Shown: one piece after another, positions 1 through 54,995 of the stretch
Position numbering within the stretch: the first letter of the stretch is position 1
How the letters are laid out: each line of letters begins with the position of its first letter
Assembly: GCA_016794165.1 (NCBI GenBank)
Contig: JAEUKV010000005.1
Location: 1-54,995, forward strand
Direction: 5' to 3'
Length of the DNA: 54,995 nucleotides
Origin: Rhodospirillaceae bacterium
GTDB taxonomy: Bacteria; Pseudomonadota; Alphaproteobacteria; Dongiales; Dongiaceae
Program-made: the position numbers and the translations under genes
Notes under the pieces: generated by a model
Database searches by the model: none
What the model saw: the letters and a program-made list of their open reading frames with translations, nothing else
What the model was told of the DNA's origin: nothing

Positions 1-351
1 GAGAGCAGCTTCAACTACGATTTCAGCGTCTCCTTCACGGAGGAACAGCAGCAGGCCGGCATCGACTACAATTACCAGCACAAGGGCCATGCCATGGACA
101 TGGAGCCGCTGCCGCCGCCGGTGGTCGAATTCGCGCAGGGCTGCGGCACCGACGGCGCCAGCTATGCCCGCGACCGGCCGGGCCTCAGCGCCTTCATCCG
201 GGAAGGGGATGCCGTCTATCACACCTATTCCACCTATGCCCGCGGCCTCGATGCGCTCTGGGGTGCCTATCAGTTCCTCGACCGCGCGCCCCTGGGCCGC
301 AACGAGACCGGCCCCTGGTTCCGCCGCCGCGACGAATACGGCAAGGCGTGA
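1..351 (+). CDS. DUF899 family thioredoxin-like protein, C-terminal part
   Basis: The reading frame is open from base 1, so only the last 116 residues are present and the true start lies outside the window. The visible part begins SSFNYDFSVSFT and ends GPWFRRRDEYGKA. This matches my memory of the C-terminal end of DUF899 proteins, a thioredoxin-fold-like family often annotated as predicted dithiol-disulfide oxidoreductases. Any N-terminal active-site region cannot be seen. The gene stops 90 bp before the MFS transporter start on the same strand. The family call rests on the ending motif and on the aromatic-rich stretch just before it; the physiological substrate is unknown. Confidence 0.75.
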   Translation, partial: ESSFNYDFSVSFTEEQQQAGIDYNYQHKGHAMDMEPLPPPVVEFAQGCGTDGASYARDRPGLSAFIREGDAVYHTYSTYARGLDALWGAYQFLDRAPLGRNETGPWFRRRDEYGKA

Positions 352-441
352 TCGATGGGCCCCTGTTGCCGGCCACACCATCCCGACATTGACAGCGGGC
401 GGCGAAGCAGGCTGCAATCGCCGCCCGAACGGGAGACACCG

Positions 442-1665
442 ATGCATCAATCCCCCTATCGCTGGGTCATCGTCGCGGCGGGCGCGCTGTTGGGCTGTGC
501 CGCCATCGGCGGCATGTTCTCGCTGCCGGTCTTCCTGCAGCCGATCGCGCGCGACACCGGCTGGTCGGTGACCGGCATTTCCACCGCCATGACCATCGGC
601 TTTCTCGCCATGGCCTTCGGCAGCATGGCCTGGGGGATGGCCAGCGACCGCTGGGGCCCGCGCCCGGTGGTGCTCAGCGGTGCCGTCATCCTGTCGGGCG
701 CGCTGGCGCTCGCCTCGCGGGCGGACTCGCTCATCGAGTTCCAGCTGCTGTTCGGCCTGCTGGTGGGCGGCGCGGTCGCCGCCATCTTCGTGCCCATGAT
801 GGCCTGCGTCACCGGCTGGTTCGAAACCCAGCGCGCACTTGCCGTCTCGCTGGTCTCGGCCGGCATCGGGGTGGCCCCCATGACCATGTCGCCGCTCGCC
901 GCCTGGCTGGTGACGCAATATGACTGGCGCCAATCGCTGCTCCTCATCGCGGTGCTGACCGGCGCGGTGATGATTCCCGTGGCCCTGCTGGTGCGCCGGC
1001 CACCGGCCCTCGCGGCGGAAGGTCCGGCTGGCGAAACGAGCACGGCCCCGGCCGGCGCGCCGCCCATGAGCGTTGCGCAGGCCCTGCGATCGCCGCCCTT
1101 CCTGATCCTGACCCTGACCAATTTCTTCTGCTGCGCCACCCATTCCGGGCCGATCTTCCACACGGTGAGCTATGCGCTCACCTGCGGCATTCCCATGATC
1201 GCCGCCGTCTCGATCTATTCCGTGGAGGGTCTTGCCGGGCTGGGCGGGCGCGTCGCCTTCGGCCTGCTCGGCGATCGCTTCGGCGCCAAGCGCATCCTGG
1301 TCCTGGGGTTGCTCGCCCAGGCCTTCGGCGCCCTTGCCTATGCCTTCGTGAGCGGGCTCGGCGGCTTCTATGCCGTGGCGGCCCTCTTCGGCTTCATCTA
1401 TGCCGGCATCATGCCGCTCTACGCGGTGCTGGCGCGCGAGAACTTCCCGCTCCACATGATGGGGACCGTGATCGGCGGCACCGCCACGGCGGGCGGTCTC
1501 GGCATGGCGCTGGGCCCGTTTGCCGGCGGTCTCATCTACGACGCCTTTGCCAGCTATGCCTGGCTCTATATCGGCTCCTGGGGCATCGGCCTCGGCGCCG
1601 TCCTCATCGCCATGACTTTCCGGCCGGCGATGCGCCCGGCGGCGGCACCTATCCCGGCTTCTTGA
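442..1665 (+). CDS. MFS transporter, 12 TM
   Basis: A 407-residue inner-membrane protein of the major facilitator superfamily, with about twelve hydrophobic segments split into two halves by a polar Ala/Pro/Gly loop near residues 192-212. The loop after TM2 carries GMASDRWGPRPV, the usual MFS loop 2-3 signature, and the second half repeats it as GLLGDRFGAKRI. The ATG at 442 follows a GGGAG ribosome-binding site at 431-435. A longer frame from 355 adds only a low-complexity leader and is not preferred. The substrate cannot be read from sequence; the overall look resembles monocarboxylate or drug transporter-like MFS members. The 3' end overlaps the convergent tag gene by 17 bp. Confidence 0.85.
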   Translation: MHQSPYRWVIVAAGALLGCAAIGGMFSLPVFLQPIARDTGWSVTGISTAMTIGFLAMAFGSMAWGMASDRWGPRPVVLSGAVILSGALALASRADSLIEFQLLFGLLVGGAVAAIFVPMMACVTGWFETQRALAVSLVSAGIGVAPMTMSPLAAWLVTQYDWRQSLLLIAVLTGAVMIPVALLVRRPPALAAEGPAGETSTAPAGAPPMSVAQALRSPPFLILTLTNFFCCATHSGPIFHTVSYALTCGIPMIAAVSIYSVEGLAGLGGRVAFGLLGDRFGAKRILVLGLLAQAFGALAYAFVSGLGGFYAVAALFGFIYAGIMPLYAVLARENFPLHMMGTVIGGTATAGGLGMALGPFAGGLIYDAFASYAWLYIGSWGIGLGAVLIAMTFRPAMRPAAAPIPAS

Positions 1666-2254
1666 ACGCCTTCCTGGCCTTCGCCACCTTCGCGCGGGTG
1701 ACGCAGGCCTCGGCATGGTCGTTGAGGAGACCCATCGCCTGCATGAAGGCGAAGATCGTGGTGGGCCCGACGAATTTCCAGCCGCGTTTCTTCAGCTCTT
1801 TGGAAAGGGCCACGGATTCCTGCGAGGTGGTGAGGCTCTGCGGTTTCCCCAGCGATTTTGCCTCCGGCTCATAACGCCAGAGAAAGGCAGCGAGCGAGCC
1901 CTCGGCCTTCACCATCTCCTGCGCGCGCTTGGCGTTGTTGATCACCGCCTCGATCTTGCCGCGATGGCGCACGATGCCGGCATCCTGGAGCAGGCGCGCC
2001 ACGTCCTTTTCGCCATAGCGGGCGATGCGCGCGACGTCGAAATTGTGGAAGGCGGCGCGGAAGTTTTCGCGCTTGGCGAGGATCGTGCGCCAGGAGAGGC
2101 CGGACTGGAACCCTTCGAGGCACAGCTTCTCAAAGAGGCGCCGGTCGTCGCTCACCGGAAAGCCCCATTCGGCATCGTGATAGGCGAAGAATTCCGGGGC
2201 GGCGGCGCACCAGCGGCAGCGCGGCTTGCCGTCGGGTCCGGGGATCGTGCTCAT
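1649..2254 (-). CDS. tag: DNA-3-methyladenine glycosylase I
   Basis: A 201-residue TagI-type base-excision repair enzyme that removes 3-methyladenine from alkylated DNA. The N-terminus has PRCRWCAAAPEFFAYHDAEWG, followed by FEKLCLEGFQSGLSW, both diagnostic of Tag: the Cys near the N-terminus belongs to the zinc site, and the Glu of the LEGFQ segment lies in the base pocket. The C-terminal Cys of EACVTR contributes to the zinc snap in the family. The ATG at 2254 gives the normal family length; a longer upstream extension has no family-like sequence. It overlaps the 3' end of the MFS gene by 17 bp. Two other alkylation-repair genes lie further right (20738-21919 and 26264-27172). Confidence 0.93.
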   Translation of the reverse strand: MSTIPGPDGKPRCRWCAAAPEFFAYHDAEWGFPVSDDRRLFEKLCLEGFQSGLSWRTILAKRENFRAAFHNFDVARIARYGEKDVARLLQDAGIVRHRGKIEAVINNAKRAQEMVKAEGSLAAFLWRYEPEAKSLGKPQSLTTSQESVALSKELKKRGWKFVGPTTIFAFMQAMGLLNDHAEACVTRAKVAKARKAFKKPG

Positions 2255-2427
2255 CGCTGGCTTCCTTTCGCAGCCGCGGGCGGCGCGGCACCGATGACGG
2301 CCACCGTCAGGATGCGCCCCATGGTGCAGCAGGCGGGCGTACATCAGGCAGGCACGCACCGAGGGGGGCGAATCCGGTTGGGATTCTAGCGGGCGAATCG
2401 CGCGCGGTACAGCGCGCGCCCATCCCC

Positions 2428-2444
2428 GGTACGGATTCCGTACC
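2428..2444. promoter_or_regulatory. Palindromic operator-like site upstream of the LysE exporter gene
   Basis: A perfect inverted repeat with 8-bp arms and a 1-bp centre, GGTACGGATTCCGTACC, 91 bp before the lysE-type start codon. A close copy, GTACGGAATCCGGAC, lies 35 bp upstream of the HxlR regulator gene (4261-4275). I infer a shared regulator site; binding is not shown by sequence alone. Confidence 0.45.
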
Positions 2445-2535
2445 CCACGGCATCGCGGCCGGTGTCTATCAATAAGTTCCGCCGCGACCGCCGCTGGGCG
2501 GCCGGGTCGCGGCAACGAACAGGAGACCTGTCATC

Positions 2536-3153
2536 ATGGCGCTCGAAGATCTTCTGGCCCTGGCCGTCTTTGCCTTTGTCACGTCGATCACGCCGGGGCC
2601 GAGCAACTTCATGCTGCTTACCTCGGGGGCGAATTTTGGCTTTGTCCGCACCCTGCCGCAGGTGCTCGGCATCACCATCGGTTTCAAGGCGCTGCTGCTG
2701 GGCGTGGGACTCGGTCTTGGCGGCCTGCTTACCGCCTATCCGGTGTTGCATGTAATGCTCAAGATTGGGGGCGCAGCCTATCTGCTCTATCTCGCCTGGC
2801 GCATCGGCATGTCGCGCGCCATTGGCAGTGCACCGGATGGAGACGGAATGGATGGCGCCGCTGCTGGCCGGCCGCTCACCTTCCTGGAATCGGCAATCTT
2901 TCAGTGGGTCAACCCCAAGGCCTGGGTGGTGGCGGTAACGGTTATGGCGCTCTACACCAATGAAGCGTCGCCGTTCCTCTCCGTCCTGCTCATCGCCGTT
3001 GCCTTCGCCATCGTCAATCTGCCCAGCGTCTCGACCTGGGCGTGGCTCGGCGTATCGCTGCGTGGCTTTCTCGCCGATCCGGTGCGGCTGAAATGGTTCA
3101 ACATCGCCATGGGTCTGGCCCTCGCGGCTACCCTGTGGCCGCTAATCGCCTGA
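2536..3153 (+). CDS. LysE/RhtB family amino-acid exporter
   Basis: A 205-residue membrane protein with about six hydrophobic segments, the size and layout of the LysE/RhtB translocator family, which exports amino acids or related small molecules across the inner membrane. The diagnostic N-terminal motif SITPGPSNFMLL spans about residues 18-29, and the mid-protein QWVNPKAWV motif is also family-typical. The ATG at 2536 follows an AGGAGA ribosome-binding site at 2520-2525. Its upstream region carries a palindrome shared with the HxlR regulator promoter, so induction by that regulator is a reasonable guess. The exact exported substrate is unknown. Confidence 0.9.
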   Translation: MALEDLLALAVFAFVTSITPGPSNFMLLTSGANFGFVRTLPQVLGITIGFKALLLGVGLGLGGLLTAYPVLHVMLKIGGAAYLLYLAWRIGMSRAIGSAPDGDGMDGAAAGRPLTFLESAIFQWVNPKAWVVAVTVMALYTNEASPFLSVLLIAVAFAIVNLPSVSTWAWLGVSLRGFLADPVRLKWFNIAMGLALAATLWPLIA

Positions 3154-3160
3154 TGCCCGT

Positions 3161-3547
3161 TCAGGCGATCCTGGCACCGCGCTCGGCGAGCAGGGCGCGC
3201 AGGATGCTGCGGTGGCAGCGGTCCTCGTCCTTGCAGTAACAGCCCACGGAAAAATCCGCGTGCTGCGAGAGGGCGGCGAGCAGATCGAGGGTACGGCGCG
3301 CCGCCGGCTGGTTCATCTCGGCGCGGAAGGCGCGCTCGAAGGCGCTCCATTCCTTGGCGGAGGCGGCTTCCAGGGCCTGAGTGACCAGTGCGGCGCTGGG
3401 CGAGAGTTCCGGATACCAGACATCGTACCAGTCGTCGCTGGCGAAGCGGTCCTTGGCCACCCCGCGCGGTGGGCGCCGCACGGTGCCGATGCGGGTGCCT
3501 TCCTGTTTCTGGCGCTTGGCTCCAAGCCGGACGATATGGACGCTCAT
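3161..3547 (-). CDS. DUF488 family protein
   Basis: A 128-residue protein of the DUF488 family, small cytoplasmic proteins without an established activity. Visible family features are an N-terminal segment with RIGTVRRPPRGV, a central DVWYPELSPS motif, and the C-terminal cysteine-histidine motif GCYCKDEDRCHRSIL that marks the family. The ATG at 3547 starts 7 bp after the HxlR regulator stop on the same strand, so the two are probably one operon. Its 3' end sits 7 bp from the convergent lysE-type gene. The pairing with a stress-type HxlR regulator suggests a detoxification or stress context, but this is inference. Confidence 0.85.
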   Translation of the reverse strand: MSVHIVRLGAKRQKQEGTRIGTVRRPPRGVAKDRFASDDWYDVWYPELSPSAALVTQALEAASAKEWSAFERAFRAEMNQPAARRTLDLLAALSQHADFSVGCYCKDEDRCHRSILRALLAERGARIA

Positions 3548-3554
3548 CTCGACC

Positions 3555-4226
3555 TCACTTCCTTTGCCGGGCCGGCGGCACATCCGCCAGCAGGTAACGC
3601 TCGAACCAGGTCGGGAAGGCGCGCATGTCAGCCTTGGCACCCGTGAGCGAGAGGCCGAGCCGCTGCGCGCCGGCGAAATCCGTATCGCCGCGCCACCAGG
3701 CAATCAGGGCCGGCAGCCGGGCGCGCAGGGCGAGCGTTTCGGGAAAGCCGGGATTTTCGCCGCAGAGCGACGCTTCGCCGGGCCTCAGCAGCAAGAAGCG
3801 CGGCCGTTGCCGGTCGATCTCGAAGCGGATGACGAAGGGCTCCCTCGGCAGTTTGGCGAAGTTCACCCGCCGCTGCATGTCGTGGAGCAGCGGATCGGCG
3901 TCAATATCCTCGTCCTTGGCCCGTCGCGGCAGCCACCGCTGACCCCAGGTGCCCAGCGCCATCACCATTCCGGCAAGTTCGCGCCCCGACTCGGTGAGAC
4001 CGTATTCCGGGCCGTGGGAACCGTCGCTGCGCACCACGGCCCCCACCAGCACCAGTTCCTGCAGGCGTTCCGAGAGCATGGTCCGGGAGATGCGCGGTAT
4101 GCCGCGCCTGATGTCGTTGAAGCGCCGGCTGCCGCACAGCAGCTCGCGCACGATGAGCAGGGTCCAGCGACCCCCCAGCACCTCATGGGCGCGCGCAATG
4201 GCACAGAACTGGCCGTATCCTGTCAT
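3555..4226 (-). CDS. HxlR-family winged-helix transcriptional regulator
   Basis: A 223-residue regulator. Residues 1-100 form the HxlR winged helix: a Cys at position 8, GGRWTLLIVRELLCGSRRF, then the recognition helix around RISRTMLSERLQELVLVGAV, and the wing with YGLTESGREL. The remaining 120 residues form a C-terminal extension seen in longer HxlR members and possibly SCP2-like; this assignment is weak. The N-terminal Cys could be a redox or electrophile sensor, as in several family members. The gene is followed after 7 bp by DUF488 and is divergent from the ArsC-like gene. A palindrome 35 bp upstream of its start resembles the one before lysE, suggesting autoregulation. Confidence 0.88.
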   Translation of the reverse strand: MTGYGQFCAIARAHEVLGGRWTLLIVRELLCGSRRFNDIRRGIPRISRTMLSERLQELVLVGAVVRSDGSHGPEYGLTESGRELAGMVMALGTWGQRWLPRRAKDEDIDADPLLHDMQRRVNFAKLPREPFVIRFEIDRQRPRFLLLRPGEASLCGENPGFPETLALRARLPALIAWWRGDTDFAGAQRLGLSLTGAKADMRAFPTWFERYLLADVPPARQRK

Positions 4227-4260
4227 GCCGGCAGTCTATCGCGGTCGCGGGGCAAAGGCA

Positions 4261-4275
4261 GTACGGAATCCGGAC
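4261..4275. promoter_or_regulatory. Operator-like palindrome upstream of the HxlR gene
   Basis: GTACGGAATCCGGAC, an imperfect 7-1-7 inverted repeat in the divergent region between the HxlR gene and the ArsC-like gene. It matches the centre of the perfect palindrome at 2428-2444 except for the central base and one arm position. Its place 35 bp before the HxlR start codon suits an autoregulatory operator. This is inferred from sequence similarity only. Confidence 0.42.
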
Positions 4276-4390
4276 CAGGTGCGAAGATGACGGGGCACAA
4301 GGGTATCCGCGTGCCCAAGAGGCGGGGCGTGACTGGAGCGGCCTACTCTGGCTATGGATGGGGGCACACTGGCAGCATCGGAGATCCGGC

Positions 4391-4741
4391 ATGACCGTCA
4401 CCATCCATGGCATCAGGAATTGCGACACGATGAAGAAGGCAATGGCCTGGCTCGACGCCCATGCCATTGCCTATGCCTTCCACGACTACAAACTGCTGGG
4501 GGTCGAGCGGAAGGTGCTGGAAAGCTGGTGCGATGAACTTGGCTGGGAGACGCTGCTCAACCGCGCTGGCACCACCTTTCGCAAATTGCCCGAGCAGGCG
4601 CGGATGGCGCTCGACCGGAACAAGGCCGTGGCGCTGATGCTGGCGCAGCCCTCGATGGTCAAGCGCCCGGTGCTCGATCTCGGCGGCAGGCGTCTGGTCG
4701 GCTTCAAGCCGGAAGTCTACCGGGCCGCCCTGGCGGGCTAG
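4391..4741 (+). CDS. ArsC/Spx-family reductase-like protein
   Basis: A 116-residue thioredoxin-fold protein of the ArsC/Spx/YffB group. It opens TVTIHGIRNCDTMKKAM, where the Cys at residue 11 sits at the position of the ArsC active-site cysteine, and continues with YAFHDYKLLGV and ETLLNRAGTTFRKLP. The C-terminal FKPEVYRAAL fits YffB-like members, which are not true arsenate reductases. It lacks the second Cys of a CxxC motif. The ATG at 4391 is preferred over an in-frame start at 4358 because the fold begins directly there. No arsenic-resistance genes are nearby, so a general thiol role is more likely. Confidence 0.87.
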   Translation: MTVTIHGIRNCDTMKKAMAWLDAHAIAYAFHDYKLLGVERKVLESWCDELGWETLLNRAGTTFRKLPEQARMALDRNKAVALMLAQPSMVKRPVLDLGGRRLVGFKPEVYRAALAG

Positions 4742-4984
4742 GTGGCGAAGCGCGCTGGGGCATTCCGCCGGTCCGGGTGGTCGGCGCCGGACTGACCGGC
4801 CTCACCCTGGCGGCGGCGGCCGAGCCAGGGACGGAAGTTCGGGGCAGATGGATCAATGCGCCGTGTTCTTCGCCAGGACTCCAGAGCGACGCCCAACCCG
4901 GTCGCCTAGGATTGCTGTTGCGGGCGAGCGGCAATCCCGCCACTTTCTGGTCTGGATACCGCCAAACGAAACCGGGCCAGTGTC

Positions 4985-6058
4985 ATGAAGATCGCCGTCT
5001 ATACCATCGCCCTCAACGAGGAACAGTTCGCCCGGCGCTGGGCCGAGAGCTGTGCCGAGGCCGACTACCGCGTCGTTGCCGACACCGGCTCGCAGGACGG
5101 TACTGTCTCGGCATTGCGGTCGCACGGTGTCGCGGTGCATGAGATTGCGATCCGGCCGTGGCGTTTCGACCACGCCCGCAACGCCAATCTGGCGCTGGTG
5201 CCGATCGACGCAGAAGTCTGCATTTCACTCGACATGGATGAGGTGCTGGTCCCTGGCTGGCGACAGGCACTCGAAGCCGCCTGGCGGCCCGGCACCACAC
5301 GGCTGCGCTATTCCTATGTCTGGAACTGGGATGCGCAGGGTCGGCCCAGGACACAATTCTTCGGTGACAAGGTCCATCACCGCCAGGGTTACGCCTGGAA
5401 GCATCCGGCCCATGAGGTGATCGTGCCGCAGCGTGGCGTCGTCGAACAAGTCGCCTGGGCGGAAGACGTGCGCGTCCATCACCATGCCGACGATTCGAAA
5501 TCGCGCGGGCAGTACCTCGATCTGCTGGCGCTGGCCACGGCGGAGGATCCGGAGGATGATCGCAGCGCGCACTATTACGGCCGCGAGTTGATGTTCCACA
5601 AGCAGTACGCGGCGGCGATCGAGGAGTTAAAGCGTCATCTTTCGCTGTCGCGGGCGACGTGGAAACCGGAACGTTCGGCCTCGCTGCGTTTCATCGGCCG
5701 TTGCCATAAGGAAATGGGTCAGGAGAACGAGGCGCGGAGCGCCTACCTGCAGGCCTGCGCCGAGGCGCCGCAGGCGCGCGAACCATGGTTCGAGTTCGCG
5801 AAGTTCTGCATGGAAGGCAAGGACTGGCCGGGTGGCGTATGGGCCGCGCAGCGCATGCTGGCGATCACCACGATGCCGCGCGATCATACCCGTGACGCAG
5901 CCGCCTGGGGCATCGGTCCCTACGACGTCGGCAGTGTCTGCGCCTACTACAATGGACAGCGCGACCTGGCGCGCGAGTGGTTGCAGAAGGCGCTGGAAAT
6001 GGAGCCCGACAATCCGCGCCTCAGCAAGAATGGGCAGTGGATCTTTGCCGTGGAATGA
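4985..6058 (+). CDS. Family 2-type glycosyltransferase with TPR repeats
   Basis: A 357-residue protein. Residues 1-180 form a GT-A glycosyltransferase domain: it starts MKIAVYTIALNEEQ, has DTGSQDGT in the nucleotide-sugar binding loop, and SLDMDEVL in place of the metal-binding DxD. The C-terminal half has TPR-like helices, for example the segments around residues 200-240 and AREWLQKALEMEPDNPRL near the end. This layout matches SunS-like or tetratricopeptide glycosyltransferases that modify proteins or assemble polysaccharide. It is cytoplasmic, with no signal peptide. It converges on the collagen-RTX gene 87 bp away, sharing a hairpin. Modification of that Thr-rich protein is an attractive but unproven idea. 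Confidence 0.85.
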   Translation: MKIAVYTIALNEEQFARRWAESCAEADYRVVADTGSQDGTVSALRSHGVAVHEIAIRPWRFDHARNANLALVPIDAEVCISLDMDEVLVPGWRQALEAAWRPGTTRLRYSYVWNWDAQGRPRTQFFGDKVHHRQGYAWKHPAHEVIVPQRGVVEQVAWAEDVRVHHHADDSKSRGQYLDLLALATAEDPEDDRSAHYYGRELMFHKQYAAAIEELKRHLSLSRATWKPERSASLRFIGRCHKEMGQENEARSAYLQACAEAPQAREPWFEFAKFCMEGKDWPGGVWAAQRMLAITTMPRDHTRDAAAWGIGPYDVGSVCAYYNGQRDLAREWLQKALEMEPDNPRLSKNGQWIFAVE

Positions 6059-6093
6059 ACCGCGCGCTGGTGTCGACCAGGGCCAAAAGATAG

Positions 6094-6119
6094 CGGGCGC
6101 CCCGTTTCCGGGGCGCCCG
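6094..6119. terminator. Intergenic hairpin between convergent genes
   Basis: A perfect 10-bp GC-rich stem with a GTTTCC loop (arms 6094-6103 and 6110-6119), between the glycosyltransferase and collagen-RTX stop codons. On the minus strand it is followed by TATCTTTT, a usable U-tract, so it best fits termination of the RTX gene; it could also stop plus-strand transcripts. Confidence 0.7.
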
Positions 6120-6145
6120 TCTGCATGGTCGGTGGAGAGCCGCGA

Positions 6146-8056
<1,911 letters not shown>

Positions 8057-8080
8057 GGGCGACCGGTTGTCCGGTCGCCC
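8057..8080 (-). terminator. Rho-independent terminator of gcrA
   Basis: A perfect 10-bp stem, GGGCGACCGG paired with CCGGTCGCCC, and a 4-nt loop, 43 bp after the gcrA stop codon. On the minus strand it is followed by TTTTGC, a short U-tract. Strong evidence for a gcrA terminator. Confidence 0.82.
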
Positions 8081-8123
8081 CAGTTTGGCCCCCACCGAAG
8101 GAGTATCGGGTGGTCGATCCGGC

Positions 8124-8651
8124 CTAGGCCGCTTCGGATTTGCGGTGATAGGCAATGGCGCAATGCTGGGCGCAATAGGGCCGCCCCGGCTCGGCGGATT
8201 CACCGCAGAAGTGAAACCCCGGCTGCTTCGGGTCGCCCACCGGCCAGGAGCAGGATTTCGACCCGGCCTGGGCCGCCGTGCGGGGTGCCGGCGGCGCCTT
8301 GGCCGCGGTGGGCTCGCTGGCCTGGGTTTCGACGCTGCTGCGCGGCGCATTCTGGACACCGGAGTTCTCGGTCACGGCGGCGGTCGTTGCCGTGGGTCGC
8401 ATGGCCGGCATCGGCGCCAGGGTCGGCTGCTGCCGGCGTTGGGATCCGGCGGATTTGCGGCGCGGCGCGGCACCGGCCTCGCTGCCGTCGCGCTTGATCG
8501 GCGAGGGCCGGCCGGTGAGGCCGAGCCGATGCGCCTTGCCGATCACGGCGTTGCGGGTGACGCCGCCCAGCAGGGTGGCGATCTGGCTCGCTGTCTGGCC
8601 CTGGCCCCAGAGCTTGCGCAGCATGTCAATGCGCTGTTCGGTCCATTCCAT
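8124..8651 (-). CDS. gcrA: GcrA cell-cycle regulator
   Basis: A 175-residue GcrA-family protein. In Caulobacter, GcrA binds sigma70 and activates promoters carrying GANTC sites methylated by CcrM. The N-terminal domain begins MEWTEQRIDMLRKLW and continues with GQTASQIATLLGGVTRNAV and GKAHRLGLTGRPSP, the conserved DNA-binding region (residues 1-50). A Pro/Ala-rich linker follows, then the C-terminal RNA-polymerase-binding region with SCSWPVGDPKQPGFHFCG and GRPYCAQHCAIAY. The start has a GGGGAG ribosome-binding site. A terminator follows at 8057-8080. Upstream lie a candidate promoter and a consensus DnaA box, matching DnaA control of gcrA known in Caulobacter. Confidence 0.96.
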   Translation of the reverse strand: MEWTEQRIDMLRKLWGQGQTASQIATLLGGVTRNAVIGKAHRLGLTGRPSPIKRDGSEAGAAPRRKSAGSQRRQQPTLAPMPAMRPTATTAAVTENSGVQNAPRSSVETQASEPTAAKAPPAPRTAAQAGSKSCSWPVGDPKQPGFHFCGESAEPGRPYCAQHCAIAYHRKSEAA

Positions 8652-8741
8652 GATGTCGTCTCCCCACCGGTAAAAGGCTGGCGATGTCGGCTGCCGGCGC
8701 TGGTCAGAAACCGGGCCGGCGCTAGATGTTGAGTGCGCATC

Positions 8742-8770
8742 ATTTCACTCCACAAGATGCAGAGTGGCAA
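8742..8770 (-). promoter_or_regulatory. Candidate gcrA promoter
   Basis: On the minus strand, TTGCCA (8765-8770) and TGAAAT (8742-8747) are separated by exactly 17 bp, giving 5/6 and 4/6 matches to the sigma70 -35 and -10 hexamers. The predicted start of transcription would be near 8735, leaving a leader of about 85 nt before the gcrA ATG. Prediction only. Confidence 0.4.
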
Positions 8771-8789
8771 GGGGGTATGCGCAAAATGT

Positions 8790-8798
8790 TGTGGATAA
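8790..8798 (-). promoter_or_regulatory. Consensus DnaA box upstream of gcrA
   Basis: TTATCCACA on the minus strand, a perfect match to the strong DnaA box consensus, lying 139 bp before the gcrA start and roughly 55-63 bp upstream of the predicted transcription start. DnaA activates gcrA in Caulobacter, so position and neighbour agree. Binding here is inferred. Confidence 0.6.
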
Positions 8799-8867
8799 AA
8801 GTGGATTTCCAGAGAACATATAGTGTCTGGACGGGCCACCGGCGGAAGCGGGCGGCAATATGACGAG

Positions 8868-9203
8868 TCAGTCGACCGGATTCAACTGCCGATCCAGGAG
8901 TTCGATCAGTTCCGGCAGCCGCCGCGACGATTTGATCTGCCGCTTGCCGGCCAGGAGGATGTAATTGGCATCCTTGTCCCCGCGCAGCAGGACCTTGGTG
9001 ATGGCGAAAGTCGGCTGTTCCTGGGCGCGGCGATAGACCGAGAACACCGCCATGTTGCTGCGGTGGTCGATGGCATAGTCGCGCCAGACGGCGTGCGCCA
9101 CCTTGCGGCTGTAGATCCCCAGCAAAAGATTGAGCTCGTCGCGGTTGAAGAAGACCCGGCGACCCTGACGGCGGTAATCGGCAAGAAGGACAAGCTGCGA
9201 CAT
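8868..9203 (-). CDS. DUF2794 family protein
   Basis: A 111-residue protein of DUF2794, a family known to me only from alphaproteobacteria and without a defined function. Recognisable features are the start MSQLVLLADYRRQGRRVFFN, then ELNLLLGIYSRKVAHAVWRDY and AIDHRSNMAVFSVYRRA, followed by a short beta-rich section with YILLAGKRQIKSSRRL. It is likely cytoplasmic, with no signal peptide or membrane segment. The ATG at 9203 gives the usual family length; the much longer upstream frame is not family-like. It stands alone between gcrA (same strand, 216 bp away) and a small lipoprotein gene (92 bp away). Confidence 0.9.
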   Translation of the reverse strand: MSQLVLLADYRRQGRRVFFNRDELNLLLGIYSRKVAHAVWRDYAIDHRSNMAVFSVYRRAQEQPTFAITKVLLRGDKDANYILLAGKRQIKSSRRLPELIELLDRQLNPVD

Positions 9204-9295
9204 GCTTTCCTTTTCGTTGCTGCCAACGACTCGGCGCGCAGTTCCGAGCCCAGGGAAAGTGTCGCCCAAACCCCGCGGCGCGTAAAGCGGGACCC

Positions 9296-9700
9296 TCAAT
9301 AGGCGTTGGGATAGATGCCGATCTCGGTGGTGGCGGTGGGATCCTGCTGGTCGTAGCAGACCACGTCGGCCCGGTTGCGGTAGCAGTGGCCCGGATAGGG
9401 CCGGGTACGGGCAGCCTGTTCCTGCGCCATTTCGGCCGCGGTGCGGCAGTATTTGCCGGTCTTGGTGAAATCGAGGATCGAGCAATCGCTGCCGGTCGCC
9501 ATCGAGGCGAGATGATCCGAGGCGGTCCTGCCGGTCTGGTTCAGGGCGACGCCCTCGACCGCGGCGTAGGCCGTTGTGCCGGAAATCCAAACCGGCAAGG
9601 CGGTGGTGTCGCAGCCGGCCAGCGCGAGGGCCGCGACAAGGACGCCGGCAGCGCCCTTCCAGCCGCGCCGCGGTTCGGTCTGCCAATCGATCATGCTCAT
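9296..9700 (-). CDS. Small putative lipoprotein
   Basis: A 134-residue protein of unknown function. After a short charged start (MSMIDWQTEPRRGWKG) there is a hydrophobic stretch ending in the lipobox-like LALAGC, so the mature protein would begin at that Cys and be anchored in a membrane. The mature part contains SDCSILDFTKTGKYC, a Cys pair, and later HCYRNRADVVCYDQQDP, a second Cys pair, suggesting disulfides in the periplasm. Similar small cysteine-paired lipoproteins occur in other alphaproteobacteria as hypothetical proteins. The start at 9700 is chosen because it puts the signal peptide near the N-terminus; 9694 is equally possible, and a longer frame from 9799 is not. Confidence 0.75.
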   Translation of the reverse strand: MSMIDWQTEPRRGWKGAAGVLVAALALAGCDTTALPVWISGTTAYAAVEGVALNQTGRTASDHLASMATGSDCSILDFTKTGKYCRTAAEMAQEQAARTRPYPGHCYRNRADVVCYDQQDPTATTEIGIYPNAY

Positions 9701-9898
9701 CTGCCACCCCAATGCGAAAGCCAATCGAGACCCTCTAAGCAATTCCCGTTCCAAACGCTGCCGGAAAGGGACCGGACAGGTGATTGCGTTGGTTTGCAAG
9801 GCCCTAGCCTAGAATGTATGTTAGCGCGCAAATCGCTGCCCCGGGTAACCGGCCGAGCGGCAAACGAACTGTGCCGGACAGGGCGCCAGGGGTAGTAA

Positions 9899-10546
9899 GT
9901 GGCTGATATTTTTCAAGAAATCGACGAAGACCTGCGGCGCGACCGCGCCTCTGCGCTGTGGGCGAGGTACCAGAACTGGATCTATACCGCGGTGGCGGTG
10001 GTGATCCTCGGCACCGCCGGCGTCACGGCATGGCGGATCTATGATGGCCACGCCAGGGAACAGGCGGGTGCCGCCTATCTCGAGGCCCTGCAGATGACCG
10101 CCCAGGACCCCAAGGGCGCCGTCGAGGTGTTCGCCAAACTGGCCGAGACCCAGCCGGCGGTGGCACCACTCGCCCGCTTCGACATGGCGCGCGCGGCCCT
10201 GCTTGCCGGCGACAAGGCGCCGGCCCGCGAGATGCTGACCACGATGGCCGGCGATGCGCGGCTCGATCTGCCGATGCGCGGCGCGGCGGCGCTGATGGGC
10301 GCCTATCTCTCGCTCGATCTCGGCGAAAGCGCGCAGGCGGTGGCACTGGTCGAGCCGCTGCTGGCGCCGGATCACCCCTATCGGCTGGCGGCATTGGAAG
10401 TGACCGGTCTCGCTGCCTTCGCCGATGGCGACACCGCCAGGGCGCGCGAGATCTTCACGGAGCTTGAGCCCCTCGCGGCGGCACCGGACGCGCCATCGCA
10501 ATTGCGCGAGCGCGTCGCCATTCTGCTCGACCGCCTCAATCAATGA
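9899..10546 (+). CDS. YfgM-like tetratricopeptide membrane protein
   Basis: A 215-residue protein with one membrane segment (about residues 27-45) after a short cytoplasmic tail, then a periplasmic region of helical TPR-like pairs, for example EVFAKLAETQPAVAPLARFDMA. This is the DUF2133/YfgM organisation, an ancillary subunit of the SecYEG translocon linked to periplasmic chaperones. It starts with GTG at 9899. It overlaps the bamB start by 4 nt (ATGA), and the yfgM-bamB-der order is conserved in proteobacteria, which supports the assignment. Sequence identity to E. coli YfgM cannot be judged here. Confidence 0.85.
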   Translation: MADIFQEIDEDLRRDRASALWARYQNWIYTAVAVVILGTAGVTAWRIYDGHAREQAGAAYLEALQMTAQDPKGAVEVFAKLAETQPAVAPLARFDMARAALLAGDKAPAREMLTTMAGDARLDLPMRGAAALMGAYLSLDLGESAQAVALVEPLLAPDHPYRLAALEVTGLAAFADGDTARAREIFTELEPLAAAPDAPSQLRERVAILLDRLNQ

Positions 10547-11958
10547 GGCAACGCAGCATGAAGAGCCGGGCGCGAGTTGCCGCAATCAACGACGAGGACC
10601 TGATGGCCACCATGCCGCGGCGAAACGCCCTTGCAGACGGAGCGGCCGCGCGGCGCGCGATGTGGCTGATGCTTGTGCTGTTGCTGGCCGCGCTGAGCGC
10701 CGCCTGCAGCAAGACCAAGGTGCCTCTGCCGGGTGAGCGTGTCTCGATCCTGCAGCTCAACACCGAGCTCAGTGCCGATCCGGCGCTGACCGATATCGCG
10801 GTGCGCCTGCCCAAGCCCTATGTCAATACCGACTGGGCGCAGGCCGGCGGCAGTGCGAGCCATGCCATGTATCATCTGCAGGCGGGCGGCGATGTGCTGA
10901 CCGAGGTGTGGTCGCGGGACATTGGCAGTTCGGCCGGATCCTCGCAGCGCTTGCTGGCGGAGCCGGTGGTGGCAGACGGCCTCGTCTATACGCTCGATGC
11001 GCAATCGCTGGTCCGGGCCTTCGAGGTCGAGACGGGGCAGAACGTCTGGCAGGCGGTGATGACGCCCGAGGACGAGGATGACGATCTTTTCGGCGGCGGC
11101 CTGGGCGTCGCGGAAGGACGGATCTTCATCACCACACCCTATGCCGAGGTCTATGCGCTCGATGCCAAGACCGGGGCATTTATCTGGCGCGCGGCCGCCC
11201 CGGCGCCGATCCGCTCGGCGCCGGCGATCAGCGATGGCCGTGTCTTCGTGATCACCATCGACAATCAGCTGGTCGCCTATGCCGTCGATGACGGCCGGCG
11301 CCTGTGGTCCAATGCCGGCGTCGAGGAAGCGGCCGGGCTGCTGGGCGGCTCCACGCCGGCGGTGCTCGGCAATGTGGTGATTGCCGCCTACACCTCGGGC
11401 GAATTGCTGGCCTTTGACGTGGTCAACGGCAATTCCATGTGGACCGAAAGTCTCGCTGGCCGCGCGCGCACCTCGGCGGTGGCGGCCCTCTCCGACATTC
11501 GCGGCCGACCGGTGATCGACCGCGACCGCGTCATCGCCATCGGCAATGGCGGCGTCATGGCGGCAATCGACCTCAGGCGCGGCGAGCGCTACTGGGACCG
11601 GGACCTTGGCGGCACGCAGTCGCCCTGGGCGGCGGGCGATTTCATCTATGTGATGACCTCCTCGAGCGAGGTGGTCTGCGTCACCCGAGACGATGGCCGC
11701 ATCAAATGGGTCAGGCCCTTGCCGCCGTTCGAGGACATGATCGAACGCGAGGACCCGGTCTATTGGTCGGGACCCGTCCTGGTCGGCGATCGCCTTCTGG
11801 TGACTGGATCGAACGGGCTTGCGCTTTCGATCTCGCCCTATACCGGCGAGGTCCTGGGCAAGCAGGACCTGCCGGACCGCTCGCATCTGCCCCCGGTGGT
11901 CGCCAACGAGATGGTGTTCATGCTCTCGGACGACGCCGAACTGATCGCCTTTCGCTGA
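10543..11958 (+). CDS. bamB: Outer-membrane assembly lipoprotein BamB
   Basis: A PQQ-like beta-propeller lipoprotein of the BAM complex, which folds outer-membrane proteins. The signal region MLVLLLAALSAACSK gives the lipidated Cys. Behind it are repeats with the alternating DGLVYTLDAQSLVRAFEVETG, NVWQ and GRIFITTPYAEVYALDAKTG patterns typical of the eight-bladed propeller. The ATG at 10543 overlaps the yfgM-like stop (ATGA), giving 471 residues with a long pre-signal leader. In-frame ATGs at 10603 and 10660 give more standard signal peptides, so the real start may be one of these. It lies directly before der, as in many proteobacteria. Confidence 0.93.
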   Translation: MRQRSMKSRARVAAINDEDLMATMPRRNALADGAAARRAMWLMLVLLLAALSAACSKTKVPLPGERVSILQLNTELSADPALTDIAVRLPKPYVNTDWAQAGGSASHAMYHLQAGGDVLTEVWSRDIGSSAGSSQRLLAEPVVADGLVYTLDAQSLVRAFEVETGQNVWQAVMTPEDEDDDLFGGGLGVAEGRIFITTPYAEVYALDAKTGAFIWRAAAPAPIRSAPAISDGRVFVITIDNQLVAYAVDDGRRLWSNAGVEEAAGLLGGSTPAVLGNVVIAAYTSGELLAFDVVNGNSMWTESLAGRARTSAVAALSDIRGRPVIDRDRVIAIGNGGVMAAIDLRRGERYWDRDLGGTQSPWAAGDFIYVMTSSSEVVCVTRDDGRIKWVRPLPPFEDMIEREDPVYWSGPVLVGDRLLVTGSNGLALSISPYTGEVLGKQDLPDRSHLPPVVANEMVFMLSDDAELIAFR

Positions 11959-11999
11959 GGGCGCCGGCGCAACTTTTTTGATGATTGGCATGCCTAGAA

Positions 12000-13433
12000 A
12001 TGGCCTTTACCGTCGCTATCGTCGGCCGTCCCAATGTGGGCAAGTCGACCCTGTTCAACCGGCTGATCGGCAAGCGTCTCGCCATCGTCGATGACACGCC
12101 GGGGGTGACGCGCGACCGTCGCTACGGCGAGGCGTCGCTGGGCGACCTTTCGTTCCGCGTCATCGACACCGCCGGACTCGAGGATGCCACCGACGACAGC
12201 CTTGAGGCGCGCATGCGCGAGCAGACCGAAGCCGCCATCGCCGAGGCCGATGCGACGCTGCTGGTGTTCGACGCCCGCGCCGGTGTCACGCCGCTCGACG
12301 AGCATTTCGCGCGCCTGCTGCGCAAATCCAGAAATCCGGTGATCCTGATCGCCAACAAGGCGGAAGGCCGGGTCGCTACCGCCGCCGCGCTGGAGGGTTT
12401 CAAGCTGGGCCTCGGTCATCCGTTGCCGATATCGGCCGAGCATGGCGAGGGGCTGGGCGATCTCTACGACGCCCTGGAGCCCATTGCCGCGCGCAAGGCC
12501 CGGGCCGATGCCGGCGAGATGCCGGCGCCGCTCGATGCCGAACTGGAGGAGGTGGCGCCGCTCGATCTCGACGAGGACAGCGGCGAGAGCGACGATGTGC
12601 CGGAACCCGAGGCGCCCAAGCATCTGCAGATGGCCATCGTCGGGCGCCCCAACGTCGGCAAATCGACCCTGGTCAATGCGCTCCTCGGCGAGGAACGGCT
12701 GCTGACCGGGCCGGAGGCCGGAATCACCCGGGACTCCATCGCCATCGACTGGCGCTGGGGCGACCAGGCCATCCGCCTCATCGACACCGCAGGCCTGCGC
12801 CGCCGCGCCCGCGTCGTTGGCAAGCTGGAGAAGCTCTCCGGCGCCGATACCCAGCGCGCCATTCAATACGCCCATGTCGTGGTGCTGGTCCTGGACGGCC
12901 ATGACATGCTGGAGAAGCAGGATCTCACCATCGCCCGCCAGGTGATCGAGGAGGGTCGCGCCCTCATCATCGCCGCCAACAAGTGGGATGCGATCGAGAA
13001 CAAGACCGAGGCGCTGAAGAAGCTGCGCGACCGGATCGACTGGTCGCTGCCCCAGGCCAAGGGTATTCCGGTCGTGACCATCAGTGCCATGACCGAGCGC
13101 GGTCTCGACAAGCTGATGGGCGCAGTGCTCGGAATCTATCGCACCTGGAACAAGCGCGTCGGCACGGCACGGCTCAATCGCTGGCTCGCGGATGTGGTGG
13201 CGCAGCATCCGCCGCCTCTGGTCGGGGGCCGGCGCATCAAGATCCGCTATGTCACCCAGATCAAGACCCGGCCGCCCACCTTCGCGCTGTTCGCGGCCAA
13301 GGCGGACGATCTCCCCGATTCCTATCACCGCTATCTGGTGAAATCCCTGCGCGAGGTGTTCGACCTGCCGGGGACGCCGATCCGGCTGATCCTGCGGCGC
13401 ACGGACAACCCGTTCGACAAGGAACGGGACTGA
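12000..13433 (+). CDS. der: Ribosome-assembly GTPase Der (EngA)
   Basis: A 477-residue double GTPase needed for 50S ribosome assembly. Two G domains are seen. The first starts [20 protein letters not shown] (P-loop residues 9-16), followed by [14 protein letters not shown] and DTAGLED. The second is [17 protein letters not shown], with [18 protein letters not shown] and the base-specificity motif NKWD. The C-terminal KH-like domain follows from about residue 380. The acidic linker between the domains is rich in Asp and Glu. The ATG at 12000 is preferred over an upstream TTG frame because the fold begins at once. It lies 41 bp after bamB. Confidence 0.97.
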
Positions 13434-13440
13434 TTGAATT

Positions 13441-14205
13441 CTACCTTGCGCCGCCGCCATCCATGACGATGGTCTGGCCGGTGATGTAGGGGGCGCCGGC
13501 CAGCAGGTAGAAGATCGTCTCGGCATAGTCGGCCGGCGTACCGGCCCGCTTCAGGGGCAGCCGGGCGACGTAGGCCGCAAGCTGCTCTGGATCGAAGCGG
13601 CAGTCCCAGCCGGAACCGTCGACGACATTGGGGGCGATCGCATTGACGCGCACCTCCGGCCCCATGGCATGGGACCATTCGGTGGTCAGCAGGATAAGGG
13701 CGGCCTTGGTCGAGGCATAGACCGAGGACGAGCCGCCATAGCCGAGTCCGGCGGTGGAGGCGACATTGACCACGGCGCCGCGGGTCTTTTTCAGATGAGG
13801 TGCCGCCGCCTTCAGGCAGCGATAGGGACCGACCTGGTTGATGCTGACCAGCTTCGCCCAAAAGGCCTCGTCCATGCGGGCGAAATCGTCGACCGGGATG
13901 GGGGCGCTGGTCCCCGGCGTGCCGGCATTGTTGACCAGGAAATCGAGGCGGCCGAAACGTGAGACGGCACCCGCCACCATGGCCTCGACCTCGGCGGGCT
14001 GGGAAATGTCCCCCGGACAGGCGGCGACGTCGCGGCCGAGGCCGCGCAGGCGCGTCACTTCCTTCTCCAGCCGCGGATTGCCGGCGAGATCGTTGATCGC
14101 GACGCTGGCGCCATTGGCCGCCAGTCGCTCCACCGTCGCCAGCCCGATGCCAGAAGCCCCCCCGGTCACCAGGGCCACCCTGCCTGCAAGATCCGCCGTG
14201 ATCAT
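13441..14205 (-). CDS. Short-chain dehydrogenase/reductase
   Basis: A 254-residue classical SDR oxidoreductase, cytoplasmic and NAD(P)-dependent. The Rossmann glycine motif TGGASGIG is at residues 14-21, NNAG at about 92-95, the catalytic Ser at 150, and the YxxxK pair at Tyr163 and Lys167 (VYASTKAAL). An acidic Asp at position 39 after the second beta strand suggests NAD rather than NADP. The ATG at 14205 has a GGGGAG site upstream and is chosen over 14220. The stop is 7 bp from the convergent der stop. The substrate is not predictable; the C-terminal TGQTIVMDGG is a standard SDR ending. Confidence 0.93.
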   Translation of the reverse strand: MITADLAGRVALVTGGASGIGLATVERLAANGASVAINDLAGNPRLEKEVTRLRGLGRDVAACPGDISQPAEVEAMVAGAVSRFGRLDFLVNNAGTPGTSAPIPVDDFARMDEAFWAKLVSINQVGPYRCLKAAAPHLKKTRGAVVNVASTAGLGYGGSSSVYASTKAALILLTTEWSHAMGPEVRVNAIAPNVVDGSGWDCRFDPEQLAAYVARLPLKRAGTPADYAETIFYLLAGAPYITGQTIVMDGGGAR

Positions 14206-14389
14206 CGCCACACTCCCCATTCATTTCCGCCACCTGCCTTAGCCGTCGGCACCGGCGGCGTCAATTCGCCGGCAACGACATGCCCGATTTGGTGCTTTCC
14301 GAGTCGCTGATTTAACCTTGATCAAGCACACCTGCGGGTGGCCGACGGAACGGAACACCTTCCGTCATCTTCTGAGGGGAGAACATCCA

Positions 14390-14788
14390 ATGGCTCTGAA
14401 GGACTCGCTCAATCCCTGGGCGCCCAAGATACTCAGCATCATGCGTATCATGTCGGGGCTCATCTTCCTTGCCCATGGCACCGGCAAGCATCTTGGTTTT
14501 CCGATGCTGCCATACGAGGTACCGGCTGGTTCCCCCGGCTGGTATGCCGGCTGGATCGAGCTGGTGACCGGCATCCTCATTGCCCTCGGCCTGTTCACGC
14601 GGCCAGCCGCCTTCCTCGCTTCCGGCACCATGGCGGTGGCTTACTTCATGGCCCATGCGTCGCAGAACTTCTTTCCAGTACTCAACGGCGGCGACGCGGC
14701 CATCCTCTATTGCTTCGTGTTTCTGTATATCGTCTTCCGCGGCCCCGGGCCGTGGAGTGTCGACGCGAAGATGGGCAAGGACAGCTGA
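14390..14788 (+). CDS. DoxX family membrane protein
   Basis: A 132-residue inner-membrane protein with four hydrophobic segments. The motif IMRIMSGLIFLAHGTGKHLG in the first segment and the second-segment GWIELVTGILIALGLFTRPA are typical of DoxX/YphA-type proteins. The family is poorly defined and has been linked to thiol or quinone redox functions. The start at 14390 has a GAGGGG ribosome-binding site about ten bases before it. A GC-rich hairpin follows at 14806-14828. An unlinked neighbour, the SDR gene, is on the other strand 184 bp away. The exact role is unknown. Confidence 0.9.
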   Translation: MALKDSLNPWAPKILSIMRIMSGLIFLAHGTGKHLGFPMLPYEVPAGSPGWYAGWIELVTGILIALGLFTRPAAFLASGTMAVAYFMAHASQNFFPVLNGGDAAILYCFVFLYIVFRGPGPWSVDAKMGKDS

Positions 14789-14805
14789 GGTTTTCCGACC
14801 GGTTC

Positions 14806-14828
14806 CCCGCGCCTCGATGGCGCGGGGG
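14806..14828. terminator. GC-rich hairpin between DoxX and NUDIX genes
   Basis: Perfect 9-bp arms, CCCCGCGCC and GGCGCGGGG, with a TCGAT loop, between two convergent genes. There is no clear U-tract on either strand, so it may be a weak or Rho-assisted terminator. It ends five bases before the NUDIX stop codon. Confidence 0.5.
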
Positions 14829-14833
14829 CAGGT

Positions 14834-15322
14834 TCAAAACATTTGAAACTGGCCGGTGGCTCTGAAACGCAGCCAGGCGGCGATGCTGGCAGGCACCGAG
14901 GGCATGACCTCCTCGGGCAGCGAGTCGGGCGCGAACCAGCCGAACTCGAAGGATTCCTCGGAGGTCACCGGCACGGCGCCTTCCGGCCATTCGGCATAGA
15001 ACATCATGGCAAAGAACTGGCACTGATGTCCGTTGGGAAAGGTGATGCTCTTGGTCGCCGGATCGGAGCCAAAGCCATAGGGGATGACGTGCTCGATGGC
15101 GATGCCAGTCTCTTCCCGCATTTCGCGGCGGATCGCCGTGACGATGTCCTCGCCCGGCTCGGGGCTGCCGGCAGGAATGCCCCAGATGCCGAAATCGCTG
15201 CGCCGCTCCAGCATGATCCGTCCCGCGGCGTCGACGAACAGGCAACTGGCGCCGGGCAGCAGCAGCAGGTCGTTGCCGACCTTCTCCCGCAGCCTGGCGA
15301 CATAGCTGTCCGCAAAGCTCAT
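14834..15322 (-). CDS. NUDIX hydrolase
   Basis: A 162-residue NUDIX-fold pyrophosphatase, cytoplasmic. The Nudix box is nearly complete: PEPGEDIVTAIRREMREETG within the GX5EX7REUXEEXGU pattern. This helix-loop-helix binds the divalent metal and the pyrophosphate. Upstream is a beta strand with CLFVDAAGRIMLERRSDFG. The C-terminal part follows YGFGSDPATKSITFPNGHQ. The start at 15322 is the first good ATG, 8 bp after the RegA stop on the same strand, so regB-regA-NUDIX is probably one transcript. The substrate is unknown: ADP-sugars, dNTPs and other nucleotides are all possible. Confidence 0.93.
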   Translation of the reverse strand: MSFADSYVARLREKVGNDLLLLPGASCLFVDAAGRIMLERRSDFGIWGIPAGSPEPGEDIVTAIRREMREETGIAIEHVIPYGFGSDPATKSITFPNGHQCQFFAMMFYAEWPEGAVPVTSEESFEFGWFAPDSLPEEVMPSVPASIAAWLRFRATGQFQMF

Positions 15323-15330
15323 CCTGGACG

Positions 15331-15870
15331 TCAGGCCCGCGGTGCGTATTTGGCGAGGATGCGCTGCAGGGTGCGTCGGTGCATGCGCAGGCGCCGCGCG
15401 GTTTCCGAGACGTTGCGGTCGCACTGCTCATAGACCCGCTGAATGTGTTCCCAGCGCACCCGGTCGGCGGTCATCGGCTGTTCCGGCGGTGGCGGCAGGG
15501 CGTCCTTGTGATCGAGGAGGGCCGCCTCAACCTGGTCGGCATCGGCGGGCTTGGGCAGATAGTCGACGGCGCCCGACTTGATCGCGGCCACGGCGGTGGC
15601 GATGTTGCCATAGCCGGTCAGGATGACGACGCGGCAATCCGGGCGGCTTTTCTTGATCTCCGGCACCACGTCGAGGCCGCTGCCATCGGCGAGGCGCAGA
15701 TCGACCACGGCATAGCGCGGCGGCGTCGCCCGGGCGGCGGCGATGCCGGCCTCGACACTCTCGGCCTGGGTCACCCGGAAGCCGCGCTTTTCCAGCGCCA
15801 TGCCGAGGCGCTGGCGATAGGGCGCGTCGTCGTCGATGATCAGCAGGGACTTGTCGGTCGTCTCGGTCAT
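15331..15870 (-). CDS. regA: Two-component response regulator RegA/ActR/PrrA
   Basis: A 179-residue response regulator for global redox control. The receiver domain has the acidic triad Asp13-15, the phospho-acceptor Asp57 (AVVDLRLADGSG) and Lys106 (DYLPKP). A proline-rich hinge (LPPPPEQP) follows, then a short C-terminal Fis-type helix-turn-helix, SETARRLRMHRRTLQRILAKY, which is strongly conserved in the RegA family. In Rhodobacter and relatives the regulator controls photosynthesis, respiration, carbon and nitrogen fixation genes. It lies 6 bp downstream of its sensor gene regB on the same strand, confirming the pair. Confidence 0.95.
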   Translation of the reverse strand: MTETTDKSLLIIDDDAPYRQRLGMALEKRGFRVTQAESVEAGIAAARATPPRYAVVDLRLADGSGLDVVPEIKKSRPDCRVVILTGYGNIATAVAAIKSGAVDYLPKPADADQVEAALLDHKDALPPPPEQPMTADRVRWEHIQRVYEQCDRNVSETARRLRMHRRTLQRILAKYAPRA

Positions 15871-15876
15871 GCGTCG

Positions 15877-17337
15877 TTACCCCTCGGGACTTTGTGGCGC
15901 CTCGCCTTCGACGGCGCTGCGCGGCCAAACCACTCTTACCTCGGCGCCGCCGAAGCTGTTGTTGCTGAAAAACACGGTGCCGCCCGCCCGTTCAAGCAGA
16001 TTCTGCGCGATGAAGATACCAAGGCCCATGTGATCCCCCGGACGGTCGGCTGTTGCCTCGCCGTTCTGGCTTGCGCCCGCCTTGCGGCCTCCCAGCGCTC
16101 TATTGGCCAGTTTGCGGCCGGTCAACTTGCCACCATAGGCCGCCGAGGCGGAAACATAGGGATCACCCAGGCGATCGAGGAGATCTGGCGGAAAGCCGCG
16201 CCCATCGTCTGAAATGACGATGCTGATTTCGCTGCGATTCCAGGAGATCGCCACCCGCACCTCCTCCCGGGCGAATTCGATCGCGTTCTGCAGCAGGTTG
16301 CCAAGACCGTGCATGATCTCGGGCCGACGTGGCAACAACGGCGGCTCCTGCTCGCCCCCGCCCGCCAGGGTCTCCACCCGCAGGGCGACTGAGGGGCGCA
16401 AGAAGGGCTCGGCGGCAAGCTCGATCAGCAAGGGGGCCGGCAGCAGATGGAAATGGTCCTTCGAGCTCTGCTCCGGTCTGGCTGCGATCTCGGCCAATAT
16501 GTGGCGACAGCGCTCGGCCTGGCTCAGCAGCAGCTCCGCATCCGCCCGGTAGGGAGAATCCGCGGGCAGGTCGCGGGTCAGTTCCTTGGCGATGAGGGAA
16601 ATGGTGCCAAGGGGCGAGCCCAATTCATGGGCGGCGGCGGCGGCGAGGGCGCCGACCGAGGAGATGCGCTGCTCGCGGTCGAGCGCCGATTGCGCCGCCA
16701 TCAGCGCATCCGCCACCCGGCGGGATTCCTCGGCCACCTTGAAGACGTAGATCGAGATGAAGACGGCGGCGAGGCCGAGCGCGATGGCGAGGCCCAGCAC
16801 GAAGACCGGCGGCAGGGCGAAACTCTGCTCCGGCCAGGGCAGCGGCAGGTGAAAGAGGGCCAGCACATTGATGCAGGTGATGGCGAGCGCGGTGAGACCC
16901 AGGGTGCTGCGATAGCTCAGCGCCGCCGCCGAAACGGTGACCGGGGCCAGCAGCAGCAGCGAGAAGGGATTGTGCAGCCCGCCGGTGAGCGCCAGCAGCA
17001 CCGACAATTGCACCATGTCGAAGGCGAAATAGAGTGCTGATTCCCGGTCCGTCAACCGCGCACTGGATTTTCGCCTGAGCTGCGGCACCAGGGTCGCCAG
17101 CGCCAGCGCCATCACCACCAGGATCGCCGGCAGCAGCGGAATCGGATAGTCGAGCGCCAGATCGACGAACAGCAGCGAGCCTGCCTGGCCGGCGACCGCC
17201 ACCCAGCGAATGGCCAGCAGGGTCTGCAGGCGGACCCGGCCCCGTGCCGGCCGCGGCATCGCCCGGCGGGCCGACCGGCGCCCGCCGACCTCCTTGTCAG
17301 CGGGAGTTGGCGAGTCGGGAAGTGAATCGGTGGTCAT
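15877..17337 (-). CDS. regB: Redox sensor histidine kinase RegB/ActS/PrrB
   Basis: A 486-residue membrane histidine kinase. About six transmembrane segments span residues 38-200. The quinone-binding signature GGLHNPF is at 119-125. The H-box is AHELGSPLGT with phospho-acceptor His237, and a Cys sits exactly 40 residues later (Cys277 in AERCRHIL), matching the spacing of the redox-active Cys265 in Rhodobacter RegB (His225). The ATPase N-box (GLGNLLQNAIEFA) and the glycine boxes (DDGRGFPP, HMGLGIFI) follow. It is cotranscribed with regA. It runs divergently from the ABC exporter gene; 190 bp separate the starts. Membrane-bound sensing of ubiquinone and thiol redox state is the established family role. 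Confidence 0.95.
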   Translation of the reverse strand: MTTDSLPDSPTPADKEVGGRRSARRAMPRPARGRVRLQTLLAIRWVAVAGQAGSLLFVDLALDYPIPLLPAILVVMALALATLVPQLRRKSSARLTDRESALYFAFDMVQLSVLLALTGGLHNPFSLLLLAPVTVSAAALSYRSTLGLTALAITCINVLALFHLPLPWPEQSFALPPVFVLGLAIALGLAAVFISIYVFKVAEESRRVADALMAAQSALDREQRISSVGALAAAAAHELGSPLGTISLIAKELTRDLPADSPYRADAELLLSQAERCRHILAEIAARPEQSSKDHFHLLPAPLLIELAAEPFLRPSVALRVETLAGGGEQEPPLLPRRPEIMHGLGNLLQNAIEFAREEVRVAISWNRSEISIVISDDGRGFPPDLLDRLGDPYVSASAAYGGKLTGRKLANRALGGRKAGASQNGEATADRPGDHMGLGIFIAQNLLERAGGTVFFSNNSFGGAEVRVVWPRSAVEGEAPQSPEG

Positions 17338-17527
17338 CTGGCTGGTATTTGCCCTACGCGGATTCGGAGATTCAGTTTTGCCCGGGTATCAAAGGTGCTG
17401 GCCGGGCAATTTGCAAGCCGCCGAAGCATTCCCTGCCTGAATTTTGCCAGGGGTGCGACTTTGCGCTATCAAGGCGGGCACCTCGCCCCGATCACCCGCA
17501 GACATCCCTCCCACCGGCGTCCGAAAC

Positions 17528-18280
17528 ATGAGCATCGTCCGCGTCGAAGACCTGCAGAAACACTTTGCCCATGTGGCGGCGGTGGACGGGATCAGTTTTG
17601 CCGTGGCGGCCGGCCAGACCGTCGCCCTGCTGGGCGGCAATGGCGCCGGCAAGACCACCACGATCTCGATGCTCCTGGGCCTGTTGCTGCCGAGCGCCGG
17701 CCGCATTGAGTTGTTCGGCACCGACATCGCCCGCGACCGCGCCAGTGTCCTGCCACGGATGAACTTCTCCTCGCCCTATGTCGACCTGCCGCATCGCCTC
17801 TCGGCGCGCGAGAATCTGGCGGTCTTTGCCAGGCTCTACGGGGTCAGGGACGTGGCGGGGCGAATCGCCGAGCTTACCCGGGCGCTCGACCTCGGGCCGC
17901 TGATCGACCGCCGTACCGGCTCGCTCTCGGCCGGGCAGAAGACGCGAGTGGCGCTCGCCAAGGCGCTGCTCAACCGGCCGGAGTTGCTGCTGCTCGACGA
18001 ACCCACCGCGTCGCTCGACCCCGACACGGCGGATTGGGTGCGGCACTATCTTGAGGTGTTCCAGCGCGAGACCGGGGCCGCCATCCTGCTTGCCTCCCAC
18101 AACATGGGCGAGGTCGAGCGGCTGGCCGACGAGGTGCTGATGATGCGCAAGGGTCGCATCGTCGATCGCGGCACGCCGGACGATCTCATCTACCGTTTCG
18201 GCCGGCAGAATCTGGAAGAGGTGTTTCTCGACATCGCCCGCGACCGGCGCGTCGGCGGCGAAGCGGCGGTGCCGTCGTGA
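17528..18280 (+). CDS. ABC exporter ATP-binding protein
   Basis: A 250-residue ATPase of an ABC-2-type exporter. Walker A is GGNGAGKTT (about residues 38-46), the signature loop is LSAGQKTRV, Walker B is LLLLDEPTASLDP, and the H-loop His is in LASHNMGEV. The layout is like NodI- or DrrA-type proteins. The ATG at 17528 (ACATGAGCATC) is chosen because the family sequence starts there; an in-frame upstream extension to 17444 is not similar. Its TGA overlaps the GTG start of the permease gene. The cargo is unknown. It is divergent from regB, so its expression could be redox-linked, which is inference only. Confidence 0.93.
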   Translation: MSIVRVEDLQKHFAHVAAVDGISFAVAAGQTVALLGGNGAGKTTTISMLLGLLLPSAGRIELFGTDIARDRASVLPRMNFSSPYVDLPHRLSARENLAVFARLYGVRDVAGRIAELTRALDLGPLIDRRTGSLSAGQKTRVALAKALLNRPELLLLDEPTASLDPDTADWVRHYLEVFQRETGAAILLASHNMGEVERLADEVLMMRKGRIVDRGTPDDLIYRFGRQNLEEVFLDIARDRRVGGEAAVPS

Positions 18281-19074
18281 CGGTCTCGCTCAACCGCGTC
18301 GGCGCCATGTGCCTGCGGCATTATTACACCATGCGCCGGTCCTGGCCGCGCCTCGTCGAGATGGCCTATTGGCCCACCATGCAGATGGTGATCTGGGGCT
18401 TCCTGTCGCAGTTCCTCGCCACCAATTCCACCTATATCGCCAATGCCTTCGGCGTTCTGCTGGCCGGGGTCATGCTGTGGGACGTGCTGTTCCGCGGCCA
18501 GCTCGGATTCTCGCTTTCCTTCATCGAGGAATTGTGGTCGCGCAATCTGGCCAATCTCTACTGTTCGCCGCTGACACCGCTTGAGCATATCCTGGCGTTG
18601 ATCGCCATGGCCTTCCTGCGTGCCACGATCGGCGTGCTGCCGGCGATGCTGCTGGCGATTCCGTTCTACGATTTCTCGATCTTCGGTCTCGGCGTGCCGC
18701 TGCTCGCCTTCTTCTTCAACCTGCTGATCATGGGCTGCGCGCTCGGGCTGATGGTGACGGCGATGGTGCTGCGTTTCGGCCTTGCCGCCGAGAACATGGC
18801 CTGGTTCCTGGTCTTCCTGCTGGCGCCCTTTTCCTGCGTCTATTACCCGATCGAGGTGCTGCCGGGCTGGGCACAGGCCTTTGCCATGGCACTGCCCTCG
18901 ACCCATGTGTTCGAGGGGATGCGCGCGGTGCTGTTCGACGGTGTGTTCCGCTGGGATCATTTCAGCGCCGCCGTGGCACTCAACGGTGGCCTTGTCGTGA
19001 TCGGCATCGCGATCTATCTGTTCAGCTTTTCCCGGGCGCGGAAACTCGGTCTGCTGCTGCAGGTGGGTGAGTAG
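18277..19074 (+). CDS. ABC-2 type exporter permease
   Basis: A 265-residue inner-membrane permease with six hydrophobic segments, of the NodJ-like ABC-2 membrane family. It pairs with the upstream ATPase: the GTG start (18277) overlaps the ATPase stop as GTGA, so translation is coupled. Near the C-terminus a typical ABC-2 feature is VYYPIEVLPGWAQAFAMALP, then THVFEGMRAVLF. The 3' end overlaps the convergent CBS kinase gene by 53 bp, an unusually long overlap. Typical cargoes of the family are polysaccharides, lipids or drugs; none can be chosen here. Confidence 0.92.
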   Translation: MTVSLNRVGAMCLRHYYTMRRSWPRLVEMAYWPTMQMVIWGFLSQFLATNSTYIANAFGVLLAGVMLWDVLFRGQLGFSLSFIEELWSRNLANLYCSPLTPLEHILALIAMAFLRATIGVLPAMLLAIPFYDFSIFGLGVPLLAFFFNLLIMGCALGLMVTAMVLRFGLAAENMAWFLVFLLAPFSCVYYPIEVLPGWAQAFAMALPSTHVFEGMRAVLFDGVFRWDHFSAAVALNGGLVVIGIAIYLFSFSRARKLGLLLQVGE

Positions 19075-20353
19075 AAGGGGCGATCACGGCGGCGGTCGGC
19101 AGAGTGATGATGGCAACAGTACCCTCGCCCAGGGTACTTTCCAGGCGCAGGGCGCCGCCATGCAGCGAGACGATCTGGCGCGACAGGGATAGCCCCAGCC
19201 CGGTACCCTCGTTCTTGCGGTTGAGATGGCTCTCGACCTGCGTGAAGGGCTCGAAGACGCGCTCAAGATCCGCGCTGGCGATGCCGATGCCATGATCGCG
19301 AACTTCGATCACCGGCGAGCCGGCGAGATCGCAGCCGGCACGGATGCCCACCTTGGCGCCTGGCGGCGAGAATTTGACCGCATTGGACAGCAGGTTGATC
19401 AGCACCTGGCGCAGGCGCCGCTCGTCGGCCAGCAGGTCGACATGGCTGGGTCCTTCAATCTCAAGGTCGATGTCGCGACAGGCGGCCTGGCCACGCACCA
19501 CGCCGATGGCCGATTGCAGCATGCAGTCGAGATGGAATGGCGCCGGACTCAGTGTCAGCGCGCCGGCTTCGAGCTTGGAATAGTCGAGAATATTGTTGAT
19601 CAGATCGAGCAGATGCTGGCCGCTGCCGCGGATGTCGCCGAGATAGTCGCCGAGCTGCGGCGCGTGGCGACCGGAGTCAGGCTGTTGCAGCAGCAAGTCG
19701 GAAAATCCGATGATCGCGTTCAAGGGTGTGCGCAGCTCGTGACTCATGGTGGCAAGAAAACGCGCGCGGGAGGCGGCGGCGAATTCCGCCGCCCGGCGCG
19801 CCTCGTCCAACTGCTGCAGGCGGCGATGCGCCTGCTCGACGGTCAGTTCCAACAGCCGCGCCATGGTCCCAATGCCGAAGAATCGGCCATGCCTGGTAAT
19901 GAGAAAGCCCGATTCGATGGCGTCGTCATGGCCGGCGGTGATCAGGCGCTTGATGTCGTCGAGCGGCGTCGCTTCGTCGACGATCAGGGGCGTACGGTTC
20001 ATCAGGGGCTGGATCGAGCGCTTGAAATAGACGTCGAACCAGAGCGGCTGGGCAAAGACCGAGAGCAGGTGGTCGCGCTCGACCACGCCGTAGATGACTC
20101 CCTCGGCGTCGGTGACCGGCAGCAGCGGCAGCGCAGTGTTGCCGCGGAAGGAATCGAGCACCGTGGCCCCGGTCGTTTCCGCGTCGATTGTCGGGGACGA
20201 ACTGGCGAGATCGCGCGCCAGGAGCGTGAACGCGCCCAGATGTGGCGCGCCGGCGCTCGGCGACGGTTCAGGCACGGAAATCGGTGCTGGTCGAAGCTCG
20301 CTCTCGCTTCGTTCAAGCGCTTCCGGCCTTGTGTTCACCTTCCCCTGCAACAT
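19022..20353 (-). CDS. Soluble CBS-domain sensor histidine kinase
   Basis: A 443-residue histidine kinase with no transmembrane segment, so the sensor acts in the cytoplasm. Residues 45-170 look like two CBS-type modules (ATVLDSFRGNTALPLLPVTD and LIVDEATPLDDIKRLI), which usually bind adenine nucleotides. A coiled region follows, then the H-box SHELRTPLNAIIGFSDLLL with His205. The ATPase domain has [21 protein letters not shown] and EGTGLGLSLSRQ, all G and N boxes present. No receiver domain or response regulator gene adjoins it. It overlaps the ABC permease gene by 53 bp on the opposite strand. The likely phospho-target is unlinked. Confidence 0.9.
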   Translation of the reverse strand: MLQGKVNTRPEALERSESELRPAPISVPEPSPSAGAPHLGAFTLLARDLASSSPTIDAETTGATVLDSFRGNTALPLLPVTDAEGVIYGVVERDHLLSVFAQPLWFDVYFKRSIQPLMNRTPLIVDEATPLDDIKRLITAGHDDAIESGFLITRHGRFFGIGTMARLLELTVEQAHRRLQQLDEARRAAEFAAASRARFLATMSHELRTPLNAIIGFSDLLLQQPDSGRHAPQLGDYLGDIRGSGQHLLDLINNILDYSKLEAGALTLSPAPFHLDCMLQSAIGVVRGQAACRDIDLEIEGPSHVDLLADERRLRQVLINLLSNAVKFSPPGAKVGIRAGCDLAGSPVIEVRDHGIGIASADLERVFEPFTQVESHLNRKNEGTGLGLSLSRQIVSLHGGALRLESTLGEGTVAIITLPTAAVIAPSTHPPAAADRVSAPGKS

Positions 20354-20441
20354 GACGACGCTTGTGCCACGCCAAGTGTGACGCGCCGATGACAGTCGAC
20401 CAGGTCACCTCACATCATGGCGTGCAAGAACAGGAATAACG

Positions 20442-20741
20442 TCAGTCGCAGCAGGCGCTGCGTGCGTCGGGATCATCGAGGGCCGCCCGGATCGAGGCGT
20501 GGCGCGGGCCGGGTCCCGCCGCCGGATGATCCGGCACCAGATCGAGCGGGCCGGCATGGTTTCCGGAGAAGAGCGATCCGCCCGCCTGCAGGATGCGGCC
20601 ATCCGCGCGCCAGCGGCAGGCACCGACCATCGCGACCTCGCCACGGATCTCTCGGGTTTCCGGGTCGCACCGCAAGGCCGTGATCGCGCGGCGGTCGCGG
20701 GTGCGCCAGGCTCCGGCGATTTTCGATCCGTCCGTGTTCAT
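20442..20741 (-). CDS. Hypothetical protein in operon with an AlkZ-like gene
   Basis: A 99-residue protein that I do not recognise. The ATG at 20741 overlaps the upstream gene stop as ATGA, so it is probably translated with it. Third codon positions are strongly GC-rich, which favours real coding. The sequence has four Cys, two at the very end (ACCD), and no signal peptide or membrane segment; phrases include EVAMVGACRWRADGRI and GPLDLVPDHPAAGP. It ends 88 bp before the CBS kinase start. It may be a small accessory protein to the AlkZ-like glycosylase, but this is a guess from position only. Confidence 0.62.
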   Translation of the reverse strand: MNTDGSKIAGAWRTRDRRAITALRCDPETREIRGEVAMVGACRWRADGRILQAGGSLFSGNHAGPLDLVPDHPAAGPGPRHASIRAALDDPDARSACCD

Positions 20742-21919
20742 GAGGCGGTCGGCCCCACCAGGCCCTTGCGCAAATCGCGGGGGATTCCCGCCTGGCCGAT
20801 GACGCGCGCGCAGCCGGCGAGTCGGGCGAAGCGATGCAGCCCGGCGCGCAGGGCCTCCGGCGGCACGGGGTGATAAAGCTCGATACCGGTCAGGCGCCAG
20901 TCATCGCCTTCCTTCCGGCCGTCGACCAGGCCGACGATCCGGTCGCGATAGGCAAGCGGCATGGCGAAGTAGAAGCGGCGCTGGGCTTCCGGCGTATAGG
21001 CCTCGAACTTGTAGGTGAAGCCGAACAATTCGGTGAAGCGGCGGCGGCTGAACATCAGGTTGTCGAGCGGCGGCACCAGGCGCACGGTCTCGTCGGCGGC
21101 GCGGTAACTCTCGCGGAACCGGTCGAGATCGGATTTGAGGGCAAGGAAGCGGTGATGGGTGTCGCCTTCCAGCACCTCGATCCAGTCGATCAGCTGGTGA
21201 TCCAGCGCCTGGTCGATGAGCTTGCGCGCGACCGGCAGGCCGCCGCCGCGCCAGGTGCCCAGATGGTGCGAGACGCGTTCGGCCAGTTGCTGCGGTGTCG
21301 CCATCTTGAGGACGGCGAGGGCGGAGAGCACGAAGAACTCCTTGTGCGTGGCCCGGTAATCCGCCGGCGGCTTCAGCAATTCCGGCGCCACCCGCTCGGT
21401 CAAATCGAACAGCCGGTGGAAGTCCCGGCTGCGCCCGGAGATCTGCACCTGGCCGGTGTGATAGAGGTATTCCAGCGCCCGCGTCGTCGCCTTGATCGTG
21501 TTGAAGCCGCCGATCACGCGCTCGCTCTCGAGATCGGCCGGCGAGACCGGGCCGTTCGCGGTGATGTGCTGCTTCACCCGCCGCATCAGCGGGCGCATCT
21601 CGCGCAGCCGCTCCTGATTGACCGCCTTGCCGAAATCCTTGAGGAAATAGGGGACCCAGTCGCGCCGTGTCGCGAACAGCGGATAATGCGTCTCCAGCAT
21701 CGCCCGGTCGCGATAATAGAGCTCGTAGAGGTCGGCGATTGGTGCCTCTGTGCGGGCGATCCAGGCGATCTCGTGATTCCTGAGGCCGGTCGAGCGGATG
21801 CTGTCGATCTGCATCATGCCGAGGCCGACGGCGCGCAGCTTCGCTTCCTCGCGCGACCAGAAGGGACCGCGCAGCCCCAGGCGATCGAGCAGAAAGGCGC
21901 GGGCGAGTTCCTGGCTCAT
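20738..21919 (-). CDS. AlkZ/YcaQ-family DNA glycosylase (winged-helix)
   Basis: A 393-residue protein of the HTH_42/AlkZ family, DNA glycosylases that excise alkylated bases or unhook interstrand crosslinks. The start LARAFLLDRLGLRGPF is followed by the catalytic motif MMQIDSIRS with Gln37-Ile38-Asp39, the QxD variant of YcaQ-like (AZL) members as opposed to the QxQ of AlkZ. Further family parts are RDWVPYFLKDFG, then ERVIGGFNTIKATTRALEYL. The C-terminal region with RRRFTELFGFTYKFEAYTP and YHPVPPEAL is family-typical. It is cytoplasmic. A small ORF follows in an ATGA overlap. Confidence 0.9.
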   Translation of the reverse strand: MSQELARAFLLDRLGLRGPFWSREEAKLRAVGLGMMQIDSIRSTGLRNHEIAWIARTEAPIADLYELYYRDRAMLETHYPLFATRRDWVPYFLKDFGKAVNQERLREMRPLMRRVKQHITANGPVSPADLESERVIGGFNTIKATTRALEYLYHTGQVQISGRSRDFHRLFDLTERVAPELLKPPADYRATHKEFFVLSALAVLKMATPQQLAERVSHHLGTWRGGGLPVARKLIDQALDHQLIDWIEVLEGDTHHRFLALKSDLDRFRESYRAADETVRLVPPLDNLMFSRRRFTELFGFTYKFEAYTPEAQRRFYFAMPLAYRDRIVGLVDGRKEGDDWRLTGIELYHPVPPEALRAGLHRFARLAGCARVIGQAGIPRDLRKGLVGPTAS

Positions 21920-21951
21920 GCGAATCCGGTCAGTTCAGCGGGGAGCGGGCC

Positions 21952-22977
21952 TCAATCCTTACCACTGACGCCGGCTTCGGCAAAGGTCGCCATGCCGCTG
22001 TGGCAGAGGGCGGCGGCGCGCAGGATTGGAATGCAGAGTGCTGCCCCCGAGGCCTCGCCGAGGCGCATGCCGAAATCGAGCAGCGGCTGCTTGCCGATCT
22101 TCTCCAGCAGGCGCCGATGGCCGGGTTCGGCCGAGCAATGCGCGACCACGCAGTGATCGAGCGCGGTGGCGTCGAGCTTGAGCAGCGTCGCGGCGGCGAC
22201 GGTGGTGGCGAATCCGTCGAGCAGCACCGGCACGCGCGCCATGCGCGCGGCGATCACGGCGCCGGCGATGGCGGCAAGTTCATGGCCGCCGAGGGCAGCG
22301 AGAACCGCCAGCGGATCGTCGAAAACCGCCCTGTGCCGGGCGAGACCCAGATCGATCACTTCCGCCTTGCGCGACAGCTGGGCACCCTGGACGCCGGTGC
22401 CGGGCCCGGCCCAATCGCTGCCGGTGCCGCCGAAGAGGGCGGCGGCGAGGGCGGCGGCGGCTGTGGTGTTGGCGATGCCCATCTCGCCCAGGCAAACGAG
22501 ATCGACCCCGGGTTCCACCGCCATCATGCCATAGGCCATGGCGCGGCAGGTCTCGCTCTCGCTGAGCGCCGGACCTTGCGTGAAATCGGCGGTCGGCTGA
22601 TCGAGGGACATCTCGTAGACGCGGAGGTCGGCATCGGCGTTCTTGCACAGTTGGTTCACCGCAGCCCCGCCATGGGTGAAGTTGAGCACCATCTGCTTGG
22701 TAACGGCAGCGGGAAAGGCGGAGACGCCGAGTGCCGCCACGCCGTGATTGCCGGCAAAGACCGCGACGCGCGGGTGGTTGATGCCGGGCGGCGTACGGCC
22801 CTGCCAGGTGGCGAGCCAGGCTGCCAGCTGCTCCAGGCGCCCAAGGGCGCCGGCCGGCTTGGTCAGTTGCCCCTCACGGGCGGCGGTGGCCGCCGCCGCT
22901 TCCTGGTCCGGGCCGGGAAAATCGGCGACGATGCGTCGCATTTCCGCAAAACTGGCCATCGACTGGTTGTCCAACAT
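21952..22977 (-). CDS. cobT: Nicotinate-nucleotide--dimethylbenzimidazole phosphoribosyltransferase
   Basis: A 341-residue CobT that activates the cobalamin lower ligand by making alpha-ribazole phosphate from DMB and nicotinate mononucleotide. Motifs include KPAGALGRLEQLAAW near the N-terminus, RVAVFAGNHGVA, then LGEMGIANTTAAAAL and the C-terminal GMRLGEASGAAL carrying the catalytic Glu. The ATG at 22977 is the best start; a second ATG six codons in is possible, and the upstream frame to 23178 is not similar. It is divergent from cobS (177 bp between the starts). No B12-box sequence was seen in that gap. Together with cobS and cobC it assembles the nucleotide loop. Confidence 0.95.
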   Translation of the reverse strand: MLDNQSMASFAEMRRIVADFPGPDQEAAAATAAREGQLTKPAGALGRLEQLAAWLATWQGRTPPGINHPRVAVFAGNHGVAALGVSAFPAAVTKQMVLNFTHGGAAVNQLCKNADADLRVYEMSLDQPTADFTQGPALSESETCRAMAYGMMAVEPGVDLVCLGEMGIANTTAAAALAAALFGGTGSDWAGPGTGVQGAQLSRKAEVIDLGLARHRAVFDDPLAVLAALGGHELAAIAGAVIAARMARVPVLLDGFATTVAAATLLKLDATALDHCVVAHCSAEPGHRRLLEKIGKQPLLDFGMRLGEASGAALCIPILRAAALCHSGMATFAEAGVSGKD

Positions 22978-23153
22978 GATGCCTTGCTCCAATATCGGCC
23001 CATGCAGGCCCGTCGCAGTGATCCGACCGTCGCACCGGGATCCTTCCGGATCGACGGGGGATGTCCTATAACCCGGCCCGTAGGATGGGCACAATGTCGG
23101 GCGGCACAAGGCCGGCTCGTCATGCCCACAGAGGCGAGCGAAGTACCGCACCC

Positions 23154-23996
23154 ATGAGCGATTCCGGCCATTCCCCAACCGACGATTCCACTCCCGATCC
23201 CGCCGCGCAGGGGTCGGGTCAGGCGGGGGCCGGGCATCCGAAGTCAGTCCATCCCCTCGCCTTGTGGCAACGCGATGTCTGGCTGTGCCTCGGTTTCTTC
23301 ACCCGCCTGCCGGTGAAATCGGTCGAAGGCACGCTCAGCGAGGCGGTTCGGGCCTTTCCCCTGGCCGGGCTGGCAGTCGGGCTGATCGGTGCGCTGGTCT
23401 ATTATCTCGGCTTTCACATTGGCCTCTCTGCTCCGCTGGCGGCGCTGCTTGCCGTGGCTGCGACGGGGATCGTCACCGGCGCGCTCCATGAGGATGGCTG
23501 GGCCGATGTCTGCGATGCCCTGGGGGCCCGCGGCGGGATCGAGCAGCGCCTGGAGATCCTGCGCGATTCGCGCCTCGGGAGTTACGGCGGCCTCGCGCTC
23601 ATTTTCGCCACCCTGATCAAGGTGATGGCGCTGGCGGCACTCACCGCGCCGGAACTGGTGGCAGGCGCCCTCGTGGCCGCGCATACCCTTTCGCGGGGCG
23701 TTCTCCCTCTGATGATGAGCCGCATGACCCTGGCCCGCGCCGAGGGGCTGGCTGCGCGTGCCGGTCGTCCCAGCGTTACCGCCGCCAACTGGTCCCTGGC
23801 GATCGCCCTCATCATCGCCGTGGTCGCGGTGGCGCCGGTAGCCGCGCTGGTGGCTCTGCTGGCGGCGCTCGCCGCCACCTGGCTCATTGCCAAGCTGGCG
23901 CAGAAGAAATTTGGCGGCTATACCGGCGACGTTCTGGGTGCCGTCGAGCAGGTGGCGGAAATGGCGATCCTCGTCAACCTCGTGACCCTGATCTGA
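23154..23996 (+). CDS. cobS: Adenosylcobinamide-GDP ribazoletransferase (cobalamin synthase)
   Basis: A 280-residue integral membrane enzyme joining adenosylcobinamide-GDP with alpha-ribazole to make adenosylcobalamin. A 32-residue polar N-terminal tail is followed by FFTRLPVKSVEG and several transmembrane segments. The diagnostic motif GALHEDGWADVCDALG, with acidic metal-binding residues, is at about 107-122. Then RDSRLGSYGGLALI is another conserved part. The ATG at 23154 is chosen from context; the frame is open further upstream without similarity. It is followed 34 bp later by cobC, likely in one operon. Confidence 0.96.
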   Translation: MSDSGHSPTDDSTPDPAAQGSGQAGAGHPKSVHPLALWQRDVWLCLGFFTRLPVKSVEGTLSEAVRAFPLAGLAVGLIGALVYYLGFHIGLSAPLAALLAVAATGIVTGALHEDGWADVCDALGARGGIEQRLEILRDSRLGSYGGLALIFATLIKVMALAALTAPELVAGALVAAHTLSRGVLPLMMSRMTLARAEGLAARAGRPSVTAANWSLAIALIIAVVAVAPVAALVALLAALAATWLIAKLAQKKFGGYTGDVLGAVEQVAEMAILVNLVTLI

Positions 23997-24030
23997 GTGC
24001 ACGGATTCGAGCACAGGGGCGGGCCAACCG

Positions 24031-24657
24031 ATGGATCATACTGAAACCAAGCTCTGGCTGGTGCGCCATGCGCCGGTGGTCGGCATCCACGGCCGCATCT
24101 ACGGCCAGGACGACCTCGCCTGCGATTGCTCGGACCAGACCACCTTCGAGGCACTGGCGTCGCTGCTGCCCCGCGAGGCGGTTTGGGTGGCCACGCATCT
24201 CAAGCGCACCCACCAGACCCTGGCGGCGATGCATCGCAGTGCCGGGCGCGATCCGGTGGAGCCGCTGATCGAGCGCGATCTGGTGGAGCAGCATTTCGGT
24301 GACTGGCAGGGTCTCACCTATGCCGAACTCGATGCCAGCCGCGACGGCGCCTATCACCGCTTCTGGCATGCCCCGGCGACCGAGCGACCGCCGGGCGGCG
24401 AGAGCTTCGCCGATGTGGTGGCGCGGGTGGAGAAGGCGCTGCTGCGCCTCACTCTTGCCCATGCCGGCAACGACATCGTCGTGGTGACCCATGGCGGCGC
24501 CATCCGCGCGGCCCTGGCGGCCGCGCTCAACATCGAGCCCGAGCGCGCGCTCGGCTTTTCGGTCGACAATTGTTCGGTGACGCGGCTCGACCACATCGAG
24601 GGGAAAAGCTTCGGCTCCGCCTGGCGCGTCGCCTTCGTCAATCGGCGCGCAATCTGA
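24031..24657 (+). CDS. Histidine phosphatase, probable alpha-ribazole phosphatase CobC
   Basis: A 208-residue member of the histidine phosphatase superfamily. The catalytic motif is LVRHAPVV (RHx near residues 12-14, normally RHG), with the second conserved His in VVVTHGGAIRAAL and an acidic partner in the LIERDLVEQHFGDWQG segment. CobC removes the phosphate from alpha-ribazole-5'-phosphate in the cobalamin pathway. Position directly after cobS supports this role over a phosphoglycerate mutase one. The RHA instead of RHG is tolerated in the family. The 3' end overlaps the convergent DUF1284 gene by 20 bp. Confidence 0.85.
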   Translation: MDHTETKLWLVRHAPVVGIHGRIYGQDDLACDCSDQTTFEALASLLPREAVWVATHLKRTHQTLAAMHRSAGRDPVEPLIERDLVEQHFGDWQGLTYAELDASRDGAYHRFWHAPATERPPGGESFADVVARVEKALLRLTLAHAGNDIVVVTHGGAIRAALAAALNIEPERALGFSVDNCSVTRLDHIEGKSFGSAWRVAFVNRRAI

Positions 24658-25063
24658 TATCCGGAAAACCCCCGGCGGCGATGTCGCTGCAGAGATCGTG
24701 CCATTCGCATCCCGTGCAGGCGGCGCGGATGGCTCCCTGGCGGAAGCTGTTGCGCAGTGCCGCAAGACGCGGCGCATCGAGGCGGAGATGCTGCCCGGCG
24801 CCGAGCGGTTGGCGCATCAGCTCGCCGATGGCCGCCAGGGCCGCGCGGTCGCGGGCGACGACACTTTCGTCATGGCAGTGGGCATCGCCGGTGCACAGCA
24901 GCGGGGCGCAGACATCGTCCGGTCCCTCGACCAGTTCGACATCCTCGCCCCGCCCGAGCCGTGCGCAGATGCGGTCGAAGTTTTCGGTGAAGGCTGCGCT
25001 GTACCCCTTCCCGGCATAGCTCAGCATGCAGAGCAGATGGTGCGCGCGCAGCCTGACGGTCAC
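24638..25063 (-). CDS. DUF1284 family Cys-rich protein
   Basis: A 141-residue protein of the DUF1284 family. It begins MTVRLRAHHLLCMLSYAGKG, the family hallmark, and contains eight cysteines: 12, 33, 52, 57, 63 and a C-terminal set at 116, 119 and 125 (CTGCEWHDLC). Such spacing suggests an iron-sulfur or zinc site, but none has been demonstrated to my knowledge. It starts 9 bp after bioY on the same strand, so it is probably cotranscribed. No transport or biotin enzyme is adjacent. It overlaps the end of the cobC-like gene by 20 bp. Function unknown. Confidence 0.85.
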   Translation of the reverse strand: MTVRLRAHHLLCMLSYAGKGYSAAFTENFDRICARLGRGEDVELVEGPDDVCAPLLCTGDAHCHDESVVARDRAALAAIGELMRQPLGAGQHLRLDAPRLAALRNSFRQGAIRAACTGCEWHDLCSDIAAGGFPDIRLRAD

Positions 25064-25072
25064 TGAAGTTGA

Positions 25073-25657
25073 TTACTGCTTCGTCAGTCGCAGGCTGGCC
25101 TTCACGGTCAAGGCCGCCAGCGCCGATTTGAGGACGCCGCCGAGGATGAACGGCGTCACACCGTGGATCATCGCCTGTTCATAGCCGATGAGGCCCGCAA
25201 GATAGGCACCACCCATCGCCAGGCACAGCGCATTGGCGGCCAGCATGATGAGGAAGCCGGAGACGAGGTTGCGGGTGAACCCGCGCTCGGCGAGGAAGCC
25301 CACCATCGCCGCCATGATCGGGAAGGAAACGAGATAGCCGAGGGTCGGGCCCGCAAAATGCGCCAGGCCGCCGGCACCGCCGGCGAGGACCGGCATGCCC
25401 ACCATGGCTTCACCGAGCCAGGCGAGGACGGTGACGGCACCGAGGCGCCAGCCGTAGAAGGCACCGACCACGGTCACCGCGAAGGTCTGCATGGTCATCG
25501 GCACGAATGGTTTCATCGGCACCTCGATCCAGGAGGAGAGGGCGAGGAACAGGGTGCCGAGGACGACCGCGCCGATCTGAAAGGTCATGGAGCGGCTGTG
25601 CAGGCGCAGCGGGCTGAAGGCGGGGTCGCGGGTGGCGGCCGAAAGCGTCCGGGTCAT
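25073..25657 (-). CDS. bioY: Biotin transporter subunit BioY
   Basis: A 194-residue integral membrane protein with about six hydrophobic segments, the substrate-binding subunit (S-component) of ECF-type biotin uptake. The motifs VPMKPFVPMTMQTFAV and the AGGAGGLAHFAGPTLGYL segment are conserved in BioY, the latter for binding biotin. Neither bioM nor bioN lies nearby, so it may act alone, as some BioY do, or share an ECF module elsewhere. The ATG at 25657 has an AGGAAGAGAG ribosome-binding site. A promoter candidate is at 25687-25715. DUF1284 follows after 9 bp. Confidence 0.95.
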   Translation of the reverse strand: MTRTLSAATRDPAFSPLRLHSRSMTFQIGAVVLGTLFLALSSWIEVPMKPFVPMTMQTFAVTVVGAFYGWRLGAVTVLAWLGEAMVGMPVLAGGAGGLAHFAGPTLGYLVSFPIMAAMVGFLAERGFTRNLVSGFLIMLAANALCLAMGGAYLAGLIGYEQAMIHGVTPFILGGVLKSALAALTVKASLRLTKQ

Positions 25658-25686
25658 GGCATCTCTCTTCCTGAAGGTGGAAGGCC

Positions 25687-25715
25687 TAGATAATTGACCC
25701 GCCGCCTTCTGTCGA
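25687..25715 (-). promoter_or_regulatory. Candidate bioY promoter with partial BioR-like element
   Basis: On the minus strand, TCGACA (25710-25715) and TATCTA (25687-25692) are 17 bp apart, a 5/6 and 4/6 match to sigma70. The -10 overlaps TTATCTAG, which resembles the first half of the BioR operator TTATMKATAA but lacks its right end. The site ends 30 bp before the bioY ATG. Promoter plausible; BioR control weak. Confidence 0.4.
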
Positions 25716-25736
25716 GACGCCAGGCGGTATGCACTG

Positions 25737-26171
25737 TCACAGCAGCGACAGGGTGCGGGCATCGAGTCCGCCGCCGAAATACCGCTGCAGCGCGGTGTGA
25801 AATATTGTCTCCCCGGGGGCGGCACGGTGGAACAGGGTCATCGAGGAATGGAACTTGAGATCGTCGGGACTGCCGAAGATGGCGTGGATGTCGCGCCCCT
25901 CGACGCGGTTGACCAGATCGGTGCATTCCCGCAGCCGCGCCCCCAGCACGGGATGGGCGAGATAGGCCTGGGCTTCGGCGAGATCCGCGATGGCGAATCT
26001 GCGCGACAGGCTGCTCTGGCCGAGCCCCGCCAGTTGCGGGAAGATGAACCACATCCAGTGGCTGGACTTGCGCCCCCGGCCCAGTTCGGCCAGGACATCG
26101 GCATAGACCGGGTCCTGGGCCTGGACAAAGCGGTCGAAGTCGTGGGAATCGGTGTCGTCGGAAACCGGCAT
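25737..26171 (-). CDS. DUF1810 family protein
   Basis: A 144-residue cytoplasmic protein of DUF1810. The family signature is easy to see: DFDRFVQAQDPVYADVLAEL at the start, then KSSHWMWFIFPQLAGLGQS, and later RLRECTDLVNRV followed by the IFGSPDDLKFHSSMTLFH segment. The function of the family is not settled; some members are described as NADAR-like or calpastatin-named, neither proven here. The ATG at 26171 follows a stretch with no family-like sequence. The gene is divergent from the Ada-type gene (92 bp between starts), and its stop lies 80 bp before bioY on the same strand. Confidence 0.88.
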   Translation of the reverse strand: MPVSDDTDSHDFDRFVQAQDPVYADVLAELGRGRKSSHWMWFIFPQLAGLGQSSLSRRFAIADLAEAQAYLAHPVLGARLRECTDLVNRVEGRDIHAIFGSPDDLKFHSSMTLFHRAAPGETIFHTALQRYFGGGLDARTLSLL

Positions 26172-26263
26172 GGCAAAGCACCCCGCGGCTGATCGATGCA
26201 GCATAGCGCAAGGGCCGGATAGATTGTCGGGCGGCTTTGGCCGATCTTTCAGGGATGGTTCGC

Positions 26264-27172
26264 ATGACACGAAAGCCGCCCAAGATGAGTCCCACCGACA
26301 GTGCCCTCATTGACCGCACCACCGCCTATATCAAGGCGCGCCAGGACGAGGAGGCCGACGGCCCGGTGACACTGGACGAACTGGCCGCGCATTGTGGCCT
26401 TTCGCCCTGGCATCTGCAGCGCCGCTTCAAACAGGCGACGGGCGTGTCGCCGCGCGAATTCGAGGAAAGCCTGCGCCTCGCCCGGTTCAAGAAAGGGCTA
26501 AGGAGCGGTGCCGGCGTGGCGGCAGCGACCTTCGATGCCGGCTTCGGCTCCTCGAGCCGGGTTTATGAACGGGCCGGGACCGCCCTCGGCATGACACCTG
26601 CTTCCTATGCCGAAGGCGGCAAGGGGGCCGAGATCCGCTATGCCATCGCCCCCTGTGCCCTTGGCTTGGTGCTGGTGGCGGCGACTTCGCGCGGCCTCTG
26701 CCGGGTCGAGATGGGCGAGACCGCGGACGAACTCGAAGCCGATCTCCGGTCCGAATTTCCCCGTGCCCGGTCGATCACCCGGGACGATGCCGGCCTCGGC
26801 CATCTGGTGGCCGAGATCCTGCACCGGATCTCCGGACGCGCCCCCGACCGGAACATCCCCCTCGACATCCGCATGACCGCCTTCCAGCGCCAGGTCTGGA
26901 GCGCGCTCAGCCGGATTCCGGTCGGCGAAACCCGCAGCTATGGCGACATCGCCCAGGCGATCGGCCAGCCGGGTGCGGCTCGGGCGGTGGGGCAGGCCTG
27001 CGGCAGCAACCCGGTGGCCATTGCCATCCCCTGTCACCGTGTTTTGCGTAACGATGGAGCGCTTGGCGGCTATGCCTGGGGAAGCCAGCGAAAACAGGCC
27101 CTTATCGCCGCCGAGTCGGCCTCGTTAAGAAAGAAATCGCGTCTCGCTGGCAAAAAAACAGTAAGCGGTTGA
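26264..27172 (+). CDS. Ada-type O6-alkylguanine-DNA methyltransferase with AraC helix-turn-helix
   Basis: A 302-residue protein with an AraC-type DNA-binding domain (about residues 10-115, with LDELAAHCGLSPWHLQRRFK and SPREFEESLRLARFKKGL) fused to a DNA methyltransferase domain. The suicidal cysteine is Cys257 in IAIPCHRVLRNDG; the recognition region has GETRSYGDIAQAIGQPGAAR. The N-terminal methylphosphotriester (Ada zinc) domain of E. coli Ada is absent. It directly repairs O6-methylguanine in the cytoplasm and may self-regulate. The ATG at 26264 is preferred for spacing to CAGGG; 26255 and an upstream TTG are also possible. Confidence 0.92.
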   Translation: MTRKPPKMSPTDSALIDRTTAYIKARQDEEADGPVTLDELAAHCGLSPWHLQRRFKQATGVSPREFEESLRLARFKKGLRSGAGVAAATFDAGFGSSSRVYERAGTALGMTPASYAEGGKGAEIRYAIAPCALGLVLVAATSRGLCRVEMGETADELEADLRSEFPRARSITRDDAGLGHLVAEILHRISGRAPDRNIPLDIRMTAFQRQVWSALSRIPVGETRSYGDIAQAIGQPGAARAVGQACGSNPVAIAIPCHRVLRNDGALGGYAWGSQRKQALIAAESASLRKKSRLAGKKTVSG

Positions 27173-27231
27173 AAGCGACACAAGCCGGGCCGTAGAGTGG
27201 TCCCCAGGGGCTGATATCAACCTTGGGGATA

Positions 27232-27240
27232 TGTGGATAA
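27232..27240 (-). promoter_or_regulatory. Consensus DnaA box
   Basis: TTATCCACA on the minus strand, the perfect 9-bp DnaA consensus, in the 80-bp gap before the YgjP-like gene, 12 bp from its start codon. It is the second such perfect site in the window; both are intergenic. It could be a titration or regulatory site. Function not shown. Confidence 0.5.
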
Positions 27241-27252
27241 TTCTCGACGGCC

Positions 27253-28050
27253 ATGCGGAAAGACCAGAAAAACAAGGGAAAACTCGAAACACGCGCCGAG
27301 ACCGGCGCGGTGCAAAAGTCGCGCGCGAAACGCAAGCGCATGAGTGAGGCGAGCGACATCCACATGCTCTCCTTCGCGACGCGCAAGGTGCCGCTGGTGT
27401 TCAAGCAGAACGCCCGCGCCCGGCGCATCATCCTCAGGCTCGATTACGGTACCTCGCGCATCATCGTGGTGCTGCCGAAACGCACTTCGCGCGATGAAGG
27501 CAAGCGATTTGCGTTAAGCAACAAGGATTGGATCGAGGAGCGGCTCGATCAATTGCACGAGCCGGTGCCGTTCATTCACAACGCCACCATCCCCTTCCTC
27601 GGCGCGCCGCATCGTATCCGTCATCGCCCGACCGCGCGCGGCGTGGTCTGGTGCGAGCAGGAAGAGATCCATGTCGCGGGTCACGAGGAGCATGTCCCGC
27701 GAAGGGTGCAGGACTGGCTGAAGATCGAGGCCAAGCGCGAGATCGAGGCGCGCGCGGTGCAGAAGGCCGAGGCGATCGGCCGGAAGATCAAGAAGATCAC
27801 CATCCGCGACACCAAGAGCCGCTGGGGCTCGTGCACCAGCGAGGGCGAGCTTGCCTTTTCCTGGCGGCTCATTTTTGCGCCGCGCCATGTGATGGATTAC
27901 GTCATCGCCCATGAGGTCGCCCATCTCAGGGAGATGAATCACGGTCCCCGCTTCTGGAAGCTGTGCGGCGAGATCTGCCGGTCGGTCGAACCGGCCCGCG
28001 CCTGGCTGGAGAACAACGGCACCGACCTCTATCGCTACGGAAGGTTTTAA
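27253..28050 (+). CDS. YgjP-like metallopeptidase (SprT-related, DUF45)
   Basis: A 265-residue predicted zinc metallopeptidase. The metal motif is HEVAHLREMNH: His220, Glu221, His224 and a third ligand His230. Before it are the conserved strands DTKSRWGSCTSEGELAFSWRL, the WGSC motif being typical of the YgjP/DUF45 family. The first 40 residues are highly charged and lysine-rich and may be a natural tail or an overlong start; in-frame ATGs at 27340 and 27364 are alternatives. It is likely cytoplasmic. A DnaA box lies in the leader. The stop overlaps the convergent DUF4344-like gene by 4 bp. Confidence 0.87.
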   Translation: MRKDQKNKGKLETRAETGAVQKSRAKRKRMSEASDIHMLSFATRKVPLVFKQNARARRIILRLDYGTSRIIVVLPKRTSRDEGKRFALSNKDWIEERLDQLHEPVPFIHNATIPFLGAPHRIRHRPTARGVVWCEQEEIHVAGHEEHVPRRVQDWLKIEAKREIEARAVQKAEAIGRKIKKITIRDTKSRWGSCTSEGELAFSWRLIFAPRHVMDYVIAHEVAHLREMNHGPRFWKLCGEICRSVEPARAWLENNGTDLYRYGRF

Positions 28051-28838
28051 GGGGCCCCGGCAGTCGTTGCCGCCGTCGCCGCGATCCAGGCGGCGATGCG
28101 TTCGTCGCACAACACCACTTCGCGCCGCTCCGGGTTGAAGAAGGCCCTTGTCCCGCCGCATTCGGTCACCAGCAGAACGCGGCCGGTGGGCAGCGCCATC
28201 TCGGCATTCAGCCGCTCGGCCAGGGCGTCGTAGAGCCCACTCTCGCGCAGCGTGTCGGCAATGGGTTCGTTGGCCGGATTGAAGACCGGGGCGATCTCGA
28301 CGTAAAGCGGGCCTGAGTCGGCGGGTGGGGCGAGCCCGGGGCCGAGGCGATAGGCGCTGAAACGCTCGTTCCATGTCGCGGCGGCAGCCTCGAAGGCCCT
28401 GGTACATTTGCTTGCGGCGGCGGCGTCGATTCCGGCGACGCGGCCGAGGGCAGCAAAGGGCACCGGATCGGCGCCGATCAGCTGGCAGGCGAAGTCACGC
28501 GCCTGGGCCGAGGAAAGCGGGGCCTTCGCCTCCGCTGGCAGGGTCGCGGCGAAGGCGAGGAAAGCCCCCAGCGCTGCTGCGAGATCGGCTTTGTCAGCAC
28601 CGGCCTGCGGCGTCGCGGCGCCGGTAAGGCGCGCGAGCTGTGCCGCCCCGGCGATCACCTCGGGCGAGTAATCGGCTTCCGTCTCCGGGGCGAGCAGCGA
28701 GACGGCGATGGCGAGGTGAAACTCGGCGATGAGAGCGCCAAGGACGATGTTGTCCCGGCCGGGATCGGACTCCGCCCAGACAGGGGACGGCACCGTCAGC
28801 CCGAGGCCGAGCAAGCCCGCTTTCCACCATGCCGCCAT
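28047..28838 (-). CDS. DUF4344-like protein, apparently lacking the metallopeptidase helix
   Basis: A 263-residue protein with an N-terminal signal peptide-like sequence (MAAWWKAGLLGLGLTVPSPVWA), so probably exported. The C-terminal segment VLLVTECGGTRAFFNPERREV followed by LCDE resembles the beta-strand pair of DUF4344 putative metallopeptidases, in which an HELGH helix normally follows. Here the protein ends about 13 residues later and no HExxH is seen, so it may be a truncated or degenerate member. The middle region has alanine-rich helices. The ATG at 28838 is chosen for the signal peptide; 28868 is possible. It overlaps the YgjP-like gene end by 4 bp. Confidence 0.6.
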   Translation of the reverse strand: MAAWWKAGLLGLGLTVPSPVWAESDPGRDNIVLGALIAEFHLAIAVSLLAPETEADYSPEVIAGAAQLARLTGAATPQAGADKADLAAALGAFLAFAATLPAEAKAPLSSAQARDFACQLIGADPVPFAALGRVAGIDAAAASKCTRAFEAAAATWNERFSAYRLGPGLAPPADSGPLYVEIAPVFNPANEPIADTLRESGLYDALAERLNAEMALPTGRVLLVTECGGTRAFFNPERREVVLCDERIAAWIAATAATTAGAP

Positions 28839-28946
28839 GTCGTGCCGAACCCCATCGTGCGCGCCCATCTCTTTTCTATATGACATGAATCGCCCGGCCG
28901 TGGCAGGGGGAGGGGATGGGTTGCGGCCTAACGCTAGATACTGCGC

Positions 28947-28982
28947 GCCGCCGAAATGGCCGCCGAAATGGCCGCCGAAATG
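28947..28982. repeat. Three perfect 12-bp tandem repeats
   Basis: GCCGCCGAAATG repeated three times without mismatch in the gap between two divergent genes. It is a small slippage-type array. No function is known, and it is not in a convincing coding frame. Confidence 0.9.
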
Positions 28983-29028
28983 ACTGGGACGTGCCTTATT
29001 GCCGCCACGGCCGGCGGCGAGGGTTGGG

Positions 29029-30114
29029 ATGGGAAGCGAGGGGCCGGCAACCCAACAGGACAGTGAGGACGAAGTGATCGACCAATCGATCGGTGAGCCA
29101 GGGGAAGCGGCGCGGCGCGGGTCCCGAACCGGGCCGGGCGTGATTGTGCGCTGGCTGCGGCACCTGCTTGCCCTTGGTGCCGCGGGGCTGCTGATCGCCA
29201 GCCTGTTGCCGCTCCTGCATCCGCTCTGGCCGCTGGCCTCGATCGCGGAGCATTTCGCGCTGCAAATCCTGCTGGCCGCCGGCCTCCTGTCGCTGCTGGC
29301 GCTTGCCCTGCGGCGCTGGCGCTGGCTGGCCGTGATCCTCGGCATCGGCCTCGTTCAGGTCTGGATCATCCATCCCCATTGGCCCCTGCCCGGGCTGGTC
29401 TTGACGCCGACGGCGGAGGAACGTCGCCTTAAGATCGTCTCACTCAATGTCTGGTACCGCGGTGAGAGCTACGAAGCTGTGCGGGATTACCTCGCAGCCA
29501 GCGAGGCCGACGTGATCGGCCTGGTCGAGGTGACGCCGCGCTGGAAGGCCGAGCTTGCCTCGCTGCGGCAGCTCTACCCCTACGCTATCGACTGCATCGG
29601 TGCCGACCCGCGCTGCGAGGAAATGCTGCTCTCGCGCCATCCGTTCATCCGCTCCGGTGCCGCGCGGGTGGATGGGGCGTTGCCGGTGCTGGCCTGGGGC
29701 GAGATCGCATTGCCGGGGCACGGGCCGGTGACCGTCGCGGTGACGCATCTCGTCTGGCCGCTCCTGCCGGCGGGAGAGGGCGCAATCGTCGGTCCCCTGC
29801 CCAGGCTAGCCCAGACGGAACAGGCGGCGCAGCTGGCGGCCGGTCTGGAGCGCCTGCCGAAGGATTTGATCCTGATGGGCGATTTCAACGCGGCTCCCTG
29901 GAGCCGCATCCAGCAGGCCCTGCGCGCGGCGAGCGGATTGCAGAATGACTTCGCTGCCCCGTCATGGCCGGCCTGGGGGCCGGCGGCAATCCGCCTGCCG
30001 ATCGATCACGTCCTCGCCCGCGGCCGCGCGCAAATCCATGCCTTCCAGGCAGGCCCCGATGTCGGCTCGGATCATCTGCCGGTCGAGGCGGTAGTGAGCC
30101 TGGCACAACCCTGA
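29029..30114 (+). CDS. Endonuclease/exonuclease/phosphatase-family membrane protein
   Basis: A 361-residue protein. After a polar N-terminus (about 30 residues) there are three transmembrane segments (about residues 35-115), and then an EEP-fold domain: IVSLNVWYRGESYEAVRDY, the catalytic-type DVIGLVEVTPRWK, LILMGDFNAAPWSRIQ with Asp and Asn, and the C-terminal GSDHLPVEAVVS with the conserved SDH. This is the layout of membrane-anchored EEP proteins such as YafD-like members, with the phosphatase or nuclease domain probably facing the periplasm. The start is uncertain: the ATG at 29029 or one at 28999 could be used. The target is unknown. Confidence 0.85.
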   Translation: MGSEGPATQQDSEDEVIDQSIGEPGEAARRGSRTGPGVIVRWLRHLLALGAAGLLIASLLPLLHPLWPLASIAEHFALQILLAAGLLSLLALALRRWRWLAVILGIGLVQVWIIHPHWPLPGLVLTPTAEERRLKIVSLNVWYRGESYEAVRDYLAASEADVIGLVEVTPRWKAELASLRQLYPYAIDCIGADPRCEEMLLSRHPFIRSGAARVDGALPVLAWGEIALPGHGPVTVAVTHLVWPLLPAGEGAIVGPLPRLAQTEQAAQLAAGLERLPKDLILMGDFNAAPWSRIQQALRAASGLQNDFAAPSWPAWGPAAIRLPIDHVLARGRAQIHAFQAGPDVGSDHLPVEAVVSLAQP

Positions 30115-30209
30115 TTCCCATCCCGGCGCGGCCTTTCGCCCTTGCGGCAGGATGGCGGAAACCCTAGTCTCCGGCGGCTTTTTCACCCCAAGAGTGCCCG
30201 AGACAGAAG

Positions 30210-31790
30210 ATGACCGACGACCGCACCTATGCCCAAGCCGCCCGCGCCTGGCCGTTCGAGGAAGCCCGCAAGCTGGTCGAACGCTACAAGGCCGGTGCGC
30301 CGAAAAAGGGCTATGTGCTGTTCGAGACCGGTTACGGGCCCTCGGGCCTGCCGCATATCGGCACCTTCGGCGAGGTCGTGCGCACCACCATGGTGCGCCA
30401 GGCCTTCCAGCGCCTCTCCGACATCCCGACGCGGCTCTTTGCCTTCTCGGACGACATGGACGGCTTGCGCAAGGTGCCGACCAATGTGCCCAACCAGGAG
30501 ATGCTGGCCCAGCATCTGGGCAAGCGCCTGACCCTGGTGCCCGATCCCTTCGGCACCCATGAGAGCTTCGGCCATCACAACAATGCGATGCTCAGGGGCT
30601 TTCTCGACGGCTTCGGCTTCGAATACGAGTTCCAGTCCTCGACCGACTGGTATCTGTCGGGCCGCTTCGATCAGGGGCTGCTCGATGTGCTGCGCCACTA
30701 CGAACAGGTGCAGGAAATCATGCTGCCGAGTTTGCGCGAGGAGCGCGCGGCAAGTTATTCCCCGTTCCTGCCGGTGTGCCAGAAGACCGGCCGCGTGCTG
30801 CAGGTGCCGATCATCGAGACCAATGCGAGCGCCGGCACCATCGTCTATCAGGACGAGGACGGCACCAAGGTCGAAACACCGGTAACCGGCGGCCGCTGCA
30901 AGCTGCAATGGAAGCCCGATTGGGCCATGCGCTGGCATGTCATGAACGTCGACTATGAAATGTCGGGCAAGGACCTCATCCCCTCGGTGCAACTGGCCAA
31001 CAAGATTTGTCGCGAGCTGGGCTCGCCGCCGCCCGAAGGCTTCAACTACGAACTCTTCCTCGACGAGAAGGGCCAGAAGATCTCGAAGTCGAAGGGCAAT
31101 GGCCTCAGCGTCGAAGAGTGGCTGGAATATGCGCCGCCCGAGAGCCTCGCCTTGTTCATGTATCAGAAGCCGCGGGCCGCCAAGCGCCTCTATTTCGACG
31201 TGATCCCGCGCGCGGTCGACGACTATCTGACCTTCACCGAGAAGTTTGCCGCCGAGACCCCGGCGCAGCGGCTGGAGAACCCGAGCTGGCACATCCATAA
31301 CGGCCAGCCGCCGATGACTGGCGGGGCGCTTTCCTACGGCATCCTCCTCAACCTCGCCTCGGTTGCCAATGCGGAAGGCAAGGAGACGCTGTGGGGCTTT
31401 ATCAGCCGCTATCTCCCCGAGGCGACGCCGGCCACCGCCCCCTATCTCGACAAGCTGGTGGGCTATGCCCTCAATTACTTCCGCGACCATGTGAAGCCCC
31501 ACAAGAAGTATCGCGCACCCGACGAAATGGAGCGACAGGCACTCCTGGACCTGCAGGCGGCCCTCACGGTGGCGCCGGATTCGGCCACCGCCGAGGAATT
31601 GCAGAACATCGTCTACGAGATCGGCAAGACGCATCCCTTCCCGGAACTGAGGGCCTGGTTCAAGACGCTCTACGAAGTGCTGCTCGGCCAGGAAACGGGG
31701 CCGCGCATGGGCACCTTCATCGCGCTCTATGGGCGCAAGGAGACGGTGGCGCTGATCGACCGCGCGCTGCGGGGAGAACTGCTGCGCTGA
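30210..31790 (+). CDS. lysK: Lysyl-tRNA synthetase, class I
   Basis: A 526-residue class I lysyl-tRNA synthetase, the archaeal-type form also used by many alphaproteobacteria, unrelated to the common class II LysRS. The HIGH motif variant is PHIG at residues 48-51 ([10 protein letters not shown]), and the KMSKS loop is KISKSKG at 290-296. Another family landmark is [20 protein letters not shown]. The C-terminal helical region is anticodon-binding. The ATG at 30210 follows GAGACAGAAG. No LysS class II gene is seen in the window. A short tandem repeat follows the stop codon (31794-31819). Confidence 0.96.
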
Positions 31791-31793
31791 GTT

Positions 31794-31819
31794 GCCGGCC
31801 AGAGCTGCCGGCCAGAGCT
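31794..31819. repeat. Two perfect 13-bp tandem repeats
   Basis: GCCGGCCAGAGCT occurs twice in direct succession, starting three bases after the lysK stop codon. The unit contains a short GCCGGC palindrome, so some stem formation is possible. No function is assigned. Confidence 0.85.
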
Positions 31820-31840
31820 GCCGTGTGGTGAGGCGACGCC

Positions 31841-33550
31841 TCACACCTTGCTGAAGCGGTCCGGCTCCTCGGGGCTGTCGCCGACCTGGGCGGCGCGGAA
31901 GGTGGCGATGCGCGCGGCCAAATCCCCCTCTCCCTTGCCGAGGCGGTCGAGCATGCGCCGGCCCATGGCGAGCCCGATCTCGAGATCTTCCGGAAGGGCC
32001 TCTGTAACACCCATCTCGGTGAGGCGCTTGGCATGGGGCGCATCCCAGGCGCGGGCGATGATGTCGAGGGTCGGCGTGGCTGCCCGCAGGGCTTCGGCCA
32101 TGCGCTCGGCCACCGCCGGATTGTCGACCGCCAGCACCGCCAGCGCCGCGCGCTGGATCCCGGCGGCGCGCAGGACGTCGAGCCTGCCGGCATCGCCGAA
32201 ATAGACCGGATAGCCCCGGGCACGGGCATTCATGACCCGCTGCACGTCGAGATCGAGTGCTACATAGTTTATGCCGATCTCGTCCAGCAGGCCGCAGATG
32301 GCGCGGCCGACGCGGCCATAGCCCGCGACGACGATATGCTGCGCGAGTTCCTCCGATTCGGCGGCGATGCTGCTCACGGTGGCACCGCGCCGGTCGCGGA
32401 TGACGATCGAGAGCCTGGCGCCCAGCGCCGCCAGCAGCGGTGTGGCGCACATGCTGAGCACGATCGCGGCGTTGACATGCTGCACCACCAGCCGGGGCAG
32501 CAGGTCGCCGGCAGCGGCAAGGCCCATCAGCACGAAGCCGAACTCGCTCCCTTGCGCGAGCAGCAGGGCGGCGCGCAAAGCGGTCTCGGTCTTGAGGTGG
32601 AAGGCGCGGGCGATGGCGACGATGAGCGCTGCCTTCAGGATGATGAGCGCCGCCGCGATGCCCAGCATGGAGTCCACATTGTCGGCGACGGCGTTGAGAT
32701 CGAAGCCCATCCCGACGGTAACGAAGAAGAGGCCGAGCAGCAGACCACGGAAGGGATGGATGTCCGCCTCGATCTGGTGTCGGTAGGGAGTGCCGGCGAG
32801 CAGCATGCCCGCGAGAAAGGCGCCGAGACCCATCGACATGCCGGCGATCTCGGTGATCCATCCCAGGCCCAGCAGGATGAAGAGGCTGGTCGCGGTGAAC
32901 AGTTCGGCATTGCCGGTGCCGGCGATCTGGCGAAAGAGCGGCCGGATGAGATAGCGTCCGGCCACCGTGATGATGCCGAGCGCAACCACCGCCTTCAGCA
33001 AAGCGAGGCCGAGGATCAGCCAGACGCTGCCGCCGTGATCGCCCATCAGGGGCACCAGCGCCAGCATCGGCACCACGGCGAGATCCTGGAACAGCAGGAT
33101 GGCGACCGCGATGCGACCGAACCGCGCCGCCGCTTCGCCGCGATCGGTGAGCAGCTTGAGGACGGTGGCCGTGGAGGACAGCGCCAGCGCGCCACCGACC
33201 AGGATCGCCTCGGGCGCATTGAGCCCCAGCGCATAGGCGATCAGGCCGATGACGAGGCTGGTCACCACGACCTGTGCCCCGCCTAGCCCGAAGACATAGA
33301 AGCGCATGGTCTTCAGCCGTTCCATCGGCAGTTCCAGGCCGATCGCGAACAGCATGAAGACGACGCCCAGTTCCGCCAGCCACGCGACATTCTCCGGCTC
33401 GGCAATGGCGCGCAGGCCGAAGGGGCCAATGATGACGCCAACGGAAAGATAGGCGAGCACCGGCGAGACGCGGGCGCGGTGCAGCGCCGGCACGACGACG
33501 ATCGCCACCACCAGGACGATCAGAATACCCGTGATCTCGCCGCCATGCAT
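31841..33550 (-). CDS. Kef-type monovalent cation:proton antiporter
   Basis: A 569-residue membrane protein of the CPA2 family. Residues 1-390 hold about twelve hydrophobic segments with family motifs LSVGVIIGPFGLRAIA and the pore region ALALSSTATVLKLLTDRGEA. Residues about 395-520 are an RCK N domain, beginning HIVVAGYGRVGRAICGLL with a GxGxxG NAD-binding fold. A short tail follows. This is the organisation of KefB/KefC-type potassium efflux systems and of related cation antiporters. The start at 33550 is clean and follows the family pattern. It is convergent with lysK. Confidence 0.92.
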   Translation of the reverse strand: MHGGEITGILIVLVVAIVVVPALHRARVSPVLAYLSVGVIIGPFGLRAIAEPENVAWLAELGVVFMLFAIGLELPMERLKTMRFYVFGLGGAQVVVTSLVIGLIAYALGLNAPEAILVGGALALSSTATVLKLLTDRGEAAARFGRIAVAILLFQDLAVVPMLALVPLMGDHGGSVWLILGLALLKAVVALGIITVAGRYLIRPLFRQIAGTGNAELFTATSLFILLGLGWITEIAGMSMGLGAFLAGMLLAGTPYRHQIEADIHPFRGLLLGLFFVTVGMGFDLNAVADNVDSMLGIAAALIILKAALIVAIARAFHLKTETALRAALLLAQGSEFGFVLMGLAAAGDLLPRLVVQHVNAAIVLSMCATPLLAALGARLSIVIRDRRGATVSSIAAESEELAQHIVVAGYGRVGRAICGLLDEIGINYVALDLDVQRVMNARARGYPVYFGDAGRLDVLRAAGIQRAALAVLAVDNPAVAERMAEALRAATPTLDIIARAWDAPHAKRLTEMGVTEALPEDLEIGLAMGRRMLDRLGKGEGDLAARIATFRAAQVGDSPEEPDRFSKV

Positions 33551-33748
33551 GCGTTCAAGCCATCCCCAGTTGACGCCCGGACGATCGGACGTGCTCTCGT
33601 TCCCGCTGCATTAAGCGGGCGGCGCGGCCCAGTGGCAAGCGGGGCTTGTCTTTTGCGCCGCTTTGTCCCAGCTTGCGGGCACCCGGCGGAAGGGCCATAT
33701 GCGCCCTGTCCTTCCGCCGGTCCCTTCCCAGCAAGATGAACGCGAGTC

Positions 33749-35089
33749 ATGACAGATACCGATCAAGCCGCCCTCCTCGACTCCCTGCTCAAGATGGCCA
33801 AGTCGGCCGGCGCCGAGTCCGCCGACGCGCTGATCGGCCGGTCGGTCTCGCTCTCCGTGGGCGAACGGCTCGGCAAGAAGGAAAAGCTGGAGCGAGCGGA
33901 ATCGCAGGATCTCGGCCTGCGCGTTTTCGTCGGCAAGCGCCAGGCGATCGTCTCGACCAGCGATTTTGCGCGCCCGGCCCTGCAGGAGCTGGCCGAACGC
34001 GCCGTCGCCATGGCGCGGGCCGTGCCGGAGGACCCCTATTGCGGCCTGGCCGAGCCCGGACAGCTGGCAACGGATTGGCCGGTGCTCGATCTTTGCGATC
34101 GGAGCGAGGCCAGCGAGGCACAACTGACCGAACTGGTCCGCGCCGCCGAGGACGCGGCGCGCAGCGTCAAGGGGGTTACCAATTCGGAAGGGGCGGAAGC
34201 GGGCTATGGTCGCTCGGAGGTGGCGCTCGCCGCCAGCAACGGGTTCTTCGGCGCCTATGCCACCAGCCATTTCGGCCTCTCGGTCTCGGTTCTGGCGGGC
34301 GAGGGAACCGGCATGGAGCGCGACTATGATTTCAGTTCCACCGTCTATCTTGCCGATCTTGAAGACCCGGTGAAGCTGGGCCAGGCCGCCGGGGCCCGCG
34401 CCGTGCGTCGGCTCAACCCGAAGAAGCCAAAGACCGCGGCCCTGCCCGTGATCTTCGATCCGCGCATCAGCAATTCGATCGTCGGACATCTGGTCGGCGC
34501 CATCAACGGCGCCGGGATCGCGCGTGGCACCTCGTTCCTCAAGGATCACCTCGGCAAGGACGTGTTCGCCGCCGGCATCGACATCGTTGACGCGCCGCAC
34601 AGGCAGCGCGGCCTGCGCTCTCGGCCGTTCGATGGCGAGGGCCTGCCGACCCGCGAGAAGAAGCTGATCGACAATGGCCGCCTCACCACCTGGCTGCTTG
34701 ATTGCCGCTCGGCGCGGCAGCTGGGCCTGGTTTCCAACGGCCATGCCGCGCGCGGCACCTCGAGCCCGCCTTCGCCCAGCGCCAGCAATGTGCACATGGC
34801 AGCCGGTACTCTTAGCCGCGCCGCATTGATCGGAGCGGTCAAGGAAGGCATCTATGTGACCGAACTGATTGGCTCCGGCGTCAACGGCGTCACCGGCGAT
34901 TACAGCCGGGGTGCCGCCGGATTCTGGATCGAGAACGGCGAACTCGCCTATCCGGTCTCGGAAGTGACCATCGCCGGCAATCTGAAGGACATGTTCAAGG
35001 CGGTGACGCCGGCCGACGATCTGGTTTTCAGATACGGCACCAACGCACCGACGCTGCGGATCGACGGGCTGACCATCGCCGGCGCCTGA
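33749..35089 (+). CDS. pmbA: Metalloprotease subunit PmbA/TldE
   Basis: A 446-residue TldE/PmbA, the partner of TldD in a heterodimeric metalloprotease acting on peptides such as microcins and, in plasmid systems, the CcdA antitoxin. TldE has no zinc site of its own; TldD is not in this window. Recognisable parts are GYGRSEVALAASNGFFGAYA, then LPVIFDPRISNSIVGHLVGA and the C-terminal YVTELIGSGVNGVTGDYSRG with GFWIENGE. The start at 33749 is the first ATG after a GC-rich gap. It lies upstream of ccmA on the same strand, about 90 bp away. The TldD gene presumably lies elsewhere. Confidence 0.95.
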   Translation: MTDTDQAALLDSLLKMAKSAGAESADALIGRSVSLSVGERLGKKEKLERAESQDLGLRVFVGKRQAIVSTSDFARPALQELAERAVAMARAVPEDPYCGLAEPGQLATDWPVLDLCDRSEASEAQLTELVRAAEDAARSVKGVTNSEGAEAGYGRSEVALAASNGFFGAYATSHFGLSVSVLAGEGTGMERDYDFSSTVYLADLEDPVKLGQAAGARAVRRLNPKKPKTAALPVIFDPRISNSIVGHLVGAINGAGIARGTSFLKDHLGKDVFAAGIDIVDAPHRQRGLRSRPFDGEGLPTREKKLIDNGRLTTWLLDCRSARQLGLVSNGHAARGTSSPPSPSASNVHMAAGTLSRAALIGAVKEGIYVTELIGSGVNGVTGDYSRGAAGFWIENGELAYPVSEVTIAGNLKDMFKAVTPADDLVFRYGTNAPTLRIDGLTIAGA

Positions 35090-35101
35090 ACCGCCGGCGC
35101 T

Positions 35102-35131
35102 TGAAGCGCGGGGGCCTGAAGCGCGGGGGCC
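35102..35131. repeat. Two perfect 15-bp tandem repeats
   Basis: TGAAGCGCGGGGGCC occurs twice in tandem between the pmbA stop codon and ccmA. A related sequence precedes them (GGCGCTTGAA). It is a short slippage-type array in an operon spacer, with no known role. Confidence 0.85.
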
Positions 35132-35180
35132 AGTGGATCGGCCGGGGGATGAGATGGGGGATGAAACCAGGGGAACGCAG

Positions 35181-35834
35181 GTGACAAGCAGCGATGCAGG
35201 GCCCGGCGCTGTCGCGTTGGCGGCCAATGCGATCGCCTGCCAGCGGAGCGAACGCTGGTTGTTCCGCGACCTCAGTTTCAGTCTGGCGGCGGGCGAGGCG
35301 CTGCTGTTGCGCGGTCCCAATGGCAGCGGCAAGTCCAGCCTGCTGCGGCTGCTGGCGGGCCTTCTGCCCCTGGCCGCGGGCAACCTGCGCTGGCGCGGCA
35401 GGGAACTAGGAACCGGCGCACCGGAATACCGGGCCGAACTCGCCTATCTCGGCCATCTCGATGCCTTGAAGCCACAGTTGCTGCTGCGCGAGAACCTTCA
35501 GTTCTGGGCGGATCTGCTCGGGTCGACGGCCGATCTCGACGAGATTGTCGAGCGGGTGGGGCTGGCTCACTGTGCCGATTTGCCGGGCCAGCATCTCTCC
35601 GCCGGACAGCGGCGTCGGTTCGGGCTGGCGCGGCTGTTGCTGAAGCCGGCGCCGCTCTGGCTGCTGGACGAGCCGACCACGGCGCTGGACGCGGCCGGTC
35701 AGGAACTCAGTCTCGACCTCATCGATCGACACCTGGCCGGTGGCGGCATCGCGGTCGTTTCCAGTCATGAGCCCATCGCCATCGCCAGGAGCAGGACCCT
35801 GACGCTGGGCGCCGGCGGGAGGAATCCGTCGTGA
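35181..35834 (+). CDS. ccmA: Heme exporter ATP-binding protein CcmA
   Basis: A 217-residue ABC ATPase of the CcmABCD complex, which releases holo-CcmE during System I cytochrome c maturation. Walker A is GPNGSGKSS, the signature is LSAGQRRRFGLARLLL, Walker B is LWLLDEPTTALD and the H-loop is SSHEP. The GTG at 35181 follows an AGGGGAACG ribosome-binding site and gives the usual family length; GTG at 35133 and ATG at 35154 would only add a non-conserved tail. The TGA overlaps the ccmB start codon as GTGA. It is the first gene of the ccm set. Confidence 0.95.
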   Translation: MTSSDAGPGAVALAANAIACQRSERWLFRDLSFSLAAGEALLLRGPNGSGKSSLLRLLAGLLPLAAGNLRWRGRELGTGAPEYRAELAYLGHLDALKPQLLLRENLQFWADLLGSTADLDEIVERVGLAHCADLPGQHLSAGQRRRFGLARLLLKPAPLWLLDEPTTALDAAGQELSLDLIDRHLAGGGIAVVSSHEPIAIARSRTLTLGAGGRNPS

Positions 35835-36496
35835 CCGGATTCGCCGCCTTGTTGCGCCGGGACCTCAGGTTAAGCCTGCGCCAGGGAATCGACCTGCTGG
35901 CGGTGGTGCTGTTCTTCCTCGCCGCCGGCATCCTGTTCCCCTTCGCCCTGGGGCCGGAACCCGAATTGCTCGGTCGCATCGCCGCCGGCATCGTCATGAC
36001 AATGGCGGCGCTGGCCTCCCTGCTATCACTCGACCGGCTGTTCGCCGCGGATTTCGAGGATGGCAGCCTCGACGGGCTGGTCCTGTCGCCCCTGGCGCTG
36101 GAACTGGTGGCACTGGCGAAAGTGCTGGCGCACTGGCTTTCGACCGGCCTGCCGCTGCTGCTGGCGGCACCCGTCCTGGGCCTGCTGCTCAATCTCCCGG
36201 CGGATCTCTATCCAATCCTGCTGCTGACGCTGCTGGCGGTGACCCTGGCCTTGTCGCTCCTGGGCGGCTTGGGCGCCGGCCTGACCCTGGGCGCGCGGCG
36301 CGGCGGCATCCTGCTCGCCTTCATCGTCCTGCCGCTCTTCGTGCCGGTGCTGATTCTCGGCATGGGGGCGGTCACGGCGGTCGCCCTGGGCGAGAGTCCC
36401 ATGGCGGCGCTGGAACTCCTGCTGGCCCTCGATCTCGGGCTCCTCGCCGTCGGACCCTGGGGAATAGCCGCCGCCCTGAGGCAACTCCTGCGCTGA
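35831..36496 (+). CDS. ccmB: Heme exporter membrane protein CcmB
   Basis: A 221-residue inner-membrane protein with six hydrophobic segments that partners CcmA. Family features include RDLRLSLRQGIDLLAVVLFF at the start, then LLSLDRLFAADFEDGSLDGL in the middle and the FIVLPLFVPVLILGMGAV segment near the end. The GTG start at 35831 overlaps the ccmA stop (GTGA), so translation is coupled. The ccm series is then interrupted by 324 bp without a gene and by an OmpA-domain lipoprotein gene, before resuming with ccmC. Confidence 0.95.
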   Translation: MTGFAALLRRDLRLSLRQGIDLLAVVLFFLAAGILFPFALGPEPELLGRIAAGIVMTMAALASLLSLDRLFAADFEDGSLDGLVLSPLALELVALAKVLAHWLSTGLPLLLAAPVLGLLLNLPADLYPILLLTLLAVTLALSLLGGLGAGLTLGARRGGILLAFIVLPLFVPVLILGMGAVTAVALGESPMAALELLLALDLGLLAVGPWGIAAALRQLLR

Positions 36497-36820
36497 GGGC
36501 GCGAGGGGCCACAGGGGATAGGACTAATAACCCTAAATTTTGATCCGGATTTGATGAAAATGTGACATCAAACACATTGCCGATCGGCCGGTGAACGCAA
36601 AACCAAGTGGACACGACATAAGTGCGATGCCGCGGTTTGTTGCCCTTCTGCAACAGCTGCGGGCATTTTGACACAGGCTGCGTTATTGGGCTGAAACAAC
36701 ATGGATTCCACAAGTTGAATCGGCTTATTGTTAATCATCCGGCACTTGACCGAGTGTTGGGCGGTCGCGATCCGTTTCCATCGCACCTCTTCACGTGAAC
36801 GTCCCAGGGGGTTAAAAACC
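36497..36820. other. 324-bp leader before the OmpA-domain lipoprotein gene
   Basis: No gene was found. This stretch is poorer in GC than the flanking coding regions and has inverted repeats at 36550-36572 (TTTGATG, 9-nt loop, CATCAAA) and 36638-36655 (TGTTGC, 6-nt loop, GCAACA). A TTGACA hexamer at 36668 has no acceptable -10 partner at 17 bp. I take it to hold the promoter and control sites of the downstream gene. The downstream gene itself has AGGGGG before its ATG. Confidence 0.55.
36550..36572. promoter_or_regulatory. Inverted repeat upstream of the OmpA lipoprotein gene
   Basis: Perfect 7-bp arms TTTGATG and CATCAAA around 9 nt. The inner TTGAT/ATCAA halves recall FNR-type half-sites, but the spacing (11 bp between them) is wrong for FNR (4 bp). 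Regulator unknown. Confidence 0.35.
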
Positions 36821-37549
36821 ATGAATCGTAGCTTCAAGCTCCTGCTGATCGGCTCGGCTCTGCTGGCTGTTTCGGCTTGCGCGGCGCCGAACCGCGAACC
36901 GGATCTGTCGAACATTCAGGCGAATGTCGACAAGACCCGCGAAGGCGATTTCGGCGAACTCCTCTATCATCTCAATGAAGCCGGCGATAAGTCGCGCGAA
37001 GCTGAGGCGATCAAGGAGAGCATCGACGCCGATGCGCCGTACCTCTACACCAATCTGCCGCTGCGTCAGGAAGGCGTCCGCCTCGCGGAAGAAGCCGCCG
37101 AACACCGCGCTCGCGCCGAGGCAGCGCTCAACCGCTTCCTCGACCCGATCCGCGCTCGCCTCGCCTATCTCGAATCGCTGCACGTCCCGCAGGACGTCGG
37201 CCCGCAGACCACGTCGATCTATTTCGACACGGGCAGCGCGCAGGTTCGTGACAGCGAAACGGCGGCAATGACCGATGCCGGCAACTTCCTCAGCCAGTAT
37301 CCGATCGCCCATGTCCAGATCAACGCCTACACCGACACCGTCGGCTCGGCCAATGCCAACAAGGCCCTGGCCCAGCGCCGCGCGAAGGCGGTGATGGGCG
37401 CCATGAGCGAAGCCGGCGTGCCGCTCGCGGCCGACGTCTCAGTCGTTGCTGTTGGCGAAGCCGAAGGTGAGGACGAGATGGAGAACCAGGAGAACCGTCG
37501 CGTCGACATCATCGTGCAACCGCATGGTACCTATAACAAAGGCATGTAA
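36821..37549 (+). CDS. OmpA-domain outer-membrane lipoprotein
   Basis: A 242-residue lipoprotein. The lipobox LAVSAC puts the lipidated Cys at residue 20. A helical middle region (residues 30-120) with many Ala and Glu follows, and the C-terminal OmpA/Pal peptidoglycan-binding domain (about 125-238) has IYFDTGSAQV, VQINAYTDTVGSANANKALAQ and RRAKAVMGAM, then a final NQENRRVDIIV. The Arg and Asp residues of the diaminopimelate-binding site are present. It is probably in the outer membrane facing the periplasm. It sits between ccmB and ccmC in the same direction, with its own leader, and a hairpin follows at 37595-37626. Confidence 0.93.
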   Translation: MNRSFKLLLIGSALLAVSACAAPNREPDLSNIQANVDKTREGDFGELLYHLNEAGDKSREAEAIKESIDADAPYLYTNLPLRQEGVRLAEEAAEHRARAEAALNRFLDPIRARLAYLESLHVPQDVGPQTTSIYFDTGSAQVRDSETAAMTDAGNFLSQYPIAHVQINAYTDTVGSANANKALAQRRAKAVMGAMSEAGVPLAADVSVVAVGEAEGEDEMENQENRRVDIIVQPHGTYNKGM

Positions 37550-37594
37550 CGGCCACGCGATCTGATCGACCGATCCGGTCTTTTGGAAAGTCAA

Positions 37595-37626
37595 CCAAGG
37601 GCGTCGCCGCAAGGCGGCGCCCTTGG
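37595..37626 (+). terminator. Hairpin after the OmpA lipoprotein gene
   Basis: A 14-bp stem with one G-T pair, loop GCAA, from 37595 to 37626, 45 bp after the stop codon and 80 bp before ccmC. The following tract CGTTTCCG is only weakly U-rich. It may limit read-through into ccmC. Confidence 0.6.
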
Positions 37627-37706
37627 CGTTTCCGCATATTCTGAGGGCGCCCCTGCGCCACACTGCCACTGGTCCCGGGCGGGCTGTGCCTGTATAAACC
37701 CGGACC

Positions 37707-38447
37707 ATGCATCGCTTTGCCAATCCGGGCCGTTTCCAGCGTCTGGCCGCGCGTCTCCTGCCCTGGCTTAAGGGATTGACGGCGCTTGCTTTTCTGGCCG
37801 GCCTCTATCTCGCACTTCTGGCCTCGCCGCCGGATTATCAGCAGGGTGAAACGGTCCGCATCATGTACGTCCACGTGCCGGCGGCGTGGATGGCCCTGTT
37901 TGCCTATCTGCTGCTCGGCCTCGCCAGTGCCAGCGCCCTGGTCTGGCGCCATCCCCTGGCCGACGTGGCGGCCGCGGCACTCTCGCCGGTCGGCGCCGCC
38001 TTCACCTTCATCGCCCTTGTTACCGGCGCCCTCTGGGGCAAGCCGATGTGGGGCACCTATTGGGTTTGGGATGCGCGCCTGACCTCGTTCCTGCTGCTGT
38101 TCTTTCTCTATCTCGGCCATATGGCGCTGCTGGGCGCCTTCGACGACCGCAGCCGCGGCCAGCGATCGGCCGCGGTGCTGGCGCTGGTCGGGTTGATCAA
38201 CCTGCCGATCATCAAATTCTCGGTCGATTGGTGGAACACCCTGCACCAACCGGCCTCGGTCGCGAGGTTCGACGGTCCCTCAATCGATCCCAGCATGTTG
38301 TGGCCGCTGTTCACCATGGCGGCGGCCTTCCACCTCTATCTGCTGGCCGCGGTGATGGAGCGCATGCGCACTCAGCTGCTGGCAGCGCGGCTGCGCACCC
38401 AGCGCCAGGCGCGCTTCGAGACCTGGCAGGGCGAGCCCGGCGCATGA
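37707..38447 (+). CDS. ccmC: Heme handling membrane protein CcmC
   Basis: A 246-residue inner-membrane protein with six transmembrane segments; it delivers heme to CcmE. The tryptophan-rich WWD-type motif WGTYWVWDARLT is at residues 115-126, flanked by the conserved histidine in YVHVPAAWMA (His56). The sequence IIKFSVDWWNTLHQPASV lies in another conserved periplasmic loop. The first residues MHRFANPGRFQRLAARLLPW are positively charged, as expected for a cytoplasmic N-terminus. The ATG at 37707 is used. It overlaps ccmD by 4 nt (ATGA). Confidence 0.96.
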   Translation: MHRFANPGRFQRLAARLLPWLKGLTALAFLAGLYLALLASPPDYQQGETVRIMYVHVPAAWMALFAYLLLGLASASALVWRHPLADVAAAALSPVGAAFTFIALVTGALWGKPMWGTYWVWDARLTSFLLLFFLYLGHMALLGAFDDRSRGQRSAAVLALVGLINLPIIKFSVDWWNTLHQPASVARFDGPSIDPSMLWPLFTMAAAFHLYLLAAVMERMRTQLLAARLRTQRQARFETWQGEPGA

Positions 38448-38638
38448 ATTCGGTCGAGACCTTCCTCGCAATGGGCGGCTACGGTGCCTATATCTGGCCG
38501 GCCTACGGCGTGGCTTTGGTGGTGCTGGCGGCAATCTGGATCGACGGCGTCTGGCGGCGACGAGAGATCGAACGCCAGTTGCGCGCGCTGGAGGGCCAGT
38601 CGCGCAGTGCGCGCGGGCGGGGCGGGATTGAATCATGA
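38444..38638 (+). CDS. ccmD: CcmD small membrane protein
   Basis: A 64-residue protein with one transmembrane segment (about residues 13-33) and a basic cytoplasmic tail. The motif FLAMGGYGAYIWPAYGVAL is characteristic of CcmD, which helps the CcmABC complex release heme-CcmE. The ATG overlaps the ccmC stop and its stop overlaps the ccmE start, both as ATGA, so the small ORF is firmly supported by operon structure. It would be missed by a longer length cutoff. Confidence 0.95.
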   Translation: MNSVETFLAMGGYGAYIWPAYGVALVVLAAIWIDGVWRRREIERQLRALEGQSRSARGRGGIES

Positions 38639-39105
38639 AACGCAAGACGCTGCGTCTCTACCTGCTGGTGATCAGCCTGGCCTTGCTCGGCATTGCAACA
38701 GCTCTGGTGCTCAATGCCTTCAACCGCGAACTGGTGTTCTTCTTCAGTCCCAGCGACATCGCCGCGGAACGGCCCGCGGCCGGCCGCATGATCCGCCTTG
38801 GCGGCCTGGTCGAGGTCGACAGCCTGAGCAAACTAGAGGACGGCGCCACCGTGAGTTTCCGGGTGACCGATCTCTCCAGCAGTCTGGATGTGGCGTTCCG
38901 CGGCGTTCTTCCCGATCTCTTCCGCGAAGGGCAGGGTGTCGTCGTCCAGGGCGCCTTCAATGAAAGTGGCCGTTTCGTGGCGACGGAGGTCCTGGCCAAG
39001 CACGACGAAAACTACCTGCCGCCGGAAGTGGCCAAGGCGCTCAAGGCTTCCGGCCGCTGGCAGGAGGGTGCCGCCACCATGGGCACCGACGGGAGCGAGC
39101 CATGA
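38635..39105 (+). CDS. ccmE: Periplasmic heme chaperone CcmE
   Basis: A 156-residue membrane-anchored heme chaperone. One N-terminal hydrophobic segment (about residues 8-28) anchors it in the inner membrane; the OB-fold domain is periplasmic. The heme-binding His123 is in AKHDENYLPPEV (HDENY), which forms a covalent bond with heme. The motif RIGGLVEVDSL-like RLGGLVEVDSL is also conserved. ATG overlaps ccmD stop (ATGA) and its TGA overlaps ccmF as ATGA. It passes heme on to the CcmF/H ligase. Confidence 0.97.
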   Translation: MKRKTLRLYLLVISLALLGIATALVLNAFNRELVFFFSPSDIAAERPAAGRMIRLGGLVEVDSLSKLEDGATVSFRVTDLSSSLDVAFRGVLPDLFREGQGVVVQGAFNESGRFVATEVLAKHDENYLPPEVAKALKASGRWQEGAATMGTDGSEP

Positions 39106-41078
39106 TCGTCGAGATCGGCCATTTCGCCCTGGTCCTGGCGCTGGTCCTGGCGGTGGCGCAGGCGACCCTGCCGCTGATCGGCGCGCAACGCGGCATCCGC
39201 CCCTGGATGGCGCTGGCCAAGCCGGCGGCGATCGGCCAGTTCTGTTTCCTGGCCCTGTCCTTCGCCGCCCTGGTCCATGCTTTCGTGGTGAGCGATTTTT
39301 CGGTCGCAGTCGTCTACATGCATTCGCATTCGGCGACGCCGCTCATCTACAAGATCGCCGCCGCGTGGGGCCAGCATGAAGGCTCGCTCCTGCTGTGGGT
39401 GGTGATTCTCGCCTTCTTCGGCGCGTTGGTCGCGATCTTCGGCGACAACCTGCCGCCGCGTCTCAAGGCGCGTACGCTTTCGGTGCAGGCGATGATTGGT
39501 GTCGCTTTCATTCTCTTCACCCTGTTCACCTCGAATCCGTTTGCGCGCCTCAGCCCAGCGCCGTTCGAAGGCGAGGAACTCAACCCGCTGCTGCAGGATC
39601 CCGGCCTCGCCTTCCATCCGCCGATGCTCTACATCGGCTATGTCGGGTTCTCGATGGCGTTTTCCTTTGCCGTGGCGGCGCTGATCGAAGGCAAGGTCGA
39701 CGCGGCCTGGGCTCGCTGGGTCAGGCCCTGGACGCTGCTTTCCTGGACCTGCCTGACCGGTGGCATCGCTCTGGGTGCCCGCTGGGCCTATTATGAGCTC
39801 GGTTGGGGCGGCTGGTGGTTCTGGGACCCGGTCGAGAATGCGAGCTTCATGCCCTGGCTGATGGGGACCGCCCTGCTGCATTCCGCCATCGTGGTGGAAA
39901 AGCGTGACGCCCTCAAGGCCTGGACCCTGCTGCTCTCGATTCTCACCTTCGGCTTTTCGCTGCTGGGCACCTTTCTGGTGCGCTCCGGCGTCATTACGTC
40001 GGTGCATGCCTTTGCCCAGGACCCCGCGCGCGGGGTGTTCATCCTCGGCATTCTGGTACTGGCCCTGGGTGGGGCGCTGGCGCTCTTCGCCTGGCGCGCG
40101 CCGACCCTGAAGGCCGGCGGCATGTTCGCTCCGGTCAGCCGCGAATCCGCCCTGATGCTCAACAACCTGCTGATCGGGACACTGACCTTCACCGTTCTCC
40201 TCGGCACATTGCTGCCGCTGCTGTTCGACGTGATGGACAGCGGCGACGTGTCGGTCGGCCCACCTTACTACAAGTGGACCTTCATCCCGATTTCCCTGCC
40301 GCTGATCGCGCTTGCGGCGATCGGACCCCTGCTGGGCTGGAAACGCGGCAACATCCGCCAGGCGATGCGCAGTCTCTGGGGCGCCGGAGCACTCGCGGCG
40401 GCCGGTTTCGTCATTGCGCTTTGGATCGACTGGGGTCGCGAGATGCTGGCGGGCTTCGGCATCGCGCTCGGCCTCTGGCTGCTGATCGGCACGCTGGTCG
40501 AATGGGCCGAGCGCGTGCGCTTGTTCCGGGCCCCGCCATTGGAAAGCTGGCGGCGCATCCGCCATCTGCCGCGCGCGGCCTATGGCATGTCGCTGGCCCA
40601 TGCCGGTCTTGCCATCGCCATCATCGGCATCACTGCCTCCTCCGCCTGGAAAATGGAAGAGATCCGGCAGATGCGGCCGGGCGAGAGCATGACCATCGGC
40701 AGCTTCAGCTACCGCCTGGAATCCGTGAGCGGCGTACGCGGGCCGAACTACATCGCCGAGCAGGCGCATTTCGCGGTCAGCAAGGATGGCGTTCCCTACA
40801 CCGATCTCTATCCCGAGCGCCGGCAGTACATGGTGCAGCCGATGCCGACAACGGAAGCAGCGATCGAATCGCATATCTTTGGCGATCTCTACGCGGTGAT
40901 CGGCGAAGGTGACGGCAAGGGGGCCTGGACCGTACGCATCTATGAGGAGCCGCTGGTGCCGTGGATCTGGACCGGGTCCATCCTAATGGTGCTGGGCGGC
41001 ATCGTGTCGATCAGCGATCGCCGCTACCGTGTCGGGGCACCCAACCGCCAACCCGCCGCGCTCCCGGCCAAGGCCTGA
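39102..41078 (+). CDS. ccmF: Cytochrome c heme lyase subunit CcmF
   Basis: A 658-residue inner-membrane protein with many transmembrane segments, the core of the heme ligase that attaches heme to apocytochrome c. The WWD motif WGGWWFWDPVENASF is at residues 235-249, and conserved parts include GQHEGSLLLWV and GFSLLGTFLVRSG. Histidines for heme-b ligation are present around these parts. A long periplasmic loop precedes the C-terminal transmembrane segment. ATG overlaps the ccmE stop (ATGA). The stop is 32 bp before ccmG, the longest spacing inside the C-to-I block. Confidence 0.96.
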   Translation: MIVEIGHFALVLALVLAVAQATLPLIGAQRGIRPWMALAKPAAIGQFCFLALSFAALVHAFVVSDFSVAVVYMHSHSATPLIYKIAAAWGQHEGSLLLWVVILAFFGALVAIFGDNLPPRLKARTLSVQAMIGVAFILFTLFTSNPFARLSPAPFEGEELNPLLQDPGLAFHPPMLYIGYVGFSMAFSFAVAALIEGKVDAAWARWVRPWTLLSWTCLTGGIALGARWAYYELGWGGWWFWDPVENASFMPWLMGTALLHSAIVVEKRDALKAWTLLLSILTFGFSLLGTFLVRSGVITSVHAFAQDPARGVFILGILVLALGGALALFAWRAPTLKAGGMFAPVSRESALMLNNLLIGTLTFTVLLGTLLPLLFDVMDSGDVSVGPPYYKWTFIPISLPLIALAAIGPLLGWKRGNIRQAMRSLWGAGALAAAGFVIALWIDWGREMLAGFGIALGLWLLIGTLVEWAERVRLFRAPPLESWRRIRHLPRAAYGMSLAHAGLAIAIIGITASSAWKMEEIRQMRPGESMTIGSFSYRLESVSGVRGPNYIAEQAHFAVSKDGVPYTDLYPERRQYMVQPMPTTEAAIESHIFGDLYAVIGEGDGKGAWTVRIYEEPLVPWIWTGSILMVLGGIVSISDRRYRVGAPNRQPAALPAKA

Positions 41079-41110
41079 GAAACAGCGAGAACGCCGGAGT
41101 TGATCCAAGC

Positions 41111-41647
41111 ATGCGCCGCCTGATTTTCCTGGTACCTCTTCTTGTCGTGGTGCTGCTGGCGGTGCTGTTCTGGCGCGGCCTCGACCCGGCGCGAAACCCG
41201 GCCAGCCTCAACTCCGCCCTCATCGGCAAGAGCGTTCCCGCCTTTGCCCTGGCCGGCCTGACGCCGGGGGCGCCCGGCCTCACCGCGGCGGACCTCAAGG
41301 GGCAGGTGACGGTACTCAACTTCTTTGCCTCCTGGTGCGCACCCTGTCGCGCCGAACATCCCTTGCTGATGGAATTGGCTCGAGATCCGAACCTTCGGGT
41401 GGTCGGGATCACCTACAAGGACGAACCGGCGAAATCCGCGGCATTCCTGGCGGAGCTCGGCGATCCCTTTGCCGCCATCGGCGCGGACGAGACCGGGCGG
41501 GTCGGTATCGATTTCGGCCTCACCGGGGTACCGGAGACCTATGTCATCGACCGCGACGGCATCATTCGCTACCGGCTGGCGCAGCCGCTCGACTCGGCAC
41601 GGCTGGAGCAGGAGATCCGACCCTTGCTGGCGGACCTGGCATCGTGA
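41111..41647 (+). CDS. ccmG: Thiol:disulfide interchange protein CcmG/DsbE
   Basis: A 178-residue thioredoxin-like reductase of the periplasm, anchored by an N-terminal hydrophobic segment (residues 4-21). The active site is Cys76-Ala-Pro-Cys79 in FFASWCAPCRAEHP, reduced by CcdA/DsbD-type proteins, and used to keep the apocytochrome cysteines or CcmH reduced. The cis-Pro region TGVPETYVI follows. The ATG at 41111 is the first good start; a longer upstream frame overlaps ccmF and is not similar. The TGA overlaps the ccmH start as GTGA. Confidence 0.96.
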   Translation: MRRLIFLVPLLVVVLLAVLFWRGLDPARNPASLNSALIGKSVPAFALAGLTPGAPGLTAADLKGQVTVLNFFASWCAPCRAEHPLLMELARDPNLRVVGITYKDEPAKSAAFLAELGDPFAAIGADETGRVGIDFGLTGVPETYVIDRDGIIRYRLAQPLDSARLEQEIRPLLADLAS

Positions 41648-42180
41648 GCAACGTCGCGACGCTGTTCCTTGCGCGGGCGGTGGTGGCGGTGCTGCTGCTG
41701 GCGCTGGTGTCCGCGAGCCTTCCGGGGATGATCGCCCCGGCCCAGGCGGTCAGCGCCGACGAGCAATTGTCCGATCCGGCACTGGAAGTGCGCGCGCGCA
41801 ATCTGATGCGAGAGGTCCGCTGCGTGGTCTGTCAGGCACAGTCGATCGGTGAATCGGATGCCGGCATCGCGGTCGATCTCAGGCATCTGATCCGTGCCCA
41901 GGTCGCCGCCGGTGCCAGCGACGACCAAATCCGTCAGTTCCTGGTCGACCGCTATGGCGATTTCATTCTGTTCAAACCACCGTTCAAGGCCGAAACGGCG
42001 GTGTTGTGGATCGGTCCCTTCGTCGTTCTCCTCACGGGCTTTGGCCTGCTGGTCTGGTTCTTCCGGCGGCGCCGGACGATCGCCGCGCCGGCCGCGCTGG
42101 ATCCGGAGGAAACCCGGCGTGTGGCGCGGGCACTCGACGATTCCGGTATCGCGGATCTGGAACGGGGAAGCTCGACATGA
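41644..42180 (+). CDS. ccmH: Cytochrome c-type biogenesis protein CcmH
   Basis: A 178-residue protein with a cleavable-type signal or anchor (residues 1-35), a periplasmic domain and a C-terminal transmembrane segment (about residues 112-136). The redox motif is Cys60-Val-Val-Cys63 in VRCVVCQAQSI, the LRCxxCQ hallmark, which handles the apocytochrome thiols. The segment DLRHLIRAQVAAGASDDQI and DRYGDFILFKPP are also conserved. The GTG start at 41644 overlaps the ccmG stop (GTGA), and the TGA overlaps the ccmI start (ATGA). Confidence 0.96.
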   Translation: MSNVATLFLARAVVAVLLLALVSASLPGMIAPAQAVSADEQLSDPALEVRARNLMREVRCVVCQAQSIGESDAGIAVDLRHLIRAQVAAGASDDQIRQFLVDRYGDFILFKPPFKAETAVLWIGPFVVLLTGFGLLVWFFRRRRTIAAPAALDPEETRRVARALDDSGIADLERGSST

Positions 42181-43535
42181 TCGCGATCTGGTTCGTTCTT
42201 GCCGCGATGACACTGGCGACGGCGGTACTGCTGGCGCTGCCCCTCTTCAACACGCGCAAGTTCAAGAACGAGATCGTCTATGCGCTCGAGGTCTACCGTG
42301 ACCAGATCCAGGAACTCAATCGCGACGCGGCTGCTGGCCTCATCGCGCCCGACCAGGCCAAGCAGGCTCAGATCGAGATCGAGCGGCGCATCCTGGCGCT
42401 GACCGAAGGGCCGCAATGGCAGCCGGCGCGATATCCTTCCCATGGCATGCTGGTGGTCGCCGCCGTGGTGCTGCCGCTGCTGGGGTTCGGGCTCTATCTG
42501 TTGATCGGCGCGCCGGCCTTGCCAGGGCAGCCCTTTGCCCACGTCGCCGACACCGCCGCCAGCACGCCCGAAATCGCGCGACTGGAAGAGGCGGTCGCGA
42601 CGCGGCCGACCGACGCTGCGGCCTGGGCATCGCTTGCCGCCGGCTATGACGCGGCCGCGCGCCCGAAGGATGCCGCCACGGCCTATGGCAAGGCCGTGGC
42701 CCTCGGTGCCAATGACGCGGTCACCCTGTCGGCCTACGGCCAGGCCCTGCTGATGGCCAGCGACGGTCAGGTCACCGAGCCGGCGATCGCCGCCTTCCGG
42801 CGCGCCCTGGCGAGCGATCCCAGCAATCCGGTGGCACGCTTTTTCCTTGCCTTGGGTCGCGCCCAGAGCGGCGATGTCGAAGGGGCGCTGACCGATTGGC
42901 TGGCGCTGGAGAAGGAAACCCCGGCTGACGCGCCCTGGCGCGGGATCCTGGAAAGCCATATCGCCAAGGCCACGCAGCGCCTCAACGGCGGCGGGAACGG
43001 CGCTGGCGGCGCGATCGCCACGGCTCCACCGGCCGCTGTTGTCGGTCCCGATGAATCCGACCTGGCGGCGGTGACATCGATGGGCGCGGAGGAGCAGCGG
43101 GCATTCATTGACGGCATGGTGACGCGCCTGGCCGAGCGACTGGCTGCGCAACCGGACGATCTCGACGGCTGGGTGCGGCTGGCGCGCGCTTACCAGGTGC
43201 TGGGCCGTGCCGACGAGGCGCGCGGCGCCTGGGCCAAGGCTGCGGCGCTGGCGCCAGCCCGCCTCGACATTCAGCTCGACTATGCCGATGCCATCATCGC
43301 CGGGCGCACGGATGTCGACCGCTACTTGCCGCCGGAGTTTATCGAGGCGGTCGGCCGCGCCCGCACTCTCGACCCGCGCAATCCGCTCGGTCTCTATTAC
43401 GGGGGCCTCGTGGCACGCGTCGCCGGCAATCGGGCCGAGGCGCAGCGGCTATGGCAAGCGGTGCTCGATCAGCTGCCGGCGGATTCACCGCAACGCGCGG
43501 TCCTGCAGAAGGAACTGGATGCGCTGCTGCAGTAA
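42177..43535 (+). CDS. ccmI: Apocytochrome c chaperone CcmI
   Basis: A 452-residue bipartite protein. Two N-terminal transmembrane segments (about residues 3-21 and 86-106) enclose a cytoplasmic helical loop with VYALEVYRDQIQELNRDAAA, and a large periplasmic C-terminal part has TPR repeats, such as ARLEEAVATRPTDAAAWASL and DGWVRLARAYQVLGRADEA. This is the typical alphaproteobacterial CcmI, which binds the C-terminal helix of apocytochrome c. It is the last gene of the ccm set; ATG overlaps ccmH stop (ATGA). A poly-Gly/Ala linker divides the TPR region. Confidence 0.95.
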   Translation: MIAIWFVLAAMTLATAVLLALPLFNTRKFKNEIVYALEVYRDQIQELNRDAAAGLIAPDQAKQAQIEIERRILALTEGPQWQPARYPSHGMLVVAAVVLPLLGFGLYLLIGAPALPGQPFAHVADTAASTPEIARLEEAVATRPTDAAAWASLAAGYDAAARPKDAATAYGKAVALGANDAVTLSAYGQALLMASDGQVTEPAIAAFRRALASDPSNPVARFFLALGRAQSGDVEGALTDWLALEKETPADAPWRGILESHIAKATQRLNGGGNGAGGAIATAPPAAVVGPDESDLAAVTSMGAEEQRAFIDGMVTRLAERLAAQPDDLDGWVRLARAYQVLGRADEARGAWAKAAALAPARLDIQLDYADAIIAGRTDVDRYLPPEFIEAVGRARTLDPRNPLGLYYGGLVARVAGNRAEAQRLWQAVLDQLPADSPQRAVLQKELDALLQ

Positions 43536-43704
43536 GCGAGCAGGGGCATGCCGGCTGAATATTGGTATTACTATTATGTTTTTCAGACGGTTACTTCCAG
43601 GGGCTCATCAATATCCTTAACGTTTGTTTCACCATATCCACCCACAATGACGCGTTGATTTGCGACAGGTACGCCGGCTGGCAGGATTTGATCCGAGGCG
43701 CGGA

Positions 43705-46611
43705 GTGGTAGGAAGCAGTAAACCCATCATCAGTTCGGGCAGTGCGGCCAGGGCGACCGGGCTTGCATCGATCCGAGTGCGCGCCTGGGGATGGGGCGTG
43801 GGCGTTGCGCTGATCGGCATTCTCTTTTGTGTCGTCGTTGCCGATCTGCTCCTTCAGCAGGCCGAACGCGCCAGCCTGCAGCGCTTCAATTTCGTCGTCG
43901 ATCGCTTTGAGAAACGCCTGCTGGACCGGTTCGGCTCCTTCGAGCTGGTGGTGACGATGGGCAAGGGTTTCGCGACGCTCGGCAATGACATCAGCCGGGC
44001 AGACTGGCAGCGTTTCGTTTCCGGCCTGAACTGGCGCGAGATGCCGGGTGCGCTCGGCATCGGCTATGTCGAACGTGTCCGTCGCCAGGACCTCGCCGGA
44101 TTCATCGGCAAGGCCAGGATGCTGGGCAGTGACGACTTCATGGTCAAGGTGCTGGGCAAAGGCAAGCCTGACGAACTCTACCTGCTGCGCGTGTCCGAGC
44201 CGATGTCCGCATCGGGCGCCGCCATCGGCCTCGATCTCGCCAGCGACGTCGCGCGCCGCAATGTACTCGATTGGGCAATGCTGAGCGATTCCCTCACCAT
44301 GAGCGACGTCATGGTCGACGTTGTCAACGAGCGGAGCCGCGTCGGCATGCTGATGGTGTCGCCGGTCTATCACCGCAATACGATGCCGCTCACCCACGAA
44401 GAACGGCGCCGGGATCTGAAGGGCTGGGTGGTGATGCCCATTTCCATTTCCGTTGCGGCGGCAAATGCGCTGCAGGATATCGGCAACGAGATCGACCTCG
44501 TCATGTATCTCGGCGCGGCAGCACAGGGGCACCGCCAGATCTTCTCCAGTGCTGACCTGCCGCAGGAACCAGGCAAGACCGCCAAGCCGGGAAATCTCAC
44601 CCGCTCGCACACCCTGATCCTGGCCGGGCAAAGCCTGACGGTGGAATATCGCGCACGGGCGTCGGCGGCAGATGAATCGGCCGATACGGTGCCGCTGATG
44701 GTCATGCTGGGCGGTACGATCATTTCCGTGCTGATCGGGGCAGGTTTGTGGTTCATGGTGGCGGCGCGCTATCGCGCCGAGGCCCTGGCGCGGTCGATGA
44801 CCCATGATCTGCGCTCAGCCAAGGACGTGGCGGAACAGGCGTCGATCGCCAAGACGCAGTTCCTGGCGATGATGAGCCACGAGATTCGTACACCGATGAA
44901 CGGCGTTCTCGGCATGGCCGGCTTGCTGGCCGATACGCGGCTCGACCAGCGCCAACGGCACTATGTCAATGTCCTGCACCAGTCCGGCGAGGCCTTGCTC
45001 GCGATCATCAACGACATTCTCGATTTCGCCAAGGCCGAGACTGGCAAGCTGGAGATCGAGCGGATCGACTTCGACCTGGTGGCCGAGATCGAGGCGGTCC
45101 TGGAGCTGGTAGTGAGCCGCGCCCATACCAAGGGCATCGAACTGGCCTGCTTCGTCGCACCCGACGTGCCGACCCGACTCAACGGCGATCCCGGCCGGTT
45201 GCGCCAGGTACTGCTGAATCTCCTCAGCAACGCCGTCAAGTTCACCGAGAAGGGCGGCGTCAGCCTGATCGTCGAGCTTGCCAACACGGATGCGAACAGC
45301 GTCAAACTGCGCTTTGCGGTGCGCGATACGGGCATCGGCATCCCGCCGGAGGCGCAGAGCCGCCTGTTCCATCAATTCAGCCAGGTCGATGCGTCGACCA
45401 CCCGTCGTTTCGGTGGAACCGGCCTTGGCCTTGCCATCTGCAAGCAGTTGGTGGAGCTGATGCAAGGCAGCATCGGAGTCGATTCCCGCACCGGCGACAA
45501 ACCCGGTTCGACCTTCTGGTTCACAGCCCAGTTCGGCCCGGCGCGCGGCAACGTGCTGCCGGCGGTCGCATCGCCCGACATGAACCGCATCGCTGCGGCC
45601 TTCGCCGGGCGGCTGATCCTCGTCGTCGACGACAACCAGGTCAACCGCGAGATCTTCGAGCGCTATGTTGCCAGCATCGGCGCGCGCGCGATCAGCGCCA
45701 GCGAGCCGGAAATCGTGCTCGACGATCTGAAGGCGCATCCCCCGGAGGAACCGATCGCGCTCGCCATCGTCGATCAGGTGATGCCCAACATGTCGGGGGT
45801 GGATTTCGCGCGCCGGCTGCGCGCCGTGCCGGGCCTGAATGTCGAAAGCGTGGTGCTGTCTTCCTCGGCCTTGTTCATCGACCAGAACGAGAGCCTTGAC
45901 GACATCGACGCGCAGTTGCCCAAACCGGTACGCCGGTCGAGCTTCATGGCCTGTCTGGCCAGCCTGCTCGACGACACCGCGCCGGCACCGTTGCGGCGGG
46001 GTCAGAGCCAGGCCGGGCTGGCGGTGTTTGCCGACGGTCCCAGCCTGCGGATATTGCTGGCCGAGGACAATCAGGTGAACCAGATGCTGGTGACGGCCAT
46101 CCTGGCCCGGGCCGGTGCCCGGGCCGACATTGCCGGCAATGGACTGGAGGCGCTGGAGGCGATGCGCAGCCGCGCCTATGACGTGATTCTGATGGATATG
46201 CGCATGCCGGAGCTGGACGGGCTGGAAGCGACCCGCCGGATCCGCGAATTGGGGGGCGCCGCGGCGAAAATTCCGATCATCGCCCTCACCGCCAATGCCA
46301 GCCAGGAGGATCGCCGCCTGTGCCTGGAGGCCGGCATGAACGATTTCATGGCGAAGCCGATCGATGCCAACGACCTCATTCAGAAAATCAGCCTGCATGC
46401 GAGAGCCGCGCTGATCGGCGGCAAGGCTGCCCGGGAGAGCGCCGAGGCGCATGAGGCGGCGCCGGCTCTGGCCCCTCTCTCGATGGAGCAGCAGGGGGCG
46501 CTTGAGGACCTGCTGTCTTCCCTGGAGAACGCCACGGCCGACGATCCCACGCCCGCGGTTCCCGGGCGTGACCTTTCCGGCCGGTCCATATCCGATCGCG
46601 GTTCGCACTAG
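43705..46611 (+). CDS. CHASE-domain hybrid histidine kinase with two receiver domains
   Basis: A 968-residue hybrid kinase. Two transmembrane segments (about residues 28-47 and 331-352) enclose a periplasmic CHASE-type sensor, seen in [11 protein letters not shown] and later [17 protein letters not shown]. The H-box is [21 protein letters not shown] with His392. The ATPase has [21 protein letters not shown] and [12 protein letters not shown]. The first receiver has [11 protein letters not shown] and [10 protein letters not shown]; the second has [10 protein letters not shown] and [10 protein letters not shown] with AKPID. No Hpt domain is seen. GTG at 43705 follows GAGGCGCGGA and is preferred over TTG at 43660. 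The ligand is unknown; CHASE domains often sense small organic molecules. Confidence 0.92.
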
Positions 46612-46709
46612 GCACGGTCGCGCCGCCCATTTCCGCCATGGCGTCGCTGCCGCAAACAGGCTAGGAAAACGCGGTGCGTCGCCCGGTGGCGGCGCCTGGA
46701 ACGGAACCG

Positions 46710-47504
46710 ATGTGCGCTGCAAGCAAGACCCTGACGGTGGCGGAACTGGAAACCCTGCGCGATGGTCTGATCGCCGCGGCCTATGACGCCGGCCGCGCCA
46801 TCATGGCAGTCTATGCCGGCGATTTCGCGACAACGCGCAAGCTCGATCGGTCGCCAGTGACCGCCGCCGACGTTGCGGCCGAGAAGATCATCCTGCAGGC
46901 ACTATGCCGGCTCGCGCCGGACATCCCGGTGGTGGCGGAGGAGCAGGTCGCCGCCGAGGGGCTGCCGAAGATCGACACTGGCCGGTTCTTCCTGGTGGAT
47001 CCACTCGACGGCACCAAGGAATTCATCGCCCGCAATGGCGAGTTCACTGTGAACATCGCGCTGGTGGAACAGGGTCGGCCGACGCTTGGTATCGTCTATC
47101 TCCCTGCCCTCGACGAGATGTATGCCGGCTGTGCCATGGGCGCGCTGCGGCGTCGTCAGGGCGGTCCTGCTGAACCGATCCAGGCGCGGGCGCTCCCCGC
47201 GACGGGGGCGGTGATGACGATCAGCCGGTCGCACGCAGCCAGGGAACTGGTCAAGGCCGAGAGTTTCGGCGAGACCATCGCCGCCACGCTGGTGGCAGGA
47301 TCCTCGCTGAAGTTCTGCCGCATCGCCGAGGGTGTTGCCGATCTCTACCCGCGCTTTGGGCCGACCATGGAATGGGACACGGCGGCGGGCCATGCCGTGC
47401 TGCTGGCGGCGGGTGGCACGGTCTCGACGCTTGACGGGGCGCCACTTGTCTACGGCAAGAGCGGCTTTGGCAATCCGCATTTCATCGCCCGCGGCCGACG
47501 CTGA
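46710..47504 (+). CDS. cysQ: 3'(2'),5'-bisphosphate nucleotidase CysQ
   Basis: A 264-residue inositol-monophosphatase-fold enzyme that removes phosphate from 3'-phosphoadenosine 5'-phosphate, a byproduct of sulfate assimilation. The metal-binding motif is FFLVDPLDGTKEFIARNGEFT, and the second motif is EWDTAAGHAVLLAAGG. An upstream Glu-Glu pair (VVAEEQ) also binds metal. The ATG at 46710 (MCAASKTL) is chosen; a GTG frame from 46674 adds twelve non-conserved residues. It is 24 bp before the Sua5-type gene on the same strand, so they may be cotranscribed. It is cytoplasmic or peripheral on the inner membrane. Confidence 0.93.
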   Translation: MCAASKTLTVAELETLRDGLIAAAYDAGRAIMAVYAGDFATTRKLDRSPVTAADVAAEKIILQALCRLAPDIPVVAEEQVAAEGLPKIDTGRFFLVDPLDGTKEFIARNGEFTVNIALVEQGRPTLGIVYLPALDEMYAGCAMGALRRRQGGPAEPIQARALPATGAVMTISRSHAARELVKAESFGETIAATLVAGSSLKFCRIAEGVADLYPRFGPTMEWDTAAGHAVLLAAGGTVSTLDGAPLVYGKSGFGNPHFIARGRR

Positions 47505-47528
47505 TCAGATGGCGCCGGGGCAGATGCC

Positions 47529-48491
47529 ATGAGCAAGATCGTAGCGGCCGACATCGCGCACATCACCGCGGCGGCGAAGGCACTTTCGCGCGGCGAACTG
47601 GTCGCCTTCCCGACCGAGACCGTGTATGGCCTCGGTGGCGATGCCGGCAATGACCGCGCCGTGGCGGCAATCTATGCCGCCAAGGGGCGCCCCAGTTTCA
47701 ATCCGCTGATCGTGCATGTGGGCAGCCTCAACGCCGCCGCTTCATACGCCGAATTGTCACCGGACGCGCTGGCACTGGCACGCCGCTTCTGGCCGGGACC
47801 CTTGACCCTGGTGTTGCCGCGCCTGCCCGGATGCCGGCTCTCGCTGCTGGTCAGTGCGGGGATGGAGTCGGTGGCGCTGCGCGTGCCGGCGCATCCGGTG
47901 GCGCAGGCGCTGCTGATGCTGAGCAATCGGCCGATCGCCGGACCCAGCGCCAATCCCTCTGGCCGGATCAGCCCGACCACGGCGGCCCATGTCGAGGAAG
48001 GCCTTGGCGACAAGGTGGCGATGATCCTCGACGGCGGACCTTGCCGCATCGGCCTTGAATCCACGGTGGTCAGCCTGCTCGGCGAGGAGCCGCAGATCCT
48101 GCGGCCGGGGGGCATCGACGCCGAAACGCTGGCCGCGGAGCTGGGCCGGCCGGTCGGCATGGCACCGCAGGTCGGCGATGTCGCCGCCGGCCTCCATGGC
48201 CCCGGCCGCCTGCTCAGCCACTACGCACCGGCCTGCCCGGTTCGCCTCAACGCGACCAGTGCGGCAGCGGACGAAGCACTTCTCGCCTTCGGCCCCAACG
48301 TGCCGCCGGCAGCCGTTGTCCTCAATCTCAGCACGACGGGCGACCTTACAGAAGCCGCTGCCAATCTCTTTGCCATGCTGCGGGCGCTGGATCGTCCGGA
48401 GGTGAAGGGCATCGCCGTGATGCCGGTGCCGGAGACCGGCCTCGGCACCGCCATCAACGACCGCCTGCGCCGCGCCGCCGCCCCGCGCTGA
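47529..48491 (+). CDS. L-threonylcarbamoyladenylate synthase (Sua5/YrdC type)
   Basis: A 320-residue enzyme that forms threonylcarbamoyl-AMP, the first step of the universal tRNA t6A modification at position 37. The YrdC domain occupies residues 10-200: FPTETVYGLGGDA, RPSFNPLIVHV, ALRVPAHPVA and the AGPSANPSGRISPTTA segment. A linker leads to the C-terminal Sua5 domain (about 225-320), so it is the long Sua5 form rather than short TsaC. GPGRLLSHYAPACPVRL near residue 225 is the conserved linker that can close on the active site. It follows cysQ by 24 bp. Confidence 0.95.
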   Translation: MSKIVAADIAHITAAAKALSRGELVAFPTETVYGLGGDAGNDRAVAAIYAAKGRPSFNPLIVHVGSLNAAASYAELSPDALALARRFWPGPLTLVLPRLPGCRLSLLVSAGMESVALRVPAHPVAQALLMLSNRPIAGPSANPSGRISPTTAAHVEEGLGDKVAMILDGGPCRIGLESTVVSLLGEEPQILRPGGIDAETLAAELGRPVGMAPQVGDVAAGLHGPGRLLSHYAPACPVRLNATSAAADEALLAFGPNVPPAAVVLNLSTTGDLTEAAANLFAMLRALDRPEVKGIAVMPVPETGLGTAINDRLRRAAAPR

Positions 48492-48508
48492 GTTCTGGCG
48501 GGTTCAGC

Positions 48509-49285
48509 TCAGGCACGATGGGCGAGATAGGCGTCGCAAAGCTCGACCAGCCGTTCGCGGCCGAAACTGGGATCGTGGCCGGCATGGACCACGCGCACCG
48601 GCAGTTCCCGCAATCGCCGCATGGTGCGGACATAGGCGGGAATGTCGGAGTGATCGAGTTCGTCGAGCAGCGGGCCGTCATAGAGGGCGTCGCCGGAAAA
48701 GAGCGTGCCGCTCGCCGCTTCCCACAATCCCATCGAACCGGGGGAATGTCCGGGCAGGTGCAGGATCTCGAAGCGGCGGTTGCCGATATCGACCATATCG
48801 CCGTCCGCGACGATTTCGGTGACACGCGCGGGACGAATCCGGTAGCTGCGGAGGTCGTAGCCCGCATGCGGCAGGGCGGTGATCAAATCGCCGTCGATTT
48901 CGTAGCCGGCGACCCGGATCTTGATCAATTCGTCCTGCGAGAAATCGCTGTAGAGTAGCGTTCCCGCTTCGGTCGGGTGGGCGAGATTGTCGGCTTCGGC
49001 AACATGTACCAGCGTGCGGTCGAATTCGTGATGGCTGCCGATATGGTCGGCATGGGTATGAGTGGCGACCGCGGTCACCGCCTTGTCGAAGAGATGCCGC
49101 GCCGCCTCTGTCAGGCTGACGATGCCCATGCCGGTATCGATCAGAAGGTCACGTTCGCTGCCCCGCACATGCCAGATGTTGCACCGCATGAGCGGGATGA
49201 CATGAGGCTCGGTCAGGAGCGTGATATCGTCATCGATCTTCCGGATATCGAACCAGCGCTCGGCGATCGGGATCATCGGCGTCAC
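48509..49285 (-). CDS. Metallo-beta-lactamase fold hydrolase
   Basis: A 258-residue MBL-fold protein. The zinc motif is THTHADHIGSHHEF (HxHxDH), with LPGHSPGSMG and the Asp of SGDALYDGPL as further metal ligands, and a final His in VVHAGHDPSFG. The fold is of the glyoxalase II-like subgroup; hydrolysis of thioesters is possible, and RNA-processing types are not indicated. GTG at 49285 overlaps the enoyl-CoA hydratase stop (TGA), which suggests coupled translation; ATG at 49276 is an alternative start. The pair may act together on CoA or thioester substrates, which is inference. Confidence 0.9.
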   Translation of the reverse strand: MTPMIPIAERWFDIRKIDDDITLLTEPHVIPLMRCNIWHVRGSERDLLIDTGMGIVSLTEAARHLFDKAVTAVATHTHADHIGSHHEFDRTLVHVAEADNLAHPTEAGTLLYSDFSQDELIKIRVAGYEIDGDLITALPHAGYDLRSYRIRPARVTEIVADGDMVDIGNRRFEILHLPGHSPGSMGLWEAASGTLFSGDALYDGPLLDELDHSDIPAYVRTMRRLRELPVRVVHAGHDPSFGRERLVELCDAYLAHRA

Positions 49286-50100
49286 ATACCCTTGAAGCGC
49301 GGTGCGCGCTTGGCGAGAAAGGCCGCCAATCCCTCGGCGAAATCCTCGCTGTCGGCGGCCTGGGCCTGAAGTTCGGCCTCGAGGGCCAGTTGCTGCTCGA
49401 GGGAATGGTGGTCGCCGGCATGGAAGGCCTGCTTCATCAGGGCGAGCGCGCGCGTTGGCCCCTCGGCCAAGCGCTGTGCCAAGGCGTTCACCTCGGCCTC
49501 GAAGGTGTCGTCCGCGACGGCACGGTGGATCAGGCCGAGGCGGGCCGCTTCGGGCGCCGCCAGTTTTTCCCCCAGCATGGCAAGCGCCCTGGCGCGGGCC
49601 GGTCCCAACAGGCGCTGGAGCTGATGCGTGCCGCCGGCATCCGGGATGAGCCCGATGCGGGCAAAGGCGATGTCGAAGGCAGCGGAGTCGACGGCGATCA
49701 CGATATCGCAGGCGAGCGCCAGGCTGACGCCGGCCCCGGCGGCGATGCCGTTGACCGCCGCCACCACCGGTAGCTCCAGGCTGTGAATCTGGCGAATCAC
49801 CGGGTTGTAATAGCGCTCGACCGTATTGCGGCAGGCGCGACCGTCTTCGATGGCGCCCTTATCGGTGAGGTCCTGTCCGGCCGAAAAGGCGCGGCCGGCA
49901 CCGGTGATGACCAGCAGCCGTGCTCCGGCATCGGCGGCGATGTCGGCCAGGGCGTCCGAGATGCGGCTCAGCATCTCGCGGGTAAGGGCATTCAATCGCT
50001 GCGGGCGATTGAGCGTGAGCCGATAGACACCGCCCACCTGCTGCAGATGGATGCTGTCGTCCGCCTGGTTGTCATTTTGCCGGTTTGCTGATTCGCTCAT
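49282..50100 (-). CDS. Enoyl-CoA hydratase/isomerase family protein
   Basis: A 272-residue crotonase-fold enzyme acting on acyl-CoA, close to PaaG-type members. Conserved parts are LNRPQRLNALTREMLSRISD, then ITGAGRAFSAGQDL with oxyanion-hole backbone and PVVAAVNGIAAGAGVSLALA. The segment FARIGLIPDAGGTHQL carries Asp at the position where many hydratases have Glu, which is the pattern of PaaG isomerases. No paa gene cluster is present, so the substrate is open. The ATG at 50100 is chosen; the frame further upstream is not similar. It is followed by the MBL gene with an overlap. Confidence 0.92.
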   Translation of the reverse strand: MSESANRQNDNQADDSIHLQQVGGVYRLTLNRPQRLNALTREMLSRISDALADIAADAGARLLVITGAGRAFSAGQDLTDKGAIEDGRACRNTVERYYNPVIRQIHSLELPVVAAVNGIAAGAGVSLALACDIVIAVDSAAFDIAFARIGLIPDAGGTHQLQRLLGPARARALAMLGEKLAAPEAARLGLIHRAVADDTFEAEVNALAQRLAEGPTRALALMKQAFHAGDHHSLEQQLALEAELQAQAADSEDFAEGLAAFLAKRAPRFKGM

Positions 50101-50237
50101 CGGTTCAATCGACGCCTTCTTGTGCTGTTGCGATGGTGGTCGGCAATAAGTCGCAGGGGGTGATGATGCCATATCCGCACCAACATGCGATAGTTGTTCG
50201 GACAGACTGCTGGCGGCACTGGGAAGAGGGATATGTC

Positions 50238-50618
50238 ATGAATGGGTGGCTGATCGGGGCAGGAATCCATGGCGCCATGGCGGTGGCCTTTGGGGCCTGG
50301 GCGAGCCACGGCGCCGGGTCGGTGATCGCCGAGGATGCGGTGGAATGGGTGCGGACCGGCAGTTCCTACCAGCTCTGGCATGCGGTGGCGCTGATCGCCG
50401 TCGCAGCACTTCTCGCGCATTCCCGGAATCGCCTTGTCGGCGTCGCGGGTTTTGCGTTCTGTTTGGGAGCGCTGCTGTTTTCCTGTAGTCTTTATGCGCT
50501 GGCATTGGGCGGCCCCGCCTGGCTGGTCTATCTCACCCCGGTGGGTGGCAGCCTCCTGATTGCCGGTTGGGTCGCTTTGCTGTGCAGCGGAATCTTCGGG
50601 CGAAGGTCGGCTGGATGA
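50238..50618 (+). CDS. DUF423 family small membrane protein
   Basis: A 126-residue protein with four hydrophobic segments. The family signature is clear: GAGIHGAMAVAFGAWASHG in the first segment, then SSYQLWHAVALIAVAALLAH and LFSCSLYALALGGPAWL, ending with GGSLLIAGWVALL. DUF423 (YgdD/YwdK-like) has no known function. The ATG at 50238 has an AGAGGG site upstream; the much longer frame from 50085 is not family-like. It is followed 22 bp later by the LprI-like gene, likely in an operon with the deacetylase-like gene after it. Confidence 0.92.
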   Translation: MNGWLIGAGIHGAMAVAFGAWASHGAGSVIAEDAVEWVRTGSSYQLWHAVALIAVAALLAHSRNRLVGVAGFAFCLGALLFSCSLYALALGGPAWLVYLTPVGGSLLIAGWVALLCSGIFGRRSAG

Positions 50619-50640
50619 CGTGGACGCAGAGGAACGTTGG

Positions 50641-51414
50641 ATGAAAAACGGCTTCGCGACGGCGATGGTTTTCCTGATGCTGGCCGGGTCGGTGGCGCTG
50701 GCGGAAGAATCCGCCGTGCCCAGTTTCGATTGTGCCCAGGCAGCCAGCCCTGTCGAGGCTGCGATCTGCGGCAACGACGCGCTGGCGGCCCTCGATCGCG
50801 ACGTCTCGCAGGCATTCCTGGCGGCTGTCGCCGTTTCCGCACAGCCAGACGATCTGCGCGCGGCGCAGCACCTCTGGGCGCGGGAGCGGGCGCTTGCCTG
50901 CGGATTGCCGACCGAAGCCAAGGACGGCGTTGGTGTCGAGGGCGCTGCGTGTCTCTCGGAGCTCTACCGGCAGCGTCTCAATGATCTCGTCGGCCAGATG
51001 CTCGCCGAAAGTGCTGCCGATCCCGGCTCCTGGTTGACCGGCATCTGGCAGATCGACGAATTGCTGGCGTCCTCGTCCCCGGCACTACGGGACGTCGCCC
51101 AATCCGGCCGACTGATGGCGCTCAGCCGGCAGGCGCTGGCGACCCTCGACGGTCGCGCCTGTGCCGGGCCCAGCTTCCGGACGCTTGCGGCCACCCAGGC
51201 AAGGCAGCTCGATGACGCGGAGCGCACGCTGCTGGCCCAACTCGATCCCGGCGCTGTCGGCGATGCGGACGGGGTCGCCGGATTCTGTCTGGGCCGCCTC
51301 TTCGGCATCTATCTGCCACAGACCGATGGCCGGGTGCTGGTCGCGGATTCGGCGGCACTCTATCGCCTGCGGCCATTGACGGGCGGGGCGACGGCGGGCG
51401 AGGCGGCGCCATGA
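50641..51414 (+). CDS. Exported LprI-like (DUF1311) protein
   Basis: A 257-residue protein with a signal peptide MKNGFATAMVFLMLAGSVALA. The N-terminal half of the mature part has SFDCAQAASPVEAAICGND, the LprI/DUF1311 family pattern with two Cys, and then a second part, RERALACGLPTEAKDG-like, with further Cys (GAACLSELYRQRL). LprI homologs inhibit lysozyme in mycobacteria; here that role is only possible. The C-terminal half is not recognised and has a Cys pair that may form a disulfide in the periplasm. ATG at 50641 has an AGAGGAAC site. Its TGA overlaps the next start (ATGA). Confidence 0.82.
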   Translation: MKNGFATAMVFLMLAGSVALAEESAVPSFDCAQAASPVEAAICGNDALAALDRDVSQAFLAAVAVSAQPDDLRAAQHLWARERALACGLPTEAKDGVGVEGAACLSELYRQRLNDLVGQMLAESAADPGSWLTGIWQIDELLASSSPALRDVAQSGRLMALSRQALATLDGRACAGPSFRTLAATQARQLDDAERTLLAQLDPGAVGDADGVAGFCLGRLFGIYLPQTDGRVLVADSAALYRLRPLTGGATAGEAAP

Positions 51415-52352
51415 CCCGGACCGACCTTGCCACTGCGCTCTATACGCACCAGGCCTGTCTCACCCACGATACCGGGCCGGGGCATCCGGAACGGATCCAG
51501 CGCCTGTCGGCGATCCTGCGCCTGCTCGACGATCCGCTCTACGGTGCGCTGCTGCGGCGCGATGCGCCGGAGGCGACCCGCGCGCAGCTGGAGCGGGTCC
51601 ATACTCCCGCCTATATCGACGAAGTGTTCGCAGCGGTGCCGGAGGTCGGTCAGGCGGAACTGGACGGCGATACCGTGCTGTCGCCGGGCTCGGGCGAGGC
51701 GGCGCTGCGCGCGGCCGGCGCCGTGGCAGCGGCGGTGGGCGCGGTGATGGCGGGGGAAATCAAGAATGCCTTCTGCGCGGTGCGACCGCCCGGGCACCAT
51801 GCCGAGCGCGATCTCGCCATGGGATTCTGTGTTTTCAACAACGTCGCCGTGGGCGCCGCGGAAGCGATTGCCGCTTTCGGCCTCAAGCGCGTCGCCATCG
51901 TCGATTTTGACGTCCATCATGGCAACGGCACGCAGCACATCTTCGCCGCCGATCCGCATGTGCTCTATGTCTCGACGCATCAGATGCCGCTCTATCCAGG
52001 CACCGGCGCCGCCCACGAAAAAGGTGTCGGCAACATCTGCAATGCGCCGCTCGCACCCTATGCCGGTTCCGCGGAGTTCCGCGACGCGGTCGAGGAAATC
52101 GTGCTGCCGGCCATTGAACAGTTCCGGCCGGAATTCCTGCTGATCTCGGCCGGCTTCGATGCGCATCGTGCCGATCCGCTGGCCGCGCTGGAACTGGAAA
52201 CGGAAGACTACGCCTGGGTGACCGAGCAGCTCTGTGCCCTCGCGGGCGGTCTCTGCCAGGGCCGCGTGGTCTCCACCCTCGAAGGTGGCTATGACCTCAA
52301 CGCGCTGGCGGAATCTGTTGCAGCCCATGTCCACGCCCTGCAGGCGGCATGA
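51411..52352 (+). CDS. Histone-deacetylase family amidohydrolase
   Basis: A 313-residue arginase/deacetylase-fold enzyme, similar to bacterial acetylpolyamine or acetoin-utilisation deacetylases. The active-site parts are RPPGHHAERDLAMGFCVFNN with the His pair, DFDVHHGNGTQHIF with the zinc Asp and His, and SAGFDAHRADPLA with the second Asp. EGGYDLNAL is near the C-terminus with the transition-state Tyr. The natural substrate could be acetylated polyamines or lysine residues. ATG overlaps the LprI-like stop (ATGA). In many alphaproteobacteria a homolog lies directly before xseB-ispA; here DUF2062 intervenes on the other strand. Confidence 0.94.
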   Translation: MTRTDLATALYTHQACLTHDTGPGHPERIQRLSAILRLLDDPLYGALLRRDAPEATRAQLERVHTPAYIDEVFAAVPEVGQAELDGDTVLSPGSGEAALRAAGAVAAAVGAVMAGEIKNAFCAVRPPGHHAERDLAMGFCVFNNVAVGAAEAIAAFGLKRVAIVDFDVHHGNGTQHIFAADPHVLYVSTHQMPLYPGTGAAHEKGVGNICNAPLAPYAGSAEFRDAVEEIVLPAIEQFRPEFLLISAGFDAHRADPLAALELETEDYAWVTEQLCALAGGLCQGRVVSTLEGGYDLNALAESVAAHVHALQAA

Positions 52353-52361
52353 GCGCAAGGG

Positions 52362-53054
52362 CTAGGCCTTCTGGGCGGCCTCGGTCAGCGGATCGCGTCT
52401 GCGGCGCATGCGCCTTTCGCGCAGGGCACGGTATGCCGAGACGGCGCGATGGCTCCAGCGATAGCCCAGCCAGCCGCACAGCACGGCCCAGGGAATGAAT
52501 CCCAACCACATCGCCAGTGCCCAATCGAGAAACAGCATGCGCAAGAGCGCTTGGACCTGTTCCGAGAAGTTGAGCTGATCGGCGATCAGGTGATGAGCGA
52601 AGCCGGTGAAGCGATCGAATCCGGAGAGGTCGTCCCAATGGCCGAGCATCACCTGGCCGGTGATATAGAAACCATAGAATATGGGTGCGGTCGTCAGTGG
52701 ATTGCTGATGAATGTCCACAGGGCTGCGATAACGATGTTGAAGCCCCAGTTGAAGCGGCGCGCTATCAGCCAGATCACCAGCACGACGGTTGACTGACCG
52801 ATGATCGGCATCAAGCCACAGACGATTCCGACCAGCACGCTGCGTGCGCTATAGGCAACCGGATGCCGTGCCCGCAACATCGGCGTCACCAGCCGGTAGC
52901 GGACGTAACGGGCGAATCGGCGCGACAATCCGGCTGGCCGCACGCCGGCCTTGCCTTTGCGATTCGAAATCTGGGGCGTGATGACGCTAGTTTCAGGCGG
53001 CATGTCGCATTCAATCAGGTCGTCCAGATGACCAACCTGGGCATATACCTTCAT
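52362..53054 (-). CDS. DUF2062 family membrane protein
   Basis: A 230-residue protein of DUF2062. After a polar N-terminus, RYVRYRLVTPMLRARHPVAYS leads into the membrane region, with VLVGIVCGLMPIIGQSTVVL, NWGFNIVIAALWTFISNPLT and the C-terminal LDWALAMWLGFIPWAVLCGWL. About three to four hydrophobic segments are visible. The function is unknown; some members occur with glycosyltransferases, but none is here. The ATG at 53054 is uncertain; an in-frame ATG at 53003 would remove 17 residues. It converges on the deacetylase-like gene with a 9-bp gap. Confidence 0.9.
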   Translation of the reverse strand: MKVYAQVGHLDDLIECDMPPETSVITPQISNRKGKAGVRPAGLSRRFARYVRYRLVTPMLRARHPVAYSARSVLVGIVCGLMPIIGQSTVVLVIWLIARRFNWGFNIVIAALWTFISNPLTTAPIFYGFYITGQVMLGHWDDLSGFDRFTGFAHHLIADQLNFSEQVQALLRMLFLDWALAMWLGFIPWAVLCGWLGYRWSHRAVSAYRALRERRMRRRRDPLTEAAQKA

Positions 53055-53287
53055 TCCAGGCCAGATGGCAATGTCAACGCAAAGTGCCGGCTGAATATGG
53101 GCATCATCCAGGCAACTCGCTGAATCAAAACAATTTCCTTCTATTGTGGCGAACGAAGGCGGTCAGTAGAATGCGCCGGACCGGCGTCGGCGCGGCCGCC
53201 TTGCGACACATGGCTGCACCGGCGCCATTCTATTGGCGAACAGATCGCCCGGCCGGCGTCGGGCGAGGGCGCAAATTGGGGCGACAG

Positions 53288-53554
53288 ATGGCGGAATCCA
53301 GGAGCGGCGGCAAGAAACCCGCCGACATCGCGGCAATGAGTTTCGAAGAGGCCCTGGCCGAGTTGCAGGATCTGGTGAAGAGCCTGGAGCGCGGCGACAA
53401 CAAGCTCGACGAAGCCATCAACGCCTATGAGCGCGGCGCGCAACTGAAGGCGCATTGCGAGGCCAAGCTGAAGGAAGCCCAGCTCAAGGTCGAGAAGATC
53501 GTGCTGGGCACCGACGGCAAGATCAGTACTGCCCCCGCCAACATCACCGATTGA
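53288..53554 (+). CDS. xseB: Exodeoxyribonuclease VII small subunit
   Basis: An 88-residue small subunit of exonuclease VII, which degrades single-stranded DNA together with XseA. The family motif is SFEEALAELQDLVKSLERGD, then LDEAINAYERGAQLKAHCEAKL and AQLKVEKI, a coiled-coil helix pair. XseA is not in the window. The ATG at 53288 gives the normal length; the upstream frame to 53084 is not similar. The stop lies 26 bp before the ispA start on the same strand, as in many proteobacteria where xseB precedes ispA. Confidence 0.95.
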   Translation: MAESRSGGKKPADIAAMSFEEALAELQDLVKSLERGDNKLDEAINAYERGAQLKAHCEAKLKEAQLKVEKIVLGTDGKISTAPANITD

Positions 53555-53580
53555 CCATCACCGTTTTTCCCGAGGTTCCC

Positions 53581-54465
53581 TTGTCCATCGAATCAGCACT
53601 TAACGACGCCGCGCTTTCGGTCAACCGCAAGCTCGACGACCTCATCAAGCCGGCCACGGGCGCCGAGGCGCGTGTGATCGAGGCGATGCGCTATGCCACG
53701 ATGGGCGGTGGCAAGCGGATCCGACCCTATCTGGTGGTGAATTCGGCGGCGATCTTCGACGTGCATGGCGAATATGCGCTACGGGCGGCGGCGGCGGTCG
53801 AGATGCTGCACTGCTACAGCCTGGTGCATGACGACCTGCCCGCCATGGACGACAGCGACCTGCGGCGCGGCCGCCCCACCTGTCACAAGGAGTTCGACGA
53901 GGCGACTGCGATCCTGGCCGGCGACGGCCTGCTCACCATGGCCTTCGAGGTGCTGGCACATCGCGATACGCATCCCGACGGCGAGGTGCGTGCCGACCTT
54001 TGCCACGCCCTCGCGGTGGCGGGCGGCGCCAACGGCATGGTGGGCGGCCAGATGATCGACCTGCTGGCCGAAAACCAGGACCTCGACATCGGCGCCATCA
54101 CGCGCCTGCAGCGCATGAAGACCGGCGACATCATCGCCTTCTCCTGCGAGGCGGGCGCCATCCTGGGCCATGCCTCGAAGGAGCAGCGCCACGCCCTCAA
54201 CGCCTATGCCCACAAGCTGGGCCTTGCCTTCCAGATCGTCGACGACCTTCTCGATGCCGAGGGCGATGCATCCCAGACCGGCAAACCCACGGGTGCCGAC
54301 GCCGCCGCGGGCAAGGCAACCTTCGTCTCGATCCTGGGCCTGGAGCGCGCCCGTACCCAGGCGCGCCTGCTGGGCGATCAGGCCAACGAGCATCTTGATA
54401 TCTTCGGCCGTAAGGCCGATCCCCTGCGCTGGATGACCGAATTCGTCATCAGCCGAAAAAGCTGA
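53581..54465 (+). CDS. ispA: Farnesyl diphosphate synthase
   Basis: A 294-residue prenyl-transferase that condenses IPP with DMAPP and GPP to give farnesyl diphosphate for isoprenoid synthesis. The first Asp-rich motif is VHDDLPAMDDSD (Asp84, Asp85 and Asp90), the second is IVDDLLDAEGD; GKRIRPYL and GGQMIDLLA are further conserved parts. The TTG at 53581 (LSIESALND) has a CGAGG site 8 bp upstream and is preferred over TTG at 53551, which overlaps the xseB stop. A TTG start is unusual but supported by the ribosome-binding site. In many relatives dxs follows; here a MATE gene follows. Confidence 0.94.
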   Translation: MSIESALNDAALSVNRKLDDLIKPATGAEARVIEAMRYATMGGGKRIRPYLVVNSAAIFDVHGEYALRAAAAVEMLHCYSLVHDDLPAMDDSDLRRGRPTCHKEFDEATAILAGDGLLTMAFEVLAHRDTHPDGEVRADLCHALAVAGGANGMVGGQMIDLLAENQDLDIGAITRLQRMKTGDIIAFSCEAGAILGHASKEQRHALNAYAHKLGLAFQIVDDLLDAEGDASQTGKPTGADAAAGKATFVSILGLERARTQARLLGDQANEHLDIFGRKADPLRWMTEFVISRKS

Positions 54466-54477
54466 CGGAGCACAGCA

Positions 54478-54995
54478 ATGTCACCCACTCCGGTCGGCGC
54501 CGAAATGGACGGGTCGGCCGGAGCGGGCCGGCTACCGGCGAGGCTGTCGCCGCTTGCCGAAATCCGCGCGACGATCTGGCTGGCGGCGCCGCTCAGCGTC
54601 GCATTGCTGGCCGAAATGGCGCTGGGATTCATCGAATACAAGATGGCCGGCGCCCTCGGCGCTGTCGCTTTCGCCGCCGCCGGCTTCGGCATTCAGCTGG
54701 TTTATGTGCCCAAGCTCCTTGCGATGGGCATGCTCTACAGCGTCTCGGCCCTGGGCTCGCATGCGTTCGGGGCGGATGATCGTGACGAAGTCGTCCGGGT
54801 CACGCGCCAGGGCCTGCGTCTCGCGCTGTTTCTCTCCCTGCCCGTGATGATGATCCTGGCGGTCGCGAGCCTGGCCTTGCGGGCCATTCAGGCCGACTAC
54901 CCCAACTTCGACCTCGACATCGACATGGTCGAGCAGTTGCTGTGGTGGTCGATTCCCTCGGTGCCCGCCTTTCTCTGGTTCCAGACGCTGCGCAA
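54478..54995 (+). CDS. MATE family efflux transporter, N-terminal part
   Basis: The ORF starts at the ATG at 54478 and runs off the window end, so only 172 residues are seen. After a polar tail, EIRATIWLAAPLSVALLAEM and the TM-like GFIEYKMAGALGAVAFAAAG correspond to the start of a MATE transporter, followed by a third segment and DRDEVVRVTRQGLRLALFL. MATE proteins export drugs or organic cations using proton or sodium gradients. The start is 12 bp after ispA. The family assignment rests on the first three segments and is good, but the full gene is needed to confirm it. Confidence 0.82.
   Translation, partial: MSPTPVGAEMDGSAGAGRLPARLSPLAEIRATIWLAAPLSVALLAEMALGFIEYKMAGALGAVAFAAAGFGIQLVYVPKLLAMGMLYSVSALGSHAFGADDRDEVVRVTRQGLRLALFLSLPVMMILAVASLALRAIQADYPNFDLDIDMVEQLLWWSIPSVPAFLWFQTLR

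Follow-up and report, generated by a model that had tools for sequence, protein, structure and literature searches.

In Caulobacter, activation of gcrA by DnaA has been established experimentally (PMC3193534, PMC8203912). In the genome considered here gcrA is preceded by a consensus DnaA box, which raises the question of whether this link is kept in the lineage, and of whether DnaA would be the only regulator to act at the promoter. An earlier note on the 54,995-nt stretch of DNA that was analysed (the window) had proposed that such a box lies about 60 bp upstream of the predicted transcription start of a candidate gcrA promoter and that the connection known from Caulobacter persists. The features that bear on these questions are collected in Table 1.

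Table 1. Annotated and predicted features of the gcrA locus, in positions of the window.
Feature	Position	Strand	Remarks
gcrA, cell-cycle regulator GcrA	8124..8651	-	ATG at 8651; PF07750, E 5.9e-38
NrdR box 4 (predicted), ACTCAACATCTAGCGC	8719..8734	-	12.6 bits; about +1 to +16
-10 element TGAAAT of gcrA	8742..8747	-	from sequence; kept in relatives
NrdR box 3 (predicted), ACTCTGCATCTTGTGG	8750..8765	-	9.7 bits; -35/-10 spacer; strict pair with box 4, 31 bp
-35 element TTGCCA of gcrA	8765..8770	-	from sequence; CTTGC kept in relatives
NrdR box 2 (predicted), CCACAACATTTTGCGC	8779..8794	-	13.1 bits; CCACA common to DnaA box; pairs with box 1
Perfect DnaA box, TTATCCACA	8790..8798	- (gcrA strand)	exact consensus match; overlaps NrdR box 2 by 5 bp
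NrdR box 1 (predicted), ACACTATATGTTCTCT	8811..8826	-	7.3 bits; strict pair with box 2, 32 bp
DUF2794 protein gene	8868..9224	-	PF10984, E 3.3e-22; upstream neighbour of gcrA, strand shared

The DnaA box upstream of gcrA

Each of the 17 family genomes contains a gcrA orthologue. In the host genome the gene is separated by an intergenic region of 216 bp from the DUF2794 gene, which sets the upper boundary of the gcrA regulatory region. The candidate promoter of the earlier note, TTGCCA-17-TGAAAT, is indeed present on the minus strand (8770-8742), with TTGCCA at 8770-8765 and TGAAAT at 8747-8742 and a spacing of 17 bp between them. From its sequence this promoter is predicted to be sigma-70-like, with transcription starting near 8735. 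A start at this position puts the centre of the DnaA box about 59 bp upstream, in agreement with the distance originally given, and the box itself is an exact copy of TTATCCACA (8790-8798, minus strand), as had been claimed.

Loss of the box from beside gcrA in close relatives, which had been named as evidence against the proposal, was looked for and did not occur. In a comparison of oriented loci the box reads TTATCCACA in six of the seven congeners, the host genome included; the remaining one, Rhodospirillaceae bacterium R-7 (L051/L007), has a single mismatch (ATATCCACA). Five genomes of genera g4 and g7 carry CTATCCACA (four genomes) or TAATCCACA (one genome), and the 19-bp distance to the -35 element seen in the host genus is kept there. 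The two genomes of genus g5 have the degenerate form TTATCCCCA, and no clear DnaA box was seen upstream of gcrA in the aligned promoters of three more distant genera. Beyond the host genus the family therefore shows the box in degenerate form or not at all. In 12 family genomes the promoter elements are kept, as is the gap of 19 bp between box and -35, which argues that the DnaA box at gcrA exceeds chance.

The frequency of the motif has to be read with care. The window contains two exact copies of TTATCCACA against 0.08 expected from shuffles, but the 3.74-Mb genome holds only 14, and the reversed pattern occurs there 11 times. Since the reversed pattern is nearly as frequent, the genome-wide count was rejected as evidence; the count alone is not enriched, and it is location and conservation that are informative. 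Among Alphaproteobacteria outside the family, 186 distinct gcrA loci were compared, and in 34 of them a perfect box was present no more than 250 bp from the gene. The corresponding figures were 4/2079 for tiled windows and 2/224 for the upstream regions of other genes. Together with conservation in the congeners, this enrichment at gcrA across the class supports, at the level of sequence, the proposal that the link between DnaA and gcrA is kept in this lineage.

Most of the 14 perfect boxes of the genome are intergenic. One lies between hemE and a kinase/pyrophosphorylase gene (L038:1157-1165). The intergenic region on the hemE side is the usual location of the alphaproteobacterial oriC, and this box is probably part of oriC. 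Another is found just upstream of dnaB (L037, around 2001-2009); on the far side of this box, next to dnaB, is a CcrM-type methylase gene whose product is an N6_N4_Mtase and RAMA domain protein. Further perfect boxes lie just upstream of uvrC and of a GreA/GreB-type gene, and a YgjP-like metallopeptidase gene starts about 12 bp after the second box of the window (27232-27240).

NrdR-type palindromes across the promoter

The earlier reading of the gcrA promoter in terms of DnaA only is incomplete, because it missed a further set of predicted sites, one of which shares bases with the DnaA box. Alignment of the promoters brings out a repeated palindrome with a CWANATNTWG core and flanks, and the host promoter contains four such 16-bp palindromes, arranged as two pairs. 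In sequence they agree with the tandem boxes bound by NrdR, which senses ATP and dATP and represses ribonucleotide reductase (RNR) genes. Such boxes have been described as 16-bp sites with spacers of 15-16 bp, that is, a register of 31-32 bp (PMC12051234). A matrix trained on 38 nrdJ promoter boxes of the family, in which no gcrA sequence was included, found the four boxes at gcrA at spacings of 32, 29 and 31 bp. The core is matched in full by boxes 2 and 4 and with one mismatch each by boxes 1 and 3, which also score weaker with this matrix (7.3 and 9.7 bits). Boxes 1 and 2 form pair A, in the 32-bp register and upstream of the -35 element. Boxes 3 and 4 form pair B, in the 31-bp register over the -35/-10 spacer and the predicted start, so that the RNA polymerase site is overlapped by box 3 between -35 and -10 and by box 4 at the start. 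An NrdR-type pair at the positions of boxes 3 and 4 was present at gcrA in 17/17 family genomes, including those that have lost the DnaA box.

The specificity of this arrangement was assessed with a strict tandem-box pattern (at most one mismatch, both spacings of 31 and 32 bp) run over all 17 family genomes. In the host genome it returned four matches, one at nrdJ, two at gcrA (pairs A and B) and one in the promoter of an HNH-nuclease gene; the reversed tandem pattern gave no match in any of the 17 genomes. The match at nrdJ, which encodes a class II reductase, is at G000:C63:2510-2550, and the nrdJ promoters of the host and its relatives carry the same palindromes as gcrA, paired 31 or 32 bp apart. 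Only pairs were counted; single palindromes elsewhere in the genome were left out of the evidence because several of them fall inside coding sequence and are probably due to chance. The NrdR protein is encoded in all 17 genomes. DNA recognition by NrdR is reported to require D15, R17, R26, R28 and R37 (PMC12176259), and the host protein retains D15, R17, RRRR(26-29) and R37.

At the HNH-endonuclease gene the pair (L042:1917-1957, G000:C323) is in the 31-bp register, whereas four congeners have it at 32 bp. Just ahead of the ATG there is also a perfect DnaA box (L042:2001-2009), so that the promoter shows the same combination as that of gcrA. A single strong NrdR-like palindrome (7922-7937, 13.2 bits) was also noted within the window. 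It is intergenic and lies upstream of a gene (6146-7726) for a protein with collagen-like GPTGET repeats and RTX calcium-binding repeats.

Paired sites in the wider Alphaproteobacteria

A class-wide sample of Alphaproteobacteria was drawn, from which 109 gcrA upstream regions were obtained. NrdR-type pairs at 31-32 bp were found in 41 of these, in 27 further families; the control rates were 2/2079 for windows and 0/224 for regions upstream of other genes. The profile of box spacings at gcrA has its maximum at 31-32 bp, and its minor registers are compatible with arrays of three or four boxes. A secondary register of 19-21 bp was seen beside that of 30-32 bp at several loci (for example L054, L057 and L221), as if three to four boxes were arrayed there. 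As a positive control, nrdJ promoters were fetched separately, since the RNR loci of the class-wide sample were mostly of a shorter RNR that is boxless in this family. The scan detected pairs at 15 of 20 nrdJ genes, which indicates a sensitivity of about 75% at a known target. All 41 pair-positive genomes encode nrdR. At the cut-off used, about 60% of the sampled gcrA upstream regions were without an NrdR-type pair, and none was found at the gcrA loci of Sphingomonadales or of the sampled Azospirillum. A neighbouring RNR gene as the source of the gcrA boxes was considered and rejected, as tblastn found none adjoining gcrA in the loci checked.

Both kinds of site could be compared in the 186 gcrA loci from outside the family. 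An NrdR pair was present in 51, a DnaA box in 34 and both in 14, and among these 14 the two sites overlapped in only four. One of the overlapping cases, TTATCCACAGGATATTGTGG in a Hyphomicrobiales MAG (L094), repeats the arrangement of the host.

A proposed dual control of gcrA

It seems likely from the arrangement of these predicted sites that DnaA would activate gcrA while NrdR, loaded with nucleotides, would repress it from overlapping positions, and that gcrA would so sense both initiation and dNTP supply. At reductase genes an NrdR tetramer spans two boxes three helical turns apart and kinks the DNA (PMC9110341). When dATP is plentiful relative to its use, a tetramer carrying ATP and dATP may similarly bind each pair at gcrA, bending the DNA and blocking RNA polymerase as at the reductase genes. 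As replication depletes dNTPs, NrdR would depart and DnaA at its box could then activate gcrA. The bases that are shared could not hold DnaA and NrdR together, so the two would compete. Expression of gcrA would be expected when available DnaA coincides with ongoing use of dNTPs. GcrA would become responsive both to initiation (via DnaA) and to nucleotide supply (via NrdR), and would pass this responsiveness on to the CcrM/GANTC programme. With somewhat less confidence we regard it as probable that gcrA is a core and ancient NrdR target across much of the Alphaproteobacteria, where a dATP/ATP sensor would directly gate the DnaA-GcrA-CcrM cascade and competition between DnaA and NrdR at overlapping sites would act as a transcriptional checkpoint coupling dNTP supply to cell-cycle progression.

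That NrdR would repress gcrA rather than activate it is inferred from its action at RNR genes. Activation has a precedent at topA of Pseudomonas aeruginosa, which is like gcrA in being an NrdR target outside the RNR genes and which NrdR activates (PMC4409342). The topA promoter differs, however, in having only one box. At gcrA the boxes form tandem pairs, and pair B lies over the -10 spacer and the start, an arrangement also seen at RNR genes under repression (PMC9110341). We consider binding of NrdR to gcrA as an activator improbable.

It is very unlikely that the palindromes are operators of another regulator or, in the case of the box at +1, a hairpin in the 5' end of the mRNA. Box 4 does sit at the transcript start and could form a short stem, and a single similar site occurs at the promoter of mdh. 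Boxes 1 to 3, however, are outside the transcript, and the hairpin was rejected because it leaves these three boxes upstream of the start unexplained. The motif, its length and its spacing are those of the nrdJ promoters and of published NrdR boxes (PMC12051234), and the genome-wide tandem pattern recovers nrdJ. The mdh site (a malate dehydrogenase gene, named from sequence) is the palindrome CTCAACATCTAGAG at L172:1915-1928 (G000:C262), behind a CTTGCC-type promoter, and is perhaps a lone NrdR box.

NrdR boxes often start with CCACA, and the DnaA box could therefore have been a mere by-product of the flank of functional NrdR boxes. The shared CCACA bases are part of box 2, and in the sister genus the DnaA box is variable at position 1. 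As regards INDEPENDENCE of the DnaA and NrdR signals, CCACA upstream of gcrA was preceded by TTAT in 37/178 cases (21%) as against 5/905 (0.6%) in control DNA, and at gcrA loci without an NrdR pair TTAT still preceded CCACA in 18/82 cases. This excess, present also where there is no pair, argues that the DnaA box is not such a by-product, and many loci have perfect DnaA boxes well apart from their NrdR boxes. There is accordingly little to be said for the by-product explanation, which we judge no more probable than that of another regulator. Least likely of all is that the DnaA box alone matters, with DnaA activating gcrA and the palindromes incidental. Conservation of the box, its strong enrichment at gcrA and the link established in Caulobacter (PMC3193534) speak for this reading. 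Against it, the palindromes recur in the 31-32 bp register, both in the 27 further families and in those members of the family from which the DnaA box has been lost, and pairs are absent from the 224 upstream regions of other genes.

The dual control proposed here combines elements that are known separately, since DnaA at gcrA is already known and NrdR boxes are known at reductase genes and at Pseudomonas topA (PMC4409342). As in Caulobacter crescentus, one DnaA box lies upstream of a single-copy gcrA, and the host genome also has a CcrM-type methylase and a DnaA box beside hemE (PMC3193534); two members of the Caulobacter-type DnaA-GcrA-CcrM-CtrA circuit, GcrA and a CcrM-type methylase, are thus both present. 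The host differs in the two predicted NrdR pairs that extend across its promoter and in the bases that its DnaA box shares with one of the NrdR boxes, and an NrdR input to C. crescentus gcrA is not described in the literature examined. With NrdR-repressed RNR promoters (nrdJ, nrdAB) the gcrA promoter has in common 16-bp CWANATNTWG palindromes in pairs 31-32 bp apart that overlap the promoter (PMC12051234, PMC9110341), but the target is a cell-cycle transcription factor and there are two full pairs instead of one. The nearest known arrangement is the nrdAB promoter of E. coli, to which both DnaA and NrdR bind (PMC12176259, PMC8203912) and which governs dNTP synthesis and not a cell-cycle regulator. 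This gives a context for the gcrA DnaA box and the bases it shares with an NrdR box. In nrdJ promoters of the sister genus (L157, L159, L164), TTATCCACA was likewise found near the NrdR boxes.

NrdR has been described as RNR-specific (PMC9110341), and in the literature examined Pseudomonas topA was the only other target (PMC4409342), against which NrdR-type sites are now seen at the cell-cycle master regulator gcrA in at least 28 alphaproteobacterial families. The literature search found no link between NrdR and gcrA and no mention of COG5352, although an earlier prediction in passing is possible (the 2005 NrdR regulon paper, RegPrecise). The relation of cell-cycle transcription to nucleotide supply in alphaproteobacteria is now directly testable with one promoter and one purified protein.

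Control of the host gcrA by CtrA was considered and rejected, as no CtrA site (TTAA-N7-TTAA) was seen by eye in the 260 bp upstream of the gene. Two genomes of the sister genus (L008, L009) have a perfect CtrA-like TTAA-N7-TTAA at a distance of about 210 bp upstream of the gene. In genus g5 (L021, L044) three GANTC sites are packed beside the -35 element, 100-130 bp upstream of gcrA, and this cluster may represent a CcrM/GcrA feedback.

Follow-up and report, generated by a model that had tools for sequence, protein, structure and literature searches.

Biotin auxotrophs rely on uptake, and to our knowledge the fate of imported biotin vitamers before ligation is poorly charted. Dinoroseobacter shibae is a biotin auxotroph in which the biotin-uptake operon of its 191-kb plasmid is required for killing the algal partner, according to PMC8831719. 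Proteins of Pfam family PF06935 (DUF1284) have no assigned function, and no paper containing DUF1284, COG3543 or PF06935 was found in the full-text literature searched; a topical search likewise returned no paper on the bioY-DUF1284 pair, with Hebbeln 2007, Finkenwirth 2013 and Feng 2013 falling outside that search.

The window analysed here is a stretch of 54,995 nucleotides from a contig of a Rhodospirillaceae bacterium (Dongiaceae). On its minus strand it carries a gene for a 141-residue DUF1284 protein (24638-25063, GTG start), whose match to the PF06935 profile (64 bits, cut-off 25) covers positions 1-102 of 102. The gene upstream, bioY (25073-25657, minus strand), encodes the S component of a biotin transporter (PF02632; 108.4 bits, curated cut-off 25), and the two are separated by 9 bp (25064-25072; TAA TCAACTTCA GTG), so that the coordinates bear out the initial annotation, which placed DUF1284 9 bp after bioY on the same strand. 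The eight cysteines that it counted are also present (residues 12, 33, 52, 57, 63, 116, 119 and 125), as is the motif CTGCEWHDLC near the end of the protein (residues 116-125 of 141). A DUF1810 gene (PF08837, 194 bits) lies at 25737-26210 on the same strand as bioY, 79 bp upstream, and could share an operon with it. At the other end, the 3'-terminal 20 bp of DUF1284 overlap a convergent His-phosphatase gene, an overlap also present in Dongia mobilis; the two cobalamin-type genes on the plus strand at 23151-24657, which point at DUF1284, encode CobS and then a His_Phos_1 protein resembling alpha-ribazole phosphatase (112.5 bits, short of the cut-off of 162.9). A scan of positions 22000-28000 against Rfam gave no match above the gathering score.

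A whole-genome search found DUF1284 in 18 of 385 genomes of the window's class; it is also present in 3 of 17 genomes of the window's family (one of them new), in 13 of 299 genomes of a sample of its phylum (11 new) and in 67 of 398 genomes of Bacillota, the phylum of Tepidibacillus, with 71 matches. Among archaea, a match is present in Methanosarcina acetivorans. Our survey set comprised 102 DUF1284 loci (31 alphaproteobacterial and 71 from Bacillota), for most of which some 6 kb of flanking sequence was included at either end; one extra alphaproteobacterial locus is that of Mesorhizobium soli, and genome G165 is represented by the Dongia mobilis locus. At 40 of the 102 loci (23/31 alphaproteobacterial, 17/71 Bacillota) the gene directly upstream of DUF1284, on the same strand, encodes BioY, a frequency that, in two phyla, places the adjacency far above chance and shows that the association first noticed in the window recurs in other genomes. 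With start codons picked by script, 14 of the 40 linked loci show an overlap of 4, 8 or 1 bp between bioY and DUF1284, which suggests translational coupling. When all biotin transport and ligase genes that adjoin DUF1284 or lie within about 2 kb of it are counted, the number of linked loci is 53 of 102 (24/31 and 29/71, respectively).

The ligase gene figures in several of these arrangements. At seven Bacillota loci birA, encoding biotin protein ligase, is directly downstream of DUF1284 (identified by name at L137 and by BLAST at the others), with no bioY in the stretch examined; six upstream genes in the scan match EPSP synthase/MurA, as at L137, where the NCBIfam name is MurA. The ligase gene is located upstream of DUF1284 at nine further loci, eight of which have the order birA-bioY-DUF1284 (L099, L100, L152-L154, L156, L158 and L159, with coaX next at six of the eight) and one the order birA-DUF1284-bioY (L147). 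The gene that follows birA-bioY-DUF1284 at L099:5054-6040 has sub-cut-off matches to nitrilase-superfamily amidases; vertebrate biotinidase is a member of the nitrilase superfamily. At L117, L129 and L142, bioY is followed by an open reading frame that is probably ecfA, then by ecfT and DUF1284; at L102 bioY is about 0.8 kb upstream of DUF1284, and at L075, an alphaproteobacterial example, the DUF1284 locus runs into opposite-strand genes, one ecfT-like and the other bioY. No biotin-synthesis family is among the commonest families of the scanned neighbour genes (top 25 per tally). These arrangements bear on whether DUF1284 might be a regulatory or assembly partner of BioY, binding its cytosolic face and gating or energising uptake according to metal or redox state. 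Such a partner would account for the bioY-then-DUF1284 order with its frequent overlaps, for the position of DUF1284 after ecfT in bioY operons and for the dedicated group of BioY proteins that accompanies DUF1284 in alphaproteobacteria (see below), but it sits poorly with the seven DUF1284-birA loci that have no bioY in the stretch examined and with the 42 of 71 Bacillota loci that have no biotin gene beside DUF1284, and we consider it improbable.

No biotin transport or ligase gene was found at 49 of the 102 loci in the stretch examined, some of these being contig ends or gene fragments, and in two Bacillota sets of six loci each DUF1284 adjoins instead a thioredoxin-like gene or a pyruvate:ferredoxin oxidoreductase; of the 35 downstream genes scanned, 5 contain sigma-54 regulator domains. 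The loci without a biotin neighbour and the two Bacillota sets count against the role in biotin acquisition that we prefer and speak for an alternative in which DUF1284 serves energy metabolism in general, as a redox or metal protein, and entered bioY operons with no biotin-specific role. Phylogenetic analysis of 95 DUF1284 proteins, with few alignment columns and many forks left open, speaks against this alternative, as the oxidoreductase-neighbour loci form one clade (100/97) and those with the thioredoxin-like gene all fall inside an 18-row group (81/85), whereas loci with a bioY neighbour are spread over the tree. The BioR boxes that precede bioY-DUF1284 at eight loci (see below) weigh in the same direction, and we judge a purely general function unlikely. 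DUF1284 is present three times in the Bacillota genome G942 (L110, L116 and L134), and no copy has bioY or birA as a neighbour over the stretch examined.

Seven loci (L079, L135, L156, L159, L160, L161 and L162) were omitted from the 95-sequence alignment on account of fragments, truncated starts and one internal TGA, and were kept in the counts over 102 loci. On the DUF1284 tree the label "bioY directly upstream" has to change 14 times, with well-supported branches forcing at least eight of these changes, as against about 30 changes when the labels are shuffled. Since the seven DUF1284-birA loci form a single clade, and the four birA-bioY-DUF1284-coaX loci (of six) that are in the tree form another, the counts for birA contexts represent fewer independent events. 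In a quick tree of 114 BioY proteins, 18 of the 23 alphaproteobacterial BioYs linked to DUF1284 group together (SH-aLRT 87) to the exclusion of every sampled unlinked BioY, and the window BioY lies inside a 16-member subgroup with support 98. Second BioYs of the same genomes are placed outside this linked group, and the bioY-DUF1284 pair thus appears largely cassette-like; the remaining five linked alphaproteobacterial BioYs occupy two other places, beside unlinked BioYs.

The presence of BioY and bioB was assessed in 80 of the 97 known DUF1284 genomes, namely all 30 alphaproteobacterial genomes and 50 of the 67 from Bacillota, from which every genome with bioY directly upstream was kept and two with DUF1284 fragments were omitted. 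BioY is present in 77 of the 80. It is found in 38 of the 41 tested genomes without a directly upstream bioY, nearby in another arrangement in six of the 38. The background of BioY was counted for the alphaproteobacterial sample, where 16 of 18 DUF1284 genomes carry it, compared with 138 of 367 others (Fisher p = 1.7e-5, uncorrected for relatedness), an enrichment to which the adjacency itself contributes, as BioY is found in 4 of the 6 genomes without a directly upstream bioY, a proportion not clearly above that in the 367 DUF1284-less genomes. BioY does not need DUF1284, which is absent from 138 of the 154 BioY genomes of this sample.

The gene for biotin synthase, bioB, scores above the cut-off in 26 of the 80 DUF1284 genomes; for the alphaproteobacterial sample the figure is 1 of 17. 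In the window's genome (98.67% complete, 332 contigs) there is no bioB above the cut-off, although one could have been overlooked, and the protein behind the sole weak match is lipoyl synthase (LipA; 37-38 bits against a cut-off of 225); the genome does carry a biotin ligase. BioB consumes an Fe-S cluster, and the initial annotation had put forward biotin synthase as an example of a partner for DUF1284, a proposal that gains no support here, with no bioB found in the window's genome and one present in 26 of the 80. A version in which DUF1284 supplies or repairs Fe-S clusters for BioB could draw on the Cys triads of the protein, which could carry such clusters; with bioB not above the cut-off in the window's genome nor in 54 of the 80, we rejected it and regard it as very improbable. 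A tie between DUF1284 and the absence of bioB was dropped as well, since among BioY-positive genomes bioB is found in 1 of 15 with and 17 of 116 without DUF1284 (Fisher p = 0.69; the count assumes that the 332 sampled genomes are G000-G331). The window's genome also has a bioD-like gene (L195:10456-11142; 91.5 bits, cut-off 83.3), which is next to an acetate-CoA ligase gene.

A GntR-family gene is located upstream of bioY-DUF1284 at 8 of the 31 alphaproteobacterial loci (BLAST with the L091 copy), and exact BioR boxes, the letters of which are found in the probes of PMC4554459, occur among the 31 at precisely these eight. Over all 31 loci there are 16 exact boxes where 0.34 are expected, and nine just upstream of bioY where 0.005 are expected. 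Each of the eight has one box at about -24 to -43 of bioY and seven have a second directly before the GntR gene, while at L082 both boxes lie between the GntR gene and bioY; on a plasmid of Agrobacterium vitis, boxes precede both the GntR gene and bioY. From these boxes we infer that the GntR genes of the eight loci encode BioR. Near bioY in the window there is no match to the BioR box with two or fewer mismatches. A 13-base block, AATTATCTAGGCC (25683-25695, minus strand), about 26-38 bp upstream of the bioY ATG, is identical in Dongia mobilis, and TTATCTAGGC, also conserved in Dongia, has 7 of the 10 bases of the BioR box (3 mismatches) at the expected place. The block AATTATCTAGGCC may be a diverged BioR box or part of a promoter.

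The bioY-DUF1284 pair is also plasmid-borne: the annotation under the match includes BioY in 7 of 10 plasmid records, three of which belong to the same species. For example, bioY and DUF1284 overlap by 4 bp on a plasmid of D. shibae of 190,506 bp. We take this plasmid to be the reported 191-kb one, on the strength of size, gene order and insertion coordinates. There (L238:3435-6272) the pair, with its 4-bp overlap, faces a separate bioY-ABC-ecfT operon that runs towards it. In PMC8831719, Dshi_3688, described as BioY-related and on the opposite strand, is named as interesting for further study, and it would correspond to the bioY that precedes DUF1284; the term "DUF" does not appear in the main text of PMC8831719. 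At the plasmid DUF1284 loci of Azospirillum and Methylobacterium no biotin gene is annotated within 3 kb, in gene tables that are incomplete. Searches of viral contigs with single DUF1284 proteins found no viral copy. An unannotated human-gut scaffold labelled "Bacteriophage sp." (L242) has a partial DUF1284 match over residues 1-53, and may, as a guess, be a bacterial contig.

Alignment of the 95 DUF1284 sequences shows that R6, H8, H9, C12, G20, D49, C52, C63, D72, C119 and C125 are invariant and that G18, Y21, C116 and W121 are nearly so. Six cysteines, two histidines, one arginine and two aspartates are therefore kept (nearly) invariant, and C33 and C57 are not kept family-wide. In the window, codons 6-12, which include R6, H8, H9 and C12, lie at 25028-25048, the first cysteine cluster (C52, H62 and C63, with the invariant D49 just upstream) at 24875-24910, and the second (C116-x2-C119-x-W121-x3-C125) at 24689-24718, all on the minus strand. 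Most family members have a first cluster of the form C-x2-C-x(n)-C. In 22 sequences, the window's among them, the middle Cys is missing, and in 21 of these a His directly precedes the following Cys; of the 73 sequences that retain it, 3 score as having such a His, two of them (L117 and L129) by way of an extra Cys. The Cys-to-His exchange also occurs outside the alphaproteobacterial clade, in L114. A swap of this kind is expected of a metal ligand and indicates metal ligation, and DUF1284 very probably binds a metal. The initial annotation had suggested a metal or Fe-S site, of which the metal site is made probable by the conserved Cys triads and the exchange, while the sequence does not discriminate between Fe-S and Zn.

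An AlphaFold2 model built from four sequences (pLDDT 85.5, pTM 0.82) is mostly helical and also has three short strands, the set of five models spanning 60 to 85.5. A separate prediction, headed by the Tepidibacillus protein, came out poor (pLDDT 62.6). Comparison of the 85.5-pLDDT model with the PDB gave no Foldseek match at E<=0.001 and 0 of 174 chains at Z>=2, comparison with viral models gave no significant match, and phmmer and profile searches for solved relatives gave chance-level hits only (best E 0.095 and 0.075). No fold relative names an activity, a point against the reading that we prefer.

Taken together, DUF1284 is genetically linked to biotin uptake and ligation, recurrently and in multiple contexts. 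This linkage, found in two phyla, supports the suggestion that DUF1284 might function in biotin use; a role in biotin acquisition or use is likely, the protein probably being a helper in obtaining or using imported biotin. More specifically, we lean towards a soluble, metal-binding accessory of biotin acquisition, where the metal binding, the cytosolic location and the action between BioY and BirA are drawn from residue conservation and gene partners. DUF1284 is encoded directly after BioY and probably on one transcript, as suggested by the spacing in the window and by the gene overlaps and operator boxes of related loci. It is predicted to form a small, mostly helical single domain, the two Cys triads of which, together with C12 and H8/H9, would build one or two metal sites, and its gene partners suggest that it would act in the cytosol on what BioY imports, ahead of biotin attachment by BirA. 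It is possible that the step is a salvage reaction that turns an imported vitamer (e.g. biocytin or biotin sulfoxide) into biotin and depends on a metal or on redox chemistry. R6, H8, H9, D49 and D72 would be candidate active-site residues for this predicted catalysis, which we advance only tentatively. Equally speculative is the broader idea that DUF1284 founds a so far unrecognised metalloprotein family, its fold unseen in the PDB, which fills a gap in biotin scavenging, either by converting vitamers or by passing the import on from BioY to the ligase, across Alphaproteobacteria and Bacillota and in part under BioR control. Gene order ties this small protein to BioY, BirA and BioR boxes and so provides a defined gene for deletion, and in D. 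shibae the bioY-DUF1284 pair lies directly beside a biotin-uptake operon of the type that PMC8831719 reports as needed for algal killing.

In comparison with described families and systems, the window protein resembles the PF06935 family in its full-length, 64-bit match and in having every invariant residue, and differs in that its branch lacks the middle Cys of the first cluster and has His62 before the last. The locus shares with the ECF biotin transporter BioMNY the BioY S component, and ecfT precedes DUF1284 at L117, L129 and L142; in contrast to the components of BioMNY, DUF1284 has no transporter-family match in Pfam or NCBIfam, and no ECF gene adjoins it in the window. Compared with BioR-controlled uptake operons, the window has a 7/10 box only. 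The eight related loci have the GntR gene, the BioR box and bioY in common with the BioR-controlled bioYB operon of Paracoccus denitrificans, and differ from it in the second gene, which is bioB in P. denitrificans and DUF1284 at the related loci.
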